A DNA stretch of 64,000 nucleotides, taken from NCBI RefSeq assembly GCF_014270105.1, contig NZ_JACNMF010000005.1:1-64000 (forward strand), in the 5' to 3' direction. The notes below the pieces were generated by a model that was not told the origin of the DNA, did not search any database, and saw nothing but the letters and a program-made list of their open reading frames with translations. Shown one piece after another: positions 1-64,000 of the stretch. Source of the DNA: Hyunsoonleella aquatilis. Its GTDB lineage: Bacteria; Bacteroidota; Bacteroidia; Flavobacteriales; Flavobacteriaceae. Both the position numbers and the translations under genes were made by a program. Position 1 is the stretch's first letter; the number at the start of each line of letters is the position of its first letter.

Positions 1-1305
1 GGCTTCCTTCTCAGGATCTGATGCCTGTGGTTCTGCTTCCGTTACCCACAACAGTGCAGGGCTAAGCGACCTTTGTGGCGCTACGGGTGCCGAGACCGTA
101 ACCTTTACGCTTACGGACGAGTGCGGCAACTTCATAACCAAGGATGCTACGTTCACCATAGAGGATACGACCAATCCTACCTGGACGGTTGCGCCTTCGG
201 ATTTGACCGTAGAATGCGACGGTACTCCAGATCCTAGCGGTGCATTTGCCAACTGGCTGGCCTCGTTCTCTGGATCGGATACCTGCGGCACGGCTACAGT
301 GACACACAACAGCAACGGACTGAGCGACCTTTGTGGCGCTACAGGTACGGAAACCGTGACATTCACCCTTACGGACGAATGCGGCAATTTCATAACTGCC
401 GATGCGACTTTCACCATTGAAGATACCATCAACCCAACATGGGACAACGCCCCTGCGGATTTGACCGTGGAGTGCGACGGTACCCCCGACCCTAGCGGCG
501 CCTTTGCCAACTGGCTGGCTTCGTTCTCTGGTTCGGATACCTGTGGAACGGCTACCGTAACTACCAACAGCAGCGGATTGAGCGACCTTTGCGGTGCGAC
601 CGGAACCGAAACGGTAACATTCACACTTACGGACGAGTGCGGCAACTTCATTACTGCAGATGCGACATTCACCATAGAGGACACTACAAATCCGGTAATC
701 GACAATACAAATACCGCCAACATCGAGATCGAGTGTGGCGTCGGAAATACCCAGGACCAGCTTAATGCGTGGTTGAACAACAATGCAGGTGCTACCGCTA
801 CCGACAGCTGTAGCTCGGTGACCTGGACCAACGACTACGGTGCCGACGATGCTGTAAAATGTGACAATGGGGCGCTGACAGTGATTTTCACTGCTACCGA
901 TGATTGTGGCAACACATCCACAACATCGGCCACCTATCTTATCAAGGATACCGTAGGGCCAACTATTTCGACCCAGGCAGCGGACCAGACGGTGGAATGC
1001 GACGGTTCGGGCAACTTGACCGACCTGAACACATGGCTGAACAGCAACGGTGGTGCAATAGCCAGCGACGACTGTAGTTCAATTACATGGTCCAACGACT
1101 TTACGTCCGTGTCAGACCTTTGTGGGGCTACCGGTGCAGTAACGGTTACATTTACCGCTACCGATGCCTGTAACAACTCTAACAGCACTACGGCAACGTT
1201 TACAATTGAAGACACCACCAACCCTACTTGGAGCGACGAGCCCCAAGATATGACAGTGGAATGTGACGGTACACCGGACCCAAGTGGCGCTTTTGCAACT
1301 TGGTT
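1..1305 (+). repeat. Five-domain super-repeat, copy A (period 1305 bp)
   Basis: Bases 1-852 match 1306-2157 with only 5 mismatches by my reading; after that the two copies differ more in DNA but remain homologous in protein. One unit is 435 codons and holds five HYR-like domains. The unit may continue upstream of the window. Confidence 0.9.
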
Positions 1306-4300
1306 GGCTTCCTTCTCAGGATCTGATGCCTGTGGTTCTGCTTCCGTTACCCACAACAGTGCAGGGCTAAGCGACCTTTGTGGCGCTACGGGTGCCGAGA
1401 CCGTAACCTTTACGCTTACGGACGAGTGTGGCAACTTCATAACCAAGGATGCTACGTTCACCATAGAGGATACGACCAATCCTACCTGGACGGTTGCGCC
1501 TTCGGATTTGACCGTAGAATGCGACGGTACTCCAGATCCTAGCGGTGCATTTGCCAACTGGCTGGCCTCGTTCTCTGGATCGGATACCTGCGGCACGGCT
1601 ACAGTGACACACAACAGCAACGGACTGAGCGACCTTTGTGGCGCTACAGGTACGGAAACCGTGACATTCACCCTTACGGACGAATGCGGCAATTTCATAA
1701 ATGCCGATGCGACTTTCACTATTGAAGATACCATCAACCCAACATGGGACAACGCCCCTGCGGATTTGACCGTGGAGTGCGACGGTACCCCCGACCCTAG
1801 CGACGCCTTTGCCAACTGGCTGGCTTCGTTCTCTGGTTCGGATACCTGTGGAACGGCTACCGTAACTACCAACAGTAGCGGATTGAGCGACCTTTGCGGT
1901 GCGACCGGAACCGAAACGGTAACATTCACACTTACGGACGAGTGCGGCAACTTCATTACTGCAGATGCGACATTCACCATAGAGGACACTACAAATCCGG
2001 TAATCGACAATACAAATACCGCCAACATCGAGATCGAGTGTGGCGTCGGAAATACCCAGGACCAGCTTAATGCGTGGTTGAACAACAATGCAGGTGCTAC
2101 CGCTACCGACAGCTGTAGCTCGGTGACCTGGACCAACGACTACGGTGCCGACGATGCCGTAAAATGTGACAACGGGGCACTGACCGTAACATTCACCGCT
2201 ATAGATGAATGTGGTAATTCAAGCACTACCTCTGCTACATATTTGATCAAGGATACGGTTGGACCAAATATTTCAACACCGGCTTCCGATAGTACTGTTG
2301 AATGTGATGGTGCTGGAAATATGGCCGACCTAAATAACTGGTTAACCTCAAATGGAGGTGCTGTGGCAAGTGATGATTGTAGTGATGTCACTTGGAGTAA
2401 TGACTTTACCTCCGTGTCCGACCTTTGTGGGGCTACAGGAGCAGTAACCGTTACATTTACAGCTACTGATAATTGTAATAACTCGAATACCACAACAGCT
2501 ACATTCACCATTGAAGATACCACTGCACCGTCTTGGACCGACGAGCCACAAGATTTGACAGTGGAATGTGATAGCACGGCAGATCATCTTGCTACTTTCA
2601 ACACATGGTTAGCTTCATTCTCAGGAATGGATTCTTGTGGATCAGCAACCGTGACGCACAATAGCAGTGGACTGAGCGACCTATGTGGCGCTACCGGTTC
2701 TGAAACCGTAACATTTACCCTAACTGATGAATGTGGTAACTCTATCACTAAAAATGCAACCTTCACCATAGAGGATACGACCAATCCTACCTGGACTGTT
2801 GCTCCATCTGATTTGACCGTGGAGTGTGACGGAACGGCAGACCCAAGCGGTGCCTTTGCGGCATGGTTGACCTCATTCTCAGGTGAAGACACTTGTGGGA
2901 CAGCTAGCGTTACTCACAATAGTTCTGGCTTACAAAATATTTGTGGAACCACGGCGTCTGAAACTGTAACATTTACGCTTACCGACGAATGCGGAAATTC
3001 CATTGAAATGGAAGCCACTTTCGGAATAGTAGACACTACTGCACCAACTTGGACTAATGTCCCGGTGGATATGACAGTAGAATGTGATGGAACAGCTGAT
3101 GCGAGTGGTGCTTTTGCAACATGGTTGACATCCTTCTCAGGAACTGATACATGTGGAAGTGCAACGGTAACAAACGATAGTTCTGGATTGAGTGACCTTT
3201 GCGGAGCTACAGGTACAGAAACGGTAACGTTTACACTCACAGATGAGTGTGGTAACGCGATAACAAGAGATGCTACCTTTACCATTGAGGATACTACTGC
3301 TCCTTCTTTTGAAGGACGTTTACCCGAAAATGTAACAGCAGAATGTGATGCTATTCCAGATCCAGAAAATGTTACTGCAACCGATAATTGCGGCAATGCA
3401 TCAGTAACTGTTGAAGATGTAAATACCGCTGGAGCATGTGAAGGTTCATATACGATTGCTCGTACTTATACAGCAACTGACGAATGTGGATTATCGGTAT
3501 CTTATACCCAAACTATTACGGTTGTAGATACCACCGCGCCAGTACCTTCAACAGCGTTTGACGCGAATCTGACAGTAAGTTGTACCGATATACCGGATGC
3601 ACCAAGTGTGGATTTCACTGATAATTGCTCTACTGACATTACCGTAGTCTTTAATGAGGTTAATGGCTTTGATGACGCAGTATTTGAGGATTACCAGATT
3701 GTAAGAACTTGGACAGTAAGAGATGACTGTGGTAATGAAGCAGCTTATACACAAACTCTTGATGTGATGTTGGATGAAGTGATTACTCAAGTTACAGGTC
3801 CTGACAGATGTCATGATGATGGTATCATAGAATTGGATGATTTCTTAACTTCTGACAACAAAGAAGGTACTTGGGAAATGATTGAAGGAGATACGGATGC
3901 AGAATTGAATGGAAGCCTATTCAATCCTACAACGCTTCAGCCATCATTAGATTTCCGTCCAGGAACTGAGTCCATTCAGTATGTATTCAGATATACTGGA
4001 TTGGATAGCGGCTGTATCAATATCACTGAGTTCAGTATGAAGATTACTCCAGATTGTATCGTCTTGCCATGTGAGGACAACGATGTAGTGGTATCAAAAG
4101 CCTTAACTCCAAATGGGGATGGCATTAACGATTCCTTCGATATTACAGGAATTGAGCTATGTGGCTTTACAGCTGAAGTTAAAATCTTTAACCGTTGGGG
4201 TGCCCTAATCTATGAATCTAGCGATTATAGAATCGGCGAGGAAGATTCTGCCAATGCTACCGGGCGTGATTCTTGGGGAGGGATTGCCCATAAAGCTTCG

Positions 4301-4408
4301 GTTGGAGCATCAGGAACAGTACCAAACGGAACGTACTATTATATTATAACACTGAAAGATAGTGGGTTGCCACCTTACACTGGCCCTCTCTATATAGGAA
4401 CCAAATAA
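2..4408 (+). CDS. Giant HYR-like repeat adhesin with T9SS type B sorting domain (5' end outside window)
   Basis: The frame is open from the first bases, so the start lies upstream. What is visible is a chain of about 14 cysteine-containing beta domains of 80-90 residues, each opening with a TVECDG-like strand and closing with TFTIEDT, which resembles HYR/Ig-like repeats. Two degenerate repeats follow, then a spacer, then a C-terminal module with PNGDGIND, a FNRWG strand and a final GTYYYII...LYIG segment. That module is the gliding-type (type B) C-terminal signal recognised by the type IX secretion system, so the product is very probably a secreted cell-surface adhesin. The downstream SprF-like gene starts 14 bases after the stop, the usual partner arrangement. 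DNA of the first 2.2 kb is nearly duplicated (separate entries) and more GC-rich than the rest. Confidence 0.9.
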   Translation, partial: ASFSGSDACGSASVTHNSAGLSDLCGATGAETVTFTLTDECGNFITKDATFTIEDTTNPTWTVAPSDLTVECDGTPDPSGAFANWLASFSGSDTCGTATVTHNSNGLSDLCGATGTETVTFTLTDECGNFITADATFTIEDTINPTWDNAPADLTVECDGTPDPSGAFANWLASFSGSDTCGTATVTTNSSGLSDLCGATGTETVTFTLTDECGNFITADATFTIEDTTNPVIDNTNTANIEIECGVGNTQDQLNAWLNNNAGATATDSCSSVTWTNDYGADDAVKCDNGALTVIFTATDDCGNTSTTSATYLIKDTVGPTISTQAADQTVECDGSGNLTDLNTWLNSNGGAIASDDCSSITWSNDFTSVSDLCGATGAVTVTFTATDACNNSNSTTATFTIEDTTNPTWSDEPQDMTVECDGTPDPSGAFATWLASFSGSDACGSASVTHNSAGLSDLCGATGAETVTFTLTDECGNFITKDATFTIEDTTNPTWTVAPSDLTVECDGTPDPSGAFANWLASFSGSDTCGTATVTHNSNGLSDLCGATGTETVTFTLTDECGNFINADATFTIEDTINPTWDNAPADLTVECDGTPDPSDAFANWLASFSGSDTCGTATVTTNSSGLSDLCGATGTETVTFTLTDECGNFITADATFTIEDTTNPVIDNTNTANIEIECGVGNTQDQLNAWLNNNAGATATDSCSSVTWTNDYGADDAVKCDNGALTVTFTAIDECGNSSTTSATYLIKDTVGPNISTPASDSTVECDGAGNMADLNNWLTSNGGAVASDDCSDVTWSNDFTSVSDLCGATGAVTVTFTATDNCNNSNTTTATFTIEDTTAPSWTDEPQDLTVECDSTADHLATFNTWLASFSGMDSCGSATVTHNSSGLSDLCGATGSETVTFTLTDECGNSITKNATFTIEDTTNPTWTVAPSDLTVECDGTADPSGAFAAWLTSFSGEDTCGTASVTHNSSGLQNICGTTASETVTFTLTDECGNSIEMEATFGIVDTTAPTWTNVPVDMTVECDGTADASGAFATWLTSFSGTDTCGSATVTNDSSGLSDLCGATGTETVTFTLTDECGNAITRDATFTIEDTTAPSFEGRLPENVTAECDAIPDPENVTATDNCGNASVTVEDVNTAGACEGSYTIARTYTATDECGLSVSYTQTITVVDTTAPVPSTAFDANLTVSCTDIPDAPSVDFTDNCSTDITVVFNEVNGFDDAVFEDYQIVRTWTVRDDCGNEAAYTQTLDVMLDEVITQVTGPDRCHDDGIIELDDFLTSDNKEGTWEMIEGDTDAELNGSLFNPTTLQPSLDFRPGTESIQYVFRYTGLDSGCINITEFSMKITPDCIVLPCEDNDVVVSKALTPNGDGINDSFDITGIELCGFTAEVKIFNRWGALIYESSDYRIGEEDSANATGRDSWGGIAHKASVGASGTVPNGTYYYIITLKDSGLPPYTGPLYIGTK
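1306..2610 (+). repeat. Five-domain super-repeat, copy B
   Basis: Second copy of the 1305-bp in-frame unit. The third and fourth domains (around 2030-2520) keep the same protein design as copy A, but from about 2160 onward the codons drift, showing an older shared ancestry for that part or more recent homogenisation of the first 850 bases. Confidence 0.88.
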
Positions 4409-4422
4409 TAAACTTTTAACCT

Positions 4423-5349
4423 ATGAAACTTATTAAACATTACATAATCGCTTTTGCGTTATTCAGTTGTACGGTTGGGGTTGCACAACAGTTGCCCCAG
4501 TTTACCCAGTACATGTATAACACAATCTCTATTAACCCGGCCTACGCGGGAAGTAGGGAAGCCTTAAGTATTATTGCGTTGCACAGAAGCCAATGGGTCG
4601 GTTTTGATGGTGGTCCTATTACGCAAACCTTATCCATACATACGCCTTTGAGGAATGACAGGATTGGACTAGGTCTTACCTTTATTGAAGACGACTTGGG
4701 TTATGAAAACTTCACTTATCTATATGGAGATTTTTCATATACCATTCCAACAGGGGCAAAAGGAAATTTGGCTTTTGGCTTAAAAGGAGGCTTTACGCAG
4801 TATAGTCTGGACGCAGAATTTTTAAATGACCCTACCATAGTTGCAGATGACTTTTTTAGAGGATACCAAAGAGTTTGGACGCCGAATATTGGTTTAGGAG
4901 TCTATTGGAGTACTGATAGAGTTTATGTTGGAGTTTCTGCTCCTAGGGTACTAAATACTGATAGAAATAAGAACGAGGGGTTTGAAGCCTTGGAACGTAT
5001 AAGTTACTACGCTACAGCGGGTGTAGTTATCGATCTAAGCGAAAAGTTCAAATTAAAACCCTCTACCCTATTAAAGGCAACCAACGGAGCACCCCTTTCT
5101 CTCGATTTAACAACTAGTTTTTTATACGATGAGAAATTTTGGTTAGGTGGATCCTATAGAATTAATCAGGATACGGCGGCCTTGGGACTGTTTTTAGATT
5201 TTCAAATATCTCCTCAGCTTCGCATTGGATACTCCTATGAGCACCCATTTTCTGAAATTAGAAGCTATACCAGTGGTACCCATGAAGCACTGTTAATATA
5301 TGAATTCAAATTTGTTAGTTCTAAACTTAAGTCACCTAGATATTTCTAA
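4423..5349 (+). CDS. PorP/SprF family type IX secretion system membrane protein
   Basis: 308 residues with a signal peptide ending near VAQQ. It opens with the family hallmark QFTQYMYN followed by INPAYAGS and HRSQW, and ends in aromatic beta-strands, as expected of a 14-strand outer-membrane barrel of the PorP/SprF family. In known systems such proteins sit beside adhesins with type B sorting domains and are needed to secrete or anchor them. Here it directly follows such an adhesin (14-base gap) and precedes two OmpA-like genes, so it is probably the dedicated partner of the upstream adhesin. The exact role is inferred from family and context. Confidence 0.9.
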   Translation: MKLIKHYIIAFALFSCTVGVAQQLPQFTQYMYNTISINPAYAGSREALSIIALHRSQWVGFDGGPITQTLSIHTPLRNDRIGLGLTFIEDDLGYENFTYLYGDFSYTIPTGAKGNLAFGLKGGFTQYSLDAEFLNDPTIVADDFFRGYQRVWTPNIGLGVYWSTDRVYVGVSAPRVLNTDRNKNEGFEALERISYYATAGVVIDLSEKFKLKPSTLLKATNGAPLSLDLTTSFLYDEKFWLGGSYRINQDTAALGLFLDFQISPQLRIGYSYEHPFSEIRSYTSGTHEALLIYEFKFVSSKLKSPRYF

Positions 5350-5368
5350 ATAACAGCATTAGATTACT

Positions 5369-7291
5369 ATGAAATTTAAAAACTACATATTAGTTTCTCT
5401 CATATTAGTAATGACTTCAACGGCATTCGCGCAACAAGGAAGGCAAAGACGTGCAGACACCTTGTTCAATAAGTTTTCGTTTGTTAAAGCAGCAGAAGTT
5501 TATAAAGATCTTATTAGAAAAAATTATAATAAGGATTATGCCACCAGAAGATTGGCAGACTGTTATGCCTACATGCGAAATCCTGCAATGGCCTCCCGCT
5601 ATTACAAAAGGGTGGTGAAGCAAAAGAATGTGCCGATTGAGTATTATTACAGCTATGCCCAATCGCTGAGAGGCATCAAGAAATATGATGAATCCAGAGA
5701 ATGGTTACAACGCTTTAAGGATTCCGGTGGTGTATCCAATACTATAGATTTTGAAAGGGACTTAGATTTTATTTCTCACGTATTTAACGCTAAAAAGCAA
5801 TACTTCCTTAAAAGAACACGCCTCAATTCGAAATTTAGTGATTTTGGTGCTCTGGAACATAACGGGAAGATATATTTTACTTCCTCCAGGGACGAAGGAA
5901 TTGCCGTTAAGCGATTGTATGGTTGGAACGAACAACCTTTCTTGGATATCTATGTCACCGAAAAAGGAAGTAAAAGACGGCCAGACCATACTTATAAGCT
6001 AAAAGGCGATGTAAATTCGCTTTACCACGACGGCCCTGTTACCATTAGCAATGATGGCAAAACCATGTATTTCTCAAGAAATAAGGCCAACAGATTTGGC
6101 AAGGAAACCGACAAAAAAGGGGTAAGCAATATGAACATCTACCGTGCCACTTTTAAAGATAGTATTTGGACTGATGTTGAAGATTTATCCATCAACAGTA
6201 AAGATTTTTCAACACAACACCCTGCTTTGAACAATGACAATACGAGACTTTATTTTACGTCAGATATGCCGGGTGGCTTCGGAGGCTCTGATATTTATTA
6301 CGTAGATATCAACCCTGACGGCACATTAGGAGAGCCTGTAAATGTTGGTGAAATTGTCAATACTAAAGATAAGGAAGGCACACCATTTATTAATAATGAA
6401 GGAATTTTATTTTTCTCTTCAGACGGACATTTTGGCCTTGGCCTCTTGGATATTTATGGCACCATTACCGATGACGACGGAAATATTGCTGATATTGTAA
6501 ACCTTGGTGTTCCTGTAAATTCTGAAAAAGACGATTTCAGTTTCTCTATGAATCCTGACGGCCTTACAGGTTATTTTTCGTCTAATAGAAGAGGTGGCCG
6601 AGGAAGTGACGACATCTACGAATTTTACCGCAAACCCTTACTTAACGTGAGAGGCCAAGTGGTGGATGCCATTAATACAAAACCAATCCCTAATGCTAAA
6701 ATCAAGTTATTGGATGCCGATGGAAACCAAATCGCTGATATGATAACGGACAAAGATGGCTTTTACGAAATCAACATTGACAGAAACAAGGACTATAAAA
6801 TTGTCGGAAGTCAGAATAAATATATTGATGATTACCGAGAGTTTACGTCAAAACGTTTATCGAGTATTGAATCTATAATTGTTGCCAATCTAATACTTAA
6901 TCCGAAACAGGAAGTTGTAGTACTTGCGGATTTGAGCTTGAATACCATATATTTTGATTTTGATAGTAATCGCATCAGGGAAGATGCAAAAAAAGAACTG
7001 GATAAAATTGTTGGTCTGATGACAACGGATTACCCCGAAATGGTCATCAGGATAGAGTCCCATACGGATTCCAGAGGATCTCTTTCGTACAATGATCGAT
7101 TATCTATCGACAGAGCGAATGCTACATATGAGTATTTGATTTCAAAAGGCATCGATGCAGACCGTATTACCGAGCATAAAGGTTTTGGAGAAAGACGATT
7201 GACTAATGGTTGTGAGGATGGCGCTAAGTGTGAAGAAGGCGACCACCAATTAAATCGTAGAACACAATTTATTGTTGTAAAAATGGAATAA
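5369..7291 (+). CDS. OmpA family protein with TPR-like, PD40 and carboxypeptidase-regulatory-like domains
   Basis: 640 residues. Signal peptide to about residue 21 (TAFAQ), TPR-like helices to about 135, PD40/WD40-like beta-propeller repeats (YFTSDMPGGFGGSDIYYVD, SDGHFGLGLLDIYG) to about 430, a CarboxypepD_reg-like beta-sandwich (about 435-520), then a C-terminal OmpA domain with IYFDFDSNRIR and ESHTDSRGS that should bind peptidoglycan. This architecture is common beside SprF-like and T9SS type B adhesin genes in Flavobacteriia and resembles the T9SS-linked PorE type of periplasmic anchor. Starts 19 bases after the SprF-like gene, so probably co-transcribed. Confidence 0.9.
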   Translation: MKFKNYILVSLILVMTSTAFAQQGRQRRADTLFNKFSFVKAAEVYKDLIRKNYNKDYATRRLADCYAYMRNPAMASRYYKRVVKQKNVPIEYYYSYAQSLRGIKKYDESREWLQRFKDSGGVSNTIDFERDLDFISHVFNAKKQYFLKRTRLNSKFSDFGALEHNGKIYFTSSRDEGIAVKRLYGWNEQPFLDIYVTEKGSKRRPDHTYKLKGDVNSLYHDGPVTISNDGKTMYFSRNKANRFGKETDKKGVSNMNIYRATFKDSIWTDVEDLSINSKDFSTQHPALNNDNTRLYFTSDMPGGFGGSDIYYVDINPDGTLGEPVNVGEIVNTKDKEGTPFINNEGILFFSSDGHFGLGLLDIYGTITDDDGNIADIVNLGVPVNSEKDDFSFSMNPDGLTGYFSSNRRGGRGSDDIYEFYRKPLLNVRGQVVDAINTKPIPNAKIKLLDADGNQIADMITDKDGFYEINIDRNKDYKIVGSQNKYIDDYREFTSKRLSSIESIIVANLILNPKQEVVVLADLSLNTIYFDFDSNRIREDAKKELDKIVGLMTTDYPEMVIRIESHTDSRGSLSYNDRLSIDRANATYEYLISKGIDADRITEHKGFGERRLTNGCEDGAKCEEGDHQLNRRTQFIVVKME

Positions 7292-7366
7292 GGGCACCAA
7301 TTAAGTTTAGTGTTCGTGTGTATAAATAAACCATACCCTAGCTTATTTAATTAAAACAAGACCCCT

Positions 7367-9349
7367 ATGAAACTAAAACATTACTTACTATTTGGTCTGG
7401 CAATTTCAACCTTCTTTAGCGTTGGCGCACAGGAGGGTAGACAGAAAAGAGCGGACAGTCTGTTTAATAAATTTGCTTTTGTTGATGCCGCCGAAACCTA
7501 TAAAAAATTAGTCAAAAAAGATTATAACAAAGCCTATGCCTTAAGACGCTTAGCAGACTGCTACGCTTATATGAGAAATCCTGACAGCGCAGTAGTATAT
7601 TATAAGCAAGCTGTACAACAGGAAAACGTTCCGATTGAATATTACTATAAGTACGCCCAGTCCTTAAGGGGATTACAGGACTATAAAGAATCTAGAGTTT
7701 GGCTAAAAAAGTTTAAGGATGCCGGGGGTACTATTGAAAAAAACAAGCTTTCCAGAGACCCGGATTTTATCACAGCCGTATTTAACGCTGAGAACAAATA
7801 CATCCTTAAGGAAGTAAATATCAACTCCGCATTTAGCGATTTTGGTGCGTTTGAAAGAAATGGCCAAGTATATTTCTCTTCAAGTGTAAATGAAGGCGCT
7901 TTAATAAAACATAAATATGCGTGGAACGAACAGCCTTTTTTGGATATGTATGTTACCAAAAAAGATGCTGATACCATTATTCATCATAGATCAAAATTGA
8001 GAGGAGATGTCAATTCAAGATTTCATGACGGTCCTGCGATTGTTACCAAAGATGGCAAAACCATGTATTTCTCGAGAAACAACTTTGGTAAATATGGCTT
8101 AAAACAAGATAAGGACGGTATCAGCAATCTTAAAATTTTCCGTGCTTCATTAGTAGATGGGGAATGGACAAATTTAGAGGAATTACCATTTGGTAGCACC
8201 GAATATTCCGTCGGTCACCCTGCTCTAAGCAATGATGAATCCAAGCTTTATTTTGCTTCGGATATGCCCGGTGGTTTTGGCGGTTCTGATATTTATTACG
8301 TTGATATCAATGACGATGGTACTTTCGGGCCCATTCAAAATGCAGGAGAGATCATTAATACGAAAGATAATGAATTATTTCCCTTTATCAATAGCGAAGA
8401 TATTTTGTTCTTCTCTTCCGACGGACACCTTGGCCTCGGACTTTTGGACATTTTCGCAACGGTTTATGATGAAAACAATTTGCTGTCAAGTGTTGTAAAT
8501 CTTGGACTTCCTATAAATTCTAACAAAGACGACTTTTCATTCTTTATGAATGACGACGGCCTAACAGGCTACATGGCTTCCAACAGAGAAGGTGGCATGG
8601 GCGATGATGACATTTACGGCTTTAATAGAATTCCACGCTTAAAATTGGAAGGAACTGTTATGGATTCCATTGGAGGTACGCCTATTGCCAATGCCCTGGT
8701 AAAATTATCCGATGCTGATGATATTCAAATCGTTTATGTTGAAACAGATGAAGACGGTAAATACGAAATTAATATTGACAGAAACACAGATTATATAGTA
8801 AAAGTTAACAAAGAAGGATACCCTGAAAACAGCGTTTCAGTTACAACAAAAGGGTTACCCAGCGATGCGCAATCTGTAACCGTAGACTTCTCTATTAATC
8901 CAATTCCTTCAGCGGACGATGATAGCAATGAAGACGGAGACGCCGGTTCAGACCCTATGGATGACAAAAAAACCAAGGCATTATTGGCCAAATTTAACAC
9001 ACCGATTTACTTTGATTTTGATAGTTCAAGAATCAGAAAAGTTGATGCCGATAGGTTAGCTGAAATCATTGACCTGATGAAAAATGACTTCCCAGAAATG
9101 ACCATCAGAATTGAATCCCATACCGATTCCAGGGGCCCAAGCGAATACAATGAAAGATTATCCGCTAGAAGGGCTTATTCTACGCTACAGTATTTAATTT
9201 CCGAGGGCATTGACCAATCCAGGATTATTGAATATAAAGGCTTTGGAGAACGCCAATTGGTAAACGGTTGTGATGGTACAATTCGATGTACTGAAGCTGA
9301 ACATCAGCTTAACAGACGTACTAATTTCATTGTAATAAAAGTACAATAA
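7367..9349 (+). CDS. OmpA family protein, tandem paralogue of the preceding gene
   Basis: 660 residues with the same domain order as the gene before it: signal peptide (GVGAQ-like cut near residue 21), TPR-like region, PD40 repeats with SDMPGGFGGSDIYYVD, a CarboxypepD_reg-like domain (about 425-515), and an OmpA domain with IYFDFDSSRIRK and ESHTDSRGP. It differs by an acidic linker rich in D/E/S (about 522-545) between the last two domains. A 75-base gap separates the paralogues and a strong terminator lies downstream, so this closes the adhesin operon. Two copies suggest either dosage or separate partners; that is inference. Confidence 0.9.
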   Translation: MKLKHYLLFGLAISTFFSVGAQEGRQKRADSLFNKFAFVDAAETYKKLVKKDYNKAYALRRLADCYAYMRNPDSAVVYYKQAVQQENVPIEYYYKYAQSLRGLQDYKESRVWLKKFKDAGGTIEKNKLSRDPDFITAVFNAENKYILKEVNINSAFSDFGAFERNGQVYFSSSVNEGALIKHKYAWNEQPFLDMYVTKKDADTIIHHRSKLRGDVNSRFHDGPAIVTKDGKTMYFSRNNFGKYGLKQDKDGISNLKIFRASLVDGEWTNLEELPFGSTEYSVGHPALSNDESKLYFASDMPGGFGGSDIYYVDINDDGTFGPIQNAGEIINTKDNELFPFINSEDILFFSSDGHLGLGLLDIFATVYDENNLLSSVVNLGLPINSNKDDFSFFMNDDGLTGYMASNREGGMGDDDIYGFNRIPRLKLEGTVMDSIGGTPIANALVKLSDADDIQIVYVETDEDGKYEINIDRNTDYIVKVNKEGYPENSVSVTTKGLPSDAQSVTVDFSINPIPSADDDSNEDGDAGSDPMDDKKTKALLAKFNTPIYFDFDSSRIRKVDADRLAEIIDLMKNDFPEMTIRIESHTDSRGPSEYNERLSARRAYSTLQYLISEGIDQSRIIEYKGFGERQLVNGCDGTIRCTEAEHQLNRRTNFIVIKVQ

Positions 9350-9375
9350 CCTAAAACTAAATAGCCAACTAAAAC

Positions 9376-9403
9376 AAGGCCTTTCAATTTCTTGAAAGGC
9401 CTT
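9376..9403 (+). terminator. Rho-independent-type terminator of the adhesin operon
   Basis: Perfect 12-bp stem AAGGCCTTTCAA / TTGAAAGGCCTT with a 4-base loop, 27 bases after the OmpA stop. The T-tract is weak. Confidence 0.75.
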
Positions 9404-9599
9404 AATATTTCGAACGCCGAACGAAACCTAAAAAATCCCACCTCCAAACTTGGATTGAATCCAACCATCATATTTGAATGCTATAAGGTGGAACATTTTA
9501 TCTCCGAAGTTTTGATGGACTTAATAATTGTATTATTTTGCTCACACATTAAAGACGTATGCAGCTATTAACTTTATATAATTCCACGGATAAATCAAC

Positions 9600-10124
9600 A
9601 TGAAAAATTTCACCCTCCTAATTTTACTGATCGGAGCATTGTCTTTTGCTCAAAATTGCAGGTACCATATCAATGAAACCGACGATTTTACTAACGAAAA
9701 AATCAAAGAAACTAAAGGGGTCAGTATAACAAAAGCGGACGTTATATCAACAGGTATCGGAACTGGAGCCAGTGCCAGGGCCAAAGCTAGAAAAGTGGAC
9801 AATACTAGGTATCTTGTATTCCAGTTGACTTCTTACGAAATGTTTATTGTTAATGAAGGAGGAATAATTATGCTGAAGTCAACTTCTGGAGAAGTAATCA
9901 AACTAAAATTCGACAAGTCTGTAGTTGCAGACTTTTCATATTCTGGTGACACTACCATATGGACGGCAGTTTGCTCGGCAACATTAGATGACGAAACCTT
10001 TAATAAACTTGAAAATGCTGAAATTGAAAAAGTAAGGTGGTACACCGACGAAGGATACCTTGAAAGAGATGCCAAGAAAAAACAATTTGGGAACATAGCA
10101 GGAATCCTGAAATGCATTAAATAG
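9600..10124 (+). CDS. Hypothetical exported protein
   Basis: 174 residues with a clear signal peptide (MKNFTLLILLIGALSFAQ). The mature part begins with a single Cys (NCRYHINETDDF) and alternates short beta-strands; it has one further pair of Cys (around VCSATL and LKCIK). No motif I recognise. It is a single-gene unit: terminators lie on both sides, and a -10-like ATTATTTTG sits about 60 bases upstream. I cannot assign a function. Confidence 0.75.
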   Translation: MKNFTLLILLIGALSFAQNCRYHINETDDFTNEKIKETKGVSITKADVISTGIGTGASARAKARKVDNTRYLVFQLTSYEMFIVNEGGIIMLKSTSGEVIKLKFDKSVVADFSYSGDTTIWTAVCSATLDDETFNKLENAEIEKVRWYTDEGYLERDAKKKQFGNIAGILKCIK

Positions 10125-10185
10125 GATTTAAACTTTTTATCGGAAGTTTACAAATCAAAGCCTGACATCGCACCAAAAACAAAAG

Positions 10186-10211
10186 AAGCCCCTCGGCAAA
10201 CCGAGAGGCTT
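10186..10211. terminator. Bidirectional terminator between exported protein gene and tRNA-His
   Basis: Stem AAGCCCCTCGG / CCGAGAGGCTT (one mismatch), loop CAAA, flanked by A-rich sequence on the left and TTTT on the right. It can serve the + strand gene ending at 10124 and the - strand tRNA. Confidence 0.75.
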
Positions 10212-10219
10212 TTATTTTG

Positions 10220-10294
10220 GGTGGAAGATCGGTCTCGAACCGACGACCTCCTGAACCACAATCAGGCGCTCTAACCAACTGAGCTACAACCACC
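10220..10294 (-). tRNA. tRNA-His (GTG anticodon)
   Basis: On the minus strand there is a full cloverleaf: D-arm GCTC/GAGC, anticodon stem CCTGA/TCAGG around the loop TTGTGGT (anticodon GTG), and T-arm with TTCGAGA. The extra 5' G pairs with the discriminator C, as in tRNA-His. CCA is not encoded. Pairs 5-68 and 6-67 of the acceptor stem read T-T, which is unusual (see findings). Confidence 0.9.
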
Positions 10295-10333
10295 GTATAT
10301 TTTTATTAAAACTTTAAAAAAGTTTTGCAAAGG

Positions 10334-10364
10334 CACAGCTCTAACCAACTGAATCAGAGCCACC
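10334..10364 (-). pseudogene. tRNA 5'-half fragment upstream of tRNA-His
   Basis: The minus strand contains GGTGG, then TTCAGTTGGTTAGAGC, matching the acceptor start and D-arm of the adjacent tRNA-His, but no anticodon or T-arm follows. It looks like a decayed partial tRNA copy. The rest of 10295-10451 is AT-rich with no gene. Confidence 0.6.
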
Positions 10365-10451
10365 ATTTATCGCATTTTTAAATGCGTTTGCAAATGTAAA
10401 TTATTTCCTTTGGTCTGCAAAACGTTTTTTTATTTTTTGAAGGGCAGTTTG

Positions 10452-11168
10452 TTATTTTAAATCAAACAAACTGTCCACTGCTGGGTAGCGTTCCACGGTA
10501 AAGCCCTCGCCATGCTCTACCCCGATCAGTCTCCCTAAATCCCTGGCGCGGTAAATAATACTGTCCGTAAAGTTTTTACTAGAAATTGGGGTGTCTGGTG
10601 CCTTAATGGATTCATTGTAAAATTGCGTTTTATAAGCTAAAACCGCATCCATTTTGGTATCGATAAACCCCGAAACATCCACAACGATATCCGGTTCCAA
10701 ATTTTTCCATTGGATATAATGATAAATACATTTTGGTCGCCATGGTTTCTGAATTTCACTTTTATCTTCAGTTTCAATTTTGATTAAACCACTTAAAAAA
10801 CATGCATCGCTCACCAAACTGCTTCCCCTACCATGATCAATATGTCGGTCTTCCACCGCATTGCAAAGGACAATTTCGGGTTGAAATTTTCGAATCATTT
10901 TAATAAGAGCCAATTGATGCTCTTTGTCATTTACAAAAAATCCATCGGCAAACCCCATGTTAATTCGAGTTTCAACACCGAGTATTTTCGAGGCTTCCTC
11001 CGATTCTGATGCCCTTATTTCGGCACTTCCACGTGTTCCGAGTTCACCCCTTGTTAAATCGATAATGGCAACTTTTTTTCCATAGGCAATTTCCTTTGCA
11101 ATTGTACCACCACAACCTAATTCAACATCATCTGGATGGGCGCCAATTGCAAGAATATCTACTTTCAT
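10452..11168 (-). CDS. bshB1: Bacillithiol biosynthesis deacetylase BshB1
   Basis: 238 residues of the PIG-L/LmbE family. The zinc-binding AHPDD motif is at residues 10-14, followed by TRGELGTRGS and a later DRHIDHGRGS segment, both typical of BshB1. It removes the acetyl group from GlcNAc-malate to give GlcN-malate, the second step of bacillithiol synthesis. The first-step enzyme gene bshA lies about 44 kb away at 55140-56276. Single gene, transcribed toward tRNA-His; start chosen at ATG with the usual MKVDILAIGAHPDD opening. Confidence 0.93.
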   Translation of the reverse strand: MKVDILAIGAHPDDVELGCGGTIAKEIAYGKKVAIIDLTRGELGTRGSAEIRASESEEASKILGVETRINMGFADGFFVNDKEHQLALIKMIRKFQPEIVLCNAVEDRHIDHGRGSSLVSDACFLSGLIKIETEDKSEIQKPWRPKCIYHYIQWKNLEPDIVVDVSGFIDTKMDAVLAYKTQFYNESIKAPDTPISSKNFTDSIIYRARDLGRLIGVEHGEGFTVERYPAVDSLFDLK

Positions 11169-11410
11169 ATATTAACAATGTTTTTGACAATAACTTTTGC
11201 GTTTCCTAAAATTATGAATAAAATTACGATATTATTTGCCAAACTTACCGCACGAAAGCGTTTTCGAATATATTTTTAGCATTTCAATTGCATTAAAAAT
11301 AATAATTATTGAAAACTAACACCCATCAAAAAAGCATGACATTAGTCATACTAATTGGGGGTAAGGCTAGGTAATTTTACACAATAATTAACACATAACT
11401 ACATAAAACC

Positions 11411-13252
11411 ATGATGTACCTGATGCTTGCTATACTTGTAATAACGATTGCGTTATTCGTATGGGGGAAATTCACACCTGATATTGTTGCTCTTATTTCT
11501 ATGCTGAGCCTCTATTTAACTGGAATATTGGATTCCAAAGAGACTTTAAGTGGTTTTAGCAACCCGACTGTAATTATGATTGCTGCCCTTTTCATTATTG
11601 GTGAAGGTATCGCCCAGACAGGCTGGACGGCAATGGCGGGTAAAAAGTTTGTAGAATGGGCAGGAAAAAGTGTTCCTAAGCTATTGGTAATCGTTTCCCT
11701 AGGGGCTGGCGTACTTTCCGGTTTTGTGAGCAATACAGGTACAGTGGCAACTTTAATGCCTTTAACGATTTCTTCAGCTTGGAGCATTGGTACATTACCG
11801 TCTAAAATGTTAATGCCCGTTGCCTTTGGTTCTAATACAGGGGGGTTGCTCACCCTAACTGGTACACCGCCTAACATCATCGCCAGTAATGCATTAATTG
11901 AAGCCGGATTTGATGGGTTTTCATTCTTCGAATTTGCTTTGATTGGATTGCCTCTTTTAATCATTGCATTACTCTATTTCAGGTATTTTGGCTATAAATT
12001 ATTACCAAAAAACAAAACCAATAATAAACCGGTAAATATTGAAACCACCCTCCACCAGTGGATTGAAGCTTACAAAGTGGATAGCGGATACTACCGCTTA
12101 CGTGTACGATCAATATCACCTTTATTGAAGACCAAAATTGAAGATTGGAACTTTGAAGAGGATTATAAGGTAGAAATTATTAGGCTAAAAAGAAGGCATC
12201 CTAATGTCCTTAAAAAAATACCAACTTTTATAGAATTTCCGGACCCTAGTACAGAATTCATGTACCACGATATCATTACCGTAAAGGGTGAAACGGAGGC
12301 TATTAACAGAATGATGATTACCTTCAGATTAGGACTTTTACCCTTAGAGCCCATTACAGACGAACTGAAAAACAACCTCATCAACCAAGAGGTAGGGATG
12401 ACAGAAGTAATCGTCAACCCTAACTCCATTATGGTTGGTAGAAAATATAAAATTGGGGCGTATTTTAAACGTTTTGGCTTGCAACTTTTAGCGGTTTCAA
12501 GAAACAGACAGCCTATTTTGGACCGAGAGATTACAGTAAAATCAGGAGATGCCTTTTTAATTAGAGGTTCTTGGGAAAACATTGACGATTTAAAGAAACA
12601 ACATGAAAACTTAGTTATTATAGGTAGTCCGGAAGGAATGGCAAAGAATGTCGAAAACCTAACAACAAAATCCTATATAGCCTTGGGCGCCCTAATATTG
12701 ATGATTGTACTTATGGTACTTAAATTAGTTCCGGGTTCAATAGCTGCATTGATTGCTGCCGGAGTGGTTCTACTTACAGGATGTGTGCCTATTTCAAAAG
12801 CCTATAAAGGCATCAGCTGGACCAGTGTGGTGATGATTGCGGCAATGATACCCATGGGTATCGCTTTACAAAAAACAGGTACGGCACAAATCATTGCCAA
12901 CGGTTTAGTGGATTATTTAGGGGCCATACACCCTATAGCCCTATTAGGAGGGGTCTTTTTATTGACAACAACTTTTAGTCAGGTTATTAACAACTCCGCA
13001 ACAGCCGTTTTGATGGCACCAATTGCCATATTGGCAGCAAATTCCTTAAACTTGTCCCCTGCCCCATTTATGATTGTAGTTGCCATTAGCGCATCCACTG
13101 CATTTTTAACACCAATAGGCACAACAACTAACGCCATGGTTATGTCCGCGGGCGGCTATAAATTTATGGACTATTTAAAGGTAGGCGCACCATTGTTACT
13201 CATGTTTTTTATCATAAGCATGGTGTTAGTACCTTTGATTTGGCCATTTTAA
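11411..13252 (+). CDS. SLC13 family permease with two TrkA-C (RCK_C) domains
   Basis: 613 residues. N-terminal membrane helices (about 1-200) include SNPTVIMIAALFIIGEGI and SGFVSNTGTVATLMPL; a soluble central part (about 215-410) carries two TrkA-C-like regulatory domains; further helices follow with VINNSATAVLMAPIAI. This is the divalent-anion:Na+ symporter layout of SLC13/YbhI-type permeases; the substrate (sulfate, dicarboxylate or other anion) cannot be told. Monocistronic: 240 bp of AT-rich upstream DNA and a convergent terminator downstream. Confidence 0.88.
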   Translation: MMYLMLAILVITIALFVWGKFTPDIVALISMLSLYLTGILDSKETLSGFSNPTVIMIAALFIIGEGIAQTGWTAMAGKKFVEWAGKSVPKLLVIVSLGAGVLSGFVSNTGTVATLMPLTISSAWSIGTLPSKMLMPVAFGSNTGGLLTLTGTPPNIIASNALIEAGFDGFSFFEFALIGLPLLIIALLYFRYFGYKLLPKNKTNNKPVNIETTLHQWIEAYKVDSGYYRLRVRSISPLLKTKIEDWNFEEDYKVEIIRLKRRHPNVLKKIPTFIEFPDPSTEFMYHDIITVKGETEAINRMMITFRLGLLPLEPITDELKNNLINQEVGMTEVIVNPNSIMVGRKYKIGAYFKRFGLQLLAVSRNRQPILDREITVKSGDAFLIRGSWENIDDLKKQHENLVIIGSPEGMAKNVENLTTKSYIALGALILMIVLMVLKLVPGSIAALIAAGVVLLTGCVPISKAYKGISWTSVVMIAAMIPMGIALQKTGTAQIIANGLVDYLGAIHPIALLGGVFLLTTTFSQVINNSATAVLMAPIAILAANSLNLSPAPFMIVVAISASTAFLTPIGTTTNAMVMSAGGYKFMDYLKVGAPLLLMFFIISMVLVPLIWPF

Positions 13253-13271
13253 AAAAACAATGATAAAAACA

Positions 13272-13300
13272 GAAAAGGGTTCAATTTTGAACCCTTTCTT
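13272..13300. terminator. Terminator between SLC13 permease and pyrF
   Basis: Stem AAAGGGTTCAA / TTGAACCCTTT with a very short loop and flanking A and T runs, placed between convergent genes. Confidence 0.75.
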
Positions 13301-13324
13301 ATTTAGAGTATTTTTAATTTAAAT

Positions 13325-14146
13325 TTAGGAATAGCTTTCTAATTCCATTTGCATTTGTTTTTGAAGATCTTTGGCTTTCTCAGCCGCCGCAGTTGCAAAA
13401 TCCTCTCCGTTTGAAGCATAAATAATACCTCGAGAAGAGTTTATTAAAAGCCCGACGGAATCGGTCATCCCGTATCTGCATACCTCTTGAAGATTACCCC
13501 CCTGCGCACCAACTCCGGGCACCAGTAAAAAACTATCAGGAATAATGTTGCGGATATCGGCTAAATATTCCGCCTTTGTGGCCCCAACGACGTACATTAA
13601 GTTTTCAGAATTCTTCCAGGCTTTTGAAGTTTCCAATACATGTTTATACACTTCTATATCGTCCACAAGTTTCGTTTGAAAATCAAAAGCTCCTCGATTT
13701 GAAGTCAATGCCAAAAGAATGGTATGCTTGTCTTCAAATGCTAAAAAAGGCTCCACCGAATCCTTTCCCATATAAGGAGCAACCGTGACGGAGTCAAATC
13801 CCAAATCCTCAAAAAATGCCTTGGCGTACATGGTGCTGGTATTACCAATATCGCCTCGCTTTGCATCTGCAATTGTGAAAATATTAGGATGGTTCTCGTT
13901 TAAATAATTGATGGTTTTTTCAAGTGCTTTCCAACCTTTTAAGCCATAGGCCTCATAAAATGCAGTATTGGGCTTATACGCCACACATAGATGATGGGTC
14001 GCATCAATAATGGCTTTATTAAAGGCGAAAATTGGATCTTCCTTTTCCAAAAGGTGTTTGGGAATTTTAATTAAATCCACATCCAACCCAACACATAAAA
14101 AGGATTGCTTTTTTTTGATTTCTGAAATGAGTTGGTTTGTTGTCAA
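13325..14146 (-). CDS. pyrF: Orotidine-5'-phosphate decarboxylase
   Basis: 273 residues, the long (type 2) form used by many Bacteroidota and actinobacteria. The catalytic signature [11 protein letters not shown] is present near residue 95, and the phosphate-binding end VPGVGAQGG near 213. It converts OMP to UMP, the last step of de novo pyrimidine synthesis. It lies 42 bases downstream of prfA on the same strand, with a small hairpin repeat in the gap. Confidence 0.95.
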
Positions 14147-14163
14147 TCTAAATTATGTTGTAG

Positions 14164-14187
14164 ATTCCTGCCTTCGCAGGAATGACA
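14164..14187. repeat. Short REP-like hairpin between prfA and pyrF
   Basis: Perfect stem ATTCCTGC / GCAGGAAT with loop CTTC, followed by GACA. This palindromic form (tgtcattcctgc... in the other strand) is a familiar dispersed intergenic repeat type; copy number cannot be judged here. Confidence 0.6.
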
Positions 14188-14188
14188 G

Positions 14189-15265
14189 TTAAATAGTTTC
14201 GTCACTAGCTTTCAACTTTTCGGTGTTTTCAGCCAATTGCAATTCATCAATAATCTTTTGAATATCTCCATTTACGATATTCTGAAGGTCATAAAGTGTT
14301 AGACCTATTCTATGGTCAGTAACACGGCCTTGCGGATAATTATAGGTTCTAATTTTTGCACTTCTGTCCCCAGAAGACACCATGCTTTTTCGCTTTTCGG
14401 AATCTGCCGCCTGTTTTTTTGCCAGTTCCATTTCGTATAATCGAGAACGCAAAACTTTCAACGCCTTCTCCAAGTTTTTATGCGAGGACTTTTGGTCCTG
14501 ACAACTAACGATCATCCCCGTAGGCTCATGGTGCAATTTTATGGCCGAATAGGTGGTGTTTACAGATTGGCCCCCAGGACCTGTGGAAGTAGTACGTTCA
14601 ATACGCACTTCGGACATATCCAATTCCACATCAAACTCCTCCGCCTCAGGCAATACAACGACTGTTGCCGCACTGGTGTGGACCCGGCCTTGAGTTTCCG
14701 TTTGAGGCACACGCTGCACACGATGCACACCAGCTTCAAACTTCATGGTACCATAAACATCTTCGCCACTCACTTCAAAAATAATCTCTTTAAAACCCCC
14801 AGCTGTGCCTTCATTTAAATCCACAACACTCACACTCCAGCCTTTGCTTTCACAATATTTAGTGTACATTCGATATAAATCACCTGCAAAAATACTGGCC
14901 TCGTCCCCGCCTGTTCCTGCTCTTACCTCGACCACAACATCTTTCGCATCATCGGGGTCTTTAGGAATCAGTAAAAAGCGGATTTCATCTTCCAATTTCG
15001 GAATACCTTCCTTAGCTTCGTCGTACTGGATTTTGGCCATTTCTACCATTTCGGCGTCACTTCCATCGGCTATAATTTCCTCAGCTTCCTTTAAATTATC
15101 GGTAAGTTCAATATAGGAATCACGCTTTTCCATGAGTATCCTCAAATCCTTGTATTCCCTATTCAATGCTACGTATCGCTTTTGGTCTGAAATGATATCC
15201 GGTTGGATAATCAAATCGTTCACCTCGTCAAAACGTTGCTTTACTATCTCTAACTTATCTAACAT
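14189..15265 (-). CDS. prfA: Peptide chain release factor 1
   Basis: 358 residues, usual RF1 length. The GGQ motif that triggers peptidyl-tRNA hydrolysis is in [11 protein letters not shown] (about 228-238); the stop-codon-reading region contains [10 protein letters not shown] (the PxT-type tripeptide as PQT); the C-terminal part has [12 protein letters not shown]. Recognises UAA and UAG. Upstream of pyrF on the same strand with a 42-base gap. Confidence 0.95.
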
Positions 15266-15383
15266 CTGCTTTTTTTATCGGACATCAAAAATACGATAAT
15301 TTATGAATTTTGAGAGCTCACCAGAAACAGATATAGTTGAAAACAAAAAATAATTCCCAGTGAAAACCGTTACATTATTTACC

Positions 15384-15671
15384 ATGCAACAGTTTTCATC
15401 AATCCTTCTGTTTTATCGGCCTTTATTTATATGGTCTTTTGGAATAAACGCATTGCTTTCCATTTTTGGATTGGGCCTTGTCCCTTTGTTTTTAATAAAA
15501 TTTCTTCTAGTGATTTTTCTTTGGCACATCACTACGGAAACCTTATCAAAACGAAAATTGTTATTTTACAGAAAACTGGGCATTTCTACATTTAAATTAT
15601 TTTCAACACTATTTATCATTGACGCCATTTTGAGTCTTCCCTTTCTTTTGGTTTTAAAGGCTTTTATATAA
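15384..15671 (+). CDS. Small hypothetical membrane protein
   Basis: About 95 residues from ATG at 15384; an in-frame GTG at 15360 would add eight. Three or so hydrophobic stretches (SSILLFYRPLFIWSFGINALLSI, then LFLIKFLLVIFLWHI cut short here, then a C-terminal one) indicate an integral membrane protein. No motif recognised. It is divergent from prfA and convergent with nrdJ, with a hairpin just after the stop. Composition matches the chromosome, so I take it as a real but uncharacterised gene. Confidence 0.6.
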   Translation: MQQFSSILLFYRPLFIWSFGINALLSIFGLGLVPLFLIKFLLVIFLWHITTETLSKRKLLFYRKLGISTFKLFSTLFIIDAILSLPFLLVLKAFI

Positions 15672-15675
15672 ATAA

Positions 15676-15701
15676 AAAGGGAAGCGCACTGGCCTCCCTT
15701 T
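15676..15701. terminator. Terminator between small membrane protein gene and nrdJ
   Basis: Stem AAAGGGA / TCCCTTT with partial inner pairing, between convergent genes. Confidence 0.5.
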
Positions 15702-15724
15702 CGATTTCAAATTCATTCTAAAGT

Positions 15725-18277
15725 CTATCCACACTTTGAAGACCCACAATCGCTACAGGTCAGACAGCCTTCCTGATAAATCAAATTCTCTGATTTGCAA
15801 TTGTCACAGGTTTGCCCCTTTACTTCAGTCCCGTCCTCAATAAAGCGTTTCAAAGCACGTACCACACCATTTTTCCATGTGTTGATGGAAGCGCTGTCCA
15901 ATTGCAAACTGTTAATCAAATCCACAATTTTATCAATAGGCATACCGTGCCTCAGCGTACTTGAAATTAACTTGGCATAGTTCCAAAACTCCGGGTTGAA
16001 CTTATGTGACAACCCTTCGATGGTAGTTTTGTAGCCTCTTGTGTTTTTATATTGAAAATCGTACCGGGAAGTTCCATCCTCATTTCTGTTTTTGATAATC
16101 ACTCCACGATTGACCCAACGTGGCAACAAAATACCGTCTTCGTCATCAGCAAGACCAGTAAATATCTCATAAGGTTTGTCGTCCACCAAGCCGATAAAAG
16201 CAATCCATTTTTCCTTGTTATTTTGAAAACGCACCACATCGGCTTCTAAAGTTTGAGGACGCTTTTTGGGGAATACCGTTAAAATAGTGTTTTGTGGCTC
16301 CTCTTTCTTCTCATCGTTAGAAATCAATACTCCCGAACGCGAACCGTCACGATAAACCGTTACGCCTTTACAGCCCACTTCCCAAGCTTTCACATACAAT
16401 TCACCAACCAAATCTTCATCCACATCATTTGGCAAATTGATAGTTACACTAATGGAATGGTCCACCCACTTTTGAATAGCTCCCTGCATACTTACTTTGC
16501 TCAACCAATCAACATCGTTGGAAGTAGCTTGATAATATGGCGATTCTTGGATAAGCCCGTTTAATTCATCTTGCGAATAATTTTTGGTGGTATCAATACC
16601 GTTAACCTCCATCCATTGTTTGAATTTATGATGAAATACCACGTATTCTTCCCAAGAATCCCCAACCTCATCTACAAAGTCCACACGAACATCCTTATCA
16701 TTTGGGTTTACCTTTCTTCTTCTTTTGTAAACCGGCAAAAACACAGGTTCAATTCCCGATGTGGTCTGGGTCATCAAACTTGTTGTCCCCGTTGGCGCAA
16801 TGGTCAACAATGCAATATTGCGACGCCCGTATTCCAACATTTCATAATACAGTTGGCTATCGGCTTCTTTCAAGCGTAAAATAAAAGGGTTGTCCTTTTC
16901 CCTATCGGAATCGAAAATAGAAAACGCCCCACGTTCTTTGGCTAAATTCACCGAACCACGATAGGCTTCCAAGGCAATGGTTTTATGCAACTCTACCGAA
17001 AAGGCATTTCCTTCTTCACTGCCATATCTTAAACCCAAAGCCGCCAACATATCGCCTTCTGCAGTAATGCCAATACCTGTTCTTCTACCTTCGTAGGCTT
17101 TTTTCCTGATATTCAACCACAAGTTTCGCTCCACTGCTTTTACCTCATCTTCTTCAGGATCTTCATCAATTTTCTTTAGAATTACATCAATTTTTTCCAA
17201 TTCAAGATCGATGATATCATCCATGATTCGCTGTGCATAGGCCACATGTTCTTTGAATAAATCAAAATTGAATGTTGCATTTTTTGTGAAAGGCTCTTCA
17301 ACATACGAAAACAAGTTTATGGCCAACAATCTACAAGAATCATACGGGCATAACGGGATTTCTCCACATGGATTGGTAGAAACGGTTTTGTACCCCAAAT
17401 CCGCATAGCAGTCTGGCACGGATTCCTTGGCAATGGTATCCCAAAATAAAATTCCAGGCTCAGCGGATTTCCATGCGTTATGCACGATCTTTTTCCAAAG
17501 GGAGTTGGCCTCAATGTTTTTAGAAAATTTAGGATTATCACTAAAAACAGGATATTTTTGAACATATTCAGTACCTGCCTTTACGGCCTTCATGAATTCA
17601 TCATCAATTCTAACGGAAACGTTAGCTCCCGTTACTTTTCCGGCTTCCAACTTAGCATCAATAAAATCTTCAGCATCGGGGTGATTAATTGAAATAGACA
17701 ACATCAAAGCACCTCGCCTGCCATCCTGTGCCACCTCGCGGGTAGAGTTGGAATAACGTTCCATAAAGGGTACAATTCCTGTTGAGGTTAATGCCGAATT
17801 TTTCACTGCCGAACCTTTCGGGCGGATGTGGGATAAATCATGACCAACACCACCTCGGCGTTTCATCAACTGCACCTGTTCTTGGTCAATCTTCATAATA
17901 CCACCATAGGAATCCGAAGCACCACTATTGCCGATTACAAAACAATTGGACAGCGAAGCAATTTGATACGGATTACCAATACCTGCCATAGGACTGCCCT
18001 GTGGCACTATATATTTAAAATCTTTGATTAAATCGAAAACGTCGTCTTCGGAAAGAGGGTTTGCGTATTTATTTTCGATACGGGCAATTTCCCTTGAAAT
18101 ACGACGGTGCATGTCGTTGGGCGTGCATTCAAATAAATTCCCGTCAGAGTCCTTTAGGGCATATTTGTTGATCCAAACACGGGCGGCTAAGTCATCATTT
18201 TTGAAGTATTTTAGAGAGGCTTCAAAGGCTTCTTCTTGGGTGAAAGTTTGTTGTGCGGGGGAGGTTTTCACATTCAT
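15725..18277 (-). CDS. nrdJ: Adenosylcobalamin-dependent (class II) ribonucleotide reductase
   Basis: 850 residues. Conserved features are SNCFVIGNSG, the active-site NPCGEIPL and APTGTTSLM segments, and a C-terminal cysteine-rich tail (CDNCKSENLIYQEGCLTCSDCG) that should act as the redox shuttle or zinc ribbon. Reduces ribonucleotides to deoxyribonucleotides with a B12 radical, independent of oxygen. It stands alone; the 195 bp upstream are very AT-rich and include TTATCAACA, a DnaA-box-like 9-mer two mismatches or fewer from consensus. Whether that is functional is unknown. Confidence 0.93.
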   Translation of the reverse strand: MNVKTSPAQQTFTQEEAFEASLKYFKNDDLAARVWINKYALKDSDGNLFECTPNDMHRRISREIARIENKYANPLSEDDVFDLIKDFKYIVPQGSPMAGIGNPYQIASLSNCFVIGNSGASDSYGGIMKIDQEQVQLMKRRGGVGHDLSHIRPKGSAVKNSALTSTGIVPFMERYSNSTREVAQDGRRGALMLSISINHPDAEDFIDAKLEAGKVTGANVSVRIDDEFMKAVKAGTEYVQKYPVFSDNPKFSKNIEANSLWKKIVHNAWKSAEPGILFWDTIAKESVPDCYADLGYKTVSTNPCGEIPLCPYDSCRLLAINLFSYVEEPFTKNATFNFDLFKEHVAYAQRIMDDIIDLELEKIDVILKKIDEDPEEDEVKAVERNLWLNIRKKAYEGRRTGIGITAEGDMLAALGLRYGSEEGNAFSVELHKTIALEAYRGSVNLAKERGAFSIFDSDREKDNPFILRLKEADSQLYYEMLEYGRRNIALLTIAPTGTTSLMTQTTSGIEPVFLPVYKRRRKVNPNDKDVRVDFVDEVGDSWEEYVVFHHKFKQWMEVNGIDTTKNYSQDELNGLIQESPYYQATSNDVDWLSKVSMQGAIQKWVDHSISVTINLPNDVDEDLVGELYVKAWEVGCKGVTVYRDGSRSGVLISNDEKKEEPQNTILTVFPKKRPQTLEADVVRFQNNKEKWIAFIGLVDDKPYEIFTGLADDEDGILLPRWVNRGVIIKNRNEDGTSRYDFQYKNTRGYKTTIEGLSHKFNPEFWNYAKLISSTLRHGMPIDKIVDLINSLQLDSASINTWKNGVVRALKRFIEDGTEVKGQTCDNCKSENLIYQEGCLTCSDCGSSKCG

Positions 18278-18472
18278 TGTAGCTTATGGTTTTTTGAAAA
18301 AAAATGGAATAATTTATGACACCATAAAACAACAAAATTTATTTCATTTTTACTACACGTAAAACCAAAAAGTTAGCAACAATATTATGTTAATATTATC
18401 AATATCAGTAATTTAAAAATTTATCAACAAGAAAAAGTTAACAAATTTTATAAATACCTGATAAGAATCCTT

Positions 18473-19432
18473 TTAAAAGTCAACAGCAAAACCTATACCC
18501 AAAAACTGCTTCCATTGCACTCGTGCACCGGTTTCGTCGAACTCACCTTCAACAGCTGTTGGCTCCAAAATTTTCACATCATCATCGTAGCGCAAATGGG
18601 ACTCCAAAGTTGCTCGAACAAAACTGTTAACTTTAAAATCGAAATTCACTCGCCAATCCACGTCAACATTCCCAAAATTATTGATATAATCCGTGTACAA
18701 ACTTAAAAGATGGGTGGCTCTAATATTTTTAGTCAATTCAAGAGCGTAGCTATTCGTCATCAGAATACCAACTTCTGTTCGGATGTTATCTCCCTCTTTA
18801 ATCAAATTACCATTATCATCAAAAACCCCAGGCTCAACACCAAACGACCCGGCATTGGCCAATTCCTGGTCTAAAACAAATGTGGCCTTTAACGTCAGTG
18901 GCGAGAAATAAAATGACAGTTCCTCAATATTTTTTCCGTATTCCATCCCCCCTCCAAAAAGCAAATATCCAGGCGCCATAAATCTAGAAATGGGATTGTC
19001 AGTATCGGGATAGTTATAACCGTTGGTGATTTGGGTTCTAAAATTAAATCGTGCAGAATAAAACCACTTGGAGTCTTCGGTGGGTTGATAACCTAGGTTC
19101 GAAGTCATTTCAACAATATCATCCGTTTTCCGCAACCCTCGGCTTTCCTGATTGTTTACGCCGTAACCGACCCGAAAACTATTGTTCCAAAAGTAAAATT
19201 TATCCTTATAGTTTTTTTGAAATTCATACCCCAATAGGGCGGAAATGGAATTGGCCCCCCCGGCATTCCAATTGGTAAAACTTACCTGGCTGATATCCAA
19301 ACTGGCTTTTTGGGATTGTTTCCACACCGGGCCATCATAAACTTTTTTTTCTTTGATAAAGAGGGAATCGGGTTGTGCAAAACTAAATTGTAATGTAAAC
19401 AGAAAGGCTAGGACCAGAAGACGTCTAGACAT
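18473..19432 (-). CDS. DUF3078 domain protein, probable outer-membrane barrel
   Basis: 319 residues with a signal peptide ending FSFAQ. The conserved opening W...ASLDISQVSFTNWNAGGANS and the repeated aromatic strands (KFYFWNNSFRVGYG, WFYSARFNFRTQ) identify DUF3078. The alternating pattern and terminal aromatic residue (AVDF) suggest an outer-membrane beta-barrel, though the function of the family is unknown. Separated from purM by 73 bases on the same strand, so the two may be co-transcribed. Confidence 0.85.
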   Translation of the reverse strand: MSRRLLVLAFLFTLQFSFAQPDSLFIKEKKVYDGPVWKQSQKASLDISQVSFTNWNAGGANSISALLGYEFQKNYKDKFYFWNNSFRVGYGVNNQESRGLRKTDDIVEMTSNLGYQPTEDSKWFYSARFNFRTQITNGYNYPDTDNPISRFMAPGYLLFGGGMEYGKNIEELSFYFSPLTLKATFVLDQELANAGSFGVEPGVFDDNGNLIKEGDNIRTEVGILMTNSYALELTKNIRATHLLSLYTDYINNFGNVDVDWRVNFDFKVNSFVRATLESHLRYDDDVKILEPTAVEGEFDETGARVQWKQFLGIGFAVDF

Positions 19433-19505
19433 GGTTTGTTAGGTTTATTAAAAAATCTTCATGGCATCAAAAACTGTTCCATTCGATAGTTTTGAATTAT
19501 ATTTT

Positions 19506-20684
19506 CTAATATTCAAACTCACCAAACTCACTTTTTATTGTGAGCCTTTTGGTTCTTGAATCCTCAACCCTACCAATAATTTTGGCATCCACATTGAACG
19601 ATTTTGAAATAGCGATGATATCTTCCGCAATTTCTGGCGCAACGTAAAGCTCCATGCGGTGTCCACAATTAAAGACCTGATACATTTCCTTCCAATCGGT
19701 ATTGGATTGCTCTTGTATTAATTTAAACAGTGGCGGCACCTCAAACATATTGTCTTTAATAATATGCAATTCATCCACAAAGTGAAGAATTTTGGTCTGC
19801 GCTCCACCTGAGCAATGTACCATGCCATGAATACTTTGGCTATTGTATTTTGACAAAATCGATTTCATAATCGGCGCATAAGTACGCGTTGGGGACAATA
19901 CCAGTTTTCCAGCATCAATAGGGGCATCTTTAACGGCATCCGTCAATTTTACACCGCCCGAATACACCAAATCCTCAGGCACGGCGGCATCAAAACTTTC
20001 GGGGTATTTTTCAGCTAAATATTTATGGAACACATCGTGTCGGGCGGAAGTTAAGCCGTTACTGCCCATACCGCCATTGTACTCAGTTTCGTAAGTGGCC
20101 TTCCCAAAGGATTCCAAACCAACGATAACATCCCCGGCCGAAATATTGGCATTATCTATCACATCACTTCGTTTCATACGAGCTGTAACCGTAGAGTCCA
20201 CAATAATAGTGCGAACCAAATCACCCACATCGGCAGTTTCCCCACCCGTGGAATGAATGGTCACTCCAAAGGATTTTAAATCTGCAATCAATTCCTCGGT
20301 ACCATTGATAATGGCCGAAATCACCTCGCCCGGAATCAAGTTTTTGTTTCTTCCAATGGTTGAGGACAGCATAATGTTGTCCGTTGCACCAACGCACAGC
20401 AAGTCGTCAATGTTCATAATCAAGGCATCCTGAGCGATCCCTTTCCAAACGGAAATATCCCCGGTTTCCTTCCAATACATATAGGCCAAGGAGGATTTTG
20501 TGCCTGCGCCATCGGCATGCATAATTAGGCAATAGTCATCGTCATTGGTTAAATAATCAGGTACGATTTTGCAAAATGCCTTTGGGAAAAGCCCTTTATC
20601 AATGTTTTTGATGGCATTGTGCACATCCTCTTTTGAGGCCGAAACCCCGCGTTGCGCATAGCGTTTTGAAACTTCTTGGCTCAT
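19506..20684 (-). CDS. purM: Phosphoribosylformylglycinamidine cyclo-ligase (AIR synthase)
   Basis: 392 residues of the PurM/ThiL-fold, in the longer Bacteroidota form. Conserved parts seen are HADGAGTKSS near residue 55, DALIMNIDDLLCVGA near 85, a GGETADV segment near 145, and a C-terminal GGAQTKI...NCGHRMELY region. Converts FGAM to AIR in purine synthesis. The start MSQEVSKRYAQRGVSASKEDV matches the family N-terminus. It stands first in a small minus-strand group with DUF3078 behind it. Confidence 0.9.
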   Translation of the reverse strand: MSQEVSKRYAQRGVSASKEDVHNAIKNIDKGLFPKAFCKIVPDYLTNDDDYCLIMHADGAGTKSSLAYMYWKETGDISVWKGIAQDALIMNIDDLLCVGATDNIMLSSTIGRNKNLIPGEVISAIINGTEELIADLKSFGVTIHSTGGETADVGDLVRTIIVDSTVTARMKRSDVIDNANISAGDVIVGLESFGKATYETEYNGGMGSNGLTSARHDVFHKYLAEKYPESFDAAVPEDLVYSGGVKLTDAVKDAPIDAGKLVLSPTRTYAPIMKSILSKYNSQSIHGMVHCSGGAQTKILHFVDELHIIKDNMFEVPPLFKLIQEQSNTDWKEMYQVFNCGHRMELYVAPEIAEDIIAISKSFNVDAKIIGRVEDSRTKRLTIKSEFGEFEY

Positions 20685-21011
20685 GGTACTGTATTATGGT
20701 GCAAAGAAACGGAATATTTTAAAGATTTGTTGGATTTGAAATCGATTATGAAGGGGTTTTATTAACTAGGTTTTTAACCGAGTTTAAGATCATAAAATTG
20801 ACATGTCATGTGTTGTCAGTACTTCTTGACTCGGTCGGAAAAAATTACTAGATTCGTTTAATAATCAATGAACTTTATTAAAAACGCAAGCCTACCTCCT
20901 CCTTGTACACCATGTTGTCCTGTTCTAAAAAAAGCAACTGTAAAATAAACACTATGATTAATAAAATATATTATCAAAATTCTTATTTTACTTGATTAAA
21001 CATTTATCACC
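20685..21011. other. Intergenic region, purM / DUF1080 divergent promoters
   Basis: No gene seen. It holds a distant inverted repeat (ACCGAGT at 20777, ACTCGGT at 20829), the small palindrome GACATGTC near 20810, and an AT-rich stretch before the DUF1080 gene. Confidence 0.5.
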
Positions 21012-21680
21012 ATGAAAAATACATACCTATTATTGGCTTTTGTTTCAATACTAGTTCCAACTTTAACGAACGCCCAATCCACAATTGAACTTTTTAACGG
21101 CAAGGATTTAGATGGCTGGTATGCGTACGAGAAAGAAACCGGAAAACATGATAATGCTACTGATATCTTTCAGGTTGACCATCAAATGATTCGTTTATAT
21201 GGCAATAAAGTTGGTTACCTTATGTCCGAGCAATCATTTCAAAATTTTCAACTAACCGTTGAGTTCAGATGGAATACGGATTCAACTTTCACAAAGAAAA
21301 GCACTAAAAAAAATAGCGGCATAATGTACCTAGTTCCATCGGATACCCCGGACATGCTGTGGCCTAAGGGCATTCAGTTTCAGGTAAAAGAAGGCGCTAC
21401 GGGAGATTTTATTTTGCTTCAAGAGGTCACTCTTCGAATAAATGGGAAAGTAACCGAGCCTGGTAAAAGTGTGGCGGCTAAACGCTTTATAGATGCCACA
21501 AGACCTATTGGCGAATGGAATACCATTGTAATTACAGTACAAAACGGAAAAGTAAAACAAGAACTTAATGGTAAATTGGTTAACGAAGGTATTGAGCCTT
21601 CTGTTTCAGGAGGTAGGGTTTTATTGCAATATGAAGGATATCCAATTGATTTTCGTAAAGTTGCAATTGAGAAATTATAA
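21012..21680 (+). CDS. DUF1080 (3-keto-disaccharide hydrolase-like) exported protein
   Basis: 222 residues, signal peptide ending TNAQS. The domain opens with the classic ELFNGKDLDGWYAY and has FQLTVEFRWN and NSGIMYLVPS, typical of the concanavalin-like DUF1080 fold. Some members hydrolyse 3-keto-glycosides; others are only predicted to bind sugars. A single gene in a housekeeping area, with no sugar locus next to it, so the substrate is unknown. Confidence 0.88.
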   Translation: MKNTYLLLAFVSILVPTLTNAQSTIELFNGKDLDGWYAYEKETGKHDNATDIFQVDHQMIRLYGNKVGYLMSEQSFQNFQLTVEFRWNTDSTFTKKSTKKNSGIMYLVPSDTPDMLWPKGIQFQVKEGATGDFILLQEVTLRINGKVTEPGKSVAAKRFIDATRPIGEWNTIVITVQNGKVKQELNGKLVNEGIEPSVSGGRVLLQYEGYPIDFRKVAIEKL

Positions 21681-21760
21681 CTATTCACTCTGCCCCCTCC
21701 TGAGCAAAGCTACATGATTTCAAACTTATGAATTAATGCATTGGATTGAACCCCAAAGTT

Positions 21761-23947
21761 CTACCTAATAAACAACATCTCCCGGTACTTCGTCAAAGGC
21801 CAAAGTTCGTCATCTACCAATAGTTCCAGTTTATCGCAATGGTAGCGGATATCGTCTAAAAACGGCTTTACCTTTTCGCAATATGCTTCGGCTTTTTTGG
21901 CTACATCCGCAAGGGCATTGGCCTGTTTGCGCTCACCAATCATTTTGGTGACTTTCCCATTAATGCCTTCCACATGGCCGGATATTGCCCGAATCAATTT
22001 AAGTTGCTCCTTGGCCAAATCTTCGTAATCCTTGCCAAAAATCTCTTTTAGCCCTTTTACGTTGTCAATTAATATATTTTGGTATTTCACCGCTGTTGGC
22101 ACAATATGGTTTCTCGCCACATCCCCAAGCACACGGCTTTCAATTTGGATATGTTTGATATAAGCTTCCATTTCAATTTCGTAGCGGGCCTCCACTTCTA
22201 TTTTGCTCATCACTTTCATATCCTCAAACAAGGCCACCGTGCTTTTTGCAATTTTTGCCTTTAAGGCTTCTGGAGTGGTTTTGTTGTTGCTCAGCCCTCT
22301 TTTTTTAGCTTCTTTTTCCCATTCTTCACCGTAACCGTTACCTTCAAAAAGTATATCCCTAGAGGACTTGATATATTCGCGCAATATGTTAAAAATAGCC
22401 TCATCCTTTTTAAAGTTTTTACCATCCACCAAAGCATCTACTTCAACTTTAAAATCCTTCAATTGTTTTGCTACGATAGTATTCAGTACCGTCATGGGGT
22501 TACCACAATTCGCCATGGAACCTACGGCGCGGAACTCAAATTTATTGCCCGTAAACGCAAAAGGCGAAGTCCTATTTCTATCCGTATTGTCCAATAACAC
22601 ATCGGGTATTTTCCCGACCACGTTCAATTTTAAATCGGTTTTTTCCTGAGGTGACAGCTTGCCTTTAGTGACGCCCTCCAAATCATGCAATACTTTCGTC
22701 AACTGCTCCCCAATAAAAATTGACATTATGGCCGGAGGGGCTTCATTTGCCCCCAACCTATGATCGTTACTGGCGGAAGCCACTGTTGCCCTCAACAATT
22801 CTTCATTTTCATAAACCGCTTTTATCGTATTGACAAAAAAGGTCAAAAATTGCAGGTTGCTCATCGGTGTTTTACCAGGTTTCAAAAGGTTCACGCCTGT
22901 ATCTGTAGACAATGACCAATTGTTGTGTTTTCCCGAACCGTTCATATTGGCAAAGGGCTTTTCGTGCAACAATACCTTTAAATTGTGCCTTGATGCCACA
23001 CGTCCCATCACATCCATCAAAAGAGAATTATGGTCCACCGATAAATTTGCTTCCTCATAAATCGGTGCAATTTCAAACTGGTTTGGCGCCACTTCATTAT
23101 GCCTTGTTTTGGCGGGAATACCCAACAACATACATTGGTTTTCCAAATCTCGCATAAAATTCAATGCCCGGTTGGGAATAGAACCAAAGTAATGGTCGTC
23201 CAACTGCTGCCCCTTCGCTGAGGAATGCCCCAAAAGTGTTCTTCCTGTCAGGGTAACATCTGGGCGACAGGCCACTAGATTTTTATCCACCAAAAAATAT
23301 TCCTGCTCCCATCCCATGGAAGAGGTTACTTTTTTCACATTCTTATCAAAATACCGGCACACATCCGTTGCTGCGTCGTCAACAGCGTGCAAGGCTCTTA
23401 ACAATGGCGTTTTATAATCTAGAGCTTCACCGGTGTAAGCCACAAAAATCGTTGGGATGCACAATGTAGTTTCATAAATAAAAGCAGGGGATGTAGGATC
23501 CCAAGCGGTATAACCTCGCGCCTCAAAAGTATTCCTGATTCCTCCACTTGGAAAACTCGAAGCATCCGGTTCCTGTTGCACCAATTGACTCCCGCCAAAT
23601 TTTTCAATAGCGTTGCCGTTTTCCGTAGTTTCGAAAAAAGCATCGTGCTTTTCGGCCGTTGTTCCGGTTAGTGGCTGAAACCAATGCGTATAATGCGTTA
23701 CCCCTTTGGAGAGTGCCCAATCCTTCATGGACGAAGCTACTTGGTCTGCAACCGACCTGTTAATTTTGGACCCATCCTCAATGGCACTCATAACGCCTCT
23801 AAAAGCATCCCTTGTTAAATACTGGCGCATTGTACTTTCGTTAAACACATTAGTGCCGAACAATTCGGAACGCCTACCCGCTTCAACAAATGTTTTTGAT
23901 TTATAGGAAATGGATTCCTTTAGGGCATGAAATCGTAAACTCGCCAT
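21761..23947 (-). CDS. glnN: Glutamine synthetase type III
   Basis: 728 residues, the length and layout of GSIII. Seen: PLTGTTAEKHDAF in the N-terminal part, the catalytic MGWEQEYFLVD, TRHNEVAPNQFEIAP, the glutamate-binding HEKPFANMNGSGKHNNWS, and the ATP-site NRTSPFAFTGNKFEFRA segment. Makes glutamine from glutamate and ammonia. It is transcribed away from a GSII-type synthetase gene with 273 bp between them, so the cell has two unrelated subclasses of the enzyme at one locus. Confidence 0.94.
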   Translation of the reverse strand: MASLRFHALKESISYKSKTFVEAGRRSELFGTNVFNESTMRQYLTRDAFRGVMSAIEDGSKINRSVADQVASSMKDWALSKGVTHYTHWFQPLTGTTAEKHDAFFETTENGNAIEKFGGSQLVQQEPDASSFPSGGIRNTFEARGYTAWDPTSPAFIYETTLCIPTIFVAYTGEALDYKTPLLRALHAVDDAATDVCRYFDKNVKKVTSSMGWEQEYFLVDKNLVACRPDVTLTGRTLLGHSSAKGQQLDDHYFGSIPNRALNFMRDLENQCMLLGIPAKTRHNEVAPNQFEIAPIYEEANLSVDHNSLLMDVMGRVASRHNLKVLLHEKPFANMNGSGKHNNWSLSTDTGVNLLKPGKTPMSNLQFLTFFVNTIKAVYENEELLRATVASASNDHRLGANEAPPAIMSIFIGEQLTKVLHDLEGVTKGKLSPQEKTDLKLNVVGKIPDVLLDNTDRNRTSPFAFTGNKFEFRAVGSMANCGNPMTVLNTIVAKQLKDFKVEVDALVDGKNFKKDEAIFNILREYIKSSRDILFEGNGYGEEWEKEAKKRGLSNNKTTPEALKAKIAKSTVALFEDMKVMSKIEVEARYEIEMEAYIKHIQIESRVLGDVARNHIVPTAVKYQNILIDNVKGLKEIFGKDYEDLAKEQLKLIRAISGHVEGINGKVTKMIGERKQANALADVAKKAEAYCEKVKPFLDDIRYHCDKLELLVDDELWPLTKYREMLFIR

Positions 23948-23985
23948 GGGAATAAATAGTTTGGAATTAAACTTTTACAATAGCG

Positions 23986-23993
23986 CAAAAATA
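23986..23993 (-). promoter_or_regulatory. Probable -10 box of glnN (GSIII)
   Basis: Minus strand TATTTTTG fits the Bacteroidota TAnnTTTG -10 element, 39 bases before the start codon. No clear -33 TTG at normal spacing. Confidence 0.4.
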
Positions 23994-24172
23994 GATGTTA
24001 TGTCAAAATAATCGCAAAAAATCAGATAATTTATTGTTATCAATTTTTCAGTATTCATATAAAAAACTATACTTTTTTTAAAATATACCCACAAAAAATA
24101 GGGTATAAATAAAAATAACATTGGCTTTTATGAAAAGCACCCCCAATAATTTAAAGTATCTTAATAAAAATT

Positions 24173-24180
24173 TATATTTG
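24173..24180 (+). promoter_or_regulatory. Probable -10 box of the GSII gene
   Basis: TATATTTG matches TAnnTTTG exactly, 40 bases before the GSII ATG, in the shared divergent region. Confidence 0.5.
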
Positions 24181-24220
24181 TTCGGATTAAATAAAAAAAT
24201 ACACCTATAAATCATTAATT

Positions 24221-25243
24221 ATGGCTAAAATTAAATTAGAATACCTTTGGTTGGATGGTTATAAACCGACTCAAAACTTGAGAAGTAAAACCAAAGTAGA
24301 AGAGCATGAAAATTTTAAAGGAACTTTGGATGAAATCGGTAACTGGTCTTTCGACGGATCTTCCACCAGACAAGCTGAAGGTGGGGCTTCAGATTGTATT
24401 TTAAAACCTGTAGCTATTTACCCAGATCCTGAAAGAAGAAATGGATACTTGGTTATGACTGAGGTTTTGAATGCCGATGGAACTCCGCACGAATCTAATG
24501 GTAGAGCCACAATTGATGATGACGATAATGATTTCTGGTTTGGTTTTGAACAAGAGTATTTCATCATGGACACACACACACAATTGCCTTTAGGTTTCCC
24601 TGTTGGTGGTTATCCTGCACCTCAAGGAATGTACTATTGTTCTGTAGGTGGTAAAAACACTCATGGTAGAGACTTAGTTGAGGAGCATGCCGATTTATGT
24701 ATCGACGCAGGCTTGAACTTTGAAGGTATTAACCAGGAAGTTGCATGCGGTCAGTGGGAATTCCAATTGTTTGCCAAAGGTGCTAAAAAAGCTGGTGACG
24801 AAATTTGGGTTGCAAGATATTTACTAGACCGTTTAACTGAAAAGTATGGTTACTACATTGAGTACCATCCAAAACCATTAGGTAAGGATATGGACTGGAA
24901 TGGTTCCGGTATGCATGCAAACTTCTCTAACACAACGTTGAGAACTGCTGGAAACAAAGCAACTTACGAAGCTATCTGTGAAGCTTTCCGTCCAGTAGTA
25001 AAAGAGCACATCGAGGTTTACGGTGAGTTTAACGACCAACGTTTAACTGGTGATCACGAAACAGCAGCTATCACTGATTTCTCTTACGGAGTTTCAGATA
25101 GAGGGGCTTCAATCCGTATTCCTGTTGCAACTGTTGAGAGCGGTTGGAAAGGTTGGTTGGAAGACAGAAGACCTGCTTCTAACGGAGATCCATACAAAAT
25201 TGCAGGTAGAATTATTAAAACCGTTAAATCTGCTAAGATTTAA
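24221..25243 (+). CDS. Glutamine synthetase, eukaryotic-like type II
   Basis: 340 residues, shorter than bacterial GSI (about 470) and close to eukaryotic GSII. Diagnostic segments are LEYLWLDGYKP at the start, WSFDGSSTRQAEGGASD, FGFEQEYFIMD, GINQEVACGQWEFQ and NGSGMHANFSN, with the C-terminal RIPVAT. Makes glutamine from glutamate, ammonia and ATP. Divergent from glnN; a strong terminator follows, so it is monocistronic. Codon use is strongly biased to the host, suggesting high expression. Confidence 0.93.
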   Translation: MAKIKLEYLWLDGYKPTQNLRSKTKVEEHENFKGTLDEIGNWSFDGSSTRQAEGGASDCILKPVAIYPDPERRNGYLVMTEVLNADGTPHESNGRATIDDDDNDFWFGFEQEYFIMDTHTQLPLGFPVGGYPAPQGMYYCSVGGKNTHGRDLVEEHADLCIDAGLNFEGINQEVACGQWEFQLFAKGAKKAGDEIWVARYLLDRLTEKYGYYIEYHPKPLGKDMDWNGSGMHANFSNTTLRTAGNKATYEAICEAFRPVVKEHIEVYGEFNDQRLTGDHETAAITDFSYGVSDRGASIRIPVATVESGWKGWLEDRRPASNGDPYKIAGRIIKTVKSAKI

Positions 25244-25268
25244 ATCTTAATAAATTAGTTAAATTCTT

Positions 25269-25306
25269 AAAACGCTTCTTTCTTTTTAGATGGAAGCGTT
25301 TTTTGT
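25269..25306 (+). terminator. Terminator of the GSII gene
   Basis: Stem AAAACGCTTC / GAAGCGTTTT with a 14-base loop, followed by TTTTG and TTTTT. Confidence 0.8.
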
Positions 25307-25310
25307 TTTT

Positions 25311-25413
25311 GGGCGTTCCCCTCCTACCGTCGGGTCTGGCTTTCCGCTACAAGTCCTCGGGTTCCCTCCTAGCGTCGGAAACCCTGTGGGCTTTCCACTA
25401 CAATCCTTAACGC
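25311..25413. repeat. Structured intergenic element with two imperfect tandem units
   Basis: A GC-rich island in AT-rich surroundings. CTCCTACCGTCGG (25321) recurs as CTCCTAGCGTCGG (25366), and GGCTTTCCGCTACAA (25338) as GGCTTTCCACTACAA (25389). The ends GCGTT (25313) and AACGC (25409) are complementary and could close the whole element. From memory, similar GGCTTTCCRCTACAA stretches are common between genes in Flavobacteriia; I cannot check this here. The remaining 25414-25582 shows no clear feature. Confidence 0.6.
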
Positions 25414-25582
25414 ACACTTGCCCGCCAACTAACAGAAATACCTCAAGCCCAATTTCTTCCTTTTGTCATTCTGGCATAAAACAAAGTCCGAAAAGCGTTC
25501 TAAAATAAATGGCAAGATTTTAAGTTTTAATTTGGTATTGAACATTATTATAATCCTTATTTTTGCCCAAAACAGTCCTATT

Positions 25583-27715
25583 TTGAAAGCATTTCATTTA
25601 CTCGTTTTTATCGCCCTATTTTCTATTTTTTCCACTTACGAGGCCGTGGCCCAAAAAAAGATTGAAATCAAATATTCAGGATTTTTAAATTTTGACGAAG
25701 ACAATTATCCCGGTGCTAAAATCCTAACCCGGGACGATTCCGAGCAAGTCCACATCGTTCACGAAAGTATCAATATGTGGTGTGACAAGGCCTATTATTA
25801 CGGAAACGAAAATTTCCTAGAAGCCTACGGAAACGTGAAAATGATTCAAGGCGACACCATTAACATGACATCAAAATATGTGGAATACAGTGGTATAACC
25901 CAATTGGCATTTGCCAGTGGCGATGTAGTTTTAAAAGACCCTAACTCCACAATTACGACCGACACATTATATTTTGACAGGGAAAGGCAGCAGGCGTTTT
26001 ACCAAAATCACGGAAAGGTTGTTAAAGATTCTTCAGGAATCATCACCAGCAGGGTCGGCCGGTATTATATGGAAAATAAAAAATACCAGTTTGTGGATAG
26101 TGTTGTTCTCACAAATCCGGATGCCAAAATACTTTCTGATTACTTCGATTTTTATTCCGCAACTGGCCACGCCTATTTGTTCGGCCCGTCAACTATAACT
26201 ACAGAAGAAAGTATTACCTACTGCGAAAAAGGGTTTTATGATACCAAGGCCAAAACTGGCTATGCCATGAAAAACGCAAAGATTGACTACGATAGTAAGG
26301 AAATCCTTGGGGACAGTCTATATTTTGATCAAAATAGAAATTTCTCATCTGCAACAAATAATATCAAAATCATCGATACCATCAATAATAGTGTGGTCAA
26401 AGGACACTATGCCGAAATTTTCAAGGCTAAGGATTCCATTTTTATTACTAAAAGAGCCTATGCCATCACCACTCAAGAAAAGGATTCCATTTACATCCAT
26501 GGGGATACCCTTATGGTGACTGGAAAACCAGAAAAGCGCATCACGCGAGTTTTTAGAAACGTAAAGCTTTACAAATCGGATTTAAGCGGTAAAGCGGATT
26601 CCATTCATGTGAATCATGAAAGCGGATTAACACAACTGATAAATATCAATGACCCTACAAAAACCGATGCGTTTTCAGTGTCCCGAAAACCAATATTATG
26701 GAACATTGGCAATCAAATGACAGGAGATACCATCCATTTGCAAAGTGATACCGTAAAAGAAAAAATGGATTCCTTAATCGTTTTTAATCATGCTTTTCTC
26801 ATCAGCAAAGACACACTTGGGGATGGCTACAATCAAATCAACGGAAAAAAGCTTATAGGTTTGTTTAATGATGATAACGAAATCTACCACATCGATATTA
26901 TCAAAAACGCCCAATCCATTTATTATTTCAGAAATGAGAATAACGAACTGGTAGGTATTGATAAGTCAAAATCAGGCTTAATAAATATTCTCATTAATGA
27001 CAATGCGATTGAGGAAGTCAGGAAAATCAACCAAGTGGATGGCGACATTTATCCAGAATCCGAATTCCCAGAAATAGATAAATTACTGAAGGGTTTTGAC
27101 TGGCGTGAGGAAGAAAGGCCAAGTAGTGTTGAAGATTTATTTAAGGATGACCCGCCTTTGGAACTTCCAATAATCAAAGGCCTTGAGGATTATGTGCCTC
27201 AGGACGATTTTTTTGATGGAACGCTCAAGGAACGGCTCAATTTTGAGGGCAAAAAACCCAAAGCACTGAAATTAGCAAGTTCAAAAATCAAAAAAAATCC
27301 TAATTTACTAATATCCAGAAACAATTTCAAGGCTAGCGAATGGGAAAAAGTGAGGGTGAGGGTCAATTCTAACACAGGGGTTTCTCCAATAAATACTGCT
27401 ACAAGCTTTACATTGGTTGGTACGAAATCCCAAAATGGCTATATATACCAACACGTTCCAAAATTAAAGGGAAATTTCAAATTAACAATATGGCTAAAGG
27501 GTAAGGGATCTGTATTAATTGCTCTACAGGAACATGAAGGAGACACTTCATTATATAGAAAAAAAATCGTTACTCTTTCTAAAGAGTGGACAAAACATAC
27601 AATACAATGTCAAAAGGATGATGATGGACATAAGCTCAGAGTGATTATAAGCCGAATTAATTCAAGTACGAATCTAGAATTATGGAATCCTGAATTGATT
27701 GAAATCTTACCTTAG
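25583..27715 (+). CDS. OstA-like (LptA/LptD N-terminal-like) protein with extra C-terminal carbohydrate-binding-like domain
   Basis: Start placed at TTG 25583 because it gives a clean signal peptide (MKAFHLLVFIALFSIFS...AVAQ); an upstream in-frame TTG at 25463 would add 40 residues from unlikely sequence. The mature part is a run of OstA-type beta-jellyroll repeats (GNVKMIQGDTINMTSKYVEY and similar) as in LptA and the LptD N-domain, which carry LPS across the periplasm. From 27302 a separate region of about 137 residues (NLLISRNNFK...WNPELIEI) looks like a jelly-roll carbohydrate-binding module. That extension is not usual for this family (see findings). Four bases separate it from the next gene. 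Confidence 0.85.
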   Translation: MKAFHLLVFIALFSIFSTYEAVAQKKIEIKYSGFLNFDEDNYPGAKILTRDDSEQVHIVHESINMWCDKAYYYGNENFLEAYGNVKMIQGDTINMTSKYVEYSGITQLAFASGDVVLKDPNSTITTDTLYFDRERQQAFYQNHGKVVKDSSGIITSRVGRYYMENKKYQFVDSVVLTNPDAKILSDYFDFYSATGHAYLFGPSTITTEESITYCEKGFYDTKAKTGYAMKNAKIDYDSKEILGDSLYFDQNRNFSSATNNIKIIDTINNSVVKGHYAEIFKAKDSIFITKRAYAITTQEKDSIYIHGDTLMVTGKPEKRITRVFRNVKLYKSDLSGKADSIHVNHESGLTQLININDPTKTDAFSVSRKPILWNIGNQMTGDTIHLQSDTVKEKMDSLIVFNHAFLISKDTLGDGYNQINGKKLIGLFNDDNEIYHIDIIKNAQSIYYFRNENNELVGIDKSKSGLINILINDNAIEEVRKINQVDGDIYPESEFPEIDKLLKGFDWREEERPSSVEDLFKDDPPLELPIIKGLEDYVPQDDFFDGTLKERLNFEGKKPKALKLASSKIKKNPNLLISRNNFKASEWEKVRVRVNSNTGVSPINTATSFTLVGTKSQNGYIYQHVPKLKGNFKLTIWLKGKGSVLIALQEHEGDTSLYRKKIVTLSKEWTKHTIQCQKDDDGHKLRVIISRINSSTNLELWNPELIEILP

Positions 27716-27736
27716 TAAATGGTAAAATTGACGCTT

Positions 27737-28924
27737 ATGAAAGTTGAATTTTTAAAATACCAAGCTCAAACTACCACAATGCCATTAGCCATGGAAGTCT
27801 CGCATGCCGAAGGTTCCTATATATACGATACAAATGGAAAGGCCTACCTAGACTTTGTAGCCGGAGTTTCCGCATGCACAATAGGCCATGGCAACTCTAG
27901 AGTAATTGAGGCTATCAAAAAACAATTGGACAAATACCTCCATGTAATGGTCTATGGTGAATACATCCAAAAACCGGCTGTTGAACTTACAAAGCTATTA
28001 GCCAGTCATTTACCTAAACCACTTGAGAAGACCTATTTAACAAATTCTGGCACCGAGGCCATTGAAGGAGCGCTAAAATTGGCTAAGCGCGCGACACAGC
28101 GCAGTGAAATCATTGCGGCAAACAAAGCATACCACGGCAACACCATGGGTTCATTAAGCGTTATGGGTTTTGAGGAGCGCAAGCAAGCCTTCAGGCCGTT
28201 GTTGCCGGATGTTCGGTTTATTGGATTTAATAATGCATCGCATTTAAAACACATCACCAAAAAAACAGCCTGCGTTATTTTGGAAACCTTACAAGGTGGC
28301 GCGGGGTTTATAGAACCGAAAAAGGGTTACTTGAGAAAAGTTCGTGAACGCTGTACCGAAGTCGGCGCATTACTTATTCTGGACGAAATCCAACCTGGTA
28401 TTGGAAGAACCGGCAAGTTATTTGGTTTTGAACATTATAATTGTATCCCAGATATTTTGGTGACCGGCAAGGGTTTAGGAGGAGGCATGCCCATTGGTGC
28501 TTTCACCGCCTCTGGTCAGCTTATGGATTTACTAATGGATAACCCAAAATTAGGACATATTACCACTTTTGGAGGGCACCCCCTAATTGCCGCGGCCGCA
28601 CATGCCACTTTAAAAGAGGTGCTGGAAAACGACCTGATGGAAAATGCACTAAAAAAGGAACAACTCATTCGGAACCACCTAAAGCACCCTCTTATTACTG
28701 AAATAAGAGGTAAAGGCTTAATGCTTGCCTTGATTGTGCAATCTTCAGACATTGCCAACTCCCTTATCCTCGAATGCCAAAACAAAGGTCTCATTTTATT
28801 TTGGTTGCTGTTTGAACCAAAGGCCGTTAGAATAACACCTCCATTAACCATTTCAGATGAGGATATTATTAAAGGATGCAATATGATTTTGGATACACTT
28901 GATGAAACAGCATCTAAATCATAA
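27737..28924 (+). CDS. Class III PLP-dependent aminotransferase (acetylornithine/ornithine type)
   Basis: About 395 residues from ATG 27737; an ATG at 27719 would add six. The pattern GVSACTIGH, TNSGTEAIEGALKLAKRAT, AYHGNT, LILDEIQPGIGRTG and the PLP lysine in TGKGLGGGMPIGAF is that of class III aminotransferases. In Flavobacteriaceae such genes behind the OstA-like gene are generally annotated as aspartate aminotransferase family; the true substrate is unknown. It follows the OstA-like gene closely and probably shares its transcript. Confidence 0.88.
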   Translation: MKVEFLKYQAQTTTMPLAMEVSHAEGSYIYDTNGKAYLDFVAGVSACTIGHGNSRVIEAIKKQLDKYLHVMVYGEYIQKPAVELTKLLASHLPKPLEKTYLTNSGTEAIEGALKLAKRATQRSEIIAANKAYHGNTMGSLSVMGFEERKQAFRPLLPDVRFIGFNNASHLKHITKKTACVILETLQGGAGFIEPKKGYLRKVRERCTEVGALLILDEIQPGIGRTGKLFGFEHYNCIPDILVTGKGLGGGMPIGAFTASGQLMDLLMDNPKLGHITTFGGHPLIAAAAHATLKEVLENDLMENALKKEQLIRNHLKHPLITEIRGKGLMLALIVQSSDIANSLILECQNKGLILFWLLFEPKAVRITPPLTISDEDIIKGCNMILDTLDETASKS

Positions 28925-29075
28925 ATTAAAATACTGAAAAACAAAACATTAACACCTTTATTTTGCTAAATCTTAGGATGTTGTTCATTACTTTGTTAAA
29001 AACATTTGCTATTTCTCCACCAAAAAAGGCATCCAGAATCTTACTTTTATTTCAGAAGAAAACTTAAAACTGCTT

Positions 29076-30464
29076 ATGGAGTTTAGTCAAAGCGACAACA
29101 ACAATTTGCCTCTTACTAAGTTTGAATCGATGTTAAAAACCAACCACGTTTTGTTTTTCGATTCCGAAGAATTTGAAAACATCATTCACCACTACCTCAA
29201 CCAAGGAAAAATAGCCTTAGCCAAAAAGGCCATAAAACTGGGGCTGGAACAACACCCTACTTCCATAAATTTGAAATTGTTTAAAGTGGAAGTATATGTG
29301 TTTGAGGATAAGTTAAGTGAGGCCAACGACCTATTGAACCAACTCTATTCCATTGACCCTAATAACGAAGAAATCTTCATCCAAAAGGCTAATATTTATT
29401 CGAAACAGGACAATCATAAAAAGGCTATTGAAGTATTGCAATATGCGTTGGATTTCACTGATGATGTGGTCGATATTTATTCCTTGATTGGAATGGAGTA
29501 TTTGTTTTTAGATGAGTTTGAAAATGCCAAAATGCAGTTTTTAAAGTGCTTGGAAGAGGATATCGAAGACTACTCAGCATTGTATAATGTTATGTATTGT
29601 TTTGATTATTTAGAGCAACACGAGGATGCAATTGACTACCTGAATACCTTCTTGGACAGAAATCCATATTGCGAGGTCGCTTGGCATCAATTAGGCAAAC
29701 AGTACTTTACAAAAAAGGATTACAAGAGGGCCTTGGCATCTTTCGACTTCGCTATTATATCAGACGACACCTTTGTAGGGGCCTATTTGGAGCGTGGTAA
29801 GGTTTTAGAAAAAATAGAAAAATATTATGAAGCTATTGAAAGTTATGACCTAACCCTAAAATTGGACGACCCATCTGCCTTTGCCTTATTTAGAATTGGA
29901 AGTTGCCATGAAAAATTGGGCAATTATGATAGTGCCCTTCAGTTTTACAAGAAAACAAGAGAAGTCGACCCACAATTGGACAAAGGCTGGATTGCCACAA
30001 CAAAGTTTTTCATTAAACAGAAAAACTACCAAAAGGCATTATATTACATAAGCAAAGCCCTTAATATCGACTCAGAAAATGTGGTGTATTGGAAGCTGTA
30101 CGGGCAAATCAATCACCGTTTGGATTTGTTGGAAGAAGCGGAAAGAGGCTACAGAAAGGCATTGGATTTGGGTAATTTTGAATTTGAAACATGGATTGCC
30201 AGAGGAGATTTATTGATTAAACTCGGAGAACATCGGGCATCGATCTTAAATTACGAACAAGCTTTGGACTTTTTTCCCGAAAATGCTGAAATCGAGTATC
30301 GCTTAGCCGGGTTGCACTTCAAAATGCATCAAAACCATAAGGGTATTTTCCATCTTAAAAATGGCCTGCGCTACAACGCTGAATACAGCTTTATCATAGA
30401 CGAATTATTTCCCGAACTACTAAGCAATATCAAGATAAAAAGCTTACTTAAAACTAATCACTAG
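29076..30464 (+). CDS. Tetratricopeptide repeat protein
   Basis: 462 residues, no signal peptide, almost wholly helical. TPR units recur about every 34 residues, for example AIEVLQYALDF, ALASFDFAIISDD, AIESYDLTLKLDDPSA, ALQFYKKTREVDP. Likely a cytoplasmic scaffold for protein interactions; no enzymatic domain seen. It stands 10 bases from the next genes' leader and may be expressed with the DUF368 pair, but a -10 box lies between them. Confidence 0.88.
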   Translation: MEFSQSDNNNLPLTKFESMLKTNHVLFFDSEEFENIIHHYLNQGKIALAKKAIKLGLEQHPTSINLKLFKVEVYVFEDKLSEANDLLNQLYSIDPNNEEIFIQKANIYSKQDNHKKAIEVLQYALDFTDDVVDIYSLIGMEYLFLDEFENAKMQFLKCLEEDIEDYSALYNVMYCFDYLEQHEDAIDYLNTFLDRNPYCEVAWHQLGKQYFTKKDYKRALASFDFAIISDDTFVGAYLERGKVLEKIEKYYEAIESYDLTLKLDDPSAFALFRIGSCHEKLGNYDSALQFYKKTREVDPQLDKGWIATTKFFIKQKNYQKALYYISKALNIDSENVVYWKLYGQINHRLDLLEEAERGYRKALDLGNFEFETWIARGDLLIKLGEHRASILNYEQALDFFPENAEIEYRLAGLHFKMHQNHKGIFHLKNGLRYNAEYSFIIDELFPELLSNIKIKSLLKTNH

Positions 30465-30479
30465 TTGTTGCAAATTGTA

Positions 30480-30487
30480 TACCTTTG
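30480..30487 (+). promoter_or_regulatory. Probable -10 box of the DUF368 pair
   Basis: TACCTTTG fits TAnnTTTG, 21 bases before ATG 30508. It supports ATG 30508 over the in-frame TTG at 30475. Confidence 0.4.
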
Positions 30488-30507
30488 GTTTTCCTAAAAA
30501 TCATTGT

Positions 30508-31428
30508 ATGCAAAGACGGTTTATCGATTACTTTGTTATTTCTTTAAAGGGGGTTGCCATGGGAGCAGCGGATGTTGTGCCTGGAGTTTCTGGAGGTACG
30601 ATCGCCTTTATATCTGGTATTTATGAAGAACTAATCTCGTCATTAAACAATATTGACTTTTCTTTATTCAAAACACTAAGAGCCGATGGGGTTAAAAGCG
30701 CCTGGAAGCAATTAAATGGCAACTTTTTACTGGCCCTTTTTATCGGAATTGGTGTTAGTGTTTTATCTCTAGCGAAAGCTTTAAAATGGGTATTAGAGCA
30801 CTACCCGATATTGATATGGGCTTTTTTCTTCGGATTGGTATTGGCCAGTATTCTTTTTGTTGGAAAACAGATAAAGACATGGAACGCTCCAATTATTTTA
30901 GGCCTAATAATTGGAAGCTTGGTCGCTTTTTATATTACCACAATTCCTTCAATTAGCTCATCCAATTCTAGTTGGTTTTTATTTCTTGCTGGAGCTTTAG
31001 CCATTTGCGCCATGATTTTACCGGGTATTTCGGGCGCTTTTATTTTAGTTTTACTAGGGGCTTACAAGCCTATTTTAGAAGCTGTAGATACCTTCAACAT
31101 CAAGATTATAGCCATTGTTGGATGTGGAGCCATCGTTGGACTTTTATCCTTTTCAAAATTATTGAAATGGCTTTTCAAAAAGTACGAAAACCTTACCCTC
31201 GCAATTCTTACCGGTTTCATTATCGGATCGTTGAATAAAATTTGGCCATGGAAAAAAGTACTCTCCTATCGAACAGACTCACACGGTAAAGAAGTACCTT
31301 TCTTATCAGAAAGTATATCTCCTTTTTCCTATGAGGGGGAAAATTTCTTTCCGTATGCCATTGTATTAATGGTTGTTGGCTTTTTAACTATTTTTATTTT
31401 AGAAAAACTAGGCAGTAAAAAACAATAA
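30508..31428 (+). CDS. DUF368 family (PopT-like undecaprenyl-phosphate transporter), copy 1
   Basis: 306 residues from ATG 30508. Signature GAADVVPGVSGGTIAFISGIYEE near the start (kept here to its core, PGVSGGT) and a second related LPGISGAFILVLLGAY about 160 residues later show the internal two-fold repeat of DUF368. Some eight to ten hydrophobic helices. Members of this family (PopT) were reported as flippases that recycle undecaprenyl phosphate across the inner membrane. The start of copy 2 abuts the stop of this gene, so they are translated together. Confidence 0.87.
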   Translation: MQRRFIDYFVISLKGVAMGAADVVPGVSGGTIAFISGIYEELISSLNNIDFSLFKTLRADGVKSAWKQLNGNFLLALFIGIGVSVLSLAKALKWVLEHYPILIWAFFFGLVLASILFVGKQIKTWNAPIILGLIIGSLVAFYITTIPSISSSNSSWFLFLAGALAICAMILPGISGAFILVLLGAYKPILEAVDTFNIKIIAIVGCGAIVGLLSFSKLLKWLFKKYENLTLAILTGFIIGSLNKIWPWKKVLSYRTDSHGKEVPFLSESISPFSYEGENFFPYAIVLMVVGFLTIFILEKLGSKKQ

Positions 31429-32445
31429 ATGGAGAGTACCCGAACGCTTAAGGACAAGCTTTTTCTGGTTTTAAAGGGACTGGGTATGGGTGCCGCCAAT
31501 AAAGTACCCGGGGTTTCGGGTGGAGTTGTGGCCTTTGTTGCAGGGTTTTATGAAGAGTTTATATATTCCTTAAAAAAAGTAAACTCAAAGGCCTTCAAAT
31601 TACTTATCAATGGTCGGTTTAAAAGCTTTTTCAACTACATCAATGGGCGTTTTTTGGGTCTGTTGTTCCTCGGAATGATCATCAGCTATTTTAGTGTTTC
31701 AAAGTTGTTGGATTATCTTATTCTACACCATGAGCTTTATGTTTGGAGCGTGTTTTTCGGGATGATCGTTGGCTCAATTTATTACGTTAACAAGGATTTT
31801 GACGACTGGAATAGCCGAACCTACACCTCACTGGCATTAGGTATTATTCTTGGGCTGAGCATTAGTTTTTTGAATCCTGCTAAGGAAAATGACAATCTAT
31901 TTTTCGTTTTTTTCTGTGGCATCATCAGTGTTTCTGGAATGACACTCCCTGGGTTTTCAGGCTCATTCATTCTTATTTTAATGGGCAATTATGTCCTGCT
32001 TTTGGTTGATTCCGTTAATGCTCTTTATGACACCTTTGCTGAGCTATTTCAAGGGGATTTTGGGTTTATTGATAACCAAGAACGTATAAGAATGCTTAAG
32101 GTACTGGCCATGTTTACATTGGGTTCGGTTGCGGGGTTAGTGACGTTTTCTCATCTTTTGAGTTACATTTTGAAACATTACAAAAGTATTACTATAGCTA
32201 CAATTATCGGTTTTATTATCGGGTCGCTAGGTGTGGTTTGGCCATGGAAAAAAACGATTTATAAGCAAATGGAAAACGGTGAGTTTTTATTGGACTCCCG
32301 TGGTGAAAAGATTATCGAAAATTATAAACGATTTCTACCCGAACTGAATGTGGAAACATATTATGCCATTGGATATATTATCTTAGGTTTCGCAATTGTG
32401 GTGGGGTTAGAAATTTACGGCCAAAAACAAAAAAAACATGTATAG
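31429..32445 (+). CDS. DUF368 family (PopT-like), copy 2
   Basis: 338 residues, clearly paralogous to the previous gene: GAANKVPGVSGGVVAF, then LPGFSGSFILILMGNY, and a GSLGVVWPWKKTIY segment matching GSLNKIWPWKK in copy 1. Integral membrane protein. The ATG follows the TAA of copy 1 directly, and the end overlaps aroE by 8 bases, so all three genes form one translational block. Confidence 0.87.
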   Translation: MESTRTLKDKLFLVLKGLGMGAANKVPGVSGGVVAFVAGFYEEFIYSLKKVNSKAFKLLINGRFKSFFNYINGRFLGLLFLGMIISYFSVSKLLDYLILHHELYVWSVFFGMIVGSIYYVNKDFDDWNSRTYTSLALGIILGLSISFLNPAKENDNLFFVFFCGIISVSGMTLPGFSGSFILILMGNYVLLLVDSVNALYDTFAELFQGDFGFIDNQERIRMLKVLAMFTLGSVAGLVTFSHLLSYILKHYKSITIATIIGFIIGSLGVVWPWKKTIYKQMENGEFLLDSRGEKIIENYKRFLPELNVETYYAIGYIILGFAIVVGLEIYGQKQKKHV

Positions 32446-33181
32446 ATTAGGGCTTTTAGGCAGAAACATATCCTATTCGTTTTCAGTAAGTTATTTCAAA
32501 AAAAAGTTTCAAAAAGAGGGTATTCAAAATGTGAGCTATCAAAATTTCGATATTCCAAAAATTACCCTTTTCTCAGAAATAGTAAAGAATACAGAGGGCT
32601 TGAAAGGGCTCAATGTAACCATTCCGTATAAGGAAGAAGTAATCCCCTATCTGGACAAACTCAATAAAAAAGCAAAGGAAATAGGTGCTGTCAACACCAT
32701 CAAGGTCACCAAAAAAGGAAAATTGGTAGGTTATAACACGGACTGTTACGGGTTTATTAAATCTATAGAACCATCATTAAAAAAGCATCACAAGAAGGCA
32801 CTGATTTTAGGGACTGGTGGCGCAAGCAAAGCGGTTATCTATGCACTAAAGCAAAAAGATATTGAATGCAACTATGTATCGAGAAAGGCCTCAGACCTTG
32901 TCAGTTTCACTTATGAAGAGTTGAGTGCGGATATAGTTTCAGAGCACCAAATTATAGTAAATTGTACACCTTTAGGCACATATCCAAACGTAGACAGCTG
33001 TCCATCAATACCATTTGAAAGCATCTCTGAACACCACATCCTTTACGATTTAATTTACAATCCAGAAGAAACCAAGTTCCTTCGATTGGGTAAGGAAAAA
33101 GGAGCAACAACCATTAACGGATTGAAGATGTTGAAGCTTCAGGCCGAAAAAGCATGGTCTATTTGGAATCTTCATAAATAG
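32438..33181 (+). CDS. aroE: Shikimate dehydrogenase
   Basis: 247 residues. Shikimate-site LGRNISYSFS at residues 7-16, the catalytic lysine in NVTIPYKEEV, the partner aspartate in GYNTDCYGF, and the NADP loop GTGGASKA near 126. Reduces 3-dehydroshikimate to shikimate. It overlaps the second DUF368 gene by 8 bases, so it is read from the same transcript. Confidence 0.92.
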   Translation: MYRLGLLGRNISYSFSVSYFKKKFQKEGIQNVSYQNFDIPKITLFSEIVKNTEGLKGLNVTIPYKEEVIPYLDKLNKKAKEIGAVNTIKVTKKGKLVGYNTDCYGFIKSIEPSLKKHHKKALILGTGGASKAVIYALKQKDIECNYVSRKASDLVSFTYEELSADIVSEHQIIVNCTPLGTYPNVDSCPSIPFESISEHHILYDLIYNPEETKFLRLGKEKGATTINGLKMLKLQAEKAWSIWNLHK

Positions 33182-33278
33182 AAAACTTACTCGTTAAAAC
33201 TCTTTTCCTGCTTTGTAAATCATCTAGTTGTTAGTATCTTTAATGAATAAACTAGACGAACCCTAAACATTTTTTAAA

Positions 33279-35291
33279 ATGTCAGAGCGAGATAACCTGC
33301 AAGAAGCAGATGGAAAACAAGAGGATATAGATGTTTCTAAGGTCGAAAATGAGGCCGAAGAAACTATTACAGCCCCGGAAGTTAAAGAAGAAGTCGCAAC
33401 AACGGAAGATACTGTTGTGGACGAAAATAAAAACGCGGTAGATGATACTCCTGAACCCTCTGAAACTGATGCCCCTAAAGAGACTACTTCCGAGGATGAA
33501 GCCATCAACGAAATAGACGAATCCAACGCTGAGGACGCCGAGGACGAGGGCAATAAAGAGCGCCACACCATCGAGTTTAAGGAATACGACAAAATGTCCT
33601 TAGAATCTTTGGCGATTGAACTTGAAAAATTGGTGAAGAACGAAAAAGTTCAGGCCATTAAAAGGCATGTGGATGGCATCAAAAGCGAATTCAACAGTAA
33701 ATTCAATTCATTATTAGAAGAAAAAAAGGCAGATTTCATTAATGATGGGGGCAACGAAATAGACTTTTACTACTCCAATCCTATTCAAAAACGATTCAAA
33801 AGTGCTTATCGGGAATATCGAGGAAAACTCAATGAACATTATAAAAACATTGAGCAAAACCTCAAACAAAACCTTAAGGATAAACTAGAAATTATCGAGG
33901 AATTGAAAGGGCTGATCAATGTTGAAGAAAACATAAACACCACTTATAAACATTTTAAGGAACTGCAGGAACGCTGGCGCAATACAGGTCCTATCCCACG
34001 AGATAAATACAATAATGCCTGGAACAGCTACCACCACCATGTGGAAATCTTCTATGATTTTTTACATCTCAATAGAGATTTACGTGATTTGGATTTTAAG
34101 CACAATTTAGAAAAAAAGCTTAAAATTATTGAACGTGCGGAAGATTTGGCCCAAGACGACAATGTAATGCGTGCTTTTAGGGAGTTGCAAGAACTCCACA
34201 AAATGTGGAAGGAAGAATTGGGCCCAGTTGGCAAGGAGCACCGTGAAGAAATTTGGGAACGTTTTAAGGCGGCCACCAAAATTATCAACGACAAAAAACA
34301 GCTATACTATAAGGAAATTGATAAAGTTTACGAGAAAAACCTTGAGAAAAAACTTGAGATAATAGCATCCATTCAGGCCATTGCCGATGAACCTAACAGT
34401 AGCCACGGTGCTTGGCAAAAAAAGATTAAAGAAATTGAAGCCCTGCGTGAATCCTTTTTCAATGCTGGAAAAGTACCAATAAAAGTTAATGAGGAAACCT
34501 GGGCGAAATTTAAAGAAGCTGTAAGAACTTTTAATAGACGTAAAAATTCGTTTTACAAAGAGCTAAAAAAGGAACAGTACCAAAACCTTCAAAAGAAAAG
34601 AGAACTTGTTAAAATAGCCGAGGACAATAAGGATAGTGAGGATTTTGCCGTGACTACACCATTGATGAAAAAAATCCAAAGCGACTGGAAGAAAATCGGT
34701 CACGTACCAAGAAAAGACAGCGATAAAATTTGGAAACAGTTCAAATCGGCATGCAACCATTATTTTGACCGTATTCATGCCAAGCGTAATGCTGCCGACA
34801 AAGAATTCGTTGAAGCATTCAACAAAAAACAGGAACTGTTGCAAACCTTAAACAACCTAAAACTGTCAAAAGACAAGAAAAAGGATTTGGAAGTTCTCAA
34901 GGATTATATCAGCAAATGGAAAACCTTGGGGCGCGTGCCTAACGATAAACGCTATATTGAAAGCAAATTCAACAAAGCAGTTGATGAGCTATTTGGTAAG
35001 CTTAAGGTGGATAAGAATGAGGCCGAAATGATCAAGTTTGAAAACAAGCTTGAAACCCTAAATAGCAATGATGACAATCATAGAGGTTTGGACAACGAAC
35101 GTTCTTTTATTCGTAAAAAAATAGATGACCTTAAGGGCCAAATCAATCAATTGGAAAACAACCTTCAGTTTTTTACAAATGTGGATGACGATAATCCTTT
35201 GGTGAGGGAAGTGAATACCAATATTTCTAAACATAAGGAAGAATTGAGTCTTTGGAAATCCAAGCTCATTAAAATAAAGGAAATGTATTAG
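33279..35291 (+). CDS. DUF349 domain protein
   Basis: 670 residues. The first 100 are acidic and disordered (rich in E, D, T). The rest is long helical coiled-coil with recurrent DUF349 units seen as W..IG.VPR...WK.F (for example WRNTGPIPRDKYNNAWNSY, WKKIGHVPRKDSDKIWKQF, WKTLGRVPNDKRYIESKF). Function not known for this clade. A -10-like TATCTTTA with TTG 19 bases upstream precedes it, and a strong bidirectional terminator follows. Confidence 0.9.
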   Translation: MSERDNLQEADGKQEDIDVSKVENEAEETITAPEVKEEVATTEDTVVDENKNAVDDTPEPSETDAPKETTSEDEAINEIDESNAEDAEDEGNKERHTIEFKEYDKMSLESLAIELEKLVKNEKVQAIKRHVDGIKSEFNSKFNSLLEEKKADFINDGGNEIDFYYSNPIQKRFKSAYREYRGKLNEHYKNIEQNLKQNLKDKLEIIEELKGLINVEENINTTYKHFKELQERWRNTGPIPRDKYNNAWNSYHHHVEIFYDFLHLNRDLRDLDFKHNLEKKLKIIERAEDLAQDDNVMRAFRELQELHKMWKEELGPVGKEHREEIWERFKAATKIINDKKQLYYKEIDKVYEKNLEKKLEIIASIQAIADEPNSSHGAWQKKIKEIEALRESFFNAGKVPIKVNEETWAKFKEAVRTFNRRKNSFYKELKKEQYQNLQKKRELVKIAEDNKDSEDFAVTTPLMKKIQSDWKKIGHVPRKDSDKIWKQFKSACNHYFDRIHAKRNAADKEFVEAFNKKQELLQTLNNLKLSKDKKKDLEVLKDYISKWKTLGRVPNDKRYIESKFNKAVDELFGKLKVDKNEAEMIKFENKLETLNSNDDNHRGLDNERSFIRKKIDDLKGQINQLENNLQFFTNVDDDNPLVREVNTNISKHKEELSLWKSKLIKIKEMY

Positions 35292-35310
35292 TACATTCAT
35301 TAATACCACA

Positions 35311-35347
35311 AAAAAGAGCCTGATTTTGTAAATCAGGCTCTTTTTTT
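35311..35347. terminator. Bidirectional terminator between DUF349 and lipoprotein genes
   Basis: Perfect 14-bp stem AAAGAGCCTGATTT / AAATCAGGCTCTTT with a 3-base loop, A-run before and T-run after. Confidence 0.9.
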
Positions 35348-35374
35348 GACATTTTCTATTAACTAATTCAAAAA

Positions 35375-36241
35375 CTATCTTGTAACCGTACCTGTTGGCA
35401 ATGAACCCAAGTTAGCACCAAAATCATGGGTTGCCGGGGCAGTATCTTGTCCTGCAGTACCAACCAATGGTTTTATGGCAAAAGGCGCCGGTGAATCATC
35501 AGGAACAGGCTCCACAGAAATTACAACAGTTCTACCTCGAACATCCAATGGGAAAGTTTCCCCTGTAGGTGCATTTAAAAAGAAATCTTCACCGGGCACT
35601 GGAGGTCCGGGTTGAGAAGTTTCACTAAAATCATCAAAAGCATCAGCCATATTAAAAACATTAAAAGTGCCCGTGGTAATTGGGCCGTTATCCCCTACTA
35701 CCCAGCCTTCATAAGCCCATCCAGCAGGTAAAGTGGGTAATACGAAATTCGGTGCTGGAGGCATTCCTGGCGTACCAAACCAAACGCCATAATGGTCATT
35801 TCCATTGTTAGTTCCAGTTTCATCAGTTGGAGTTCTTAAAAAGAAAGCTCCGGCTGCATTGCTGAAATCCCCGACAATAGAAGAATTAAGCGTAGCCGAA
35901 TTTCCAGAAAAATCCCCAACAAGCACCTTGGTGTCAGCCGGAGCTGGGTCCGGGTCTACAGCTGGTTCAATAGAAAGTACAAATCGTGTTGCATTGTTTA
36001 ATTTCTCTGTGTTTACCGAAAATACCTGAGCACTTGAAACATCTGTAAAAGTACCAGTAGAAACTGGTGCCCCGCTTACTATAATCCAACCTTCATAAAC
36101 ATAACCACTACCTAAGGCTTCCAAACCTTGAGCGTTAAAGGTTAAATTAGAATTTGTTGGTCCAGAATTATCATCGTCATTACTACATGAGGTAGCAAAA
36201 AATCCTATTGCCGCTAAGGCGAAAAACATGTTTTTAATCAT
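35375..36241 (-). CDS. Two-repeat lipoprotein of unknown function
   Basis: 288 residues. Lipobox ATSC at the end of a short signal (FFATSCSND), so it should be lipid-anchored. The mature protein has two homologous halves: YVYEGWIIVSGAPVSTGTF and AYEGWVVGDNGPITTGTF, with matching later segments ending in a G/D-rich loop. The beta-rich repeat resembles the anti-sigma-factor-like extracytoplasmic domains sometimes annotated in these proteins, but I cannot assign a function. Minus strand -10 TAATTTTG at 36271-36278. Confidence 0.75.
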   Translation of the reverse strand: MIKNMFFALAAIGFFATSCSNDDDNSGPTNSNLTFNAQGLEALGSGYVYEGWIIVSGAPVSTGTFTDVSSAQVFSVNTEKLNNATRFVLSIEPAVDPDPAPADTKVLVGDFSGNSATLNSSIVGDFSNAAGAFFLRTPTDETGTNNGNDHYGVWFGTPGMPPAPNFVLPTLPAGWAYEGWVVGDNGPITTGTFNVFNMADAFDDFSETSQPGPPVPGEDFFLNAPTGETFPLDVRGRTVVISVEPVPDDSPAPFAIKPLVGTAGQDTAPATHDFGANLGSLPTGTVTR

Positions 36242-36270
36242 TGCTATAATTTTTATTTGTTATTTGAATT

Positions 36271-36278
36271 CAAAATTA
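36271..36278 (-). promoter_or_regulatory. Probable -10 box of the lipoprotein gene
   Basis: Minus strand TAATTTTG matches TAnnTTTG, 30 bases before the start codon. Confidence 0.45.
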
Positions 36279-36315
36279 TAGCTCGGGAAGAACATAAAAT
36301 GTTAGCTACCTAACA

Positions 36316-36987
36316 CTATGCGGAATTTTTATAAATTCTTATTTCTTTTCTTGAAAATTCAATGATTTTATCCTCTTTCAACTCATTCAAAAGAATGTTT
36401 AAAGTAGGTCTAGAAGTACCGATTAAGGAAGCAATATCCTTTTGGGTGTAAGGATGATGAATAATTTTATCCCCGGTTTTTTCGCAATCATAACCATAGT
36501 CGTGACACAGTTCGTGCAAAAATTCCATCAATCTTGTTTTGGCATCTTTAAATAGCAACAATTGTAAACGTCGTTCCAATCGCTTTAGTTTCAGTCCGAT
36601 AAATTTATAGACTTTAAAGCTGAAGGTTTTGTTGTCCCGCATTAAATCATGCATAGTTTCCACACCTATGGGGCAAATACTTGTTGTGTTATCAATGGAT
36701 TGTGCAAATTCGTCACGCTTGGACTCCCCAAAAATGGCCGTTTCACCAAATAGTTCTCCTCGGGTTAAAATGGCCTTTACCACCTCATCCCCTTCTTCAG
36801 TATAGTATCCTATCTTTACTTTCCCTTTTTCAATCAGATACACTTTGTTTGCCGAATCGTCTTCAAAATAGATGTAATCCTGCTTTTTGTAGGCATCAAA
36901 ATCGTGGTCTGCCTTGTAGGCCTTAAACTTGTGCGGGCAAAGAATTTGAAATAGGTTAACGTCTTCAAAAAACCAAAGGGACTCCAT
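36316..36987 (-). CDS. Crp/Fnr family transcriptional regulator
   Basis: 223 residues. N-terminal cyclic-nucleotide-binding-type beta-roll (about 30-130: GKVKIGYYTEEGDEVVKA, GELFGETAIFGES), a long dimer helix, and a C-terminal winged helix with the recognition part YTQKDIASLIGTSRPTLN (about 175-192). No cysteine cluster for an Fnr-type Fe-S site is seen in the first residues. Targets unknown. It stands alone on the minus strand. Confidence 0.88.
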   Translation of the reverse strand: MESLWFFEDVNLFQILCPHKFKAYKADHDFDAYKKQDYIYFEDDSANKVYLIEKGKVKIGYYTEEGDEVVKAILTRGELFGETAIFGESKRDEFAQSIDNTTSICPIGVETMHDLMRDNKTFSFKVYKFIGLKLKRLERRLQLLLFKDAKTRLMEFLHELCHDYGYDCEKTGDKIIHHPYTQKDIASLIGTSRPTLNILLNELKEDKIIEFSRKEIRIYKNSA

Positions 36988-37045
36988 CGATGATTGTTTT
37001 ACAAGAAAATGTCGTTAAAACCACATCATACTTACAAAAAACCCA

Positions 37046-37071
37046 TAAAAAAACCTCCGAAAATGGAGGTT
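37046..37071 (-). terminator. Terminator after the DUF5606 gene
   Basis: On the minus strand AACCTCC / GGAGGTT stem with a 6-base loop, followed by a run of seven T. Confidence 0.75.
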
Positions 37072-37077
37072 AACTTT

Positions 37078-37509
37078 TTATTCTTCTTCGTCGGCTGATG
37101 AATCGTCTGCTTCATCGTCATCCAACAAATCCAGCATATCATGCTTTTGAAGGAGGTTATACCATTGGATCACCTTTTTTATATCGCTCGGATAAACGCG
37201 ATCTTCATCATAATCGGGCAACACATCGAAAAAATATTCCTCCAGTTTATCCTTGCTTTCTTTTGGTCCAACACTACAAAGCTGGCCGTTTTCCCTTTCC
37301 CTGATTTTGCCCAAAACCTTGTATAATGGGATTTCTTCGTTCAAAGTATAAATCGCTATTTCACTAAGTACGCTAACGTTATTTTGCAAGCTAACAGAGA
37401 TACGCTTGCTATCAATTAGAGATTCAGCCACAAAACCGCCTCTTGTTTGGGTGACCAATTTATAGAGTCCTGGTTTTCCGGAAATTGCTAAAACTTTTTC
37501 TAAGCCCAT
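37078..37509 (-). CDS. DUF5606 family protein
   Basis: 143 residues. The opening GLEKVLAISGKPGLYKLVTQTRGG (core: SGKPGLYKL) and the strictly ordered body are those of the small Bacteroidota DUF5606 family; an acidic tail (DDDEADDSSADEEE) closes it. Function unknown. It lies 74 bases downstream of def on the same strand with a terminator behind, so def and this gene form a likely unit. Confidence 0.85.
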   Translation of the reverse strand: MGLEKVLAISGKPGLYKLVTQTRGGFVAESLIDSKRISVSLQNNVSVLSEIAIYTLNEEIPLYKVLGKIRERENGQLCSVGPKESKDKLEEYFFDVLPDYDEDRVYPSDIKKVIQWYNLLQKHDMLDLLDDDEADDSSADEEE

Positions 37510-37583
37510 ACTAGATTTTTAATTTTTGATCCCCATGGTTATCGGGAGGGCAAATATCAGCTTTTTCAAAAGTAAAGCAAAAA

Positions 37584-38174
37584 TTATCGCTTCTTTTTTT
37601 GATTAGGAAATCGCATTCTATAGTCCACATTTATCTTCCCTTTCGAAATGTTTGAAAGCCTACCTTTTATCAACCGCTTTTTGAAACTGGACAATTTATC
37701 GGTGAACAAGATACCCTCAATATGGTCGTATTCATGCTGAATGACCCGGGCAATCAAGCCGTCAAATGTTTCGGTGTGCTTTTTAAATTGCTCATCAAAA
37801 TATTCAACTGTGATTTTAGGCTGCCTAAAAACGTCCTCCTGAACGTCGGGAATACTAAGGCAACCCTCTGTAAACGCCCACTGCTCGCCCTCCTCTTCCA
37901 AAATGGTGGCGTTGATAAACACCTTCTTAAAATCTTTTAAGGATTCCCTTTCTTCTTCACTTAACTCCTCATCTTCGGCAAAAGGCGCTGTATCCACTAA
38001 AAACAAGCGAATAGGAAGCCCAATTTGAGGTGCTGCAAGACCAAGTCCCAAAGCATTGTACATCGTCTCAAACATATTGTCCAGGAGTTCTTCAAGTTTA
38101 GGATAATCTTTGGTTATTTCCTTGGCTTTCTTCTTTAAAACGGGGTCGCCATAGGCTACTATGGGTAAAATCAT
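37584..38174 (-). CDS. def: Peptide deformylase
   Basis: 196 residues. All three metal-site motifs are present: GLGLAAPQIG near residue 43, EGCLSIPDV near 116, and QHEYDHIEG near 156. Removes the formyl group from nascent protein N-termini using Fe2+ or similar. In a minus-strand run with ruvX upstream (62-base gap) and DUF5606 downstream. Confidence 0.95.
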   Translation of the reverse strand: MILPIVAYGDPVLKKKAKEITKDYPKLEELLDNMFETMYNALGLGLAAPQIGLPIRLFLVDTAPFAEDEELSEEERESLKDFKKVFINATILEEEGEQWAFTEGCLSIPDVQEDVFRQPKITVEYFDEQFKKHTETFDGLIARVIQHEYDHIEGILFTDKLSSFKKRLIKGRLSNISKGKINVDYRMRFPNQKKKR

Positions 38175-38236
38175 CGTTAGGATTAAATTGTTTTTTGCAA
38201 AAATACAACTCTCTATTATATAATGTGCATGGAAAG

Positions 38237-38647
38237 TTATTTAGAATACAAATAACTCTGAAGAATTAACGTAGCACTAATTTCATCTACCAAAGCTTTG
38301 TTTTGGCGTTGCTTCTTCTTTAATCCGCTGTCCAACATAGTCTGAAAGGCCATTTTTGAGGTAAAACGTTCATCCACGCGTTTTAAGGGAATATTCGGAA
38401 ATTGCCTTTTAAGCTTTTCCAGAAATGGCTGAATAAGAGCTTCACTTTCTGAAGGGGTATTGTCCATTTGTTTAGGTTCTCCCATTAAAATTAACTCCAC
38501 TTCTTCTTTCGAAATATAATCTTTTAAAAAAGCCAACAATTCCTTTGTGTCCACAGTGGTCAAACCCGAGGCAATAATTTGCAACTCATCCGTTACGGCT
38601 ATCCCCGTTCGTTTCATCCCGTAGTCTATCGCTAAAATTCTTGCCAT
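38237..38647 (-). CDS. ruvX: Putative Holliday junction resolvase RuvX/YqgF
   Basis: 136 residues from the inner ATG, which gives the standard MARILAIDYG opening; a further ATG nine codons upstream is possible but less likely. Motifs: AIDYGMKRTGIAV (first acidic residue of an RNase-H fold), LMGEPKQMDNTPSE, VDERFTSKMA and a late DE pair (LVDEISA). Acts in pre-16S rRNA processing or junction resolution. Paired with def. Confidence 0.92.
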   Translation of the reverse strand: MARILAIDYGMKRTGIAVTDELQIIASGLTTVDTKELLAFLKDYISKEEVELILMGEPKQMDNTPSESEALIQPFLEKLKRQFPNIPLKRVDERFTSKMAFQTMLDSGLKKKQRQNKALVDEISATLILQSYLYSK

Positions 38648-38675
38648 GCGCTTAATTTTCGCAAAAATAACCAAA

Positions 38676-38704
38676 TAAAAAAAGACCGCCCTTTCGGACA
38701 GCCC
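38676..38704 (-). terminator. Terminator after the small exported protein gene
   Basis: On the minus strand GGGCTGTCC / GGGCGGTCT pairs throughout (with G-T wobbles) around a GAAA loop, followed by seven T. It separates the 38751 gene from ruvX. Confidence 0.75.
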
Positions 38705-38750
38705 TTTTCGTGTTTAACCTTATTATTAATATTTGAATACTTGTTCTAGT

Positions 38751-39014
38751 TTATGATAATTTTCTTTTGTGAATCTTTGGAAATACTAACTTGATGTTAT
38801 CAACTTTTCTTTCTCTGTTCAAGAAAATTCTAATATCGCTACTGCTACGAGCAATAGTTTCTTTGATTTTTACAGTGTCGATAATTACTGTAGCTTCTTC
38901 AGTTTCAGAAACAGTAACTGTTTTTTCAACATTATTAGTCTTAATTTCATTTTGAGCGCCTACGGCAGAAAAAGAAAGTAATAAGATAAATAAGATGTAA
39001 AAATTCGTTTTCAT
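38751..39014 (-). CDS. Small exported protein of unknown function
   Basis: 87 residues, signal peptide ending GAQN. The remainder is charged (NVEKTVTVSETEEATVIIDTVKI, then a basic end). No motif recognised. It has its own terminator, so it is probably expressed alone. Confidence 0.6.
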   Translation of the reverse strand: MKTNFYILFILLLSFSAVGAQNEIKTNNVEKTVTVSETEEATVIIDTVKIKETIARSSSDIRIFLNRERKVDNIKLVFPKIHKRKLS

Positions 39015-39340
39015 GATTTGGGTTGTTTCATTTGTTTCAACGGTTCAAATATATATCCGCATCAATGCTCAAAAAGAATAAAATAGTTGTAGCACACGGA
39101 ATTTTCGATTACTAGAGAAGCAGAAATTTTTACCGATGAATAGTGGAAGTGCTCGATTTTATCGATTAAAAACACGAAAAATGCATTTCATCTAAAAAAA
39201 TAATTTTTTCACGGGAAAAACGGCATCGAAATCTTTAGAAAATCGACAGGATTTCGACAAAATTTTTCAGGATATTTAAAGACGAAATACACATCGATTT
39301 TAGGCTTTAGATAGTATATTTGCCCAAAATATTGAAACCA
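39015..39340. other. Intergenic region before dapD
   Basis: No gene seen. It is AT-rich and contains many TCGA/CGAT motifs between 39091 and 39302, including the near-palindrome TTTTATCGATTAAAA around 39157-39171. Confidence 0.5.
39315..39322 (+). promoter_or_regulatory. Probable -10 box of dapD
   Basis: TATATTTG, an exact TAnnTTTG match 18 bases before ATG 39341. It favours that start over the TTG at 39320. Confidence 0.55.
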
Positions 39341-40156
39341 ATGACGGATTTACAACAAATTATAGAAAGCGCTTGGGAGAACCGAGAACTATTAAAGGAA
39401 AGTAAAACAACAGACGCCATAAGGAAAGTGGTCGACCTTTTAGACAAAGGCGAGCTTCGTGTTGCAGAGCCTATCGAGGGAGGATGGCAGGTGAATGAAT
39501 GGGTTAAAAAAGGTGTTGTACTTTATTTCCCTATCCAAAAAATGGAAACCATTGAGGCCGGGCCTTTGGAGTTCCATGATAAAATTCCTTTAAAAAAGGG
39601 TTATGCCGAAAAAGGGATTCGTGTAGTACCGCATGCCGTTGCAAGACATGGGGCATATATTTCACCTGGTACTATTCTTATGCCAAGTTATGTTAACATT
39701 GGAGCCTATGTTGATGAAGGTACCATGGTAGATACTTGGGCCACCGTGGGTAGTTGTGCGCAAATTGGTAAAAACGTACACCTTTCTGGTGGTGTTGGTA
39801 TTGGTGGAGTTTTAGAGCCATTACAAGCCGCCCCTGTAATTATTGAAGATAATGCCTTTATCGGTTCGCGTTGTATAGTTGTTGAAGGCGTCAGAGTTGA
39901 AACTGAAGCCGTTTTGGGTGCTGGTGTAGTATTGACCATGAGTACAAAGATCATTGACGTTACTGGTGACAAGCCAGTGGAGCACCGAGGGGTAGTTCCA
40001 GCACGTTCGGTAGTCATTCCTGGAAGCTATGCTAAAGAATTCCCTGCTGGGACATATAATGTGCCTTGTGCACTAATCATTGGAAAACGAAAGGAAAGTA
40101 CTAATAAAAAGACCTCGCTAAACGATGCTTTGAGAGAGCACGATGTAGCGGTTTAA
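39341..40156 (+). CDS. dapD: 2,3,4,5-tetrahydropyridine-2,6-dicarboxylate N-succinyltransferase
   Basis: 271 residues from ATG 39341 (MTDLQQIIESAWENR). After an N-terminal helical part comes a left-handed beta-helix of hexapeptide repeats (ILMPSYVNIGAYVDEGTMVD, VHLSGGVGIGGVLEPLQ, IGSRCIVVEGVRV, each shortened in use), typical of DapD. Uses succinyl-CoA in lysine and diaminopimelate synthesis. Monocistronic; a long hairpin follows. Confidence 0.94.
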   Translation: MTDLQQIIESAWENRELLKESKTTDAIRKVVDLLDKGELRVAEPIEGGWQVNEWVKKGVVLYFPIQKMETIEAGPLEFHDKIPLKKGYAEKGIRVVPHAVARHGAYISPGTILMPSYVNIGAYVDEGTMVDTWATVGSCAQIGKNVHLSGGVGIGGVLEPLQAAPVIIEDNAFIGSRCIVVEGVRVETEAVLGAGVVLTMSTKIIDVTGDKPVEHRGVVPARSVVIPGSYAKEFPAGTYNVPCALIIGKRKESTNKKTSLNDALREHDVAV

Positions 40157-40236
40157 AAAGTTTGCAGTCTACAGTCGCAGTTGGCAGTTCTAACTCTTAT
40201 GTGAAAACTTATGCTACTCGTAAACTTCAAAATACT

Positions 40237-40282
40237 AAAATTCCAAATCCCAAACTTTTATCCTTGGAATTTGGAATTTTTT
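40237..40282 (+). terminator. Long hairpin terminator after dapD
   Basis: 17-bp stem with one mismatch between 40237-40253 (AAAATTCCAAATCCCAA) and 40264-40280, followed by TT. Just before it lies a short CAGT-rich stretch (GCAGTCTACAGTCGCAG, 40170 area), a common low-complexity form. Confidence 0.55.
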
Positions 40283-40299
40283 ATTTGTAATTTATCGGC

Positions 40300-41361
40300 A
40301 TGAAGGTTTTAGTGATTCAGCAAAAAATGATTGGAGATGTGCTTACAAGTACTATTTTGTTTGAAGCCCTTAGAGAACATCACCCTAACGCTGAGCTTCA
40401 TTACCTAATAAATTCGCATACCTTTCCCGTTGTAGAGCACAACCCGAATATTGACAAATTTCAGTTTTTAACTCCAGAAATTGAGAAAAAAAAGTCATTG
40501 TTCAATAGCTTTCTGAAAAAGATTCGAAAGGAGAAATACGACATTGTTATTGATGTATATTCAAAATCCTCCAGCAATCTCATTACCTTATTCTCTGGGG
40601 CAAAAACGAAAATTTCAAAATATAAATGGTACACAGCATTTTTGTACACACACACTTTTAAAGAAAAAACCACACCTGATACGAATGCCGGTTTAGCCAT
40701 TGAGAATAGATTACAACTGCTAAAGTCTATTATTAAAGATGATTTGAAGCCCATAAAGCCTAAAATATATCTTACAGAACTGGAAGTTGAAGACGCAAAG
40801 GAGCTTTTGGAAAAATTCAAGATAGAACTTTCAAAACCTCTTTTTATGATTGGCGTTTTAGGTAGTGACAATTCAAAGACCTATCCTCTGGCATACATGG
40901 CCAAATTGATTGATGCTATTGTTGCGGAAACCCGAGGTAATATTCTTTTCAATTATATTCCAAATCAAATTGAAGACGTAAAAACACTGATGTCTTTTTG
41001 TACTGATAGTACCAAAGAGCATATTCATTTTCACATTTTTGGTAAAAGCCTAAGAGAATTTATTGCCATTACCAAACATTGCACAGCTTTGATAGGCAAT
41101 GAGGGAGGTGCAATCAATATGGCAAAAGCTATTGATAAACCTACATTTGCTATTTTCTCACCATGGATTTTAAAAGAAGCCTGGAACATGTTTGACGATG
41201 GAAAACTAAATGATTCCATCCATTTAAATGATATCAAGCCAGAGTTGTATCAATATCAAGACTTAAAAGCTATCAAAAAAGACTATCAAAATTATTATAA
41301 AACTTTTGCCCCAGAATTAATTATTCCAAAATTAAAACAGTTTCTGAAAGCTATTGGTTAA
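40300..41361 (+). CDS. Glycosyltransferase family 9 (heptosyltransferase-like)
   Basis: 353 residues with a GT-B fold. N-terminal VIQQKMIGDVLTSTIL is the GT9 opening; the C-terminal donor site has GVLGSDNSKTYP and the late LIGNEGGAINMAKAIDKPTFAIF segment. Probably adds a sugar to the LPS core. First gene of the envelope cluster 40.3-47.2 kb, convergent with the next GT2 and sharing 11 bases with it. Confidence 0.88.
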   Translation: MKVLVIQQKMIGDVLTSTILFEALREHHPNAELHYLINSHTFPVVEHNPNIDKFQFLTPEIEKKKSLFNSFLKKIRKEKYDIVIDVYSKSSSNLITLFSGAKTKISKYKWYTAFLYTHTFKEKTTPDTNAGLAIENRLQLLKSIIKDDLKPIKPKIYLTELEVEDAKELLEKFKIELSKPLFMIGVLGSDNSKTYPLAYMAKLIDAIVAETRGNILFNYIPNQIEDVKTLMSFCTDSTKEHIHFHIFGKSLREFIAITKHCTALIGNEGGAINMAKAIDKPTFAIFSPWILKEAWNMFDDGKLNDSIHLNDIKPELYQYQDLKAIKKDYQNYYKTFAPELIIPKLKQFLKAIG

Positions 41362-42169
41362 TACCGTAAGCGGTTCTTGTAATCTTTTGGGATTTGGTAG
41401 TTTCCCTGATTTTCTTGTTTTTTTGAATCATTTCAGGGCTTACATAACCTCTTTTATGGTCTAAATGCAAACAAATTGCAGAATAGCGAATCTGTTTCGC
41501 CTTGATACCTGCATTGAACAGCCGTTCGCCCAATTCCCGGTCTTCTCCACCGTACTGCATACGCTCATCATAACCATTGGCATTTAAAATATCAGATTTC
41601 CAGCCAGAAGTATTATGCCCGTTCCAAGTGGCAGTGGTTGGCGTAAATCGGTTTAAAAGATCTTCTTTTAAACCCTTGGCAGTAATTTTGTTGTTTTTGA
41701 ATGAAGATTTCAAACCGTGAGATTTTAACCAATCAATATTAAAACATTGCTGGTTTTCAATATCTTCCTTTGAAATTAATTTGCTAATAGACAACGGCAA
41801 CTTAAAATAGCCCCCGGATAAAAAATAGCCTTCTTCCCTCCTATCAACGTGGACTTCCAAAAAATCCTTCCGGGCAATGCAATCGCCATCACTATAAACC
41901 AGATAGTTTCCTTTACTGGCTACAGTGGCCTTATTTAAAATAATCGTTTTTTGAAACCCATTGTCCTCGTGCCAAATATGTTGGATAGGATAGTCTAATT
42001 TGGGTTTTAAGCTTTCAATTAACGTTTTGGTAGCTTCGTCGGAACCGTCATCAGCAATAACAACTTCAAAATCTTTAAACGTCTGATAATTATAGCTCCA
42101 CAATACTTTTTCCAACCATTCCGGGTGATTATAAGTGCTTATTATTACTGAAACATCAATTGAATTCAT
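41351..42169 (-). CDS. Glycosyltransferase family 2
   Basis: About 272 residues from ATG 42169 (MNSIDVSVIISTYN); the longer frame upstream is not supported. GT2 A-fold: VSVIISTYNHPEWL, VIADDGSDEATKTL, DGDCIARKDF (DxD-like) and a C-terminal YGGEDRELGERL acceptor-side motif. Likely acts in LPS-core or related glycan synthesis. It is divergent from the next GT2; their starts are only 43 bases apart. Confidence 0.87.
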   Translation of the reverse strand: MNSIDVSVIISTYNHPEWLEKVLWSYNYQTFKDFEVVIADDGSDEATKTLIESLKPKLDYPIQHIWHEDNGFQKTIILNKATVASKGNYLVYSDGDCIARKDFLEVHVDRREEGYFLSGGYFKLPLSISKLISKEDIENQQCFNIDWLKSHGLKSSFKNNKITAKGLKEDLLNRFTPTTATWNGHNTSGWKSDILNANGYDERMQYGGEDRELGERLFNAGIKAKQIRYSAICLHLDHKRGYVSPEMIQKNKKIRETTKSQKITRTAYGINQ

Positions 42170-42212
42170 TGATTCAAAAATAGCTATTTTTACGGAATAA
42201 AATCTGCTTTTC

Positions 42213-42986
42213 TTGAATAAGAAACATATCCAAATATCCGCTTTATTAATAACGTTCAATGAGGAAAAACACATCGACGCTGTTATTGAGAATATAGACT
42301 TTGCGGATGAAATAATTGTTGTTGATAGCTTCAGCACTGATGAAACCTTAATTAAACTAAAGGGTTTTCCACGCGTTACCGTAATTTCAAGAACTTTCGA
42401 AAACTTTGCTGACCAACGAAATTATGCCATAGATCAAGCCAAATACGACTGGATATTGTTTATCGATGCTGACGAGCGTATTCCTGAAAACTTGAGGCAG
42501 GAGATATTAAATGTGGTTAAAAACACAGATGAGATCGTGGCTTACATGTTCAAACGCCGATTCTTCTTCAATGAAAAAGTAATGAGATTCAGTGGACTGC
42601 AGTCCGACACTACCTATAGATTATTTAGAAAAGGATATGCTAAATACGATGAAAATAAAATTGTACATGAAAATCTTATAGTGGACGGCAAAAGTGCTGT
42701 TTTGAAACATTATATGCTTCATTATTGCTATACTAGTAATGCGGACTACAAAAGAAAAATGGAGTATTATGCTTCCTTAAAGGCCAAAGAACTGTATAAC
42801 AAAGGTAAAAAGGTCAATCTTTTACATTTAATATTAAGGCCAGTTTATAAGTTTATCACCAATTATGTTGTAAGGCTAGGGTTTTTAGATGGGATAGAAG
42901 GGTTTAATGTCTGCTATCTAAGTGCCTACGGCGTTTGGCATCGGTACAAGGAATTACAGCGGTTAAACTCGCTTCCAAAACTTTAG
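42213..42986 (+). CDS. Glycosyltransferase family 2 (WaaE/KdtX-like)
   Basis: 257 residues. Start is TTG at 42213, because no ATG or GTG occurs before the conserved strand SALLITFNEEKHI. GT2 motifs: IIVVDSFSTDETL, FADQRNYAI and the DxD-like FIDADERIPE, the pattern of WaaE-type beta-1,4-glucosyltransferases that modify the LPS inner core. Its last 24 bases overlap the end of the Kdo-kinase-like gene on the opposite strand. Confidence 0.87.
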   Translation: MNKKHIQISALLITFNEEKHIDAVIENIDFADEIIVVDSFSTDETLIKLKGFPRVTVISRTFENFADQRNYAIDQAKYDWILFIDADERIPENLRQEILNVVKNTDEIVAYMFKRRFFFNEKVMRFSGLQSDTTYRLFRKGYAKYDENKIVHENLIVDGKSAVLKHYMLHYCYTSNADYKRKMEYYASLKAKELYNKGKKVNLLHLILRPVYKFITNYVVRLGFLDGIEGFNVCYLSAYGVWHRYKELQRLNSLPKL

Positions 42987-43730
42987 CTTTTTCTTTAACC
43001 TCCGTTTCCGATGGTATTTTTCCTGAAATTCCTCGGTTAACTTCCACATCAGGCTGAACACCTTTTCATAAGATTCTCCAGAACATTTCGCATATTCATC
43101 GCTCATCACCTCCACCATACTTTTATGAATGGTCAATCTCGCAAAATTCTTGATTCGCGTTTCAAAATCCAAGGGCTTGAATTCCATACGGTTTAAATCC
43201 ACCAAATAAAATTTGTAATTGCCTTTGTTGATTTCAATCAACGTATTTCCTGGGGAATGGTCCAAAAAATGGATATTTTTCTTGTGTAGCTCAAAAGTGA
43301 AGCGGGTAAAAGCTCTCAAAACAGCTTCGTGATTGGGGTAGTCCACATCCAAAGTCAATTCGCGATAGGTAATATCGCAGGGCTGTTGTTCGCTGATATA
43401 GTAACTATTCTTAAATAAAAACAGGGTGGTAAACTCATAATACCCCATGGGCTGTGGCGTTCCCACTCCCAACTCCATCAAACGGTTGGCATATTCAAAA
43501 GAGCGCTGTGCCTTACTTTTTCTGAAAAACCTATAGGCAATTTGATTTATGAGATTGGGTACCCTAAACGATTTTACGTTTATAGTTCTATCTTCTAAAT
43601 TGAACAACTTTAGGGAATTCCTATCCTGATTACCAAAATCCTCCCCTTTTGAATCAAAGTTTTGGATGATATCATCAAAAAACGCGGCATGTTCCGCAAA
43701 ATTATTATGTATTGTTTTATTGATTTTCAC
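42963..43730 (-). CDS. Lipopolysaccharide kinase (Kdo/WaaP family)
   Basis: 255 residues of the protein-kinase-like fold. The catalytic loop DHSPGN is at 157-162 and the metal-binding VDLNR at 177-181, as in Kdo and heptose kinases of the LPS inner core. The C-terminus is very basic (KYHRKRRLKKKLKFWKR). It overlaps the next GT2 gene by 14 bases at its start, so the two are translationally coupled on the minus strand. Confidence 0.85.
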   Translation of the reverse strand: MKINKTIHNNFAEHAAFFDDIIQNFDSKGEDFGNQDRNSLKLFNLEDRTINVKSFRVPNLINQIAYRFFRKSKAQRSFEYANRLMELGVGTPQPMGYYEFTTLFLFKNSYYISEQQPCDITYRELTLDVDYPNHEAVLRAFTRFTFELHKKNIHFLDHSPGNTLIEINKGNYKFYLVDLNRMEFKPLDFETRIKNFARLTIHKSMVEVMSDEYAKCSGESYEKVFSLMWKLTEEFQEKYHRKRRLKKKLKFWKRV

Positions 43731-44526
43731 TTAAATATTTATCAACACCGTTTTTGCACCTTTTAATTCTTTCGGAAATTGTTCTATCCTGAATTTCATT
43801 TCCGGTTTCAGGGTTTTCAAGAGCCGAAGGCTTATGGTAAATATGAAAACAAATCCCTGAAAACTTGAGCCGTTTAGGCTTTATACCTAAAAATGTTAAT
43901 CTCATACCAAAGTCGTAATCTTCAAAACCCCAACCCAGATAGTCCTCATTGTAACCATTAATAGCAATGGCATCAGCTTTCCAATAAGACATATTTGCCC
44001 CTCTTAATTTTGTGGAAATCGAGCTATCGGGTTTTCTGTTTTTATAAACAAACGGAAGGTACAACGCCCTCATTCTTTTTTTAAGACCACTTGACAACCA
44101 ACTAAGACTGAATGTTCCCTTTGATAAAATTTTCTCTGATTTCTCTTTTGTAATAGTTACCCTGGTTCCAAATAAAAAAAATCCTTTTTTGCTTATCTCC
44201 AGATGATTCTTAACAAAATGTCGGTGCAGGATGATATCCCCATCAATCTGAATAATATATTCCGATTCAATTTTAGCAATAGCTTTGTTTAGAATAATCG
44301 TCTTAGTAAACCCTTTATCTTCATGCCAAACATGGATAAGCGGTATCCTGAATTTTGTTTTATAGGTATTGATTAACGCTCTTGTATCATCCTTGGAACC
44401 ATCATCAGCTATAATAACTTCATCAGGCATCACAGATTGTTTCAAAACACTCTGTAGCACCAAATCTAAGGCTTGTGGCCAATTATATGTTGAAATCAGT
44501 AAAGCCACCTTAGGAAGGTTATCCAT
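43717..44526 (-). CDS. Glycosyltransferase family 2 with galactosyltransferase-like C-domain
   Basis: 269 residues: VALLISTYNWPQALDL, VIIADDGSKDDTRAL, the DxD-like IQIDGDIIL, and a C-terminal GWGFEDYDFGMRL motif. It is clearly a relative of the GT2 at 41351-42169 (shared HVWHEDKGFTKTIILNKA-type stretch). Belongs to the LPS-core cluster; overlaps its neighbours on both sides (14 and 8 bases). Confidence 0.87.
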   Translation of the reverse strand: MDNLPKVALLISTYNWPQALDLVLQSVLKQSVMPDEVIIADDGSKDDTRALINTYKTKFRIPLIHVWHEDKGFTKTIILNKAIAKIESEYIIQIDGDIILHRHFVKNHLEISKKGFFLFGTRVTITKEKSEKILSKGTFSLSWLSSGLKKRMRALYLPFVYKNRKPDSSISTKLRGANMSYWKADAIAINGYNEDYLGWGFEDYDFGMRLTFLGIKPKRLKFSGICFHIYHKPSALENPETGNEIQDRTISERIKRCKNGVDKYLSENQ

Positions 44527-45484
44527 TTTTTCCTTTTTTCAATTCAAAAACTTTATCTACCCAACCCGGTAGAGCATAGGCATTATATATGTTTACAGGT
44601 ATTGGTTCATAAGGCGTTTCAAAAAAAGATTTAGGTATTTCAACATGATTTTTGTCCACCACCAAAATATTGTTCGGGTTGTAAAAATCATAAGTAACGA
44701 TGTCCTTATTAGTAGTAATTAGTTTTTTTGAAAACCCCAAGCTTTCAAATACCCTAAAGGTTAAACCTGCCTGATTCTCCCTATGTACGTCCAATAATAC
44801 GTTAGATTGTGAGATAAAAGACTCAACCTCATTCAAATCAAAAGTCTGTTTTGAATATTCTATTTGAGTCGAATTATGGCTTGGGATATTTTTACCAACT
44901 ATGATGATTTTGTATGTTATCCCAATAGCGTCCAAAGCCTTAGCTATATTTTGTATTACTACATCCCTTTTCCCGGTTGAGCTAACATTAAATACTTCAT
45001 ATTTCTTTTCATTTACAGTTAGTTCTTTTTCGTTATATATAAAGTTGGTTATAAACGAAAAACCAAACTGCTTTACATCCTCTTTCTCAAAAGAGTACCC
45101 CTTATCAAAAACATTATAAATTTTAGCAATTTTAGGAGACCGCCTGTAATTATCATTGAAAAAACCTATTAATTCATCTGTAAATGGTTTTATCTTTTCA
45201 ATAAAATCAGGATTTAAAAAATCGCCTTTTATTAGTAGTATTTTATCTTGTTTGCCATTGCTTCTTAGTTCCTCCAAAATTTTTTTCTCTAAAAACTTCT
45301 TTTTTATGTTATATTTAAAAAATAGTTTTGCGAAGAAATTAAACACTCTATGAAAAAAAGTAGGATAACGATAGCGTAGCTGATAAAAATTAATTTGATT
45401 TACCTCAATATTTTTGCGCTCTAACTCTTTGGCAATAAATTGATTAAAACCCCAATTATCTAAACTAATTAATGTGATTTTCAT
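44519..45484 (-). CDS. Atypical glycosyltransferase, CgeB/GT-B-like
   Basis: 321 residues without a standard GT2 or GT4 signature. N-terminal MKITLISLDNWGFNQFIAKEL is a Rossmann-like opening; the C-terminal half has the DVHRENQAGLTFRVFESLGFSKKLITTN stretch (shortened here to RVFESLGF), typical of the CgeB/spore-protein-type glycosyltransferases. Low-GC, AT-rich codons. Placed upstream of the GT2/kinase pair with an 8-base overlap, so it shares their transcript. Function inferred from context. Confidence 0.7.
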   Translation of the reverse strand: MKITLISLDNWGFNQFIAKELERKNIEVNQINFYQLRYRYPTFFHRVFNFFAKLFFKYNIKKKFLEKKILEELRSNGKQDKILLIKGDFLNPDFIEKIKPFTDELIGFFNDNYRRSPKIAKIYNVFDKGYSFEKEDVKQFGFSFITNFIYNEKELTVNEKKYEVFNVSSTGKRDVVIQNIAKALDAIGITYKIIIVGKNIPSHNSTQIEYSKQTFDLNEVESFISQSNVLLDVHRENQAGLTFRVFESLGFSKKLITTNKDIVTYDFYNPNNILVVDKNHVEIPKSFFETPYEPIPVNIYNAYALPGWVDKVFELKKGKNG

Positions 45485-45591
45485 ACAGCTGTATATAGTG
45501 CAATATTAAGAATTAAATACCAAATGCGAAGGCTTCTTTAGAGGCTAGCACTCAACACTAATATTTCCTTTACATCAAAAACACAATTTAG

Positions 45592-46233
45592 ATGGATTAC
45601 GATAACAAACCAGACAATTATTATAACAATACCAGATATGAAATGTTTGGTTTTTATCCTGAGGGTGCAAAAACTCTACTTGATGTAGGGTGTGGAGAGG
45701 GTACTTTTGCTTCGTATATAAAAGAAAAGCATAGTCCCGAAACCTGGGGTATAGAGCTGATGCCTGAACATGGGGAAAAAGCAAAAAAAATACTGGACAA
45801 AGTCTTTATTGGGGAATGTGAAAGCTTTATTGAGGAGCTCCCTAATGATTATTTTGATGTCATCTACTTTAATGATGTTTTAGAACATTTGGTCGACCCG
45901 TATTGGGTACTAGAAAAAATAAAGGATAAATTATCTGAAAATGGTGTAATAATTAGTTCTATCCCCAATATGAGGTACCATAGCGCTTTAAAAAAGCTAG
46001 TGCTTAATAAGACATGGGAATATGAAGAACACGGAATTATGGACAAGACCCATCTAAGGTTTTTTACGGGAAAAAGTATCGCAAATATGTACAAAAATTT
46101 GGGTTATAAAATTGTTACCCACAAGGGTATTAACAAAACGAAATCCATTAAACCCTACCTTTACAATATTCCATTTTTATTTACTGCAATGGACATGAGA
46201 TATCTGCAATACGCCACAGTAGTTAAAAAATAG
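45592..46233 (+). CDS. Class I SAM-dependent methyltransferase
   Basis: 213 residues. Motif I LLDVGCGEGTFASYI (SAM binding), motif II around YFDVIYFNDVLEHL, then IISSIPNMRYHS. Methyltransf_23 type often found in polysaccharide clusters; here it probably methylates a sugar or lipid of the envelope glycan. Followed 29 bases later by a GT4 gene on the same strand. Confidence 0.85.
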   Translation: MDYDNKPDNYYNNTRYEMFGFYPEGAKTLLDVGCGEGTFASYIKEKHSPETWGIELMPEHGEKAKKILDKVFIGECESFIEELPNDYFDVIYFNDVLEHLVDPYWVLEKIKDKLSENGVIISSIPNMRYHSALKKLVLNKTWEYEEHGIMDKTHLRFFTGKSIANMYKNLGYKIVTHKGINKTKSIKPYLYNIPFLFTAMDMRYLQYATVVKK

Positions 46234-46262
46234 ACATCCTTTTCGCATACGACACCAATACT

Positions 46263-47249
46263 ATGAAAATACTTATTGAAGACAAAACAGCCGTATTACC
46301 AGCAAAAAAATATGGAGGTACAGAACGTGTTATTTGGGGCCTTGCCAAGGAACTGGTAAAATTGGGGCATGAAGTTTATTTACTGGCCAAGGAAGGATCC
46401 CATAGCGATTTTGCAACAGTGATTCATTATGATGAAACCAAAGATTTGAAAAGCCATATTCCAGATGATGTTGACGTAGTTCACTTATTTCATTCGTTGG
46501 GAAAAGCAATAGACAAACCCTATATATTTACAATGGGAGGAAATCCATCTCCCGAGCAGGCGTTGGATATAAATATGGTTTTTGTTTCCAAAAACCATGC
46601 ACAGCGATATGGCTCTGAGGCTTTTGTTCATAATGGGCTTGATTGGGATGATTATCCTGACCCAATATTAGATAATAAAAGAGATTATCTTCATTTTTTG
46701 GCAAAAGCGTCATGGAAGGTAAAAAACCTATTCGGAACTGCTAAAATTGCATTAAAGTCTGGCCACAAATTGCACGTAATGGGTGGAGAAAGATGGACCT
46801 ACCGCAATTTTAAAAGAGGTTTAAAGTATATTTTGAATAAAAATATCATTTTTCATGGTATGGTTGAAAATGATAAAAAAATGGAAATTGCACAACACTC
46901 CAAGGCCTTGGTTTTTCCAGTGGTATGGCACGAACCTTTTGGACTTGCCATTACCGAAAGCATGTACGCAGGCTGTGCTGTTTTCGGAACTAAAAATGGA
47001 TCATTAGCTGAATTAATTACGCCAGAAGTCGGTTTTTCAAGTAATAACTCTAACGAAATCATAAAAGCCATCAAGGAATTTAATTACAACCCTAAACGAT
47101 GTCATGAACACGCTGTTAAATACTATAATTCTAAGGTAATGACAGAATCATACTTAGAATTGTATGAAAAAGTGATTTCGGGAAAAACTATTAATCCGGA
47201 AGTGCCCAAGTATATTGAAGAAGCGAATGTGGTTCCAAAATTCACCTAA
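46263..47249 (+). CDS. Glycosyltransferase family 4
   Basis: 328 residues, GT-B fold. N-terminal KKYGGTERVIWGLAKEL and C-terminal EPFGLAITESMYAGCAVFG carry the GT4 nucleotide-sugar site (EX7E pattern). Closes the LPS-core cluster. A weak hairpin (ATTATCAA/TTGATAAT, 47249-47273) follows the stop. Confidence 0.88.
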   Translation: MKILIEDKTAVLPAKKYGGTERVIWGLAKELVKLGHEVYLLAKEGSHSDFATVIHYDETKDLKSHIPDDVDVVHLFHSLGKAIDKPYIFTMGGNPSPEQALDINMVFVSKNHAQRYGSEAFVHNGLDWDDYPDPILDNKRDYLHFLAKASWKVKNLFGTAKIALKSGHKLHVMGGERWTYRNFKRGLKYILNKNIIFHGMVENDKKMEIAQHSKALVFPVVWHEPFGLAITESMYAGCAVFGTKNGSLAELITPEVGFSSNNSNEIIKAIKEFNYNPKRCHEHAVKYYNSKVMTESYLELYEKVISGKTINPEVPKYIEEANVVPKFT

Positions 47250-47388
47250 TTATCAAAATTACTGGTTGATAATAATACCCGGCAAGGAGTTTAGCGCCCT
47301 TCTTTAAAGCGCAAAATATGGGTCTCAAAATCATTTCAAATCCCTAAAATAAATCGCTACTTAGGTTTTAAAAGGTTGACATATGTTG

Positions 47389-47396
47389 TAAATTTG
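47389..47396 (+). promoter_or_regulatory. Probable -10 box of cca
   Basis: TAAATTTG matches TAnnTTTG, 52 bases before the cca ATG. Confidence 0.45.
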
Positions 47397-47448
47397 CAAT
47401 GCCGATTTTTGTAGCCAGAAATTCGCAAATTTCGCGAAATAGCGTTTT

Positions 47449-48870
47449 ATGAATTACAAAGAAGCACTACAGCATAACATTTTCAAAATCATCTCTCAAT
47501 CTGCCGAAACATTGCAACTGGACTGCTATGTAATTGGTGGCTTTGTACGCGACTTTCTATTGAAAAGAGGCGATGCCAAGGACATCGATGTTGTGGCCAT
47601 TGGAAGTGGCATAGAATTGGCTAAAACCGTTGCAAAAAACCTTCCCGATACGCCAAAAGTACAGGTGTTTAAAACCTACGGTACGGCCATGCTACGCTAT
47701 GATGACATCGAAATAGAATTTGTGGGCGCCAGAAAGGAATCCTATTCTAAAGACAGCCGAAATCCGAAAGTAGAAAACGGCACGTTACAGGATGATCAAA
47801 ATCGACGTGATTTCACCATTAATGCCTTGGCACTAAGCCTTAATAAAAACTCTTTTGGCAATCTATTGGATCCCTTTGACGGATTGAAAGATTTGGAAAA
47901 GGGTATTATCCGAACGCCTTTAAACCCAGATATTACTTATAGTGACGACCCATTGCGAATGATGCGCGCCATCCGTTTTGCCACCCAATTGAAATTCACC
48001 ATTGAAGCGGAAAGTTTGAAAGCCATTTACCGCAATGCCGAAAGGATAAAAATCATCACCAACGAACGTATCGTTACCGAACTAAATAAAATCCTGGAAA
48101 GTGAAACGCCATCTATTGGTTTTTTACTTTTGGAACAAACCGGACTTTTAAAGTTGATTCTACCCGAATTGACTGCTTTAAAAGGCATCGATGAAATTGA
48201 AGGTCAACGTCATAAGGATAATTTTTACCACACTCTGGAAGTGGTGGACAACATTGCACTGCATACTGATAACCTTTGGTTGCGTTGGGCTGCCCTGTTG
48301 CACGATATCGGGAAAGCCCCAACTAAAAGATTCAGTAAAAAAGTGGGCTGGACGTTTCATGGACACGAATTTGAAGGCGCAAAAATGGTGTACCATTTAT
48401 TCAGGCGCCTAAAGATGCCGCTGAACGACAAGATGAAATTCGTCCAAAAAATGGTGTTTATGAGCTCACGCCCTATTGTATTGTCTCAAGATATAGTGAC
48501 CGATTCGGCCGTAAGGCGATTGGTATTTGATGCAGGCGATTATGTTGAGGATTTGATGACCCTGTGCGAAGCGGATATCACCACCAAAAACCCAAAACGA
48601 TTTAAAAAGTACCATAACAATTTTAAAATAGTACGACAAAAAATTGAGGAAGTTGAAGCGCGGGATCATGTGCGGAATTTTCAGCCACCCGTCTCTGGAG
48701 AGGAAATTATGAAAACCTTTAACCTCAAGCCCTCAAGAGAGATTGGGATTATCAAAGAAGCGATTAAAGAGGCAATTTTAGACGGAGAGATTCCAAACGA
48801 ATACGATGCCGCCCATGCACTGATGTTGAAAAAAGGGAAATCCCTGGGCCTAAAAGTGAGCGATTCATGA
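47449..48870 (+). CDS. cca: CCA tRNA nucleotidyltransferase with HD domain
   Basis: 473 residues. Nucleotidyltransferase site [20 protein letters not shown] near residue 31 (kept short: VRDFL, DIDVV), [10 protein letters not shown] near 119, RIRFAT-type basic helix near 170, and an HD phosphohydrolase domain with LLHDIGKAP near 288. Adds or repairs the 3' CCA of tRNAs, which fits the tRNA-His gene here, where CCA is not encoded. Its stop overlaps the GNAT start by 4 bases. Confidence 0.93.
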
Positions 48871-49331
48871 TAGAGCTGAAACGGACCAACCATACCGATA
48901 AGGATTTTGTGCATCTCGTATCACAACTCAACGCGTATTTGAAGGTTATTGACGGGAAAGATCATGAATTCTACATGCAATACAATGGCATTGAGGTTCT
49001 CAATAATGTTGTAATAGCTTATCGGGACAACATCCCTGTCGGTTGTGGCGCTTTTAAAACTTATGACGAAAACAGCGTAGAAATCAAACGAATGTTTACC
49101 CAACCCGAATTTAGGGGAAAGCAGGTAGCTACTGCCGTCCTACAAGGTTTGGAAACTTGGGCAAAGGAATTGGGATTCAATTCCTGTGTTTTGGAAACTG
49201 GAAAACGCCAAATAGAAGCTGTGAATTTTTATAAGAAAAATGCCTACCAAATTATTCCCAATTTCGGGCAGTACCAAGGTATAGAAAATAGTTTGTGTCT
49301 TGAAAAACAATTGAACAATGAAAAAAGATAA
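48867..49331 (+). CDS. GNAT family N-acetyltransferase
   Basis: 154 residues. Acetyl-CoA-binding stretch [17 protein letters not shown] and a C-terminal FYKKNAYQ. Substrate unknown. Overlaps cca by 4 bases and ctaA by 14, so the three are one coupled unit. Confidence 0.88.
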
Positions 49332-50334
49332 TAAAGCTGTAATATACTGGTTGTTAACAGGTTGTTTTTTGATTTTTATCATGGTAGTTGTAGGTGGCAT
49401 TACCCGGTTGACCCACTCGGGATTGTCCATTTCAAACTATAAATTGATATCGGGGACTATTCCTCCAATGAACGAAACGGAATGGCAGGCCGCCTTCGAT
49501 TTGTACAAACAATACCCCGAATACCAAAAACTGAATACCCATTTTACACTTCAGGATTTTAAGGACATTTATTTTTGGGAATGGCTCCATCGTGTGATTG
49601 GACGCTTTATTGGTTTGGTGTTTCTTATCCCCTTTTTGTACTTTTTAATTAAACGGCAATTGACTAAGCCTACCATTAAAAAATGCATCGTGCTTTTAGG
49701 CTTGGGCGCCTTTCAAGGCTTTTTGGGCTGGTATATGGTAAAAAGCGGTTTGGTGGACAACCCCGACGTGAGCCATTACCGTTTGGCCGCACATTTAACC
49801 ACGGCCTTTATCACCTTTGCCTATACCTTTTGGGTGGCCTTGGATCTGCGCTATCCTGAGAAAAAAGAGGTAGATAAGGCATTTAGAAACCTGGTACGTT
49901 TTGGGTTGGCCGTTTTATTGTTACAAATTATTTATGGAGCCTTTGTAGCCGGTTTGGACGCTGGTTTTATCCATAATCATTGGCCCATGATGAGCGAAGG
50001 GAAATTTATGCACCAAACGGTTTATATTGAGCAAAACCCGTTATACAAAAACTTTATCGAAGGCAAAAGTGGCGTCCAGTTTGTGCACCGCTGTTTGGCC
50101 TACGTGGTCGTACTGATGGTTGTGATTATCTGGCGAAAAAGCAAACGGTTTTCATTGACCTCTAGCCAATTTAACGGGATTACCGCATTGTTGCTTTTGG
50201 TGGTGCTGCAGTTTGTTTTGGGCGTATTTACCATTTTACTTCAAGTGCCTGTTTGGTTGGGCGTAGCGCACCAGGTGGGGGCGTTTTTCCTATTGTCTGC
50301 TATGACGTTTGTGTTGCATCGCTTTAGTAGATAA
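49318..50334 (+). CDS. ctaA: Heme A synthase, COX15/CtaA family
   Basis: 338 residues with about eight membrane helices. Conserved histidine motifs are EWLHRVIGR near 90, AHLTTAF near 159, FVHRCLA near 260 and AHQVGAFF near 317. Converts heme O to heme A for aerobic terminal oxidase. Last gene of the cca group; the cassette-like region begins behind it. Confidence 0.93.
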   Translation: MKKDNKAVIYWLLTGCFLIFIMVVVGGITRLTHSGLSISNYKLISGTIPPMNETEWQAAFDLYKQYPEYQKLNTHFTLQDFKDIYFWEWLHRVIGRFIGLVFLIPFLYFLIKRQLTKPTIKKCIVLLGLGAFQGFLGWYMVKSGLVDNPDVSHYRLAAHLTTAFITFAYTFWVALDLRYPEKKEVDKAFRNLVRFGLAVLLLQIIYGAFVAGLDAGFIHNHWPMMSEGKFMHQTVYIEQNPLYKNFIEGKSGVQFVHRCLAYVVVLMVVIIWRKSKRFSLTSSQFNGITALLLLVVLQFVLGVFTILLQVPVWLGVAHQVGAFFLLSAMTFVLHRFSR

Positions 50335-50492
50335 TTTCACAATTTACCTTTCTTTTGCGTAAGAAAGTATCTATATTTACATTGAAACTTTTAAAAAATA
50401 AAAGTTTTATATACGTGACTTTGTTTTCAAAAACTTCTGCATAGCCAAACTAATTGGTGGTATAAAAGGAAAAAAGTTCTGCATATAAACAA
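50335..50492. other. Intergenic DNA between ctaA and the cassette region
   Basis: AT-rich, with two small hairpins: CTTTCTT/AAGAAAG (50348-50367) and AAACTTTTA/TAAAAGTTT (50385-50407). A near direct repeat ACTTCTGCATA / AGTTCTGCATA occurs near 50437 and 50475. Confidence 0.5.
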
Positions 50493-50502
50493 GTTGTGTG
50501 TA
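50493..50502 (+). other. Cassette boundary box (R'-like) before the HEPN-recombinase gene
   Basis: GTTGTGTGTA is the exact reverse complement of TACACACAAC at 51797-51806, just behind the gene. In an integron cassette the start of the unit pairs with the R'' box behind the gene in exactly this way. Confidence 0.65.
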
Positions 50503-50511
50503 ATTTGAGAA

Positions 50512-51792
50512 ATGACAACAGAAGAATTAATAAATAAGGAATTTGAAAAAAGGAAATTTATTCCTGCTACTAAAAAAGTCTATTCTCAAAAACTGACTGA
50601 ATTATTTGAATTTTACAGTCATATTGAACCTGCAAATATAAATTTTGACCAGATAGATTCTTACTTGTATCGAATTAAGAAAAGTCAATCACCATCGAGT
50701 ATGGAGAATTGTTACTGGTCATTTAAGCTATATTTCAATGAAATTCTTGGGAAAAATTATCCATTTCACTCATTAAGATTACCTTTAAAAGATTCTCACA
50801 TTCCTAATGTAATTTCCCAAAATCAAATTAAAGAACTACTTGAAACTTTTGAAAACTTAAAACACAAAACCCTAATAACATTACTGTATGCGACTGGAAT
50901 GAGAGTTGAAGAGTTATTGGAACTAACACCAAAAGACATTCTATCTGACAAAAAAGAAATTAGAGTAAGAAATACTAAAACTGGAAAAATAAGATACCCT
51001 CATCTCTCTGATAAGCTATTAAAACTTCTTCGAGAATATTACGTTCAGTACAAACCAAAAAAATATTTATTTGAAGGTCAAAAAAAAGACACGAAATATT
51101 CTGTGTCTAGTATTAGAAAAATATTAGAGAGAGCGAAAATAAAAGCAGAAATAAAAGAAGAACTTACATTAATAAGTTTAAGATATTGCTACATTAAACA
51201 TATGGTTGAACAAGGTCAATCTTTACCTGCATTACTCAAAAGTATGCAAGTTCATAATTCGGACACAGTTCAATTTTATTATAATCTTTGTGGGAAAAGC
51301 GACAAAATAAATTACTCACCAATTGACAAATTGGGAGTTATAATTGACACTAATAAATTCAATACCATAGAAATTGAAAAAATCTTTGATTCGATTTCTA
51401 ATTTGGACGAAAGAGATTATTTAAGAGAAAGCATCGCTTGTTTAAAAGTCGGAGCAATGAGAGCTGGAGTCGTATTTGTTTGGGCTTCAGCGATTAGAAA
51501 TTTACAAAACAAGTGTGTCGAAATTGGGTACAAACAAATAAACGAAGCTCTAAAAAAAATTAACCAAAGAGAAAAACCAATAAAACAAGTATCAGATTTT
51601 GAGAGACTGAAAGATAAAACCACTTTGGATATAGCAAATAAAATCGGACTTATCACAAAACATCAAAAAGGAGAATTAGATAAACATTTAGATTTAAGAA
51701 ATTATTGTGGACATCCAAGTGAATATTATCCAGAAACCCAGAAAATAAAGGCATATTTAGAAGATTTAATTAATATAATTTTAAAAAAATAA
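50512..51792 (+). CDS. Tyrosine recombinase-like protein with C-terminal HEPN-like domain
   Basis: 426 residues in two parts. Residues 1-265 form a phage-integrase-type core: SAM-like N-domain, then LLYATGMRVEELLEL with R131, a KTGK hairpin (156-159), LISLRYCYIKHM with R224, H248, and the tyrosine pair Y256-Y257. The usual histidine of HxxR is I221. Residues 300-426 are helical and end in LRNYCGHPSEYY, i.e. R396-x4-H401, the RNase motif of HEPN domains, preceded by the AxRAGVVFVWASAIRNL helix typical of bacterial HEPN proteins. So a DNA-strand-exchange-like module is joined to a possible RNase. It sits alone in a cassette-like unit. What it does is unknown; role in phage defence or in cassette mobility are both open. 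Confidence 0.75.
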   Translation: MTTEELINKEFEKRKFIPATKKVYSQKLTELFEFYSHIEPANINFDQIDSYLYRIKKSQSPSSMENCYWSFKLYFNEILGKNYPFHSLRLPLKDSHIPNVISQNQIKELLETFENLKHKTLITLLYATGMRVEELLELTPKDILSDKKEIRVRNTKTGKIRYPHLSDKLLKLLREYYVQYKPKKYLFEGQKKDTKYSVSSIRKILERAKIKAEIKEELTLISLRYCYIKHMVEQGQSLPALLKSMQVHNSDTVQFYYNLCGKSDKINYSPIDKLGVIIDTNKFNTIEIEKIFDSISNLDERDYLRESIACLKVGAMRAGVVFVWASAIRNLQNKCVEIGYKQINEALKKINQREKPIKQVSDFERLKDKTTLDIANKIGLITKHQKGELDKHLDLRNYCGHPSEYYPETQKIKAYLEDLINIILKK

Positions 51793-51796
51793 AAAC

Positions 51797-51930
51797 TACA
51801 CACAACAATGGCTATAAGTAATTGCTGGTTATAGTCTACTTCTGAATATCCTCGCGGATTTTCTATTCGGTTTGTATTTGCTAAATTAGGTGCTGAAACA
51901 CGCAACTAATCTTATACAAACACGTTAGGC
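51797..51930 (+). other. attC-like site behind the HEPN-recombinase gene
   Basis: Starts at TACACACAAC and ends in GTTAGGC (51924-51930), a perfect GTTRRRY core. The outer arms pair as TATAAG / CTTATA and the neighbouring TTGC / GCAA, with one unpaired T beside CTTATA, like the extrahelical base of attC. The middle has its own hairpin (GAATATCC / GGATTTTC). Total about 134 bases, within attC range. Confidence 0.65.
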
Positions 51931-51948
51931 CCAATTAACCAACAAATT

Positions 51949-53295
51949 ATGATCAAAACAAATAAGAAGATTTTAAACCCAATAGCTGTATTCTGTCTGC
52001 TTTTACTTTTTGCTTGCAAACAAGAAGTTAAACAAGTAAAAGAACCTTCATTAGAAGATAAAATAGCGTTAGCAGTAAAGTCTCGGAAAATTCCTAACCT
52101 GACTGAACAAAAAGTAAGTTTTACAGTGCCTGAATCGATCATTGGAAGAGGACCTCAAATAACCGAGGTATTTAGCCATATGGAAAACTATATTCCTACT
52201 GTTCTGATAGAAAAAGGAAATACGAAAACAACAAAGCTTCCAGAAAATATAAGTCATACCCTCGGCCAAGAGATTCTCACCAGTACCTTCTTTAAAAAGG
52301 AAACATCACTTGACCAAATTTGTAATAAAAAATATGTTAATGGAGTGATTGTTCTGCATAAGGGCCAAGTGGTTTATGAAAAGTATCCGGAAATGAAACA
52401 CACTGACAAGCATTTTCTTGGTTCTGTCAGTAAAACATTTTTAGGAACCATAATCGCACACTTGGCAGATGAAGGAAAACTTAACGAACAGGATTCGATT
52501 GGGAAGCATATTAAAGAATTTAAAGGTAAGCCATTGGCAAACGTAACTATTGAAAATTTGTTAAGGATGACCTCAGGAATCAACTGCCGAGAAATGGAAA
52601 AAGGGTCCTTTACTGACCCGAACCATTGTTTTTATAAATTACTTCAGCATTCTGCCGTTTATACGGAGCCAAATCCTGGAGTTGAAGAAAGCTTAATAGA
52701 ATTATTGGCTAGTTCGGGAAAAACTGAACCCGCTGGGCAAACCTACGATTATACTTCTGCCAATTCTGTTATTCTGACTACCATCGCTGAAAGAGTTTCT
52801 TCCAAACCTTTTCATGAGTTGGTTCAGGAATATATATGGACAAAAATCGGAGCTGAAGATGATGCAAGGGTAACGCTATCCAGTACTGGTGTTGCTGGAA
52901 GTTACGGTTTAATGCTAATGCGCTTGAGAGATCTGGCCAGATATGGACTGGCCTTTACAGATGATGCTACTACAAAAATAGCATCGGCACGATATATAAA
53001 TCAAATCCATACGGGAGATAGAGCATTATTTAGATCTGAAGGCGGAACAGATCAGCATTTGAGGAAACTATTTTATGAAGGACAAGGTGCAGATTTTCAG
53101 AGCTATCATTGGGATGTGATTTTTGAAGATGGTGACTTCTTCAAGGAAGGCTTTGGAGGTCAGGGTCTTTACATATCCCCTTCAAAAAGATTAGTTATTG
53201 GATTTTTTAGTGCAAGCAAGGATGAGACGAATAATAACATGTATATGACAGCCCTTGTTCGTAGTTTGGCAATACTAGAACAATTTAAAGTATAA
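51949..53295 (+). CDS. Serine hydrolase (class C beta-lactamase-like) lipoprotein
   Basis: 448 residues. Lipobox LLFACKQ at the end of the signal. The Ser-x-x-Lys motif is SVSK in FLGSVSKTFLG; the YxN-type element is DYTSANS; a GFGGQGLYI stretch takes the place of the KTG/HxG box. This is the beta-lactamase/D-aminopeptidase/esterase fold; substrate unknown. It lies in a cassette-like unit beginning TTAGGC and followed by GCCTAAC at 53312. Confidence 0.85.
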   Translation: MIKTNKKILNPIAVFCLLLLFACKQEVKQVKEPSLEDKIALAVKSRKIPNLTEQKVSFTVPESIIGRGPQITEVFSHMENYIPTVLIEKGNTKTTKLPENISHTLGQEILTSTFFKKETSLDQICNKKYVNGVIVLHKGQVVYEKYPEMKHTDKHFLGSVSKTFLGTIIAHLADEGKLNEQDSIGKHIKEFKGKPLANVTIENLLRMTSGINCREMEKGSFTDPNHCFYKLLQHSAVYTEPNPGVEESLIELLASSGKTEPAGQTYDYTSANSVILTTIAERVSSKPFHELVQEYIWTKIGAEDDARVTLSSTGVAGSYGLMLMRLRDLARYGLAFTDDATTKIASARYINQIHTGDRALFRSEGGTDQHLRKLFYEGQGADFQSYHWDVIFEDGDFFKEGFGGQGLYISPSKRLVIGFFSASKDETNNNMYMTALVRSLAILEQFKV

Positions 53296-53311
53296 ATTAG
53301 TAAAAAACTGA

Positions 53312-53444
53312 GCCTAACAAGGGCTGTAATTCAGCGTGGCTGAAGAACTAATATGAACAAAAAAACAACAAATACGGCTAATTTCTGCTCCTGAAGGATT
53401 CTGCCGAATCATTCCACACCGAAATCATAGCCGAGACCTTATGC
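53312..53444 (+). other. attC-like site behind the serine hydrolase gene
   Basis: GCCTAAC (53312-53318) is the exact complement of the GTTAGGC that opens this unit. Arms GGCTGTAATTCAGCGTGG and CCACACCGAAATCATAGCC pair with few mismatches and one extrahelical C. The end box is CTTATGC (53438-53444), where GTTRRRY would need G in first place. Confidence 0.6.
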
Positions 53445-53462
53445 AAAACATTTAAAAGATTT

Positions 53463-54731
53463 ATGGAAAGAAATATAAATTTTATAATTTTAGTTGTTAT
53501 AACATTGATGAGTTATGGATGTTGTAGTGATGACGATAGCAATGGGGGTAATGATATTGATGCAGAAAATCAACCACCAAATTCTTTCTCCCTTTTAACG
53601 GTAAATAATGGAGCAATAGATGTTGCCTTAAAACCTACTTTAACTTGGAGTACGGCAACAGATCCGGATGGTGACCCAATTACTTATGATTTAGTCCTCG
53701 ATGATAATACTAGTCCTGGCACTATAGTCTCATCAAACCTAAAAGAAACTGAGTTTACTTTTAGTACCTCTATAAATTTTTCAGACGTTTTTTACTGGAA
53801 AGTAATAGCGAGAGATAACAAGGGCAATTTTACTGAAAGTAGTATTTTCAGTTTTACTACTATTGATTTGTTTTCTCAAATAACCAATAACGCTGGATTT
53901 AATGGGAGATTAGACCATGAGACCGTAGTATTTAATGATAAAATGTGGGTGATTGGTGGATCAGATGAGAATATTAATCAAAGAAATGATGTTTGGAGCA
54001 GTTCAGACGGAATTGAATGGATAGAGACAACTTCCAATGCAGATTTTACTAGGCGTGCTTCACATACGGCGTTGACCTTCGACAACAAAATGTGGGTGAT
54101 TGGTGGATATTCTGGGGGAAATAAAAATGATGTTTGGTCAAGCAGTGATGGTACTAATTGGATACAAATGACAGCTAATGCTCCTTTTAGCCCGAGATAT
54201 GCTCACACTTCAGTAGTTTTTGATAATAAGATGTGGGTGATAGGCGGAGAAGTTGGCTCACTTGATGTTCTTAATGACATTTGGTATAGTGATGATGGCG
54301 TAAATTGGGTTCAGGTAAATGCAATTGGAGCTAGGGAAAAGGGACGTCATACTGCGGTTGTCTTTGATGGCAAAATTTGGCTAATTGGTGGTTTAGGTCA
54401 AGGTAGTGGCAGACAAAATGATGTTTGGAATAGTAGTGATGGGATTAATTGGACACAAGTAACTCCGAATGCTCCGTTCGCGAAAAGATATTACCATACT
54501 ACAGTCGCTTTTGATAACAAGCTTTGGGTTATTGGTGGAATTGGTGATAATAATGAGTTCTATAATGATGTATGGAGCAGCATTGACGGAATTAATTGGA
54601 CACAAGTTACTTCCGATGCTCCTTTTTCTAAAAGAGACCTTCACTCGTCCGTAGTATATAATGACAAAATATGGGTAATTGCAGGAAGAGACGCTAATGA
54701 AAGAAGAAATGACGTCTGGTCAATGAATTAA
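53463..54731 (+). CDS. Kelch-type six-bladed propeller lipoprotein
   Basis: 422 residues. Lipobox YGCCSDD after a short signal. A fibronectin-type domain (about 38-135; NSFSLL, TLTWSTATDPDGDPITYDL, then FYWKVIARDNKGN) precedes six kelch blades, each marked by W(V/L)I(G/A)G and NDVWSS. Six copies fit a closed six-bladed propeller. Probably surface-anchored; ligand unknown. It follows the second attC-like site by 18 bases. Confidence 0.82.
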   Translation: MERNINFIILVVITLMSYGCCSDDDSNGGNDIDAENQPPNSFSLLTVNNGAIDVALKPTLTWSTATDPDGDPITYDLVLDDNTSPGTIVSSNLKETEFTFSTSINFSDVFYWKVIARDNKGNFTESSIFSFTTIDLFSQITNNAGFNGRLDHETVVFNDKMWVIGGSDENINQRNDVWSSSDGIEWIETTSNADFTRRASHTALTFDNKMWVIGGYSGGNKNDVWSSSDGTNWIQMTANAPFSPRYAHTSVVFDNKMWVIGGEVGSLDVLNDIWYSDDGVNWVQVNAIGAREKGRHTAVVFDGKIWLIGGLGQGSGRQNDVWNSSDGINWTQVTPNAPFAKRYYHTTVAFDNKLWVIGGIGDNNEFYNDVWSSIDGINWTQVTSDAPFSKRDLHSSVVYNDKIWVIAGRDANERRNDVWSMN

Positions 54732-54740
54732 AACAATATT

Positions 54741-55064
54741 ATGAAAAACGCATTTGATGGTTCAATCGGTTTGGTTGTCGTAATATTGATTATATTTTTC
54801 TTCTGGTTTATCCCAATTTGGTATGGTATAAAATGGGCGAAAATTAAGGGTGTTTCTAAACTTTGGATGCTTTTTGGAATTCACCCAATGACCGGATGGA
54901 TTGTCTTTTTAATTTTGAGATACGGAATTGACCCAAGAAAACAGTGCGACAAATGCAAGGAATCCATTAAAATTGAAGCTCAAATTTGTCGCTATTGCGG
55001 TAACCAAATAAGCCAAGAAGAAATAGATATGGCAATAAGAGCATTCGAAGAGAGAAAAAAATAA
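54741..55064 (+). CDS. Small membrane protein with C-terminal zinc ribbon
   Basis: 107 residues. Two hydrophobic helices (about 9-30 and 45-65, with PLDc_N-like GIHPMTGWIVFLILRYG) then CDKC...CRYC, a four-cysteine zinc ribbon. No function known. It lies 9 bases after the kelch gene, so they probably share a transcript. Confidence 0.75.
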   Translation: MKNAFDGSIGLVVVILIIFFFWFIPIWYGIKWAKIKGVSKLWMLFGIHPMTGWIVFLILRYGIDPRKQCDKCKESIKIEAQICRYCGNQISQEEIDMAIRAFEERKK

Positions 55065-55078
55065 CCACCCACTGCGCG

Positions 55079-55112
55079 GTAACAAGTACTTGCATTCTCT
55101 GCGTACTGACCC
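55079..55112. other. Hairpin at the right edge of the accessory region
   Basis: GGT-aa-CA-a-GTAC pairs with GTACTGACC around a 13-base loop. It may be the remnant of a further attC-like element or a terminator for the zinc-ribbon gene. Confidence 0.4.
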
Positions 55113-55139
55113 AAATCTATTAAAGTAAGTAACGAAAGC

Positions 55140-56276
55140 TTACAGCACCAAACACCTAGACAAGGTATCCTCATAAATCGCCTCGTATTGAGGTACTATT
55201 TGATGCAAATCGAAGTTTTGGGCTTGAGCCCTAGCGTTATCCTTAAAGGTTTTTAATCGGGCTTTATCCTTTAAAATATGGAGGGCATTCTTTACCATGT
55301 CGTCCACATCGCCCACATCGCTTAAAAATCCGGAATAGCCATGAATATTTACTTCTGGAATACCGCCCGTGTTACTTGAAATAACGGCTACTTTTGAGGC
55401 CATAGCCTCCAAGGCCGCCAAGCCAAAACTTTCGGTCTGCGAGGGCAACAAAAATAGGTCGCTAAAGCATAATATCTTATCAATCTCGTTACTTCTTCCG
55501 AAGAAAATCACTTTATCTAAAATGCCCAGTTCGCGACACTGTAGCTCTACGTTTTCCTTTTCAGGGCCTTCACCTATAAACATCAGTTTTGCAGGGATTT
55601 CTTTTTGGATGCCGTAAAACACCTTAATCACATCTTGAACCCGCTTTACCGGTCTCAAATTACTGATATGAGTGATGATTTTTTCGTTTTCATCAGCCAT
55701 CATGCCACGCTGACAATCCGTAAAACTATGATTGTACTTCTCCAAATCGATAAAGTTTGGCACGACATGAATATCATTTTTCACCTCAAACAAACGCATG
55801 GTATCCTCCTTCAAACTTTTGGATACCGCAGTAACCGCATCGGATTTATTGATACTAAAGGTGACGGCTGGTTTATAAAAAGGGTGATTGCCCACCAAAG
55901 TGATATCCGTACCGTGAAGCGTTGTCACAATAGGCACATAAATCCCTTCTTCCTGTAGCATCTTTTTTGCCATATAGGCCGCATAGGCATGCGGAATGGC
56001 ATAATGTACATGCAAAATTTCAATGCCGTGCAGTTTAACCATATCCACCAACTTACTGGATAATGCCAGTTCATAGGGCTGATAATGAAATAAAGGATAC
56101 TCCGGCACATTTACCTCATGGTAATGTACATTATGGCTTATTTGCTCCAACCTTACCGGCTGGCTATAGGTAATAAAATGTACTTCATGTCCGCGCTTGG
56201 AAAGTTCCAAACCCAATTCAGTCGCTACGACACCACTACCTCCAAAGGTTGGGTAACATACTATGCCTATGTTCAT
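55140..56276 (-). CDS. bshA: N-acetyl-alpha-D-glucosaminyl L-malate synthase
   Basis: 378 residues, GT4 GT-B fold with the BshA opening MNIGIVCYPTFGGSGVVAT and LHGTDITLVG near residue 123, plus the EX7E donor site ESFGLAALE. Joins malate to UDP-GlcNAc, the first step of bacillithiol synthesis; bshB1 at 10452 does the next. Monocistronic on the minus strand. Confidence 0.94.
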   Translation of the reverse strand: MNIGIVCYPTFGGSGVVATELGLELSKRGHEVHFITYSQPVRLEQISHNVHYHEVNVPEYPLFHYQPYELALSSKLVDMVKLHGIEILHVHYAIPHAYAAYMAKKMLQEEGIYVPIVTTLHGTDITLVGNHPFYKPAVTFSINKSDAVTAVSKSLKEDTMRLFEVKNDIHVVPNFIDLEKYNHSFTDCQRGMMADENEKIITHISNLRPVKRVQDVIKVFYGIQKEIPAKLMFIGEGPEKENVELQCRELGILDKVIFFGRSNEIDKILCFSDLFLLPSQTESFGLAALEAMASKVAVISSNTGGIPEVNIHGYSGFLSDVGDVDDMVKNALHILKDKARLKTFKDNARAQAQNFDLHQIVPQYEAIYEDTLSRCLVL

Positions 56277-56400
56277 ATTTTAAGTTTTAAGTTATAAGTA
56301 CTTAAAGTTATAAGTGCCTTAAGTTGCAAATGTCCAAAATTCTAAGTGTTGAAAGTTTACAAAACTTTAAGTACTTATAACTTTAGGCACTCTAAGTACT
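56277..56400. repeat. Low-complexity inverted-repeat region before bshA
   Basis: Rich in AAGTTATAAGTACTTAA-type units on both strands: 56288-56322 (GTTATAAGTACTTAAAG) is largely the reverse complement of 56370-56395 (CTTTAAGTACTTATAAC). It would form a long AT hairpin between two minus-strand genes. Confidence 0.55.
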
Positions 56401-56401
56401 A

Positions 56402-59314
56402 CTAATCTACAATCGCGTCATAAATTGCACGTTGTATTTCCGTTCTTATATTTTCTTTTAGCAATCGGTTTCGCCCTGCCTTGGGATAGGTTCGATTTGC
56501 TAAAAACACATATACAATTTCCTCCTCAGGGTCCGCCCAAGCATAAGTGCCCGTAAATCCTGAATGCCCAAAACTTGTCATCGAGATACAGCCACAAGTA
56601 GGACCGGCATCACCCAATTGGGGCTTATCGAAGCCTACGCCACGCCTGTTATCCTTCGCACAAAAATAACAGGTATTGAATTTTTCAATAGTTTGAGGGC
56701 TTAGATAGCGCTTGCCTCCGTAAAAACCCTTTTGCAAATACAACTGCATCATTTTTGCTACATCGTTGGCATTACTAAACACACCCGCGTGGCCCCCTAC
56801 TCCGTTTTGCATCGCAGCACCCATGTCATGCACATACCCATGAATCTTCGTGTAGCGGTAATAATCATCCACTTCCGTTGGCACAATGTGCGTATTGCTT
56901 ATCTTTCGATACGGATTATACATGGTATAATTTGCGCCTAAGGACTGATAAAAATGTGTCTGTACTAACTCGTCCAATCCTTGGTCGTAATGTTCCTCTA
57001 TAAATTTCTTTAAAATATAATAGGGAAAGTCGCTATATCGGTAACGCAGATTATCCAAGAGTTCGGAGTCCCGAATAATCTTCTGGATAGAATCTTGATA
57101 ATCCGTCCGGAGGTAAAGGTTTTTGGTGACTTCGACACTAAAGTTTTTACTTTTTTCGGTTCTATAATATTTCCCACTGGGACGTTTCGTGATGGTGTCA
57201 AGAGTATGGTAGTAAAACGGCTCCCAAGGACGCAGTCGCGCATAGTGGGACAGCATTTGCTTAACGGTGATATTTTCTTTATTTGAACCTTTATATTCCG
57301 GTAATAATTCGGAAAGTGGACTATCAAGTGACAATACCCCTTTTTCTTCCAGTTCCATAACCAAAGGTAATGTGGCCAATATCTTGGTTAGTGAAGCCAC
57401 ATCATATATATCCTCAAAAGTTATTTTTTCCTTGCCTTTATACGTATGCTTTCCAAAATTTTTGTTGTAAACCACTTTTCCCTTTCGAGCTATTAATAGT
57501 TGTATGCCCGGAGTCATCATAGAATCCACCGCCACTTGAGCTATAGAATCCACTTTTTTTAACCGTTCAGAGCTCATGCCAACACGTTCGGGCAACGTAT
57601 ATCCCAAACGCTTGATGGCATTGTTTTTAATACCATCTCCAGCTTTAAAAAATTCACCAATGGAAACGGGTAAACATCCTTTTGCAGGGATAGCCCCAAA
57701 TATCAATTGCGCTGATTTTTCCTGAGCTATTTTGCTGTTTTGATAGCTGACAATAACACTTTCGAAATTTTCGAAGGTTTTTAAATCATCCAGAGCATAA
57801 GGCTTAGTAAACACATCCAAGATAACGTCATGAACCCTCGCGATTTCATAAAGCCACACCAATTCCCTACTACTGAATTTATGTGCTTTCCAAGGATTTG
57901 CATTGGACCGGTGAAACCCAACTATCACTGTATTGTAAGGTTGCAATTTCTTCATCAATGTGTACAGATTGTCATCAGTAATCTGGTGGACTTTGGCATA
58001 TTTTTTCAATTCCTTCAGAAATACACTTCCATCATCATCTCCCATTTGTACATAGGCAATACTTTTGGTTTCCAATCGCGTTAGGGGTACCAAACTCCCT
58101 TCATTTTTCACCACCGTAATGGCGTTTTCCATTAGCTCCTCATAAAGGATATCGTCCTTTAATCGATTCAAATCTTTATCTAAATTATACAATCCGATAG
58201 GCTCATAATTGTGCAAACCGACTTTGTATTTTGCCTTTAAAACCTTTTTAACGGAATGCGCCAAACGCTCTTCCGAAATGTCTCCACTATTAATAGCCCC
58301 CAATAGCTTTTCAACACCTATAGCAACATCTTCGGACATCAACATCACATCATTCCCAGCTTTGAAGGCGGCCAAATCGATATCACCCGTATCACTAAAA
58401 TCCGCAGCACCTTTCATAGTGAGGGCGTCTGTAAAAATGAGTCCCTGAAACCCAAGTGAATCTTTTAAAATATCGGCAACTATATGTCTGGAAAGCGAAG
58501 ATGGATAGCCCGTTGGCTCCAAACTAGGCACATTTAGATGGGCTACCATAACGCTGGATAAGCCTTTTGAAATCAGTTTCTTGTAAGGATATAGCTCTAT
58601 TGAATCGATTCGCTTTGCGTCAAAATTAATAGTTGGCAACGTTAAATGCGAATCTTGTTCAGTATCTCCGTGCCCAGGAAAATGCTTGGCATTGGCCAAA
58701 ACCCCGGCACTCTGCATCCCTTTCATAAAGGCCAACGCTTTTTCGGTTACGTTATCTCTATCCTCGCCAAAGGAACGATTGCCTATTATGGGGTTCTTTG
58801 GATTCGTATTGATGTCCACCACAGGGGCAAAATTAAAATGAACACCCAAACGCTTGCAATGTTCCCCAATGTATCGCCCCGTTTTTTCCACCAATTTATT
58901 ATCCTTTATGGCTCCAAGAGTCATATTCCAAGGAAAAGCATAAGTGGAATCCAAACGCATACTCAGGCCCCATTCGGCGTCCATCCCTATTAGCATTGGG
59001 GTTTTAGAAATTGCCTGTAATTCATTGTTTAAACTAGCCTGTCGCTTTGGGCCTCCATTGGAATAGATGATACCTCCAATATGATGTTCCTGTATCAGTT
59101 TGACAATTTTATTCTTGGTTGCAACATCTTGATTAGACATTACCTGAACCATATATAACTGCCCAACTTTTTCTTTAAGTGAAAGCGAATTGTAAACACT
59201 ATCTACCCATTTTTTTTGAGCTTCCTCGTCCTGAGATAAAAGTGGACTTAAGGTATTCTGTGCATACGAAGAAAGGCAGGTGAGAGTAATTAAAATAAAA
59301 TAGATATGGCGCAT
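56402..59314 (-). CDS. Glycoside hydrolase family 3 - serine hydrolase fusion (NagZ/AmpC-like)
   Basis: 971 residues from ATG 59314 (MRHIYFILITLTCLSSYAQ; a TTG six codons up is less likely). The first half (about 25-375) is GH3 beta-N-acetylhexosaminidase with KHFPGHGDTEQDSHLTLP; a GH3 C-domain follows. The last 380 residues are a beta-lactamase-type serine hydrolase: SLTK (ASLTKILA), the YSD of YSDFPYY, and HSG in FGHSGFTG. This pairing is known in Bacteroidota for cell-wall sugar recycling. Secreted or periplasmic by its signal peptide. Confidence 0.9.
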   Translation of the reverse strand: MRHIYFILITLTCLSSYAQNTLSPLLSQDEEAQKKWVDSVYNSLSLKEKVGQLYMVQVMSNQDVATKNKIVKLIQEHHIGGIIYSNGGPKRQASLNNELQAISKTPMLIGMDAEWGLSMRLDSTYAFPWNMTLGAIKDNKLVEKTGRYIGEHCKRLGVHFNFAPVVDINTNPKNPIIGNRSFGEDRDNVTEKALAFMKGMQSAGVLANAKHFPGHGDTEQDSHLTLPTINFDAKRIDSIELYPYKKLISKGLSSVMVAHLNVPSLEPTGYPSSLSRHIVADILKDSLGFQGLIFTDALTMKGAADFSDTGDIDLAAFKAGNDVMLMSEDVAIGVEKLLGAINSGDISEERLAHSVKKVLKAKYKVGLHNYEPIGLYNLDKDLNRLKDDILYEELMENAITVVKNEGSLVPLTRLETKSIAYVQMGDDDGSVFLKELKKYAKVHQITDDNLYTLMKKLQPYNTVIVGFHRSNANPWKAHKFSSRELVWLYEIARVHDVILDVFTKPYALDDLKTFENFESVIVSYQNSKIAQEKSAQLIFGAIPAKGCLPVSIGEFFKAGDGIKNNAIKRLGYTLPERVGMSSERLKKVDSIAQVAVDSMMTPGIQLLIARKGKVVYNKNFGKHTYKGKEKITFEDIYDVASLTKILATLPLVMELEEKGVLSLDSPLSELLPEYKGSNKENITVKQMLSHYARLRPWEPFYYHTLDTITKRPSGKYYRTEKSKNFSVEVTKNLYLRTDYQDSIQKIIRDSELLDNLRYRYSDFPYYILKKFIEEHYDQGLDELVQTHFYQSLGANYTMYNPYRKISNTHIVPTEVDDYYRYTKIHGYVHDMGAAMQNGVGGHAGVFSNANDVAKMMQLYLQKGFYGGKRYLSPQTIEKFNTCYFCAKDNRRGVGFDKPQLGDAGPTCGCISMTSFGHSGFTGTYAWADPEEEIVYVFLANRTYPKAGRNRLLKENIRTEIQRAIYDAIVD

Positions 59315-59558
59315 AGGGGAATACTTAAGCAATTCGATTATAAGTAAATAACTAATAACCGTGCCAAAATACTACTTTTAGAAAAAAGAGGAAAATAGTT
59401 TATGATAGATTTAAAGGAATTATTCAGCCAATCGTATCACTTTATGATTCATTGACTTTAACCCTAACTTTCAACTATAAATAGGATCGCCCTTAATACG
59501 CACAAAAAAAGCTCCAACATAAGGGTCGAAGCTACTAGTTTATCTGTTCAGAAACCAT

Positions 59559-61205
59559 TTACCAGAACAAGGCATAGAGTACCGTTAATACTAGCATTAC
59601 GGCAAACGCCCCAATGTTAAACAAAGGTGAGGTTTTGAACAACTGTTTGGTAATTGGGATGCCTTTTTCGTCATCCGCTCCCTTATGCTGTATATAACTT
59701 ACCAAAGCGATTACGCCCATAGTAAGCAACAGAGTATAGCCCATTTGATCCATAAAGGGTACGTCCACAAAAATTGGTAAAGACGACCATCCTTTGGGCG
59801 CCACCTTAAAATACATCGCCATTGGAATGGACGTCAAAGCTCCTGTAATTGCCGCCTTATTGGTAGTTTTCTTCCAAAAAAGACCCAGTAAAAATACGGC
59901 CAAAATACCTGGGCTAACAATACCGGTATATTCCTGTATAAATTGGAATGCTTGGTCTATCCCGCCTAAAAGAGGGGCCATAATACATGCAATAACCAAA
60001 GCAATTGCGGCTGAGATTCTACCAACATTTACAGTTTTCCTATCATCCGCTTCTTTATTAAAATACTCCTTGTAAATATCCATAGTAAAGATGGTAGAAG
60101 TAGAATTAAGCATTGAAGCAAGAGATGACACAATGGCGGCTGCAAGGGCGGCAAATGCTACTCCTTTGAGACCTGTTGGCAAAAACTGTAATAGCCACGG
60201 ATAGGCGTTATCCTTCTTTTCAAGAGGAGAGTTTTGTAGGGCGATATCACCCAAGCCTGCCATTAGTTCTGGGTCGTTTATGATGACATAGGCCGCTATA
60301 CCGGGTATAACAACTATTAGCGGAATTAGTAATTTCAAAAATGCTGCAAATAAAATGCCCTTTTGAGATTCTTCCAAAGATTTGGCAGCAAGGGTTCTTT
60401 GTATGATGTATTGGTTGAATCCCCAATAATACAAGTTTGCAACCCACATGCCCCCTACAAGAACGGCGATACCAGGCAAGTTTTTATATTCCGGATTGGA
60501 CTCATCCAAAATCATTTCAAATCTTTCAGGAACAGTTTCATAAACAGTTGTTAAACCAGCAACAAAACCTTCGCCACCCGAAACTGTATTTAATGCCAAG
60601 TAAGTTGTTACCAATCCGCCCAGCACCAAGAATACTACTTGAATAACATCCGTCCAGGCTACTGCGGACAACCCTCCATACAAAGAGTATGCTGCTGCAA
60701 ACATAGCCAACCCCATAATACCATAAATCAAAGAGATTCCCATAATAGTCTGCAATGCCAAAGCTCCTAAATATAGTACGGAAGCAAGATTAACAAACAC
60801 GTAGAGACCTATCCAAAAAACAGCAAGAATGGTCTTTAAATTGGTAGAAAACCGCTTTTCAACAAATTCTGGAATAGTGTATAACCCCTTTTCAATAAAA
60901 ATCGGAAGAAAATATTTCCCTACAATTATTAAAGTTAGTGCCGCCATCCATTCATAGGAGGCAATGGCCAAACCAGATGCGAAACCAGAACCAGACATAC
61001 CTATAAATTGTTCTGCTGAAATATTTGCTGCAATCAGTGAAGCACCAATGGCCCACCATGGTAAAGATTTACTTGCTAGAAAATAGTCCTCTGCATTTTT
61101 TTGGTGCCCTTTCTTGTCCCTGGACACCCAAAGTCCTACTCCCAGAATTAAAATGGCATAGGCCACAAACACCACATAATCCCAAGTACCGAATCCTGCT
61201 GACAT
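59559..61205 (-). CDS. Sodium:solute symporter (SSS family, sugar)
   Basis: 548 residues, about 14 membrane helices. N-terminal DYVVFVAYAILILGVGLWVSR, then EDYFLASKSLPWWAIGASLIAANISAEQFIGMSGSG (core: LIAANISAEQ), the Na+/sugar symporter signature. Divergent from a GntR regulator followed by galactose genes, so galactose or a galactoside is the likely substrate. Minus strand -10 TATATTTG at 61241-61248. Confidence 0.88.
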   Translation of the reverse strand: MSAGFGTWDYVVFVAYAILILGVGLWVSRDKKGHQKNAEDYFLASKSLPWWAIGASLIAANISAEQFIGMSGSGFASGLAIASYEWMAALTLIIVGKYFLPIFIEKGLYTIPEFVEKRFSTNLKTILAVFWIGLYVFVNLASVLYLGALALQTIMGISLIYGIMGLAMFAAAYSLYGGLSAVAWTDVIQVVFLVLGGLVTTYLALNTVSGGEGFVAGLTTVYETVPERFEMILDESNPEYKNLPGIAVLVGGMWVANLYYWGFNQYIIQRTLAAKSLEESQKGILFAAFLKLLIPLIVVIPGIAAYVIINDPELMAGLGDIALQNSPLEKKDNAYPWLLQFLPTGLKGVAFAALAAAIVSSLASMLNSTSTIFTMDIYKEYFNKEADDRKTVNVGRISAAIALVIACIMAPLLGGIDQAFQFIQEYTGIVSPGILAVFLLGLFWKKTTNKAAITGALTSIPMAMYFKVAPKGWSSLPIFVDVPFMDQMGYTLLLTMGVIALVSYIQHKGADDEKGIPITKQLFKTSPLFNIGAFAVMLVLTVLYALFW

Positions 61206-61240
61206 AAAAATTTATTTAGTTGGTTATTATAAATGATTTC

Positions 61241-61248
61241 CAAATATA
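61241..61248 (-). promoter_or_regulatory. Probable -10 box of the sugar symporter gene
   Basis: Minus strand TATATTTG (exact TAnnTTTG), 36 bases before the start codon. Confidence 0.5.
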
Positions 61249-61296
61249 TGTTTTTAATTTAACTAAATATAGGTGTGAATTCAGAAAAAAACCAAA

Positions 61297-61314
61297 CTAG
61301 TAGGGTCTAGTAGG
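61297..61314 (+). promoter_or_regulatory. Candidate operator: two CTAGTAGG repeats, 10 bp apart
   Basis: CTAGTAGG at 61297-61304 and again at 61307-61314, one helical turn apart, between the divergent symporter and regulator genes. A likely binding site of the GntR-type protein or of another regulator. Confidence 0.45.
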
Positions 61315-61334
61315 TTTTTTAATGTGTTTTTTCA

Positions 61335-61342
61335 TATCTTTG
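61335..61342 (+). promoter_or_regulatory. Probable -10 box of the GntR regulator
   Basis: TATCTTTG (exact TAnnTTTG), 8 bases before ATG 61351. It leaves almost no leader. Confidence 0.5.
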
Positions 61343-61350
61343 CGTTTCAA

Positions 61351-62343
61351 ATGATTAAGGTTAAAAACAAAATAGGGGTTCCAAAATATCAGCAGATTGT
61401 ATTTTCTATTGAAAAGGCAATTATTCGTGGTAAATTGAAAAAGGGAGATCAAATCCCCTCTATTAACAGTATAAGGGAGGCGAATGGTCTTTCGAGGGAT
61501 ACGGTGTTGATGGCCTTTAATGAGCTAAAAACCAGGGGCATTATTCAGTCTGTTGTCGGCAAAGGTTATTACGTTACTAGCGAAAATATAGATGTTAAGC
61601 AAAAAGTACTTTTATTGTTTGATGAATTGAATGCCTTTAAGGAGGATTTGCACAATGCTTTCATTAACAACCTGGGAGAGGGCATTGAAGTAGATATTTA
61701 TTTTCATCATTTTAACCTTCATGTTTTCAATAAGATAATAGAGGATAATAACGGCAATTACAACCACTACATTATAATGCCTGCGAATTTAGAAAACACG
61801 GATGCCATTCTGAAAAAACTGCCAGATGACAAGGTTTATATTCTAGATCAAATGCCAGAAGAATTGAAAAAATATCCCGGCATATACCAAAACTTTAAAC
61901 AAGATATGTTCAACAACCTCAACAGAGCTTATGAGCATATCAAAAAATATCAAAAATTGGTCCTTGCTTTTGAGCCTAAAAAGCAACCCAAAGGAATGCT
62001 TGATGGGTTTATCATGTTTTGCGAACACAAAAGTCTAGCTTATAGTGTTTTAGATTCACTTCAAAATAAAACCCCAGAAAAAGGCGAACTTTATATAATT
62101 CCCGACGATAAAAACTTATTAAGAATTATTAAAAGAATGAGAAACAACGAACTTGTTTTGGCCAAAGACATTGGTGTTATTTCCTATAATGATGCTTTGC
62201 TAAAGGAAATCGTGGAAGGTGGCATTACCACTATTTCAACAGATTTTAAGGCCATGGGCGAACGTTTGGCGAAAATGATTTCCAATAATGAAAATTTTCA
62301 AATTGAAAACCCAAATCATTTAATTTTAAGACAATCACTCTAA
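61351..62343 (+). CDS. GntR-type regulator with LacI-like sensor domain
   Basis: 330 residues from ATG 61351; the in-frame GTG at 61324 lies upstream of the -10 box and is unlikely. Winged-helix DNA-binding part (about 1-70: GDQIPSINSIREANGLSRDTV, core SINSIREANGLS), then a periplasmic-binding-type effector domain. Located in front of aldose epimerase and galactokinase and divergent from a sugar symporter, so it probably senses galactose or a derivative and controls this locus. That is inference. Confidence 0.86.
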   Translation: MIKVKNKIGVPKYQQIVFSIEKAIIRGKLKKGDQIPSINSIREANGLSRDTVLMAFNELKTRGIIQSVVGKGYYVTSENIDVKQKVLLLFDELNAFKEDLHNAFINNLGEGIEVDIYFHHFNLHVFNKIIEDNNGNYNHYIIMPANLENTDAILKKLPDDKVYILDQMPEELKKYPGIYQNFKQDMFNNLNRAYEHIKKYQKLVLAFEPKKQPKGMLDGFIMFCEHKSLAYSVLDSLQNKTPEKGELYIIPDDKNLLRIIKRMRNNELVLAKDIGVISYNDALLKEIVEGGITTISTDFKAMGERLAKMISNNENFQIENPNHLILRQSL

Positions 62344-62353
62344 ATAAAACCAA

Positions 62354-63238
62354 TTGTACACAACACACTTACATTCAGAGCAAAACATTTTAGAAATATC
62401 AAACTCTAAAGAAACGCTAAAGGCCAAACTATTTTTAAATGATGGAGGTAGCCTTCAAGAACTAACACTTAAGAGCCATCCCATTATTCAGGATTTAGCC
62501 CCGTTAAAATATGGCGACACTTACGCCTCGTCTATTTTGTTTCCATTTGCCAATCGTATCAAAGATGGCCAATACAGTTTTAAAGGCCAAGCCTATCAAC
62601 TAAATAAGAATCAAACTGAAGAACAAAATGCATTGCATGGGTTTGTTTACAATAAAACCTTTAAATTGATAGACGAGCAAATATCCGATGATTCCGTAAA
62701 AATAGCCTTGATTTATGTTGAAACTGAAGAAACCCAAGGTTTTCCCTATACTTATAAAATCCGTTTGGACTACGAGTTTTTTGAGGATCGCATTAGTTTG
62801 GGTGTTACCGTAACCAATTCACATTCCAATGCCTTTCCCTTTACCTTGGGATGGCACCCCTATTTTGTAAGCAACAATCTATATGACAGCAAAATTTTGA
62901 TGGATAGCACCCAAAAATTAATTCTTGGCGACAGGAATATTACTACTGGCGTAGCTAATATTGACAACGTAAAGTCCTTTCCAATAAAAGACCAACAACT
63001 TGATGATTGCTGGATTTTGAACTCGGACAAAGTCGTATTTGAAACCCCAAAGTACAGTCTGCGTTTTAGCTCATCATCCAAAAATAATTTTCTGCAGGCC
63101 TATACCCCTCCAAAGGCCAACACCATTGCGATTGAGCCAACAACGGGTGTTTCGGATAGTTTTAATAATAAAATAGGGTTAGAAATTTTACAACCCAACG
63201 AATCCTATGAAATAACTTGGAATTTGAGTATAAACTAG
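62354..63238 (+). CDS. galM: Aldose 1-epimerase
   Basis: 294 residues. Start is TTG at 62354, 10 bases after the regulator stop; no better start is seen. Features: FANRIKDGQY near residue 65, the catalytic HGFVYN near 96, GWHPYF near 172, and the later IAIEPTTGVSD with a catalytic Glu. Interconverts alpha and beta sugars ahead of galactokinase. Lies between the regulator and galK, forming one operon. Confidence 0.88.
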   Translation: MYTTHLHSEQNILEISNSKETLKAKLFLNDGGSLQELTLKSHPIIQDLAPLKYGDTYASSILFPFANRIKDGQYSFKGQAYQLNKNQTEEQNALHGFVYNKTFKLIDEQISDDSVKIALIYVETEETQGFPYTYKIRLDYEFFEDRISLGVTVTNSHSNAFPFTLGWHPYFVSNNLYDSKILMDSTQKLILGDRNITTGVANIDNVKSFPIKDQQLDDCWILNSDKVVFETPKYSLRFSSSSKNNFLQAYTPPKANTIAIEPTTGVSDSFNNKIGLEILQPNESYEITWNLSIN

Positions 63239-63259
63239 ATATCTAAATTAAACAATATC

Positions 63260-64000
63260 ATGAGCGAGGCATTAATAAAAGACGTAAAAACAACGTTTAT
63301 TAAAACGTTTAAAGTAGAGCCCATACTTATTTATTCGCCCGGGCGAATAAATATTATTGGGGAGCATACGGACTATAATGACGGCTATGTATTTCCGGCA
63401 GCTGTTGACAAAGGCATAGCCGCAGCCATCCAAAAAAGCGATAATGGCCATTGTACAGCAATAGCGTTGGATTTGGACAGTACCATCGAATTTGAATTGG
63501 ACAAACTAAGTCCCTCAAAAGAAGGCAGTTGGGAAAACTATGTGTTTGGTGTTGTAGCCGAAATACAAAACAGAAATAAAGTAGTTGGTGATTTTAATAT
63601 TATTTTTAAGGGAAATATCCCGGGCGGTGCCGGCATGTCCTCCTCTGCCGCTTTGGAGAACAGTGTGGTTTTTGGTTTAAACGAACTCTTTGAGCTAGGG
63701 CTTTCAAAAGAAGAAATGATCCTGATTTCGCAAAAAGCCGAGCACAACTATGTTGGTGTAAACTGTGGTATTATGGATCAGTATGCAAGTATGTTTGGGA
63801 TTAAAGACCATGCATTACATTTAGATTGTAGGACGATAAAATCCAAGCCGTACAAAATTGACTTTAAAGACCATCAATTAATATTGATCAATACCAACGT
63901 AAAGCACAGCTTATCGGATAGCGCATATAATGACAGACGCTCGGCGTGTGAAAGCATCGCTGAGTTACTTGGGGTTAAAGCTCTTAGGGATGCTACCGAG
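63260..64000 (+). CDS. galK: Galactokinase (3' end outside window)
   Basis: 247 codons visible, open to the last base. Signatures: YSPGRINIIGEHTDYNDGY near residue 24 (galactose site) and PGGAGMSSSAALE near 119 (ATP loop). Phosphorylates galactose to galactose-1-phosphate, the entry of the Leloir pathway. Starts 21 bases after galM, as in a gal operon. Confidence 0.94.
   Translation, partial: MSEALIKDVKTTFIKTFKVEPILIYSPGRINIIGEHTDYNDGYVFPAAVDKGIAAAIQKSDNGHCTAIALDLDSTIEFELDKLSPSKEGSWENYVFGVVAEIQNRNKVVGDFNIIFKGNIPGGAGMSSSAALENSVVFGLNELFELGLSKEEMILISQKAEHNYVGVNCGIMDQYASMFGIKDHALHLDCRTIKSKPYKIDFKDHQLILINTNVKHSLSDSAYNDRRSACESIAELLGVKALRDATE

Follow-up and report, generated by a model that had tools for sequence, protein, structure and literature searches.

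The window, a stretch of 64,000 nucleotides from Hyunsoonleella aquatilis, carries an open reading frame whose product joins a tyrosine-recombinase core to a putative HEPN ribonuclease domain (Table 1). An initial annotation made from the sequence alone had described an integrase-type core fused to a HEPN-like RNase domain inside a mobile cassette. The ORF is real, the residues R131, I221, R224, H248, Y256 and Y257 and the RNYCGH motif at residues 396-401 lie where that annotation had placed them, and the core is recognised by Pfam (Phage_integrase at residues 100-258, E 6.7e-25). The mobile cassette can now be specified as one of the integron type.

Table 1. Features at and next to the recombinase-HEPN locus (positions in the window)
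Feature	Positions	Strand	Basis or remark
Recombinase-HEPN fusion protein, 426 aa	50512-51792	+	ORF list; alignment with 20 more full-length homologues
Tyrosine-recombinase (XerA/integron-integrase-like) core, residues 1-275	50512-51336	+	Pfam PF00589, NCBIfam XerA, Foldseek 2a3v
HEPN ribonuclease-like domain, residues 283-426	51358-51789	+	AF2 model, VIA-align, PADLOC PD-T7-3
Motif RNYCGHP, residues 396-402	51697-51717	+	Within HEPN domain
Integron-type gene cassette, 1431 bp, one sense ORF	50494-51924	+	Complementary ends, R', DNA shared with genome G014
attC-like site of the fusion cassette	51798-51933	+	Similar copies in L013 and in own-genome arrays; covariation model
Probable second cassette	51925-53438	+	Ends GTTAGGCCC / GAGCCTAAC match at 8/9
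ORF in second cassette	51949-53295	+	Serine-hydrolase-like, identity by eye

The RX4H motif alone proves nothing, since chance would give 0.42 such motifs in a protein composed like this one, and conservation and fold therefore had to decide. What makes the motif significant is that R396, N397, C399, G400, H401 and P402 are invariant in 21/21 aligned fusions and 25/25 domain sequences; the possibility, raised by the initial annotation, that the motif might not be conserved in homologues can thus be set aside, RNxCGHP being found in each of the 21 full-length fusions. E306, a candidate for the conserved acidic residue that HEPN domains have near the motif in an upstream helix, is likewise invariant in all 21 fusions (local sequence ESIACLK), and the Ex3[KR] form of PMC3710099 is absent around it. 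According to the accessible passages of that paper, HEPN domains are defined by Rx4-6H with a polar residue after the arginine, the motif lying at a helix end and at the start of the following loop. RNYCGH, with its invariant R, N and H, fulfils the first part of this definition, and the modelled domain fulfils the second, as a helical bundle with the motif at a helix end. Modelled alone with AlphaFold2 (51346-51789, 25 sequences), the domain reaches a pLDDT of 90.2 and a pTM of 0.84; its predicted helix 105-122 includes R118 and is directly followed by H123 (model numbering), so that the motif closes a helix and leads into a loop.

Structural comparison was carried out with Foldseek and with VIA-align, the latter taking a second look at Foldseek's top 322 chains with one row per entry. 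In VIA-align, ranks 1-25 are HEPN-type (Z 10.3 to 6.3), with AF0298, AbiA, HepT, Csm6, MtlR, AbiV and HepS among them, and the first unrelated row follows at rank 26 with a Z of 6.1; AbiA, SsR10, HI0074 and HepS are presumed by us to be HEPN-type. For most of the 25 ranks this status comes from the title of the entry or from PMC3710099. A Z of about 10 lies below the caution level of about 13 that the VIA notes state for helical bundles. Foldseek alone is not significant for the HEPN model, its best E being 0.26; a single HepT toxin-antitoxin system supplies all the chains at ranks 1-14 (E 0.26-1.1), and the rows thereafter are gyrase, taken as noise. The integron-cassette HEPN protein 3jrt is absent from the structural and PDB match lists of the domain. 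In Pfam, no family exceeds its cut-off for the C-terminal domain and none of the 25 members matches at 0.01. Single-sequence searches of the domain yielded nothing usable in Pfam or the PDB, and a profile search of the PDB remained without significance (best E 0.18, 'Dandelion-hepn'). The assignment rests on structure, motif and PADLOC profile, and by the model and its structural comparison the C-terminal fold is of the HEPN type, as had been proposed.

The core belongs by its best matches to the integrases, with XerA as best NCBIfam model (all models fall under their cut-offs, XerA far under) and the integron integrase 2a3v as best Foldseek match of the full-length model (E 1.3e-9). That model has a pLDDT of 84 and a pTM of 0.46, and its domain arrangement is not trusted. 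Across the 21 fusions, the residue set of an active tyrosine recombinase (R, K, HxxR, H/W, Y) is not fulfilled. Arg I has become Glu in twelve and Asp in six, with Arg left in two and Thr in one; Arg II is Lys in 14 and Arg in seven; His III is kept in two. At the HxxR histidine, already reported as missing in the window protein (Ile221), the family has Lys (10), Arg (8), Ile (2) or Thr (1) and never His. The annotation had also pointed to the pair Y256-Y257. Both tyrosines are present; the one conserved in the family is Y256 (Tyr in 19, Phe in 2), position 257 being Tyr in 2/21, and the family alignment may be read as showing a one-residue deletion relative to XerA.

The window protein is among the least decayed fusions, and of the catalytic residues counted it lacks the HxxR histidine alone. 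Arg I and His III together are retained only by the window and L031 copies among the 21, and likewise by the copy in genome G014. The presence of Arg I, Arg II, His III and Tyr in the window and L031 copies speaks for one of the options offered initially, a functional cassette recombinase whose RNA-binding tail has a regulatory role; such an enzyme is nevertheless very improbable, because the recombinase site has decayed (the HxxR histidine absent in 21/21, Arg I turned into Glu or Asp in 18/21) while the RNase motif is invariant. Lysine at the HxxR position is used by some active recombinases; it occurs in ten of the 21 fusions, none of which has Arg I. It remains possible that the window copy still cleaves DNA to some extent.

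Loss of the active site has not been accompanied by loss of constraint. When the window and G014 copies are compared, the core has an omega of 0.037 and the HEPN part one of 0.026, so that both domains are, as far as can be judged from sequence, under purifying selection; together with the decayed site this implies that the core is used, but in most copies not as a recombinase. Its net charge lies between +12 and +19 in all 21 fusions. The HEPN part is the more conserved of the two in 206/210 fusion pairs. In a tree of the core, a branch (100/100) divides the 21 fusions from the other rows, 12 integrases and two of XerC/D-like type. Within the fusions, the window and L031 copies split off first, and the remaining 19 are grouped with modest support (83/78). 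The simplest story would be one fusion event followed by decay.

Besides the window copy, 20 further full-length fusions were found, in Bacteroidota and Ignavibacteriota. An assembly artefact or a chance fusion was considered and is ruled out because copies occur in other genomes, and the reservation that the fusion might exist only here falls away with it. A domain search of 397 genomes of the family gave matches in seven, the window's own included, with full fusions in G000 (the window genome), G014 and G044, a truncated one in G061 and other architectures in three. A profile search of the phylum gave 12/395 genomes, again counting the own one, with the fusion in G000 and G528. The scan of a contig collection gave 25 loci: 20 full-length fusions, four short proteins of about 247 aa (L039, L052-L054) and L055, which is cut by a contig end. 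Two of these 20 fusions, L034 (from Algibacter) and L049, are the G044 and G528 copies again, as judged by equal sequence. The G014 copy comes from another genus and encodes a protein 98 % identical to that of the window. The search with the window protein alone gave no confirmed relative in the genome contig or viral contig collections, the profile search of viral contigs gave no relative, and no phage record matched the HEPN part. On plasmids, none of the best 5000 records held 80 % of the window protein; the HEPN part matched eight records at 24-28 %.

Relatives of the HEPN domain also occur outside the fusion. Among 13 homologues of other architecture, nine have the RX4H spacing and four do not, these being Rx5H or Rx6H by eye. 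At seven loci (L010, L021, L022, L039 and L052-L054), the same domain is seen in proteins of about 250-280 aa that follow a gene of about 165-210 aa, possibly as a two-gene system; four of these seven HEPN proteins were run against Pfam and none exceeded a cut-off. The truncated copy of G061 (L009) has a transposase ORF upstream, IS3-like by eye.

What defines an integron-type cassette, namely a gene with an attC-like site, R''/R' ends and arrays beside an integrase, is fulfilled. GTTGTGTGT lies 19 nt upstream of the ATG and ACACACAAC immediately downstream of the stop; these two ends complement each other exactly (9/9), and an R' (GTTAGGC) is found at 51924. The window and the G014 locus, otherwise different, have the DNA from 50483 to 51914 in common at 94 % identity, and its last ~130 bases recur about nine times, own copy counted, in 17 kb of G014 (L013). 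Exact 9/9 complementary ends are present in 10/21 fusions and are reached by 0 or 1 of 500 mononucleotide shuffles each. In comparison, 13 of 155 other ORFs of at least 150 aa in the same sequences have ends matching at 8/9 or better (ten of them 9/9), and 12 of these 13 belong to loci whose fusion also has cassette ends. With the attC model, the fusion is directly followed by a site in five cases (L032, L033, L046, L047 and the window), L046 being newly added; overall, cassette ends are found in 11/21 fusions and none are shown in 10/21.

The 27 attC-like copies share a 13-pair stem in which 98.6 % of cells are paired, with a covariation of 0.333; shuffles give 0.071 and sliding gives no more than 0.044. 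Six pairs are changed on both sides, a number also reached by 28/500 shuffles, and further pair types are not exceptionally numerous (116/500 shuffles). The structure was derived from the same alignment as was tested, and the window site is within the training set of the model. In the window site 4/13 stem pairs are broken; of the remaining 26 sites, 25 have the stem intact and one has a single broken pair. The window cassette may therefore no longer be mobile. Its attC has the appearance of a chimera between two attC types. The probable second cassette has a weak attC-like site (53310-53447, 18.9 bits, E 0.24) and a degenerate R', CTTATGC.

The window copy stands outside the cassette arrays of its genome, one of which lies beside a XerA-type integrase (contig C15) and another along contig C20, where cassettes match the PADLOC models PDC-S49 (9.2e-60) and AriAB (2.3e-108). 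Large attC-like arrays with XerA-type integrases were observed at L098 (G000:C15:1-9000), L099 (G000:C20), L100 and L013 (G014). Four array-side integrases score 180.2-197.2 bits on TIGR02249, whose cut-off is 265, in two stretches that leave about 179-238 unmatched, and they do not fulfil the definition of a canonical IntI with its additional domain; in three that were tested, about 95-105 residues are added at the N-terminus, and these match nothing in Pfam at 0.01. For Bacteroidetes, IntegronFinder 2.0 (PMC9024848) names one complete integron, in Salinibacter, while intI genes are listed in the Bacteroidetes/Chlorobi group (PMC2426708). A XerA-type array integrase, or what is left of one, lies near three fusion copies (L033, L047 and L035, the last by eye). 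Together with the place of the core in the tree, next to integrases found beside attC-like arrays, with its best Foldseek match and with the cassette ends of 11/21 copies, this proximity would suit a guard of integron activity, in which the core acts at attC hairpins, as a competitor of the real integrase or as a sensor, and the RNase fires or the array is silenced upon recombination or in the presence of single-stranded DNA. We consider such a guard decidedly unlikely: there are no DNA-binding data, and 10/21 copies are without cassette ends.

The surroundings of the locus suggest a break in synteny. The flanking genes at 49318 (ctaA by our reading) and 55143 (a glycosyltransferase by our reading) lie on different contigs in nine of 11 other genomes of the genus and about 280-315 kb apart in the other two. 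In five relatives, DNA similarity to the window ends at about 50.3 kb and resumes at about 55.1 kb, and the compared stretches contain no attC-like match. The flanks being apart and the similarity interrupted, the window cassettes therefore sit in a foreign or rearranged stretch; between 50334 and 55143 there is either a rearrangement at the cassettes or a misjoin of the draft assembly, which is not excluded.

Darracq et al. and Kieffer et al., both cited in PMC13092281, deal by their titles with defence genes carried by integron cassettes. In G014 the fusion sits in a large cassette array, preceded by a cassette with SIR2 (PADLOC E 2.2e-128), HerA (3.3e-245) and a 175-aa ORF and followed by one with PtuA (2.6e-122) and PtuB (2.4e-63) of Septu. 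The initial annotation had proposed to look for defence genes beside homologues; such genes lie beside the G014 copy, whereas the PADLOC matches near the other fusions are modest and partly generic. At a PADLOC threshold of 1e-10, 90 models were matched when 112/116 neighbouring ORFs (at least 130 aa) were searched, from 19 of the 20 other fusion loci, without L031 and leaving out three ORFs of L046 and one of L049; one model was matched by the 44/44 listed ORFs of the window that served as control. This comparison is not relied on, because redundancy is common among the 25 models viewed (PDC-S05), some of which are generic (BrxH), and because the control is a smaller set from one contig; the number of proteins behind the 90 models is not given. 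As a separate observation, the PtuA-like ATPase (L013:7101-8333, minus strand) has an RX4H motif of its own, RNYFAH, near its end.

A more direct link to defence is provided by PD-T7-3. Its PADLOC profile matches the window domain with an E of 8.8e-5 and 9/25 domain members at 0.01 or better (best 6.9e-6); the other 16 do not reach it at 0.01. Relatives of other architecture match more strongly (8/10, best 1.1e-41), and in profile-profile comparison the fusion HEPN finds a set in which 4/5 match PD-T7-3 with a probability of 98.6 %. On this comparative evidence the fusion HEPN is homologous to the HEPN of PD-T7-3. Only positions 3-121 of the 432 in the PD-T7-3 profile are matched by it, and the architecture of that family, an N-terminal HEPN with the family's C-terminal part, is not fulfilled by the fusion. 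PD-T7-3 protects against phages according to the excerpted text of PMC9519451 and is listed with a HEPN domain in that of PMC10952713. A defence role of the fusion is not shown; it would rest on the HEPN homology to PD-T7-3 and on the neighbouring cassettes in one genome.

The same RNase might instead act in stress or addiction, stabilising cassette arrays as toxin-antitoxin cassettes do and having nothing to do with phage defence, while the core would repress its own cassette or bind attC. A stress-response role for integron-cassette HEPN proteins is proposed in the available part of PMC3710099, ParD/ParE-like ORFs occur by eye in the same G014 array, and the core is both basic and eroded. 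However, the adjacent antitoxin gene of a type II toxin-antitoxin system is missing, as far as sense ORFs of at least 60 aa are concerned: the cassette contains no second one, and a single antisense ORF of 79 aa. The match of the HEPN relatives to a phage-defence protein is a further argument against this role, which we regard as unlikely.

Given what was obtained by computation, namely the fusion, the HEPN-type fold, the invariant motif, the decayed recombinase site, purifying selection, the cassette and the homology to PD-T7-3, the probable reading is that of a cassette-borne, one-protein RNase toxin with a dead integrase core as DNA sensor; of the options first put forward, a defence or toxin protein is the one that fits best. 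In such a protein the C-terminal HEPN would be the working part, a metal-independent endoRNase that is probably dimeric. The N-terminal core of XerA/integron type would have lost recombination and persisted as a basic module for binding DNA, with the task of sensing or of positioning the protein and of restraining the RNase. Its ligand could be DNA of foreign origin, from an invading phage or otherwise, or single-stranded DNA in folded form, for instance an attC hairpin; once the ligand is met, the HEPN would be released and cut RNA, and growth or infection would be stopped. RNase activity, dimerisation, DNA binding, the ligand, autoinhibition and phage defence are all inferred in this scheme, with no experiment behind them. 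It is also conceivable, if rather unlikely, that the sensor is a converted copy of the integron-type platform's own integrase; the dead core would then recognise folded single-stranded (attC-like) or recombining DNA and switch on the HEPN, as a self-mobile guard through which DNA uptake or recombination would lead to growth arrest.

Bacterial immunity commonly relies on HEPN RNases as effectors, and for many of them the signal that switches them on is unknown. The fusion offers a legible sensor candidate, a recombinase without its chemistry in which the basic DNA-binding frame is kept, and opens a sharp question, namely which DNA turns the RNase on. The fusion further draws attention to large attC-like arrays and their XerA-type integrases in a family of Bacteroidetes.

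Among the literature matches listed (titles, abstract openings and passages of open-licence PMC articles), none describes a recombinase-HEPN fusion or a HEPN effector with an integrase-derived part. As far as these matches show, what is new is the presence of HEPN and dead integrase in one protein, each ingredient being known separately. HEPN proteins in integron cassettes are known (3jrt, in the passages of PMC3710099), and a dead recombinase serving as DNA-binding regulator is exemplified by MrpR (PMC10516654, likewise in part). With the HEPN toxins covered in those passages of PMC3710099 (HepT, AbiV, Csm6, 3jrt), the fusion shares the fold, the Rx4H with its polar residue and the helix-end position; unlike them, it has no MNT, CARF or ATPase partner and no Pfam family over cut-off, and is tied to a recombinase core. 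With PD-T7-3 it shares the homologous HEPN, whose motif in the closest matches here reads R-N-x-C-[AG]-H-P, but PD-T7-3-like proteins have the HEPN at the N-terminus followed by some 300 residues, whereas in the fusion it is C-terminal behind an eroded recombinase. The phage repressors MrpR/YopR and SroF, as portrayed in the extracts of PMC10516654, have a recombinase fold without recombinase chemistry, like the core of the fusion; they are repressors without an RNase domain and, at ranks 42-46 of the fold list, not specially close. The nearest rows to the core in the tree are the XerA/integron-type integrases of Bacteroidota, which by eye have an SPxD-like C-terminus in common with it. The eight XerA-type integrases viewed by eye keep R, HxxR, H and Y, whereas the fusions have lost most of these and carry the HEPN domain.
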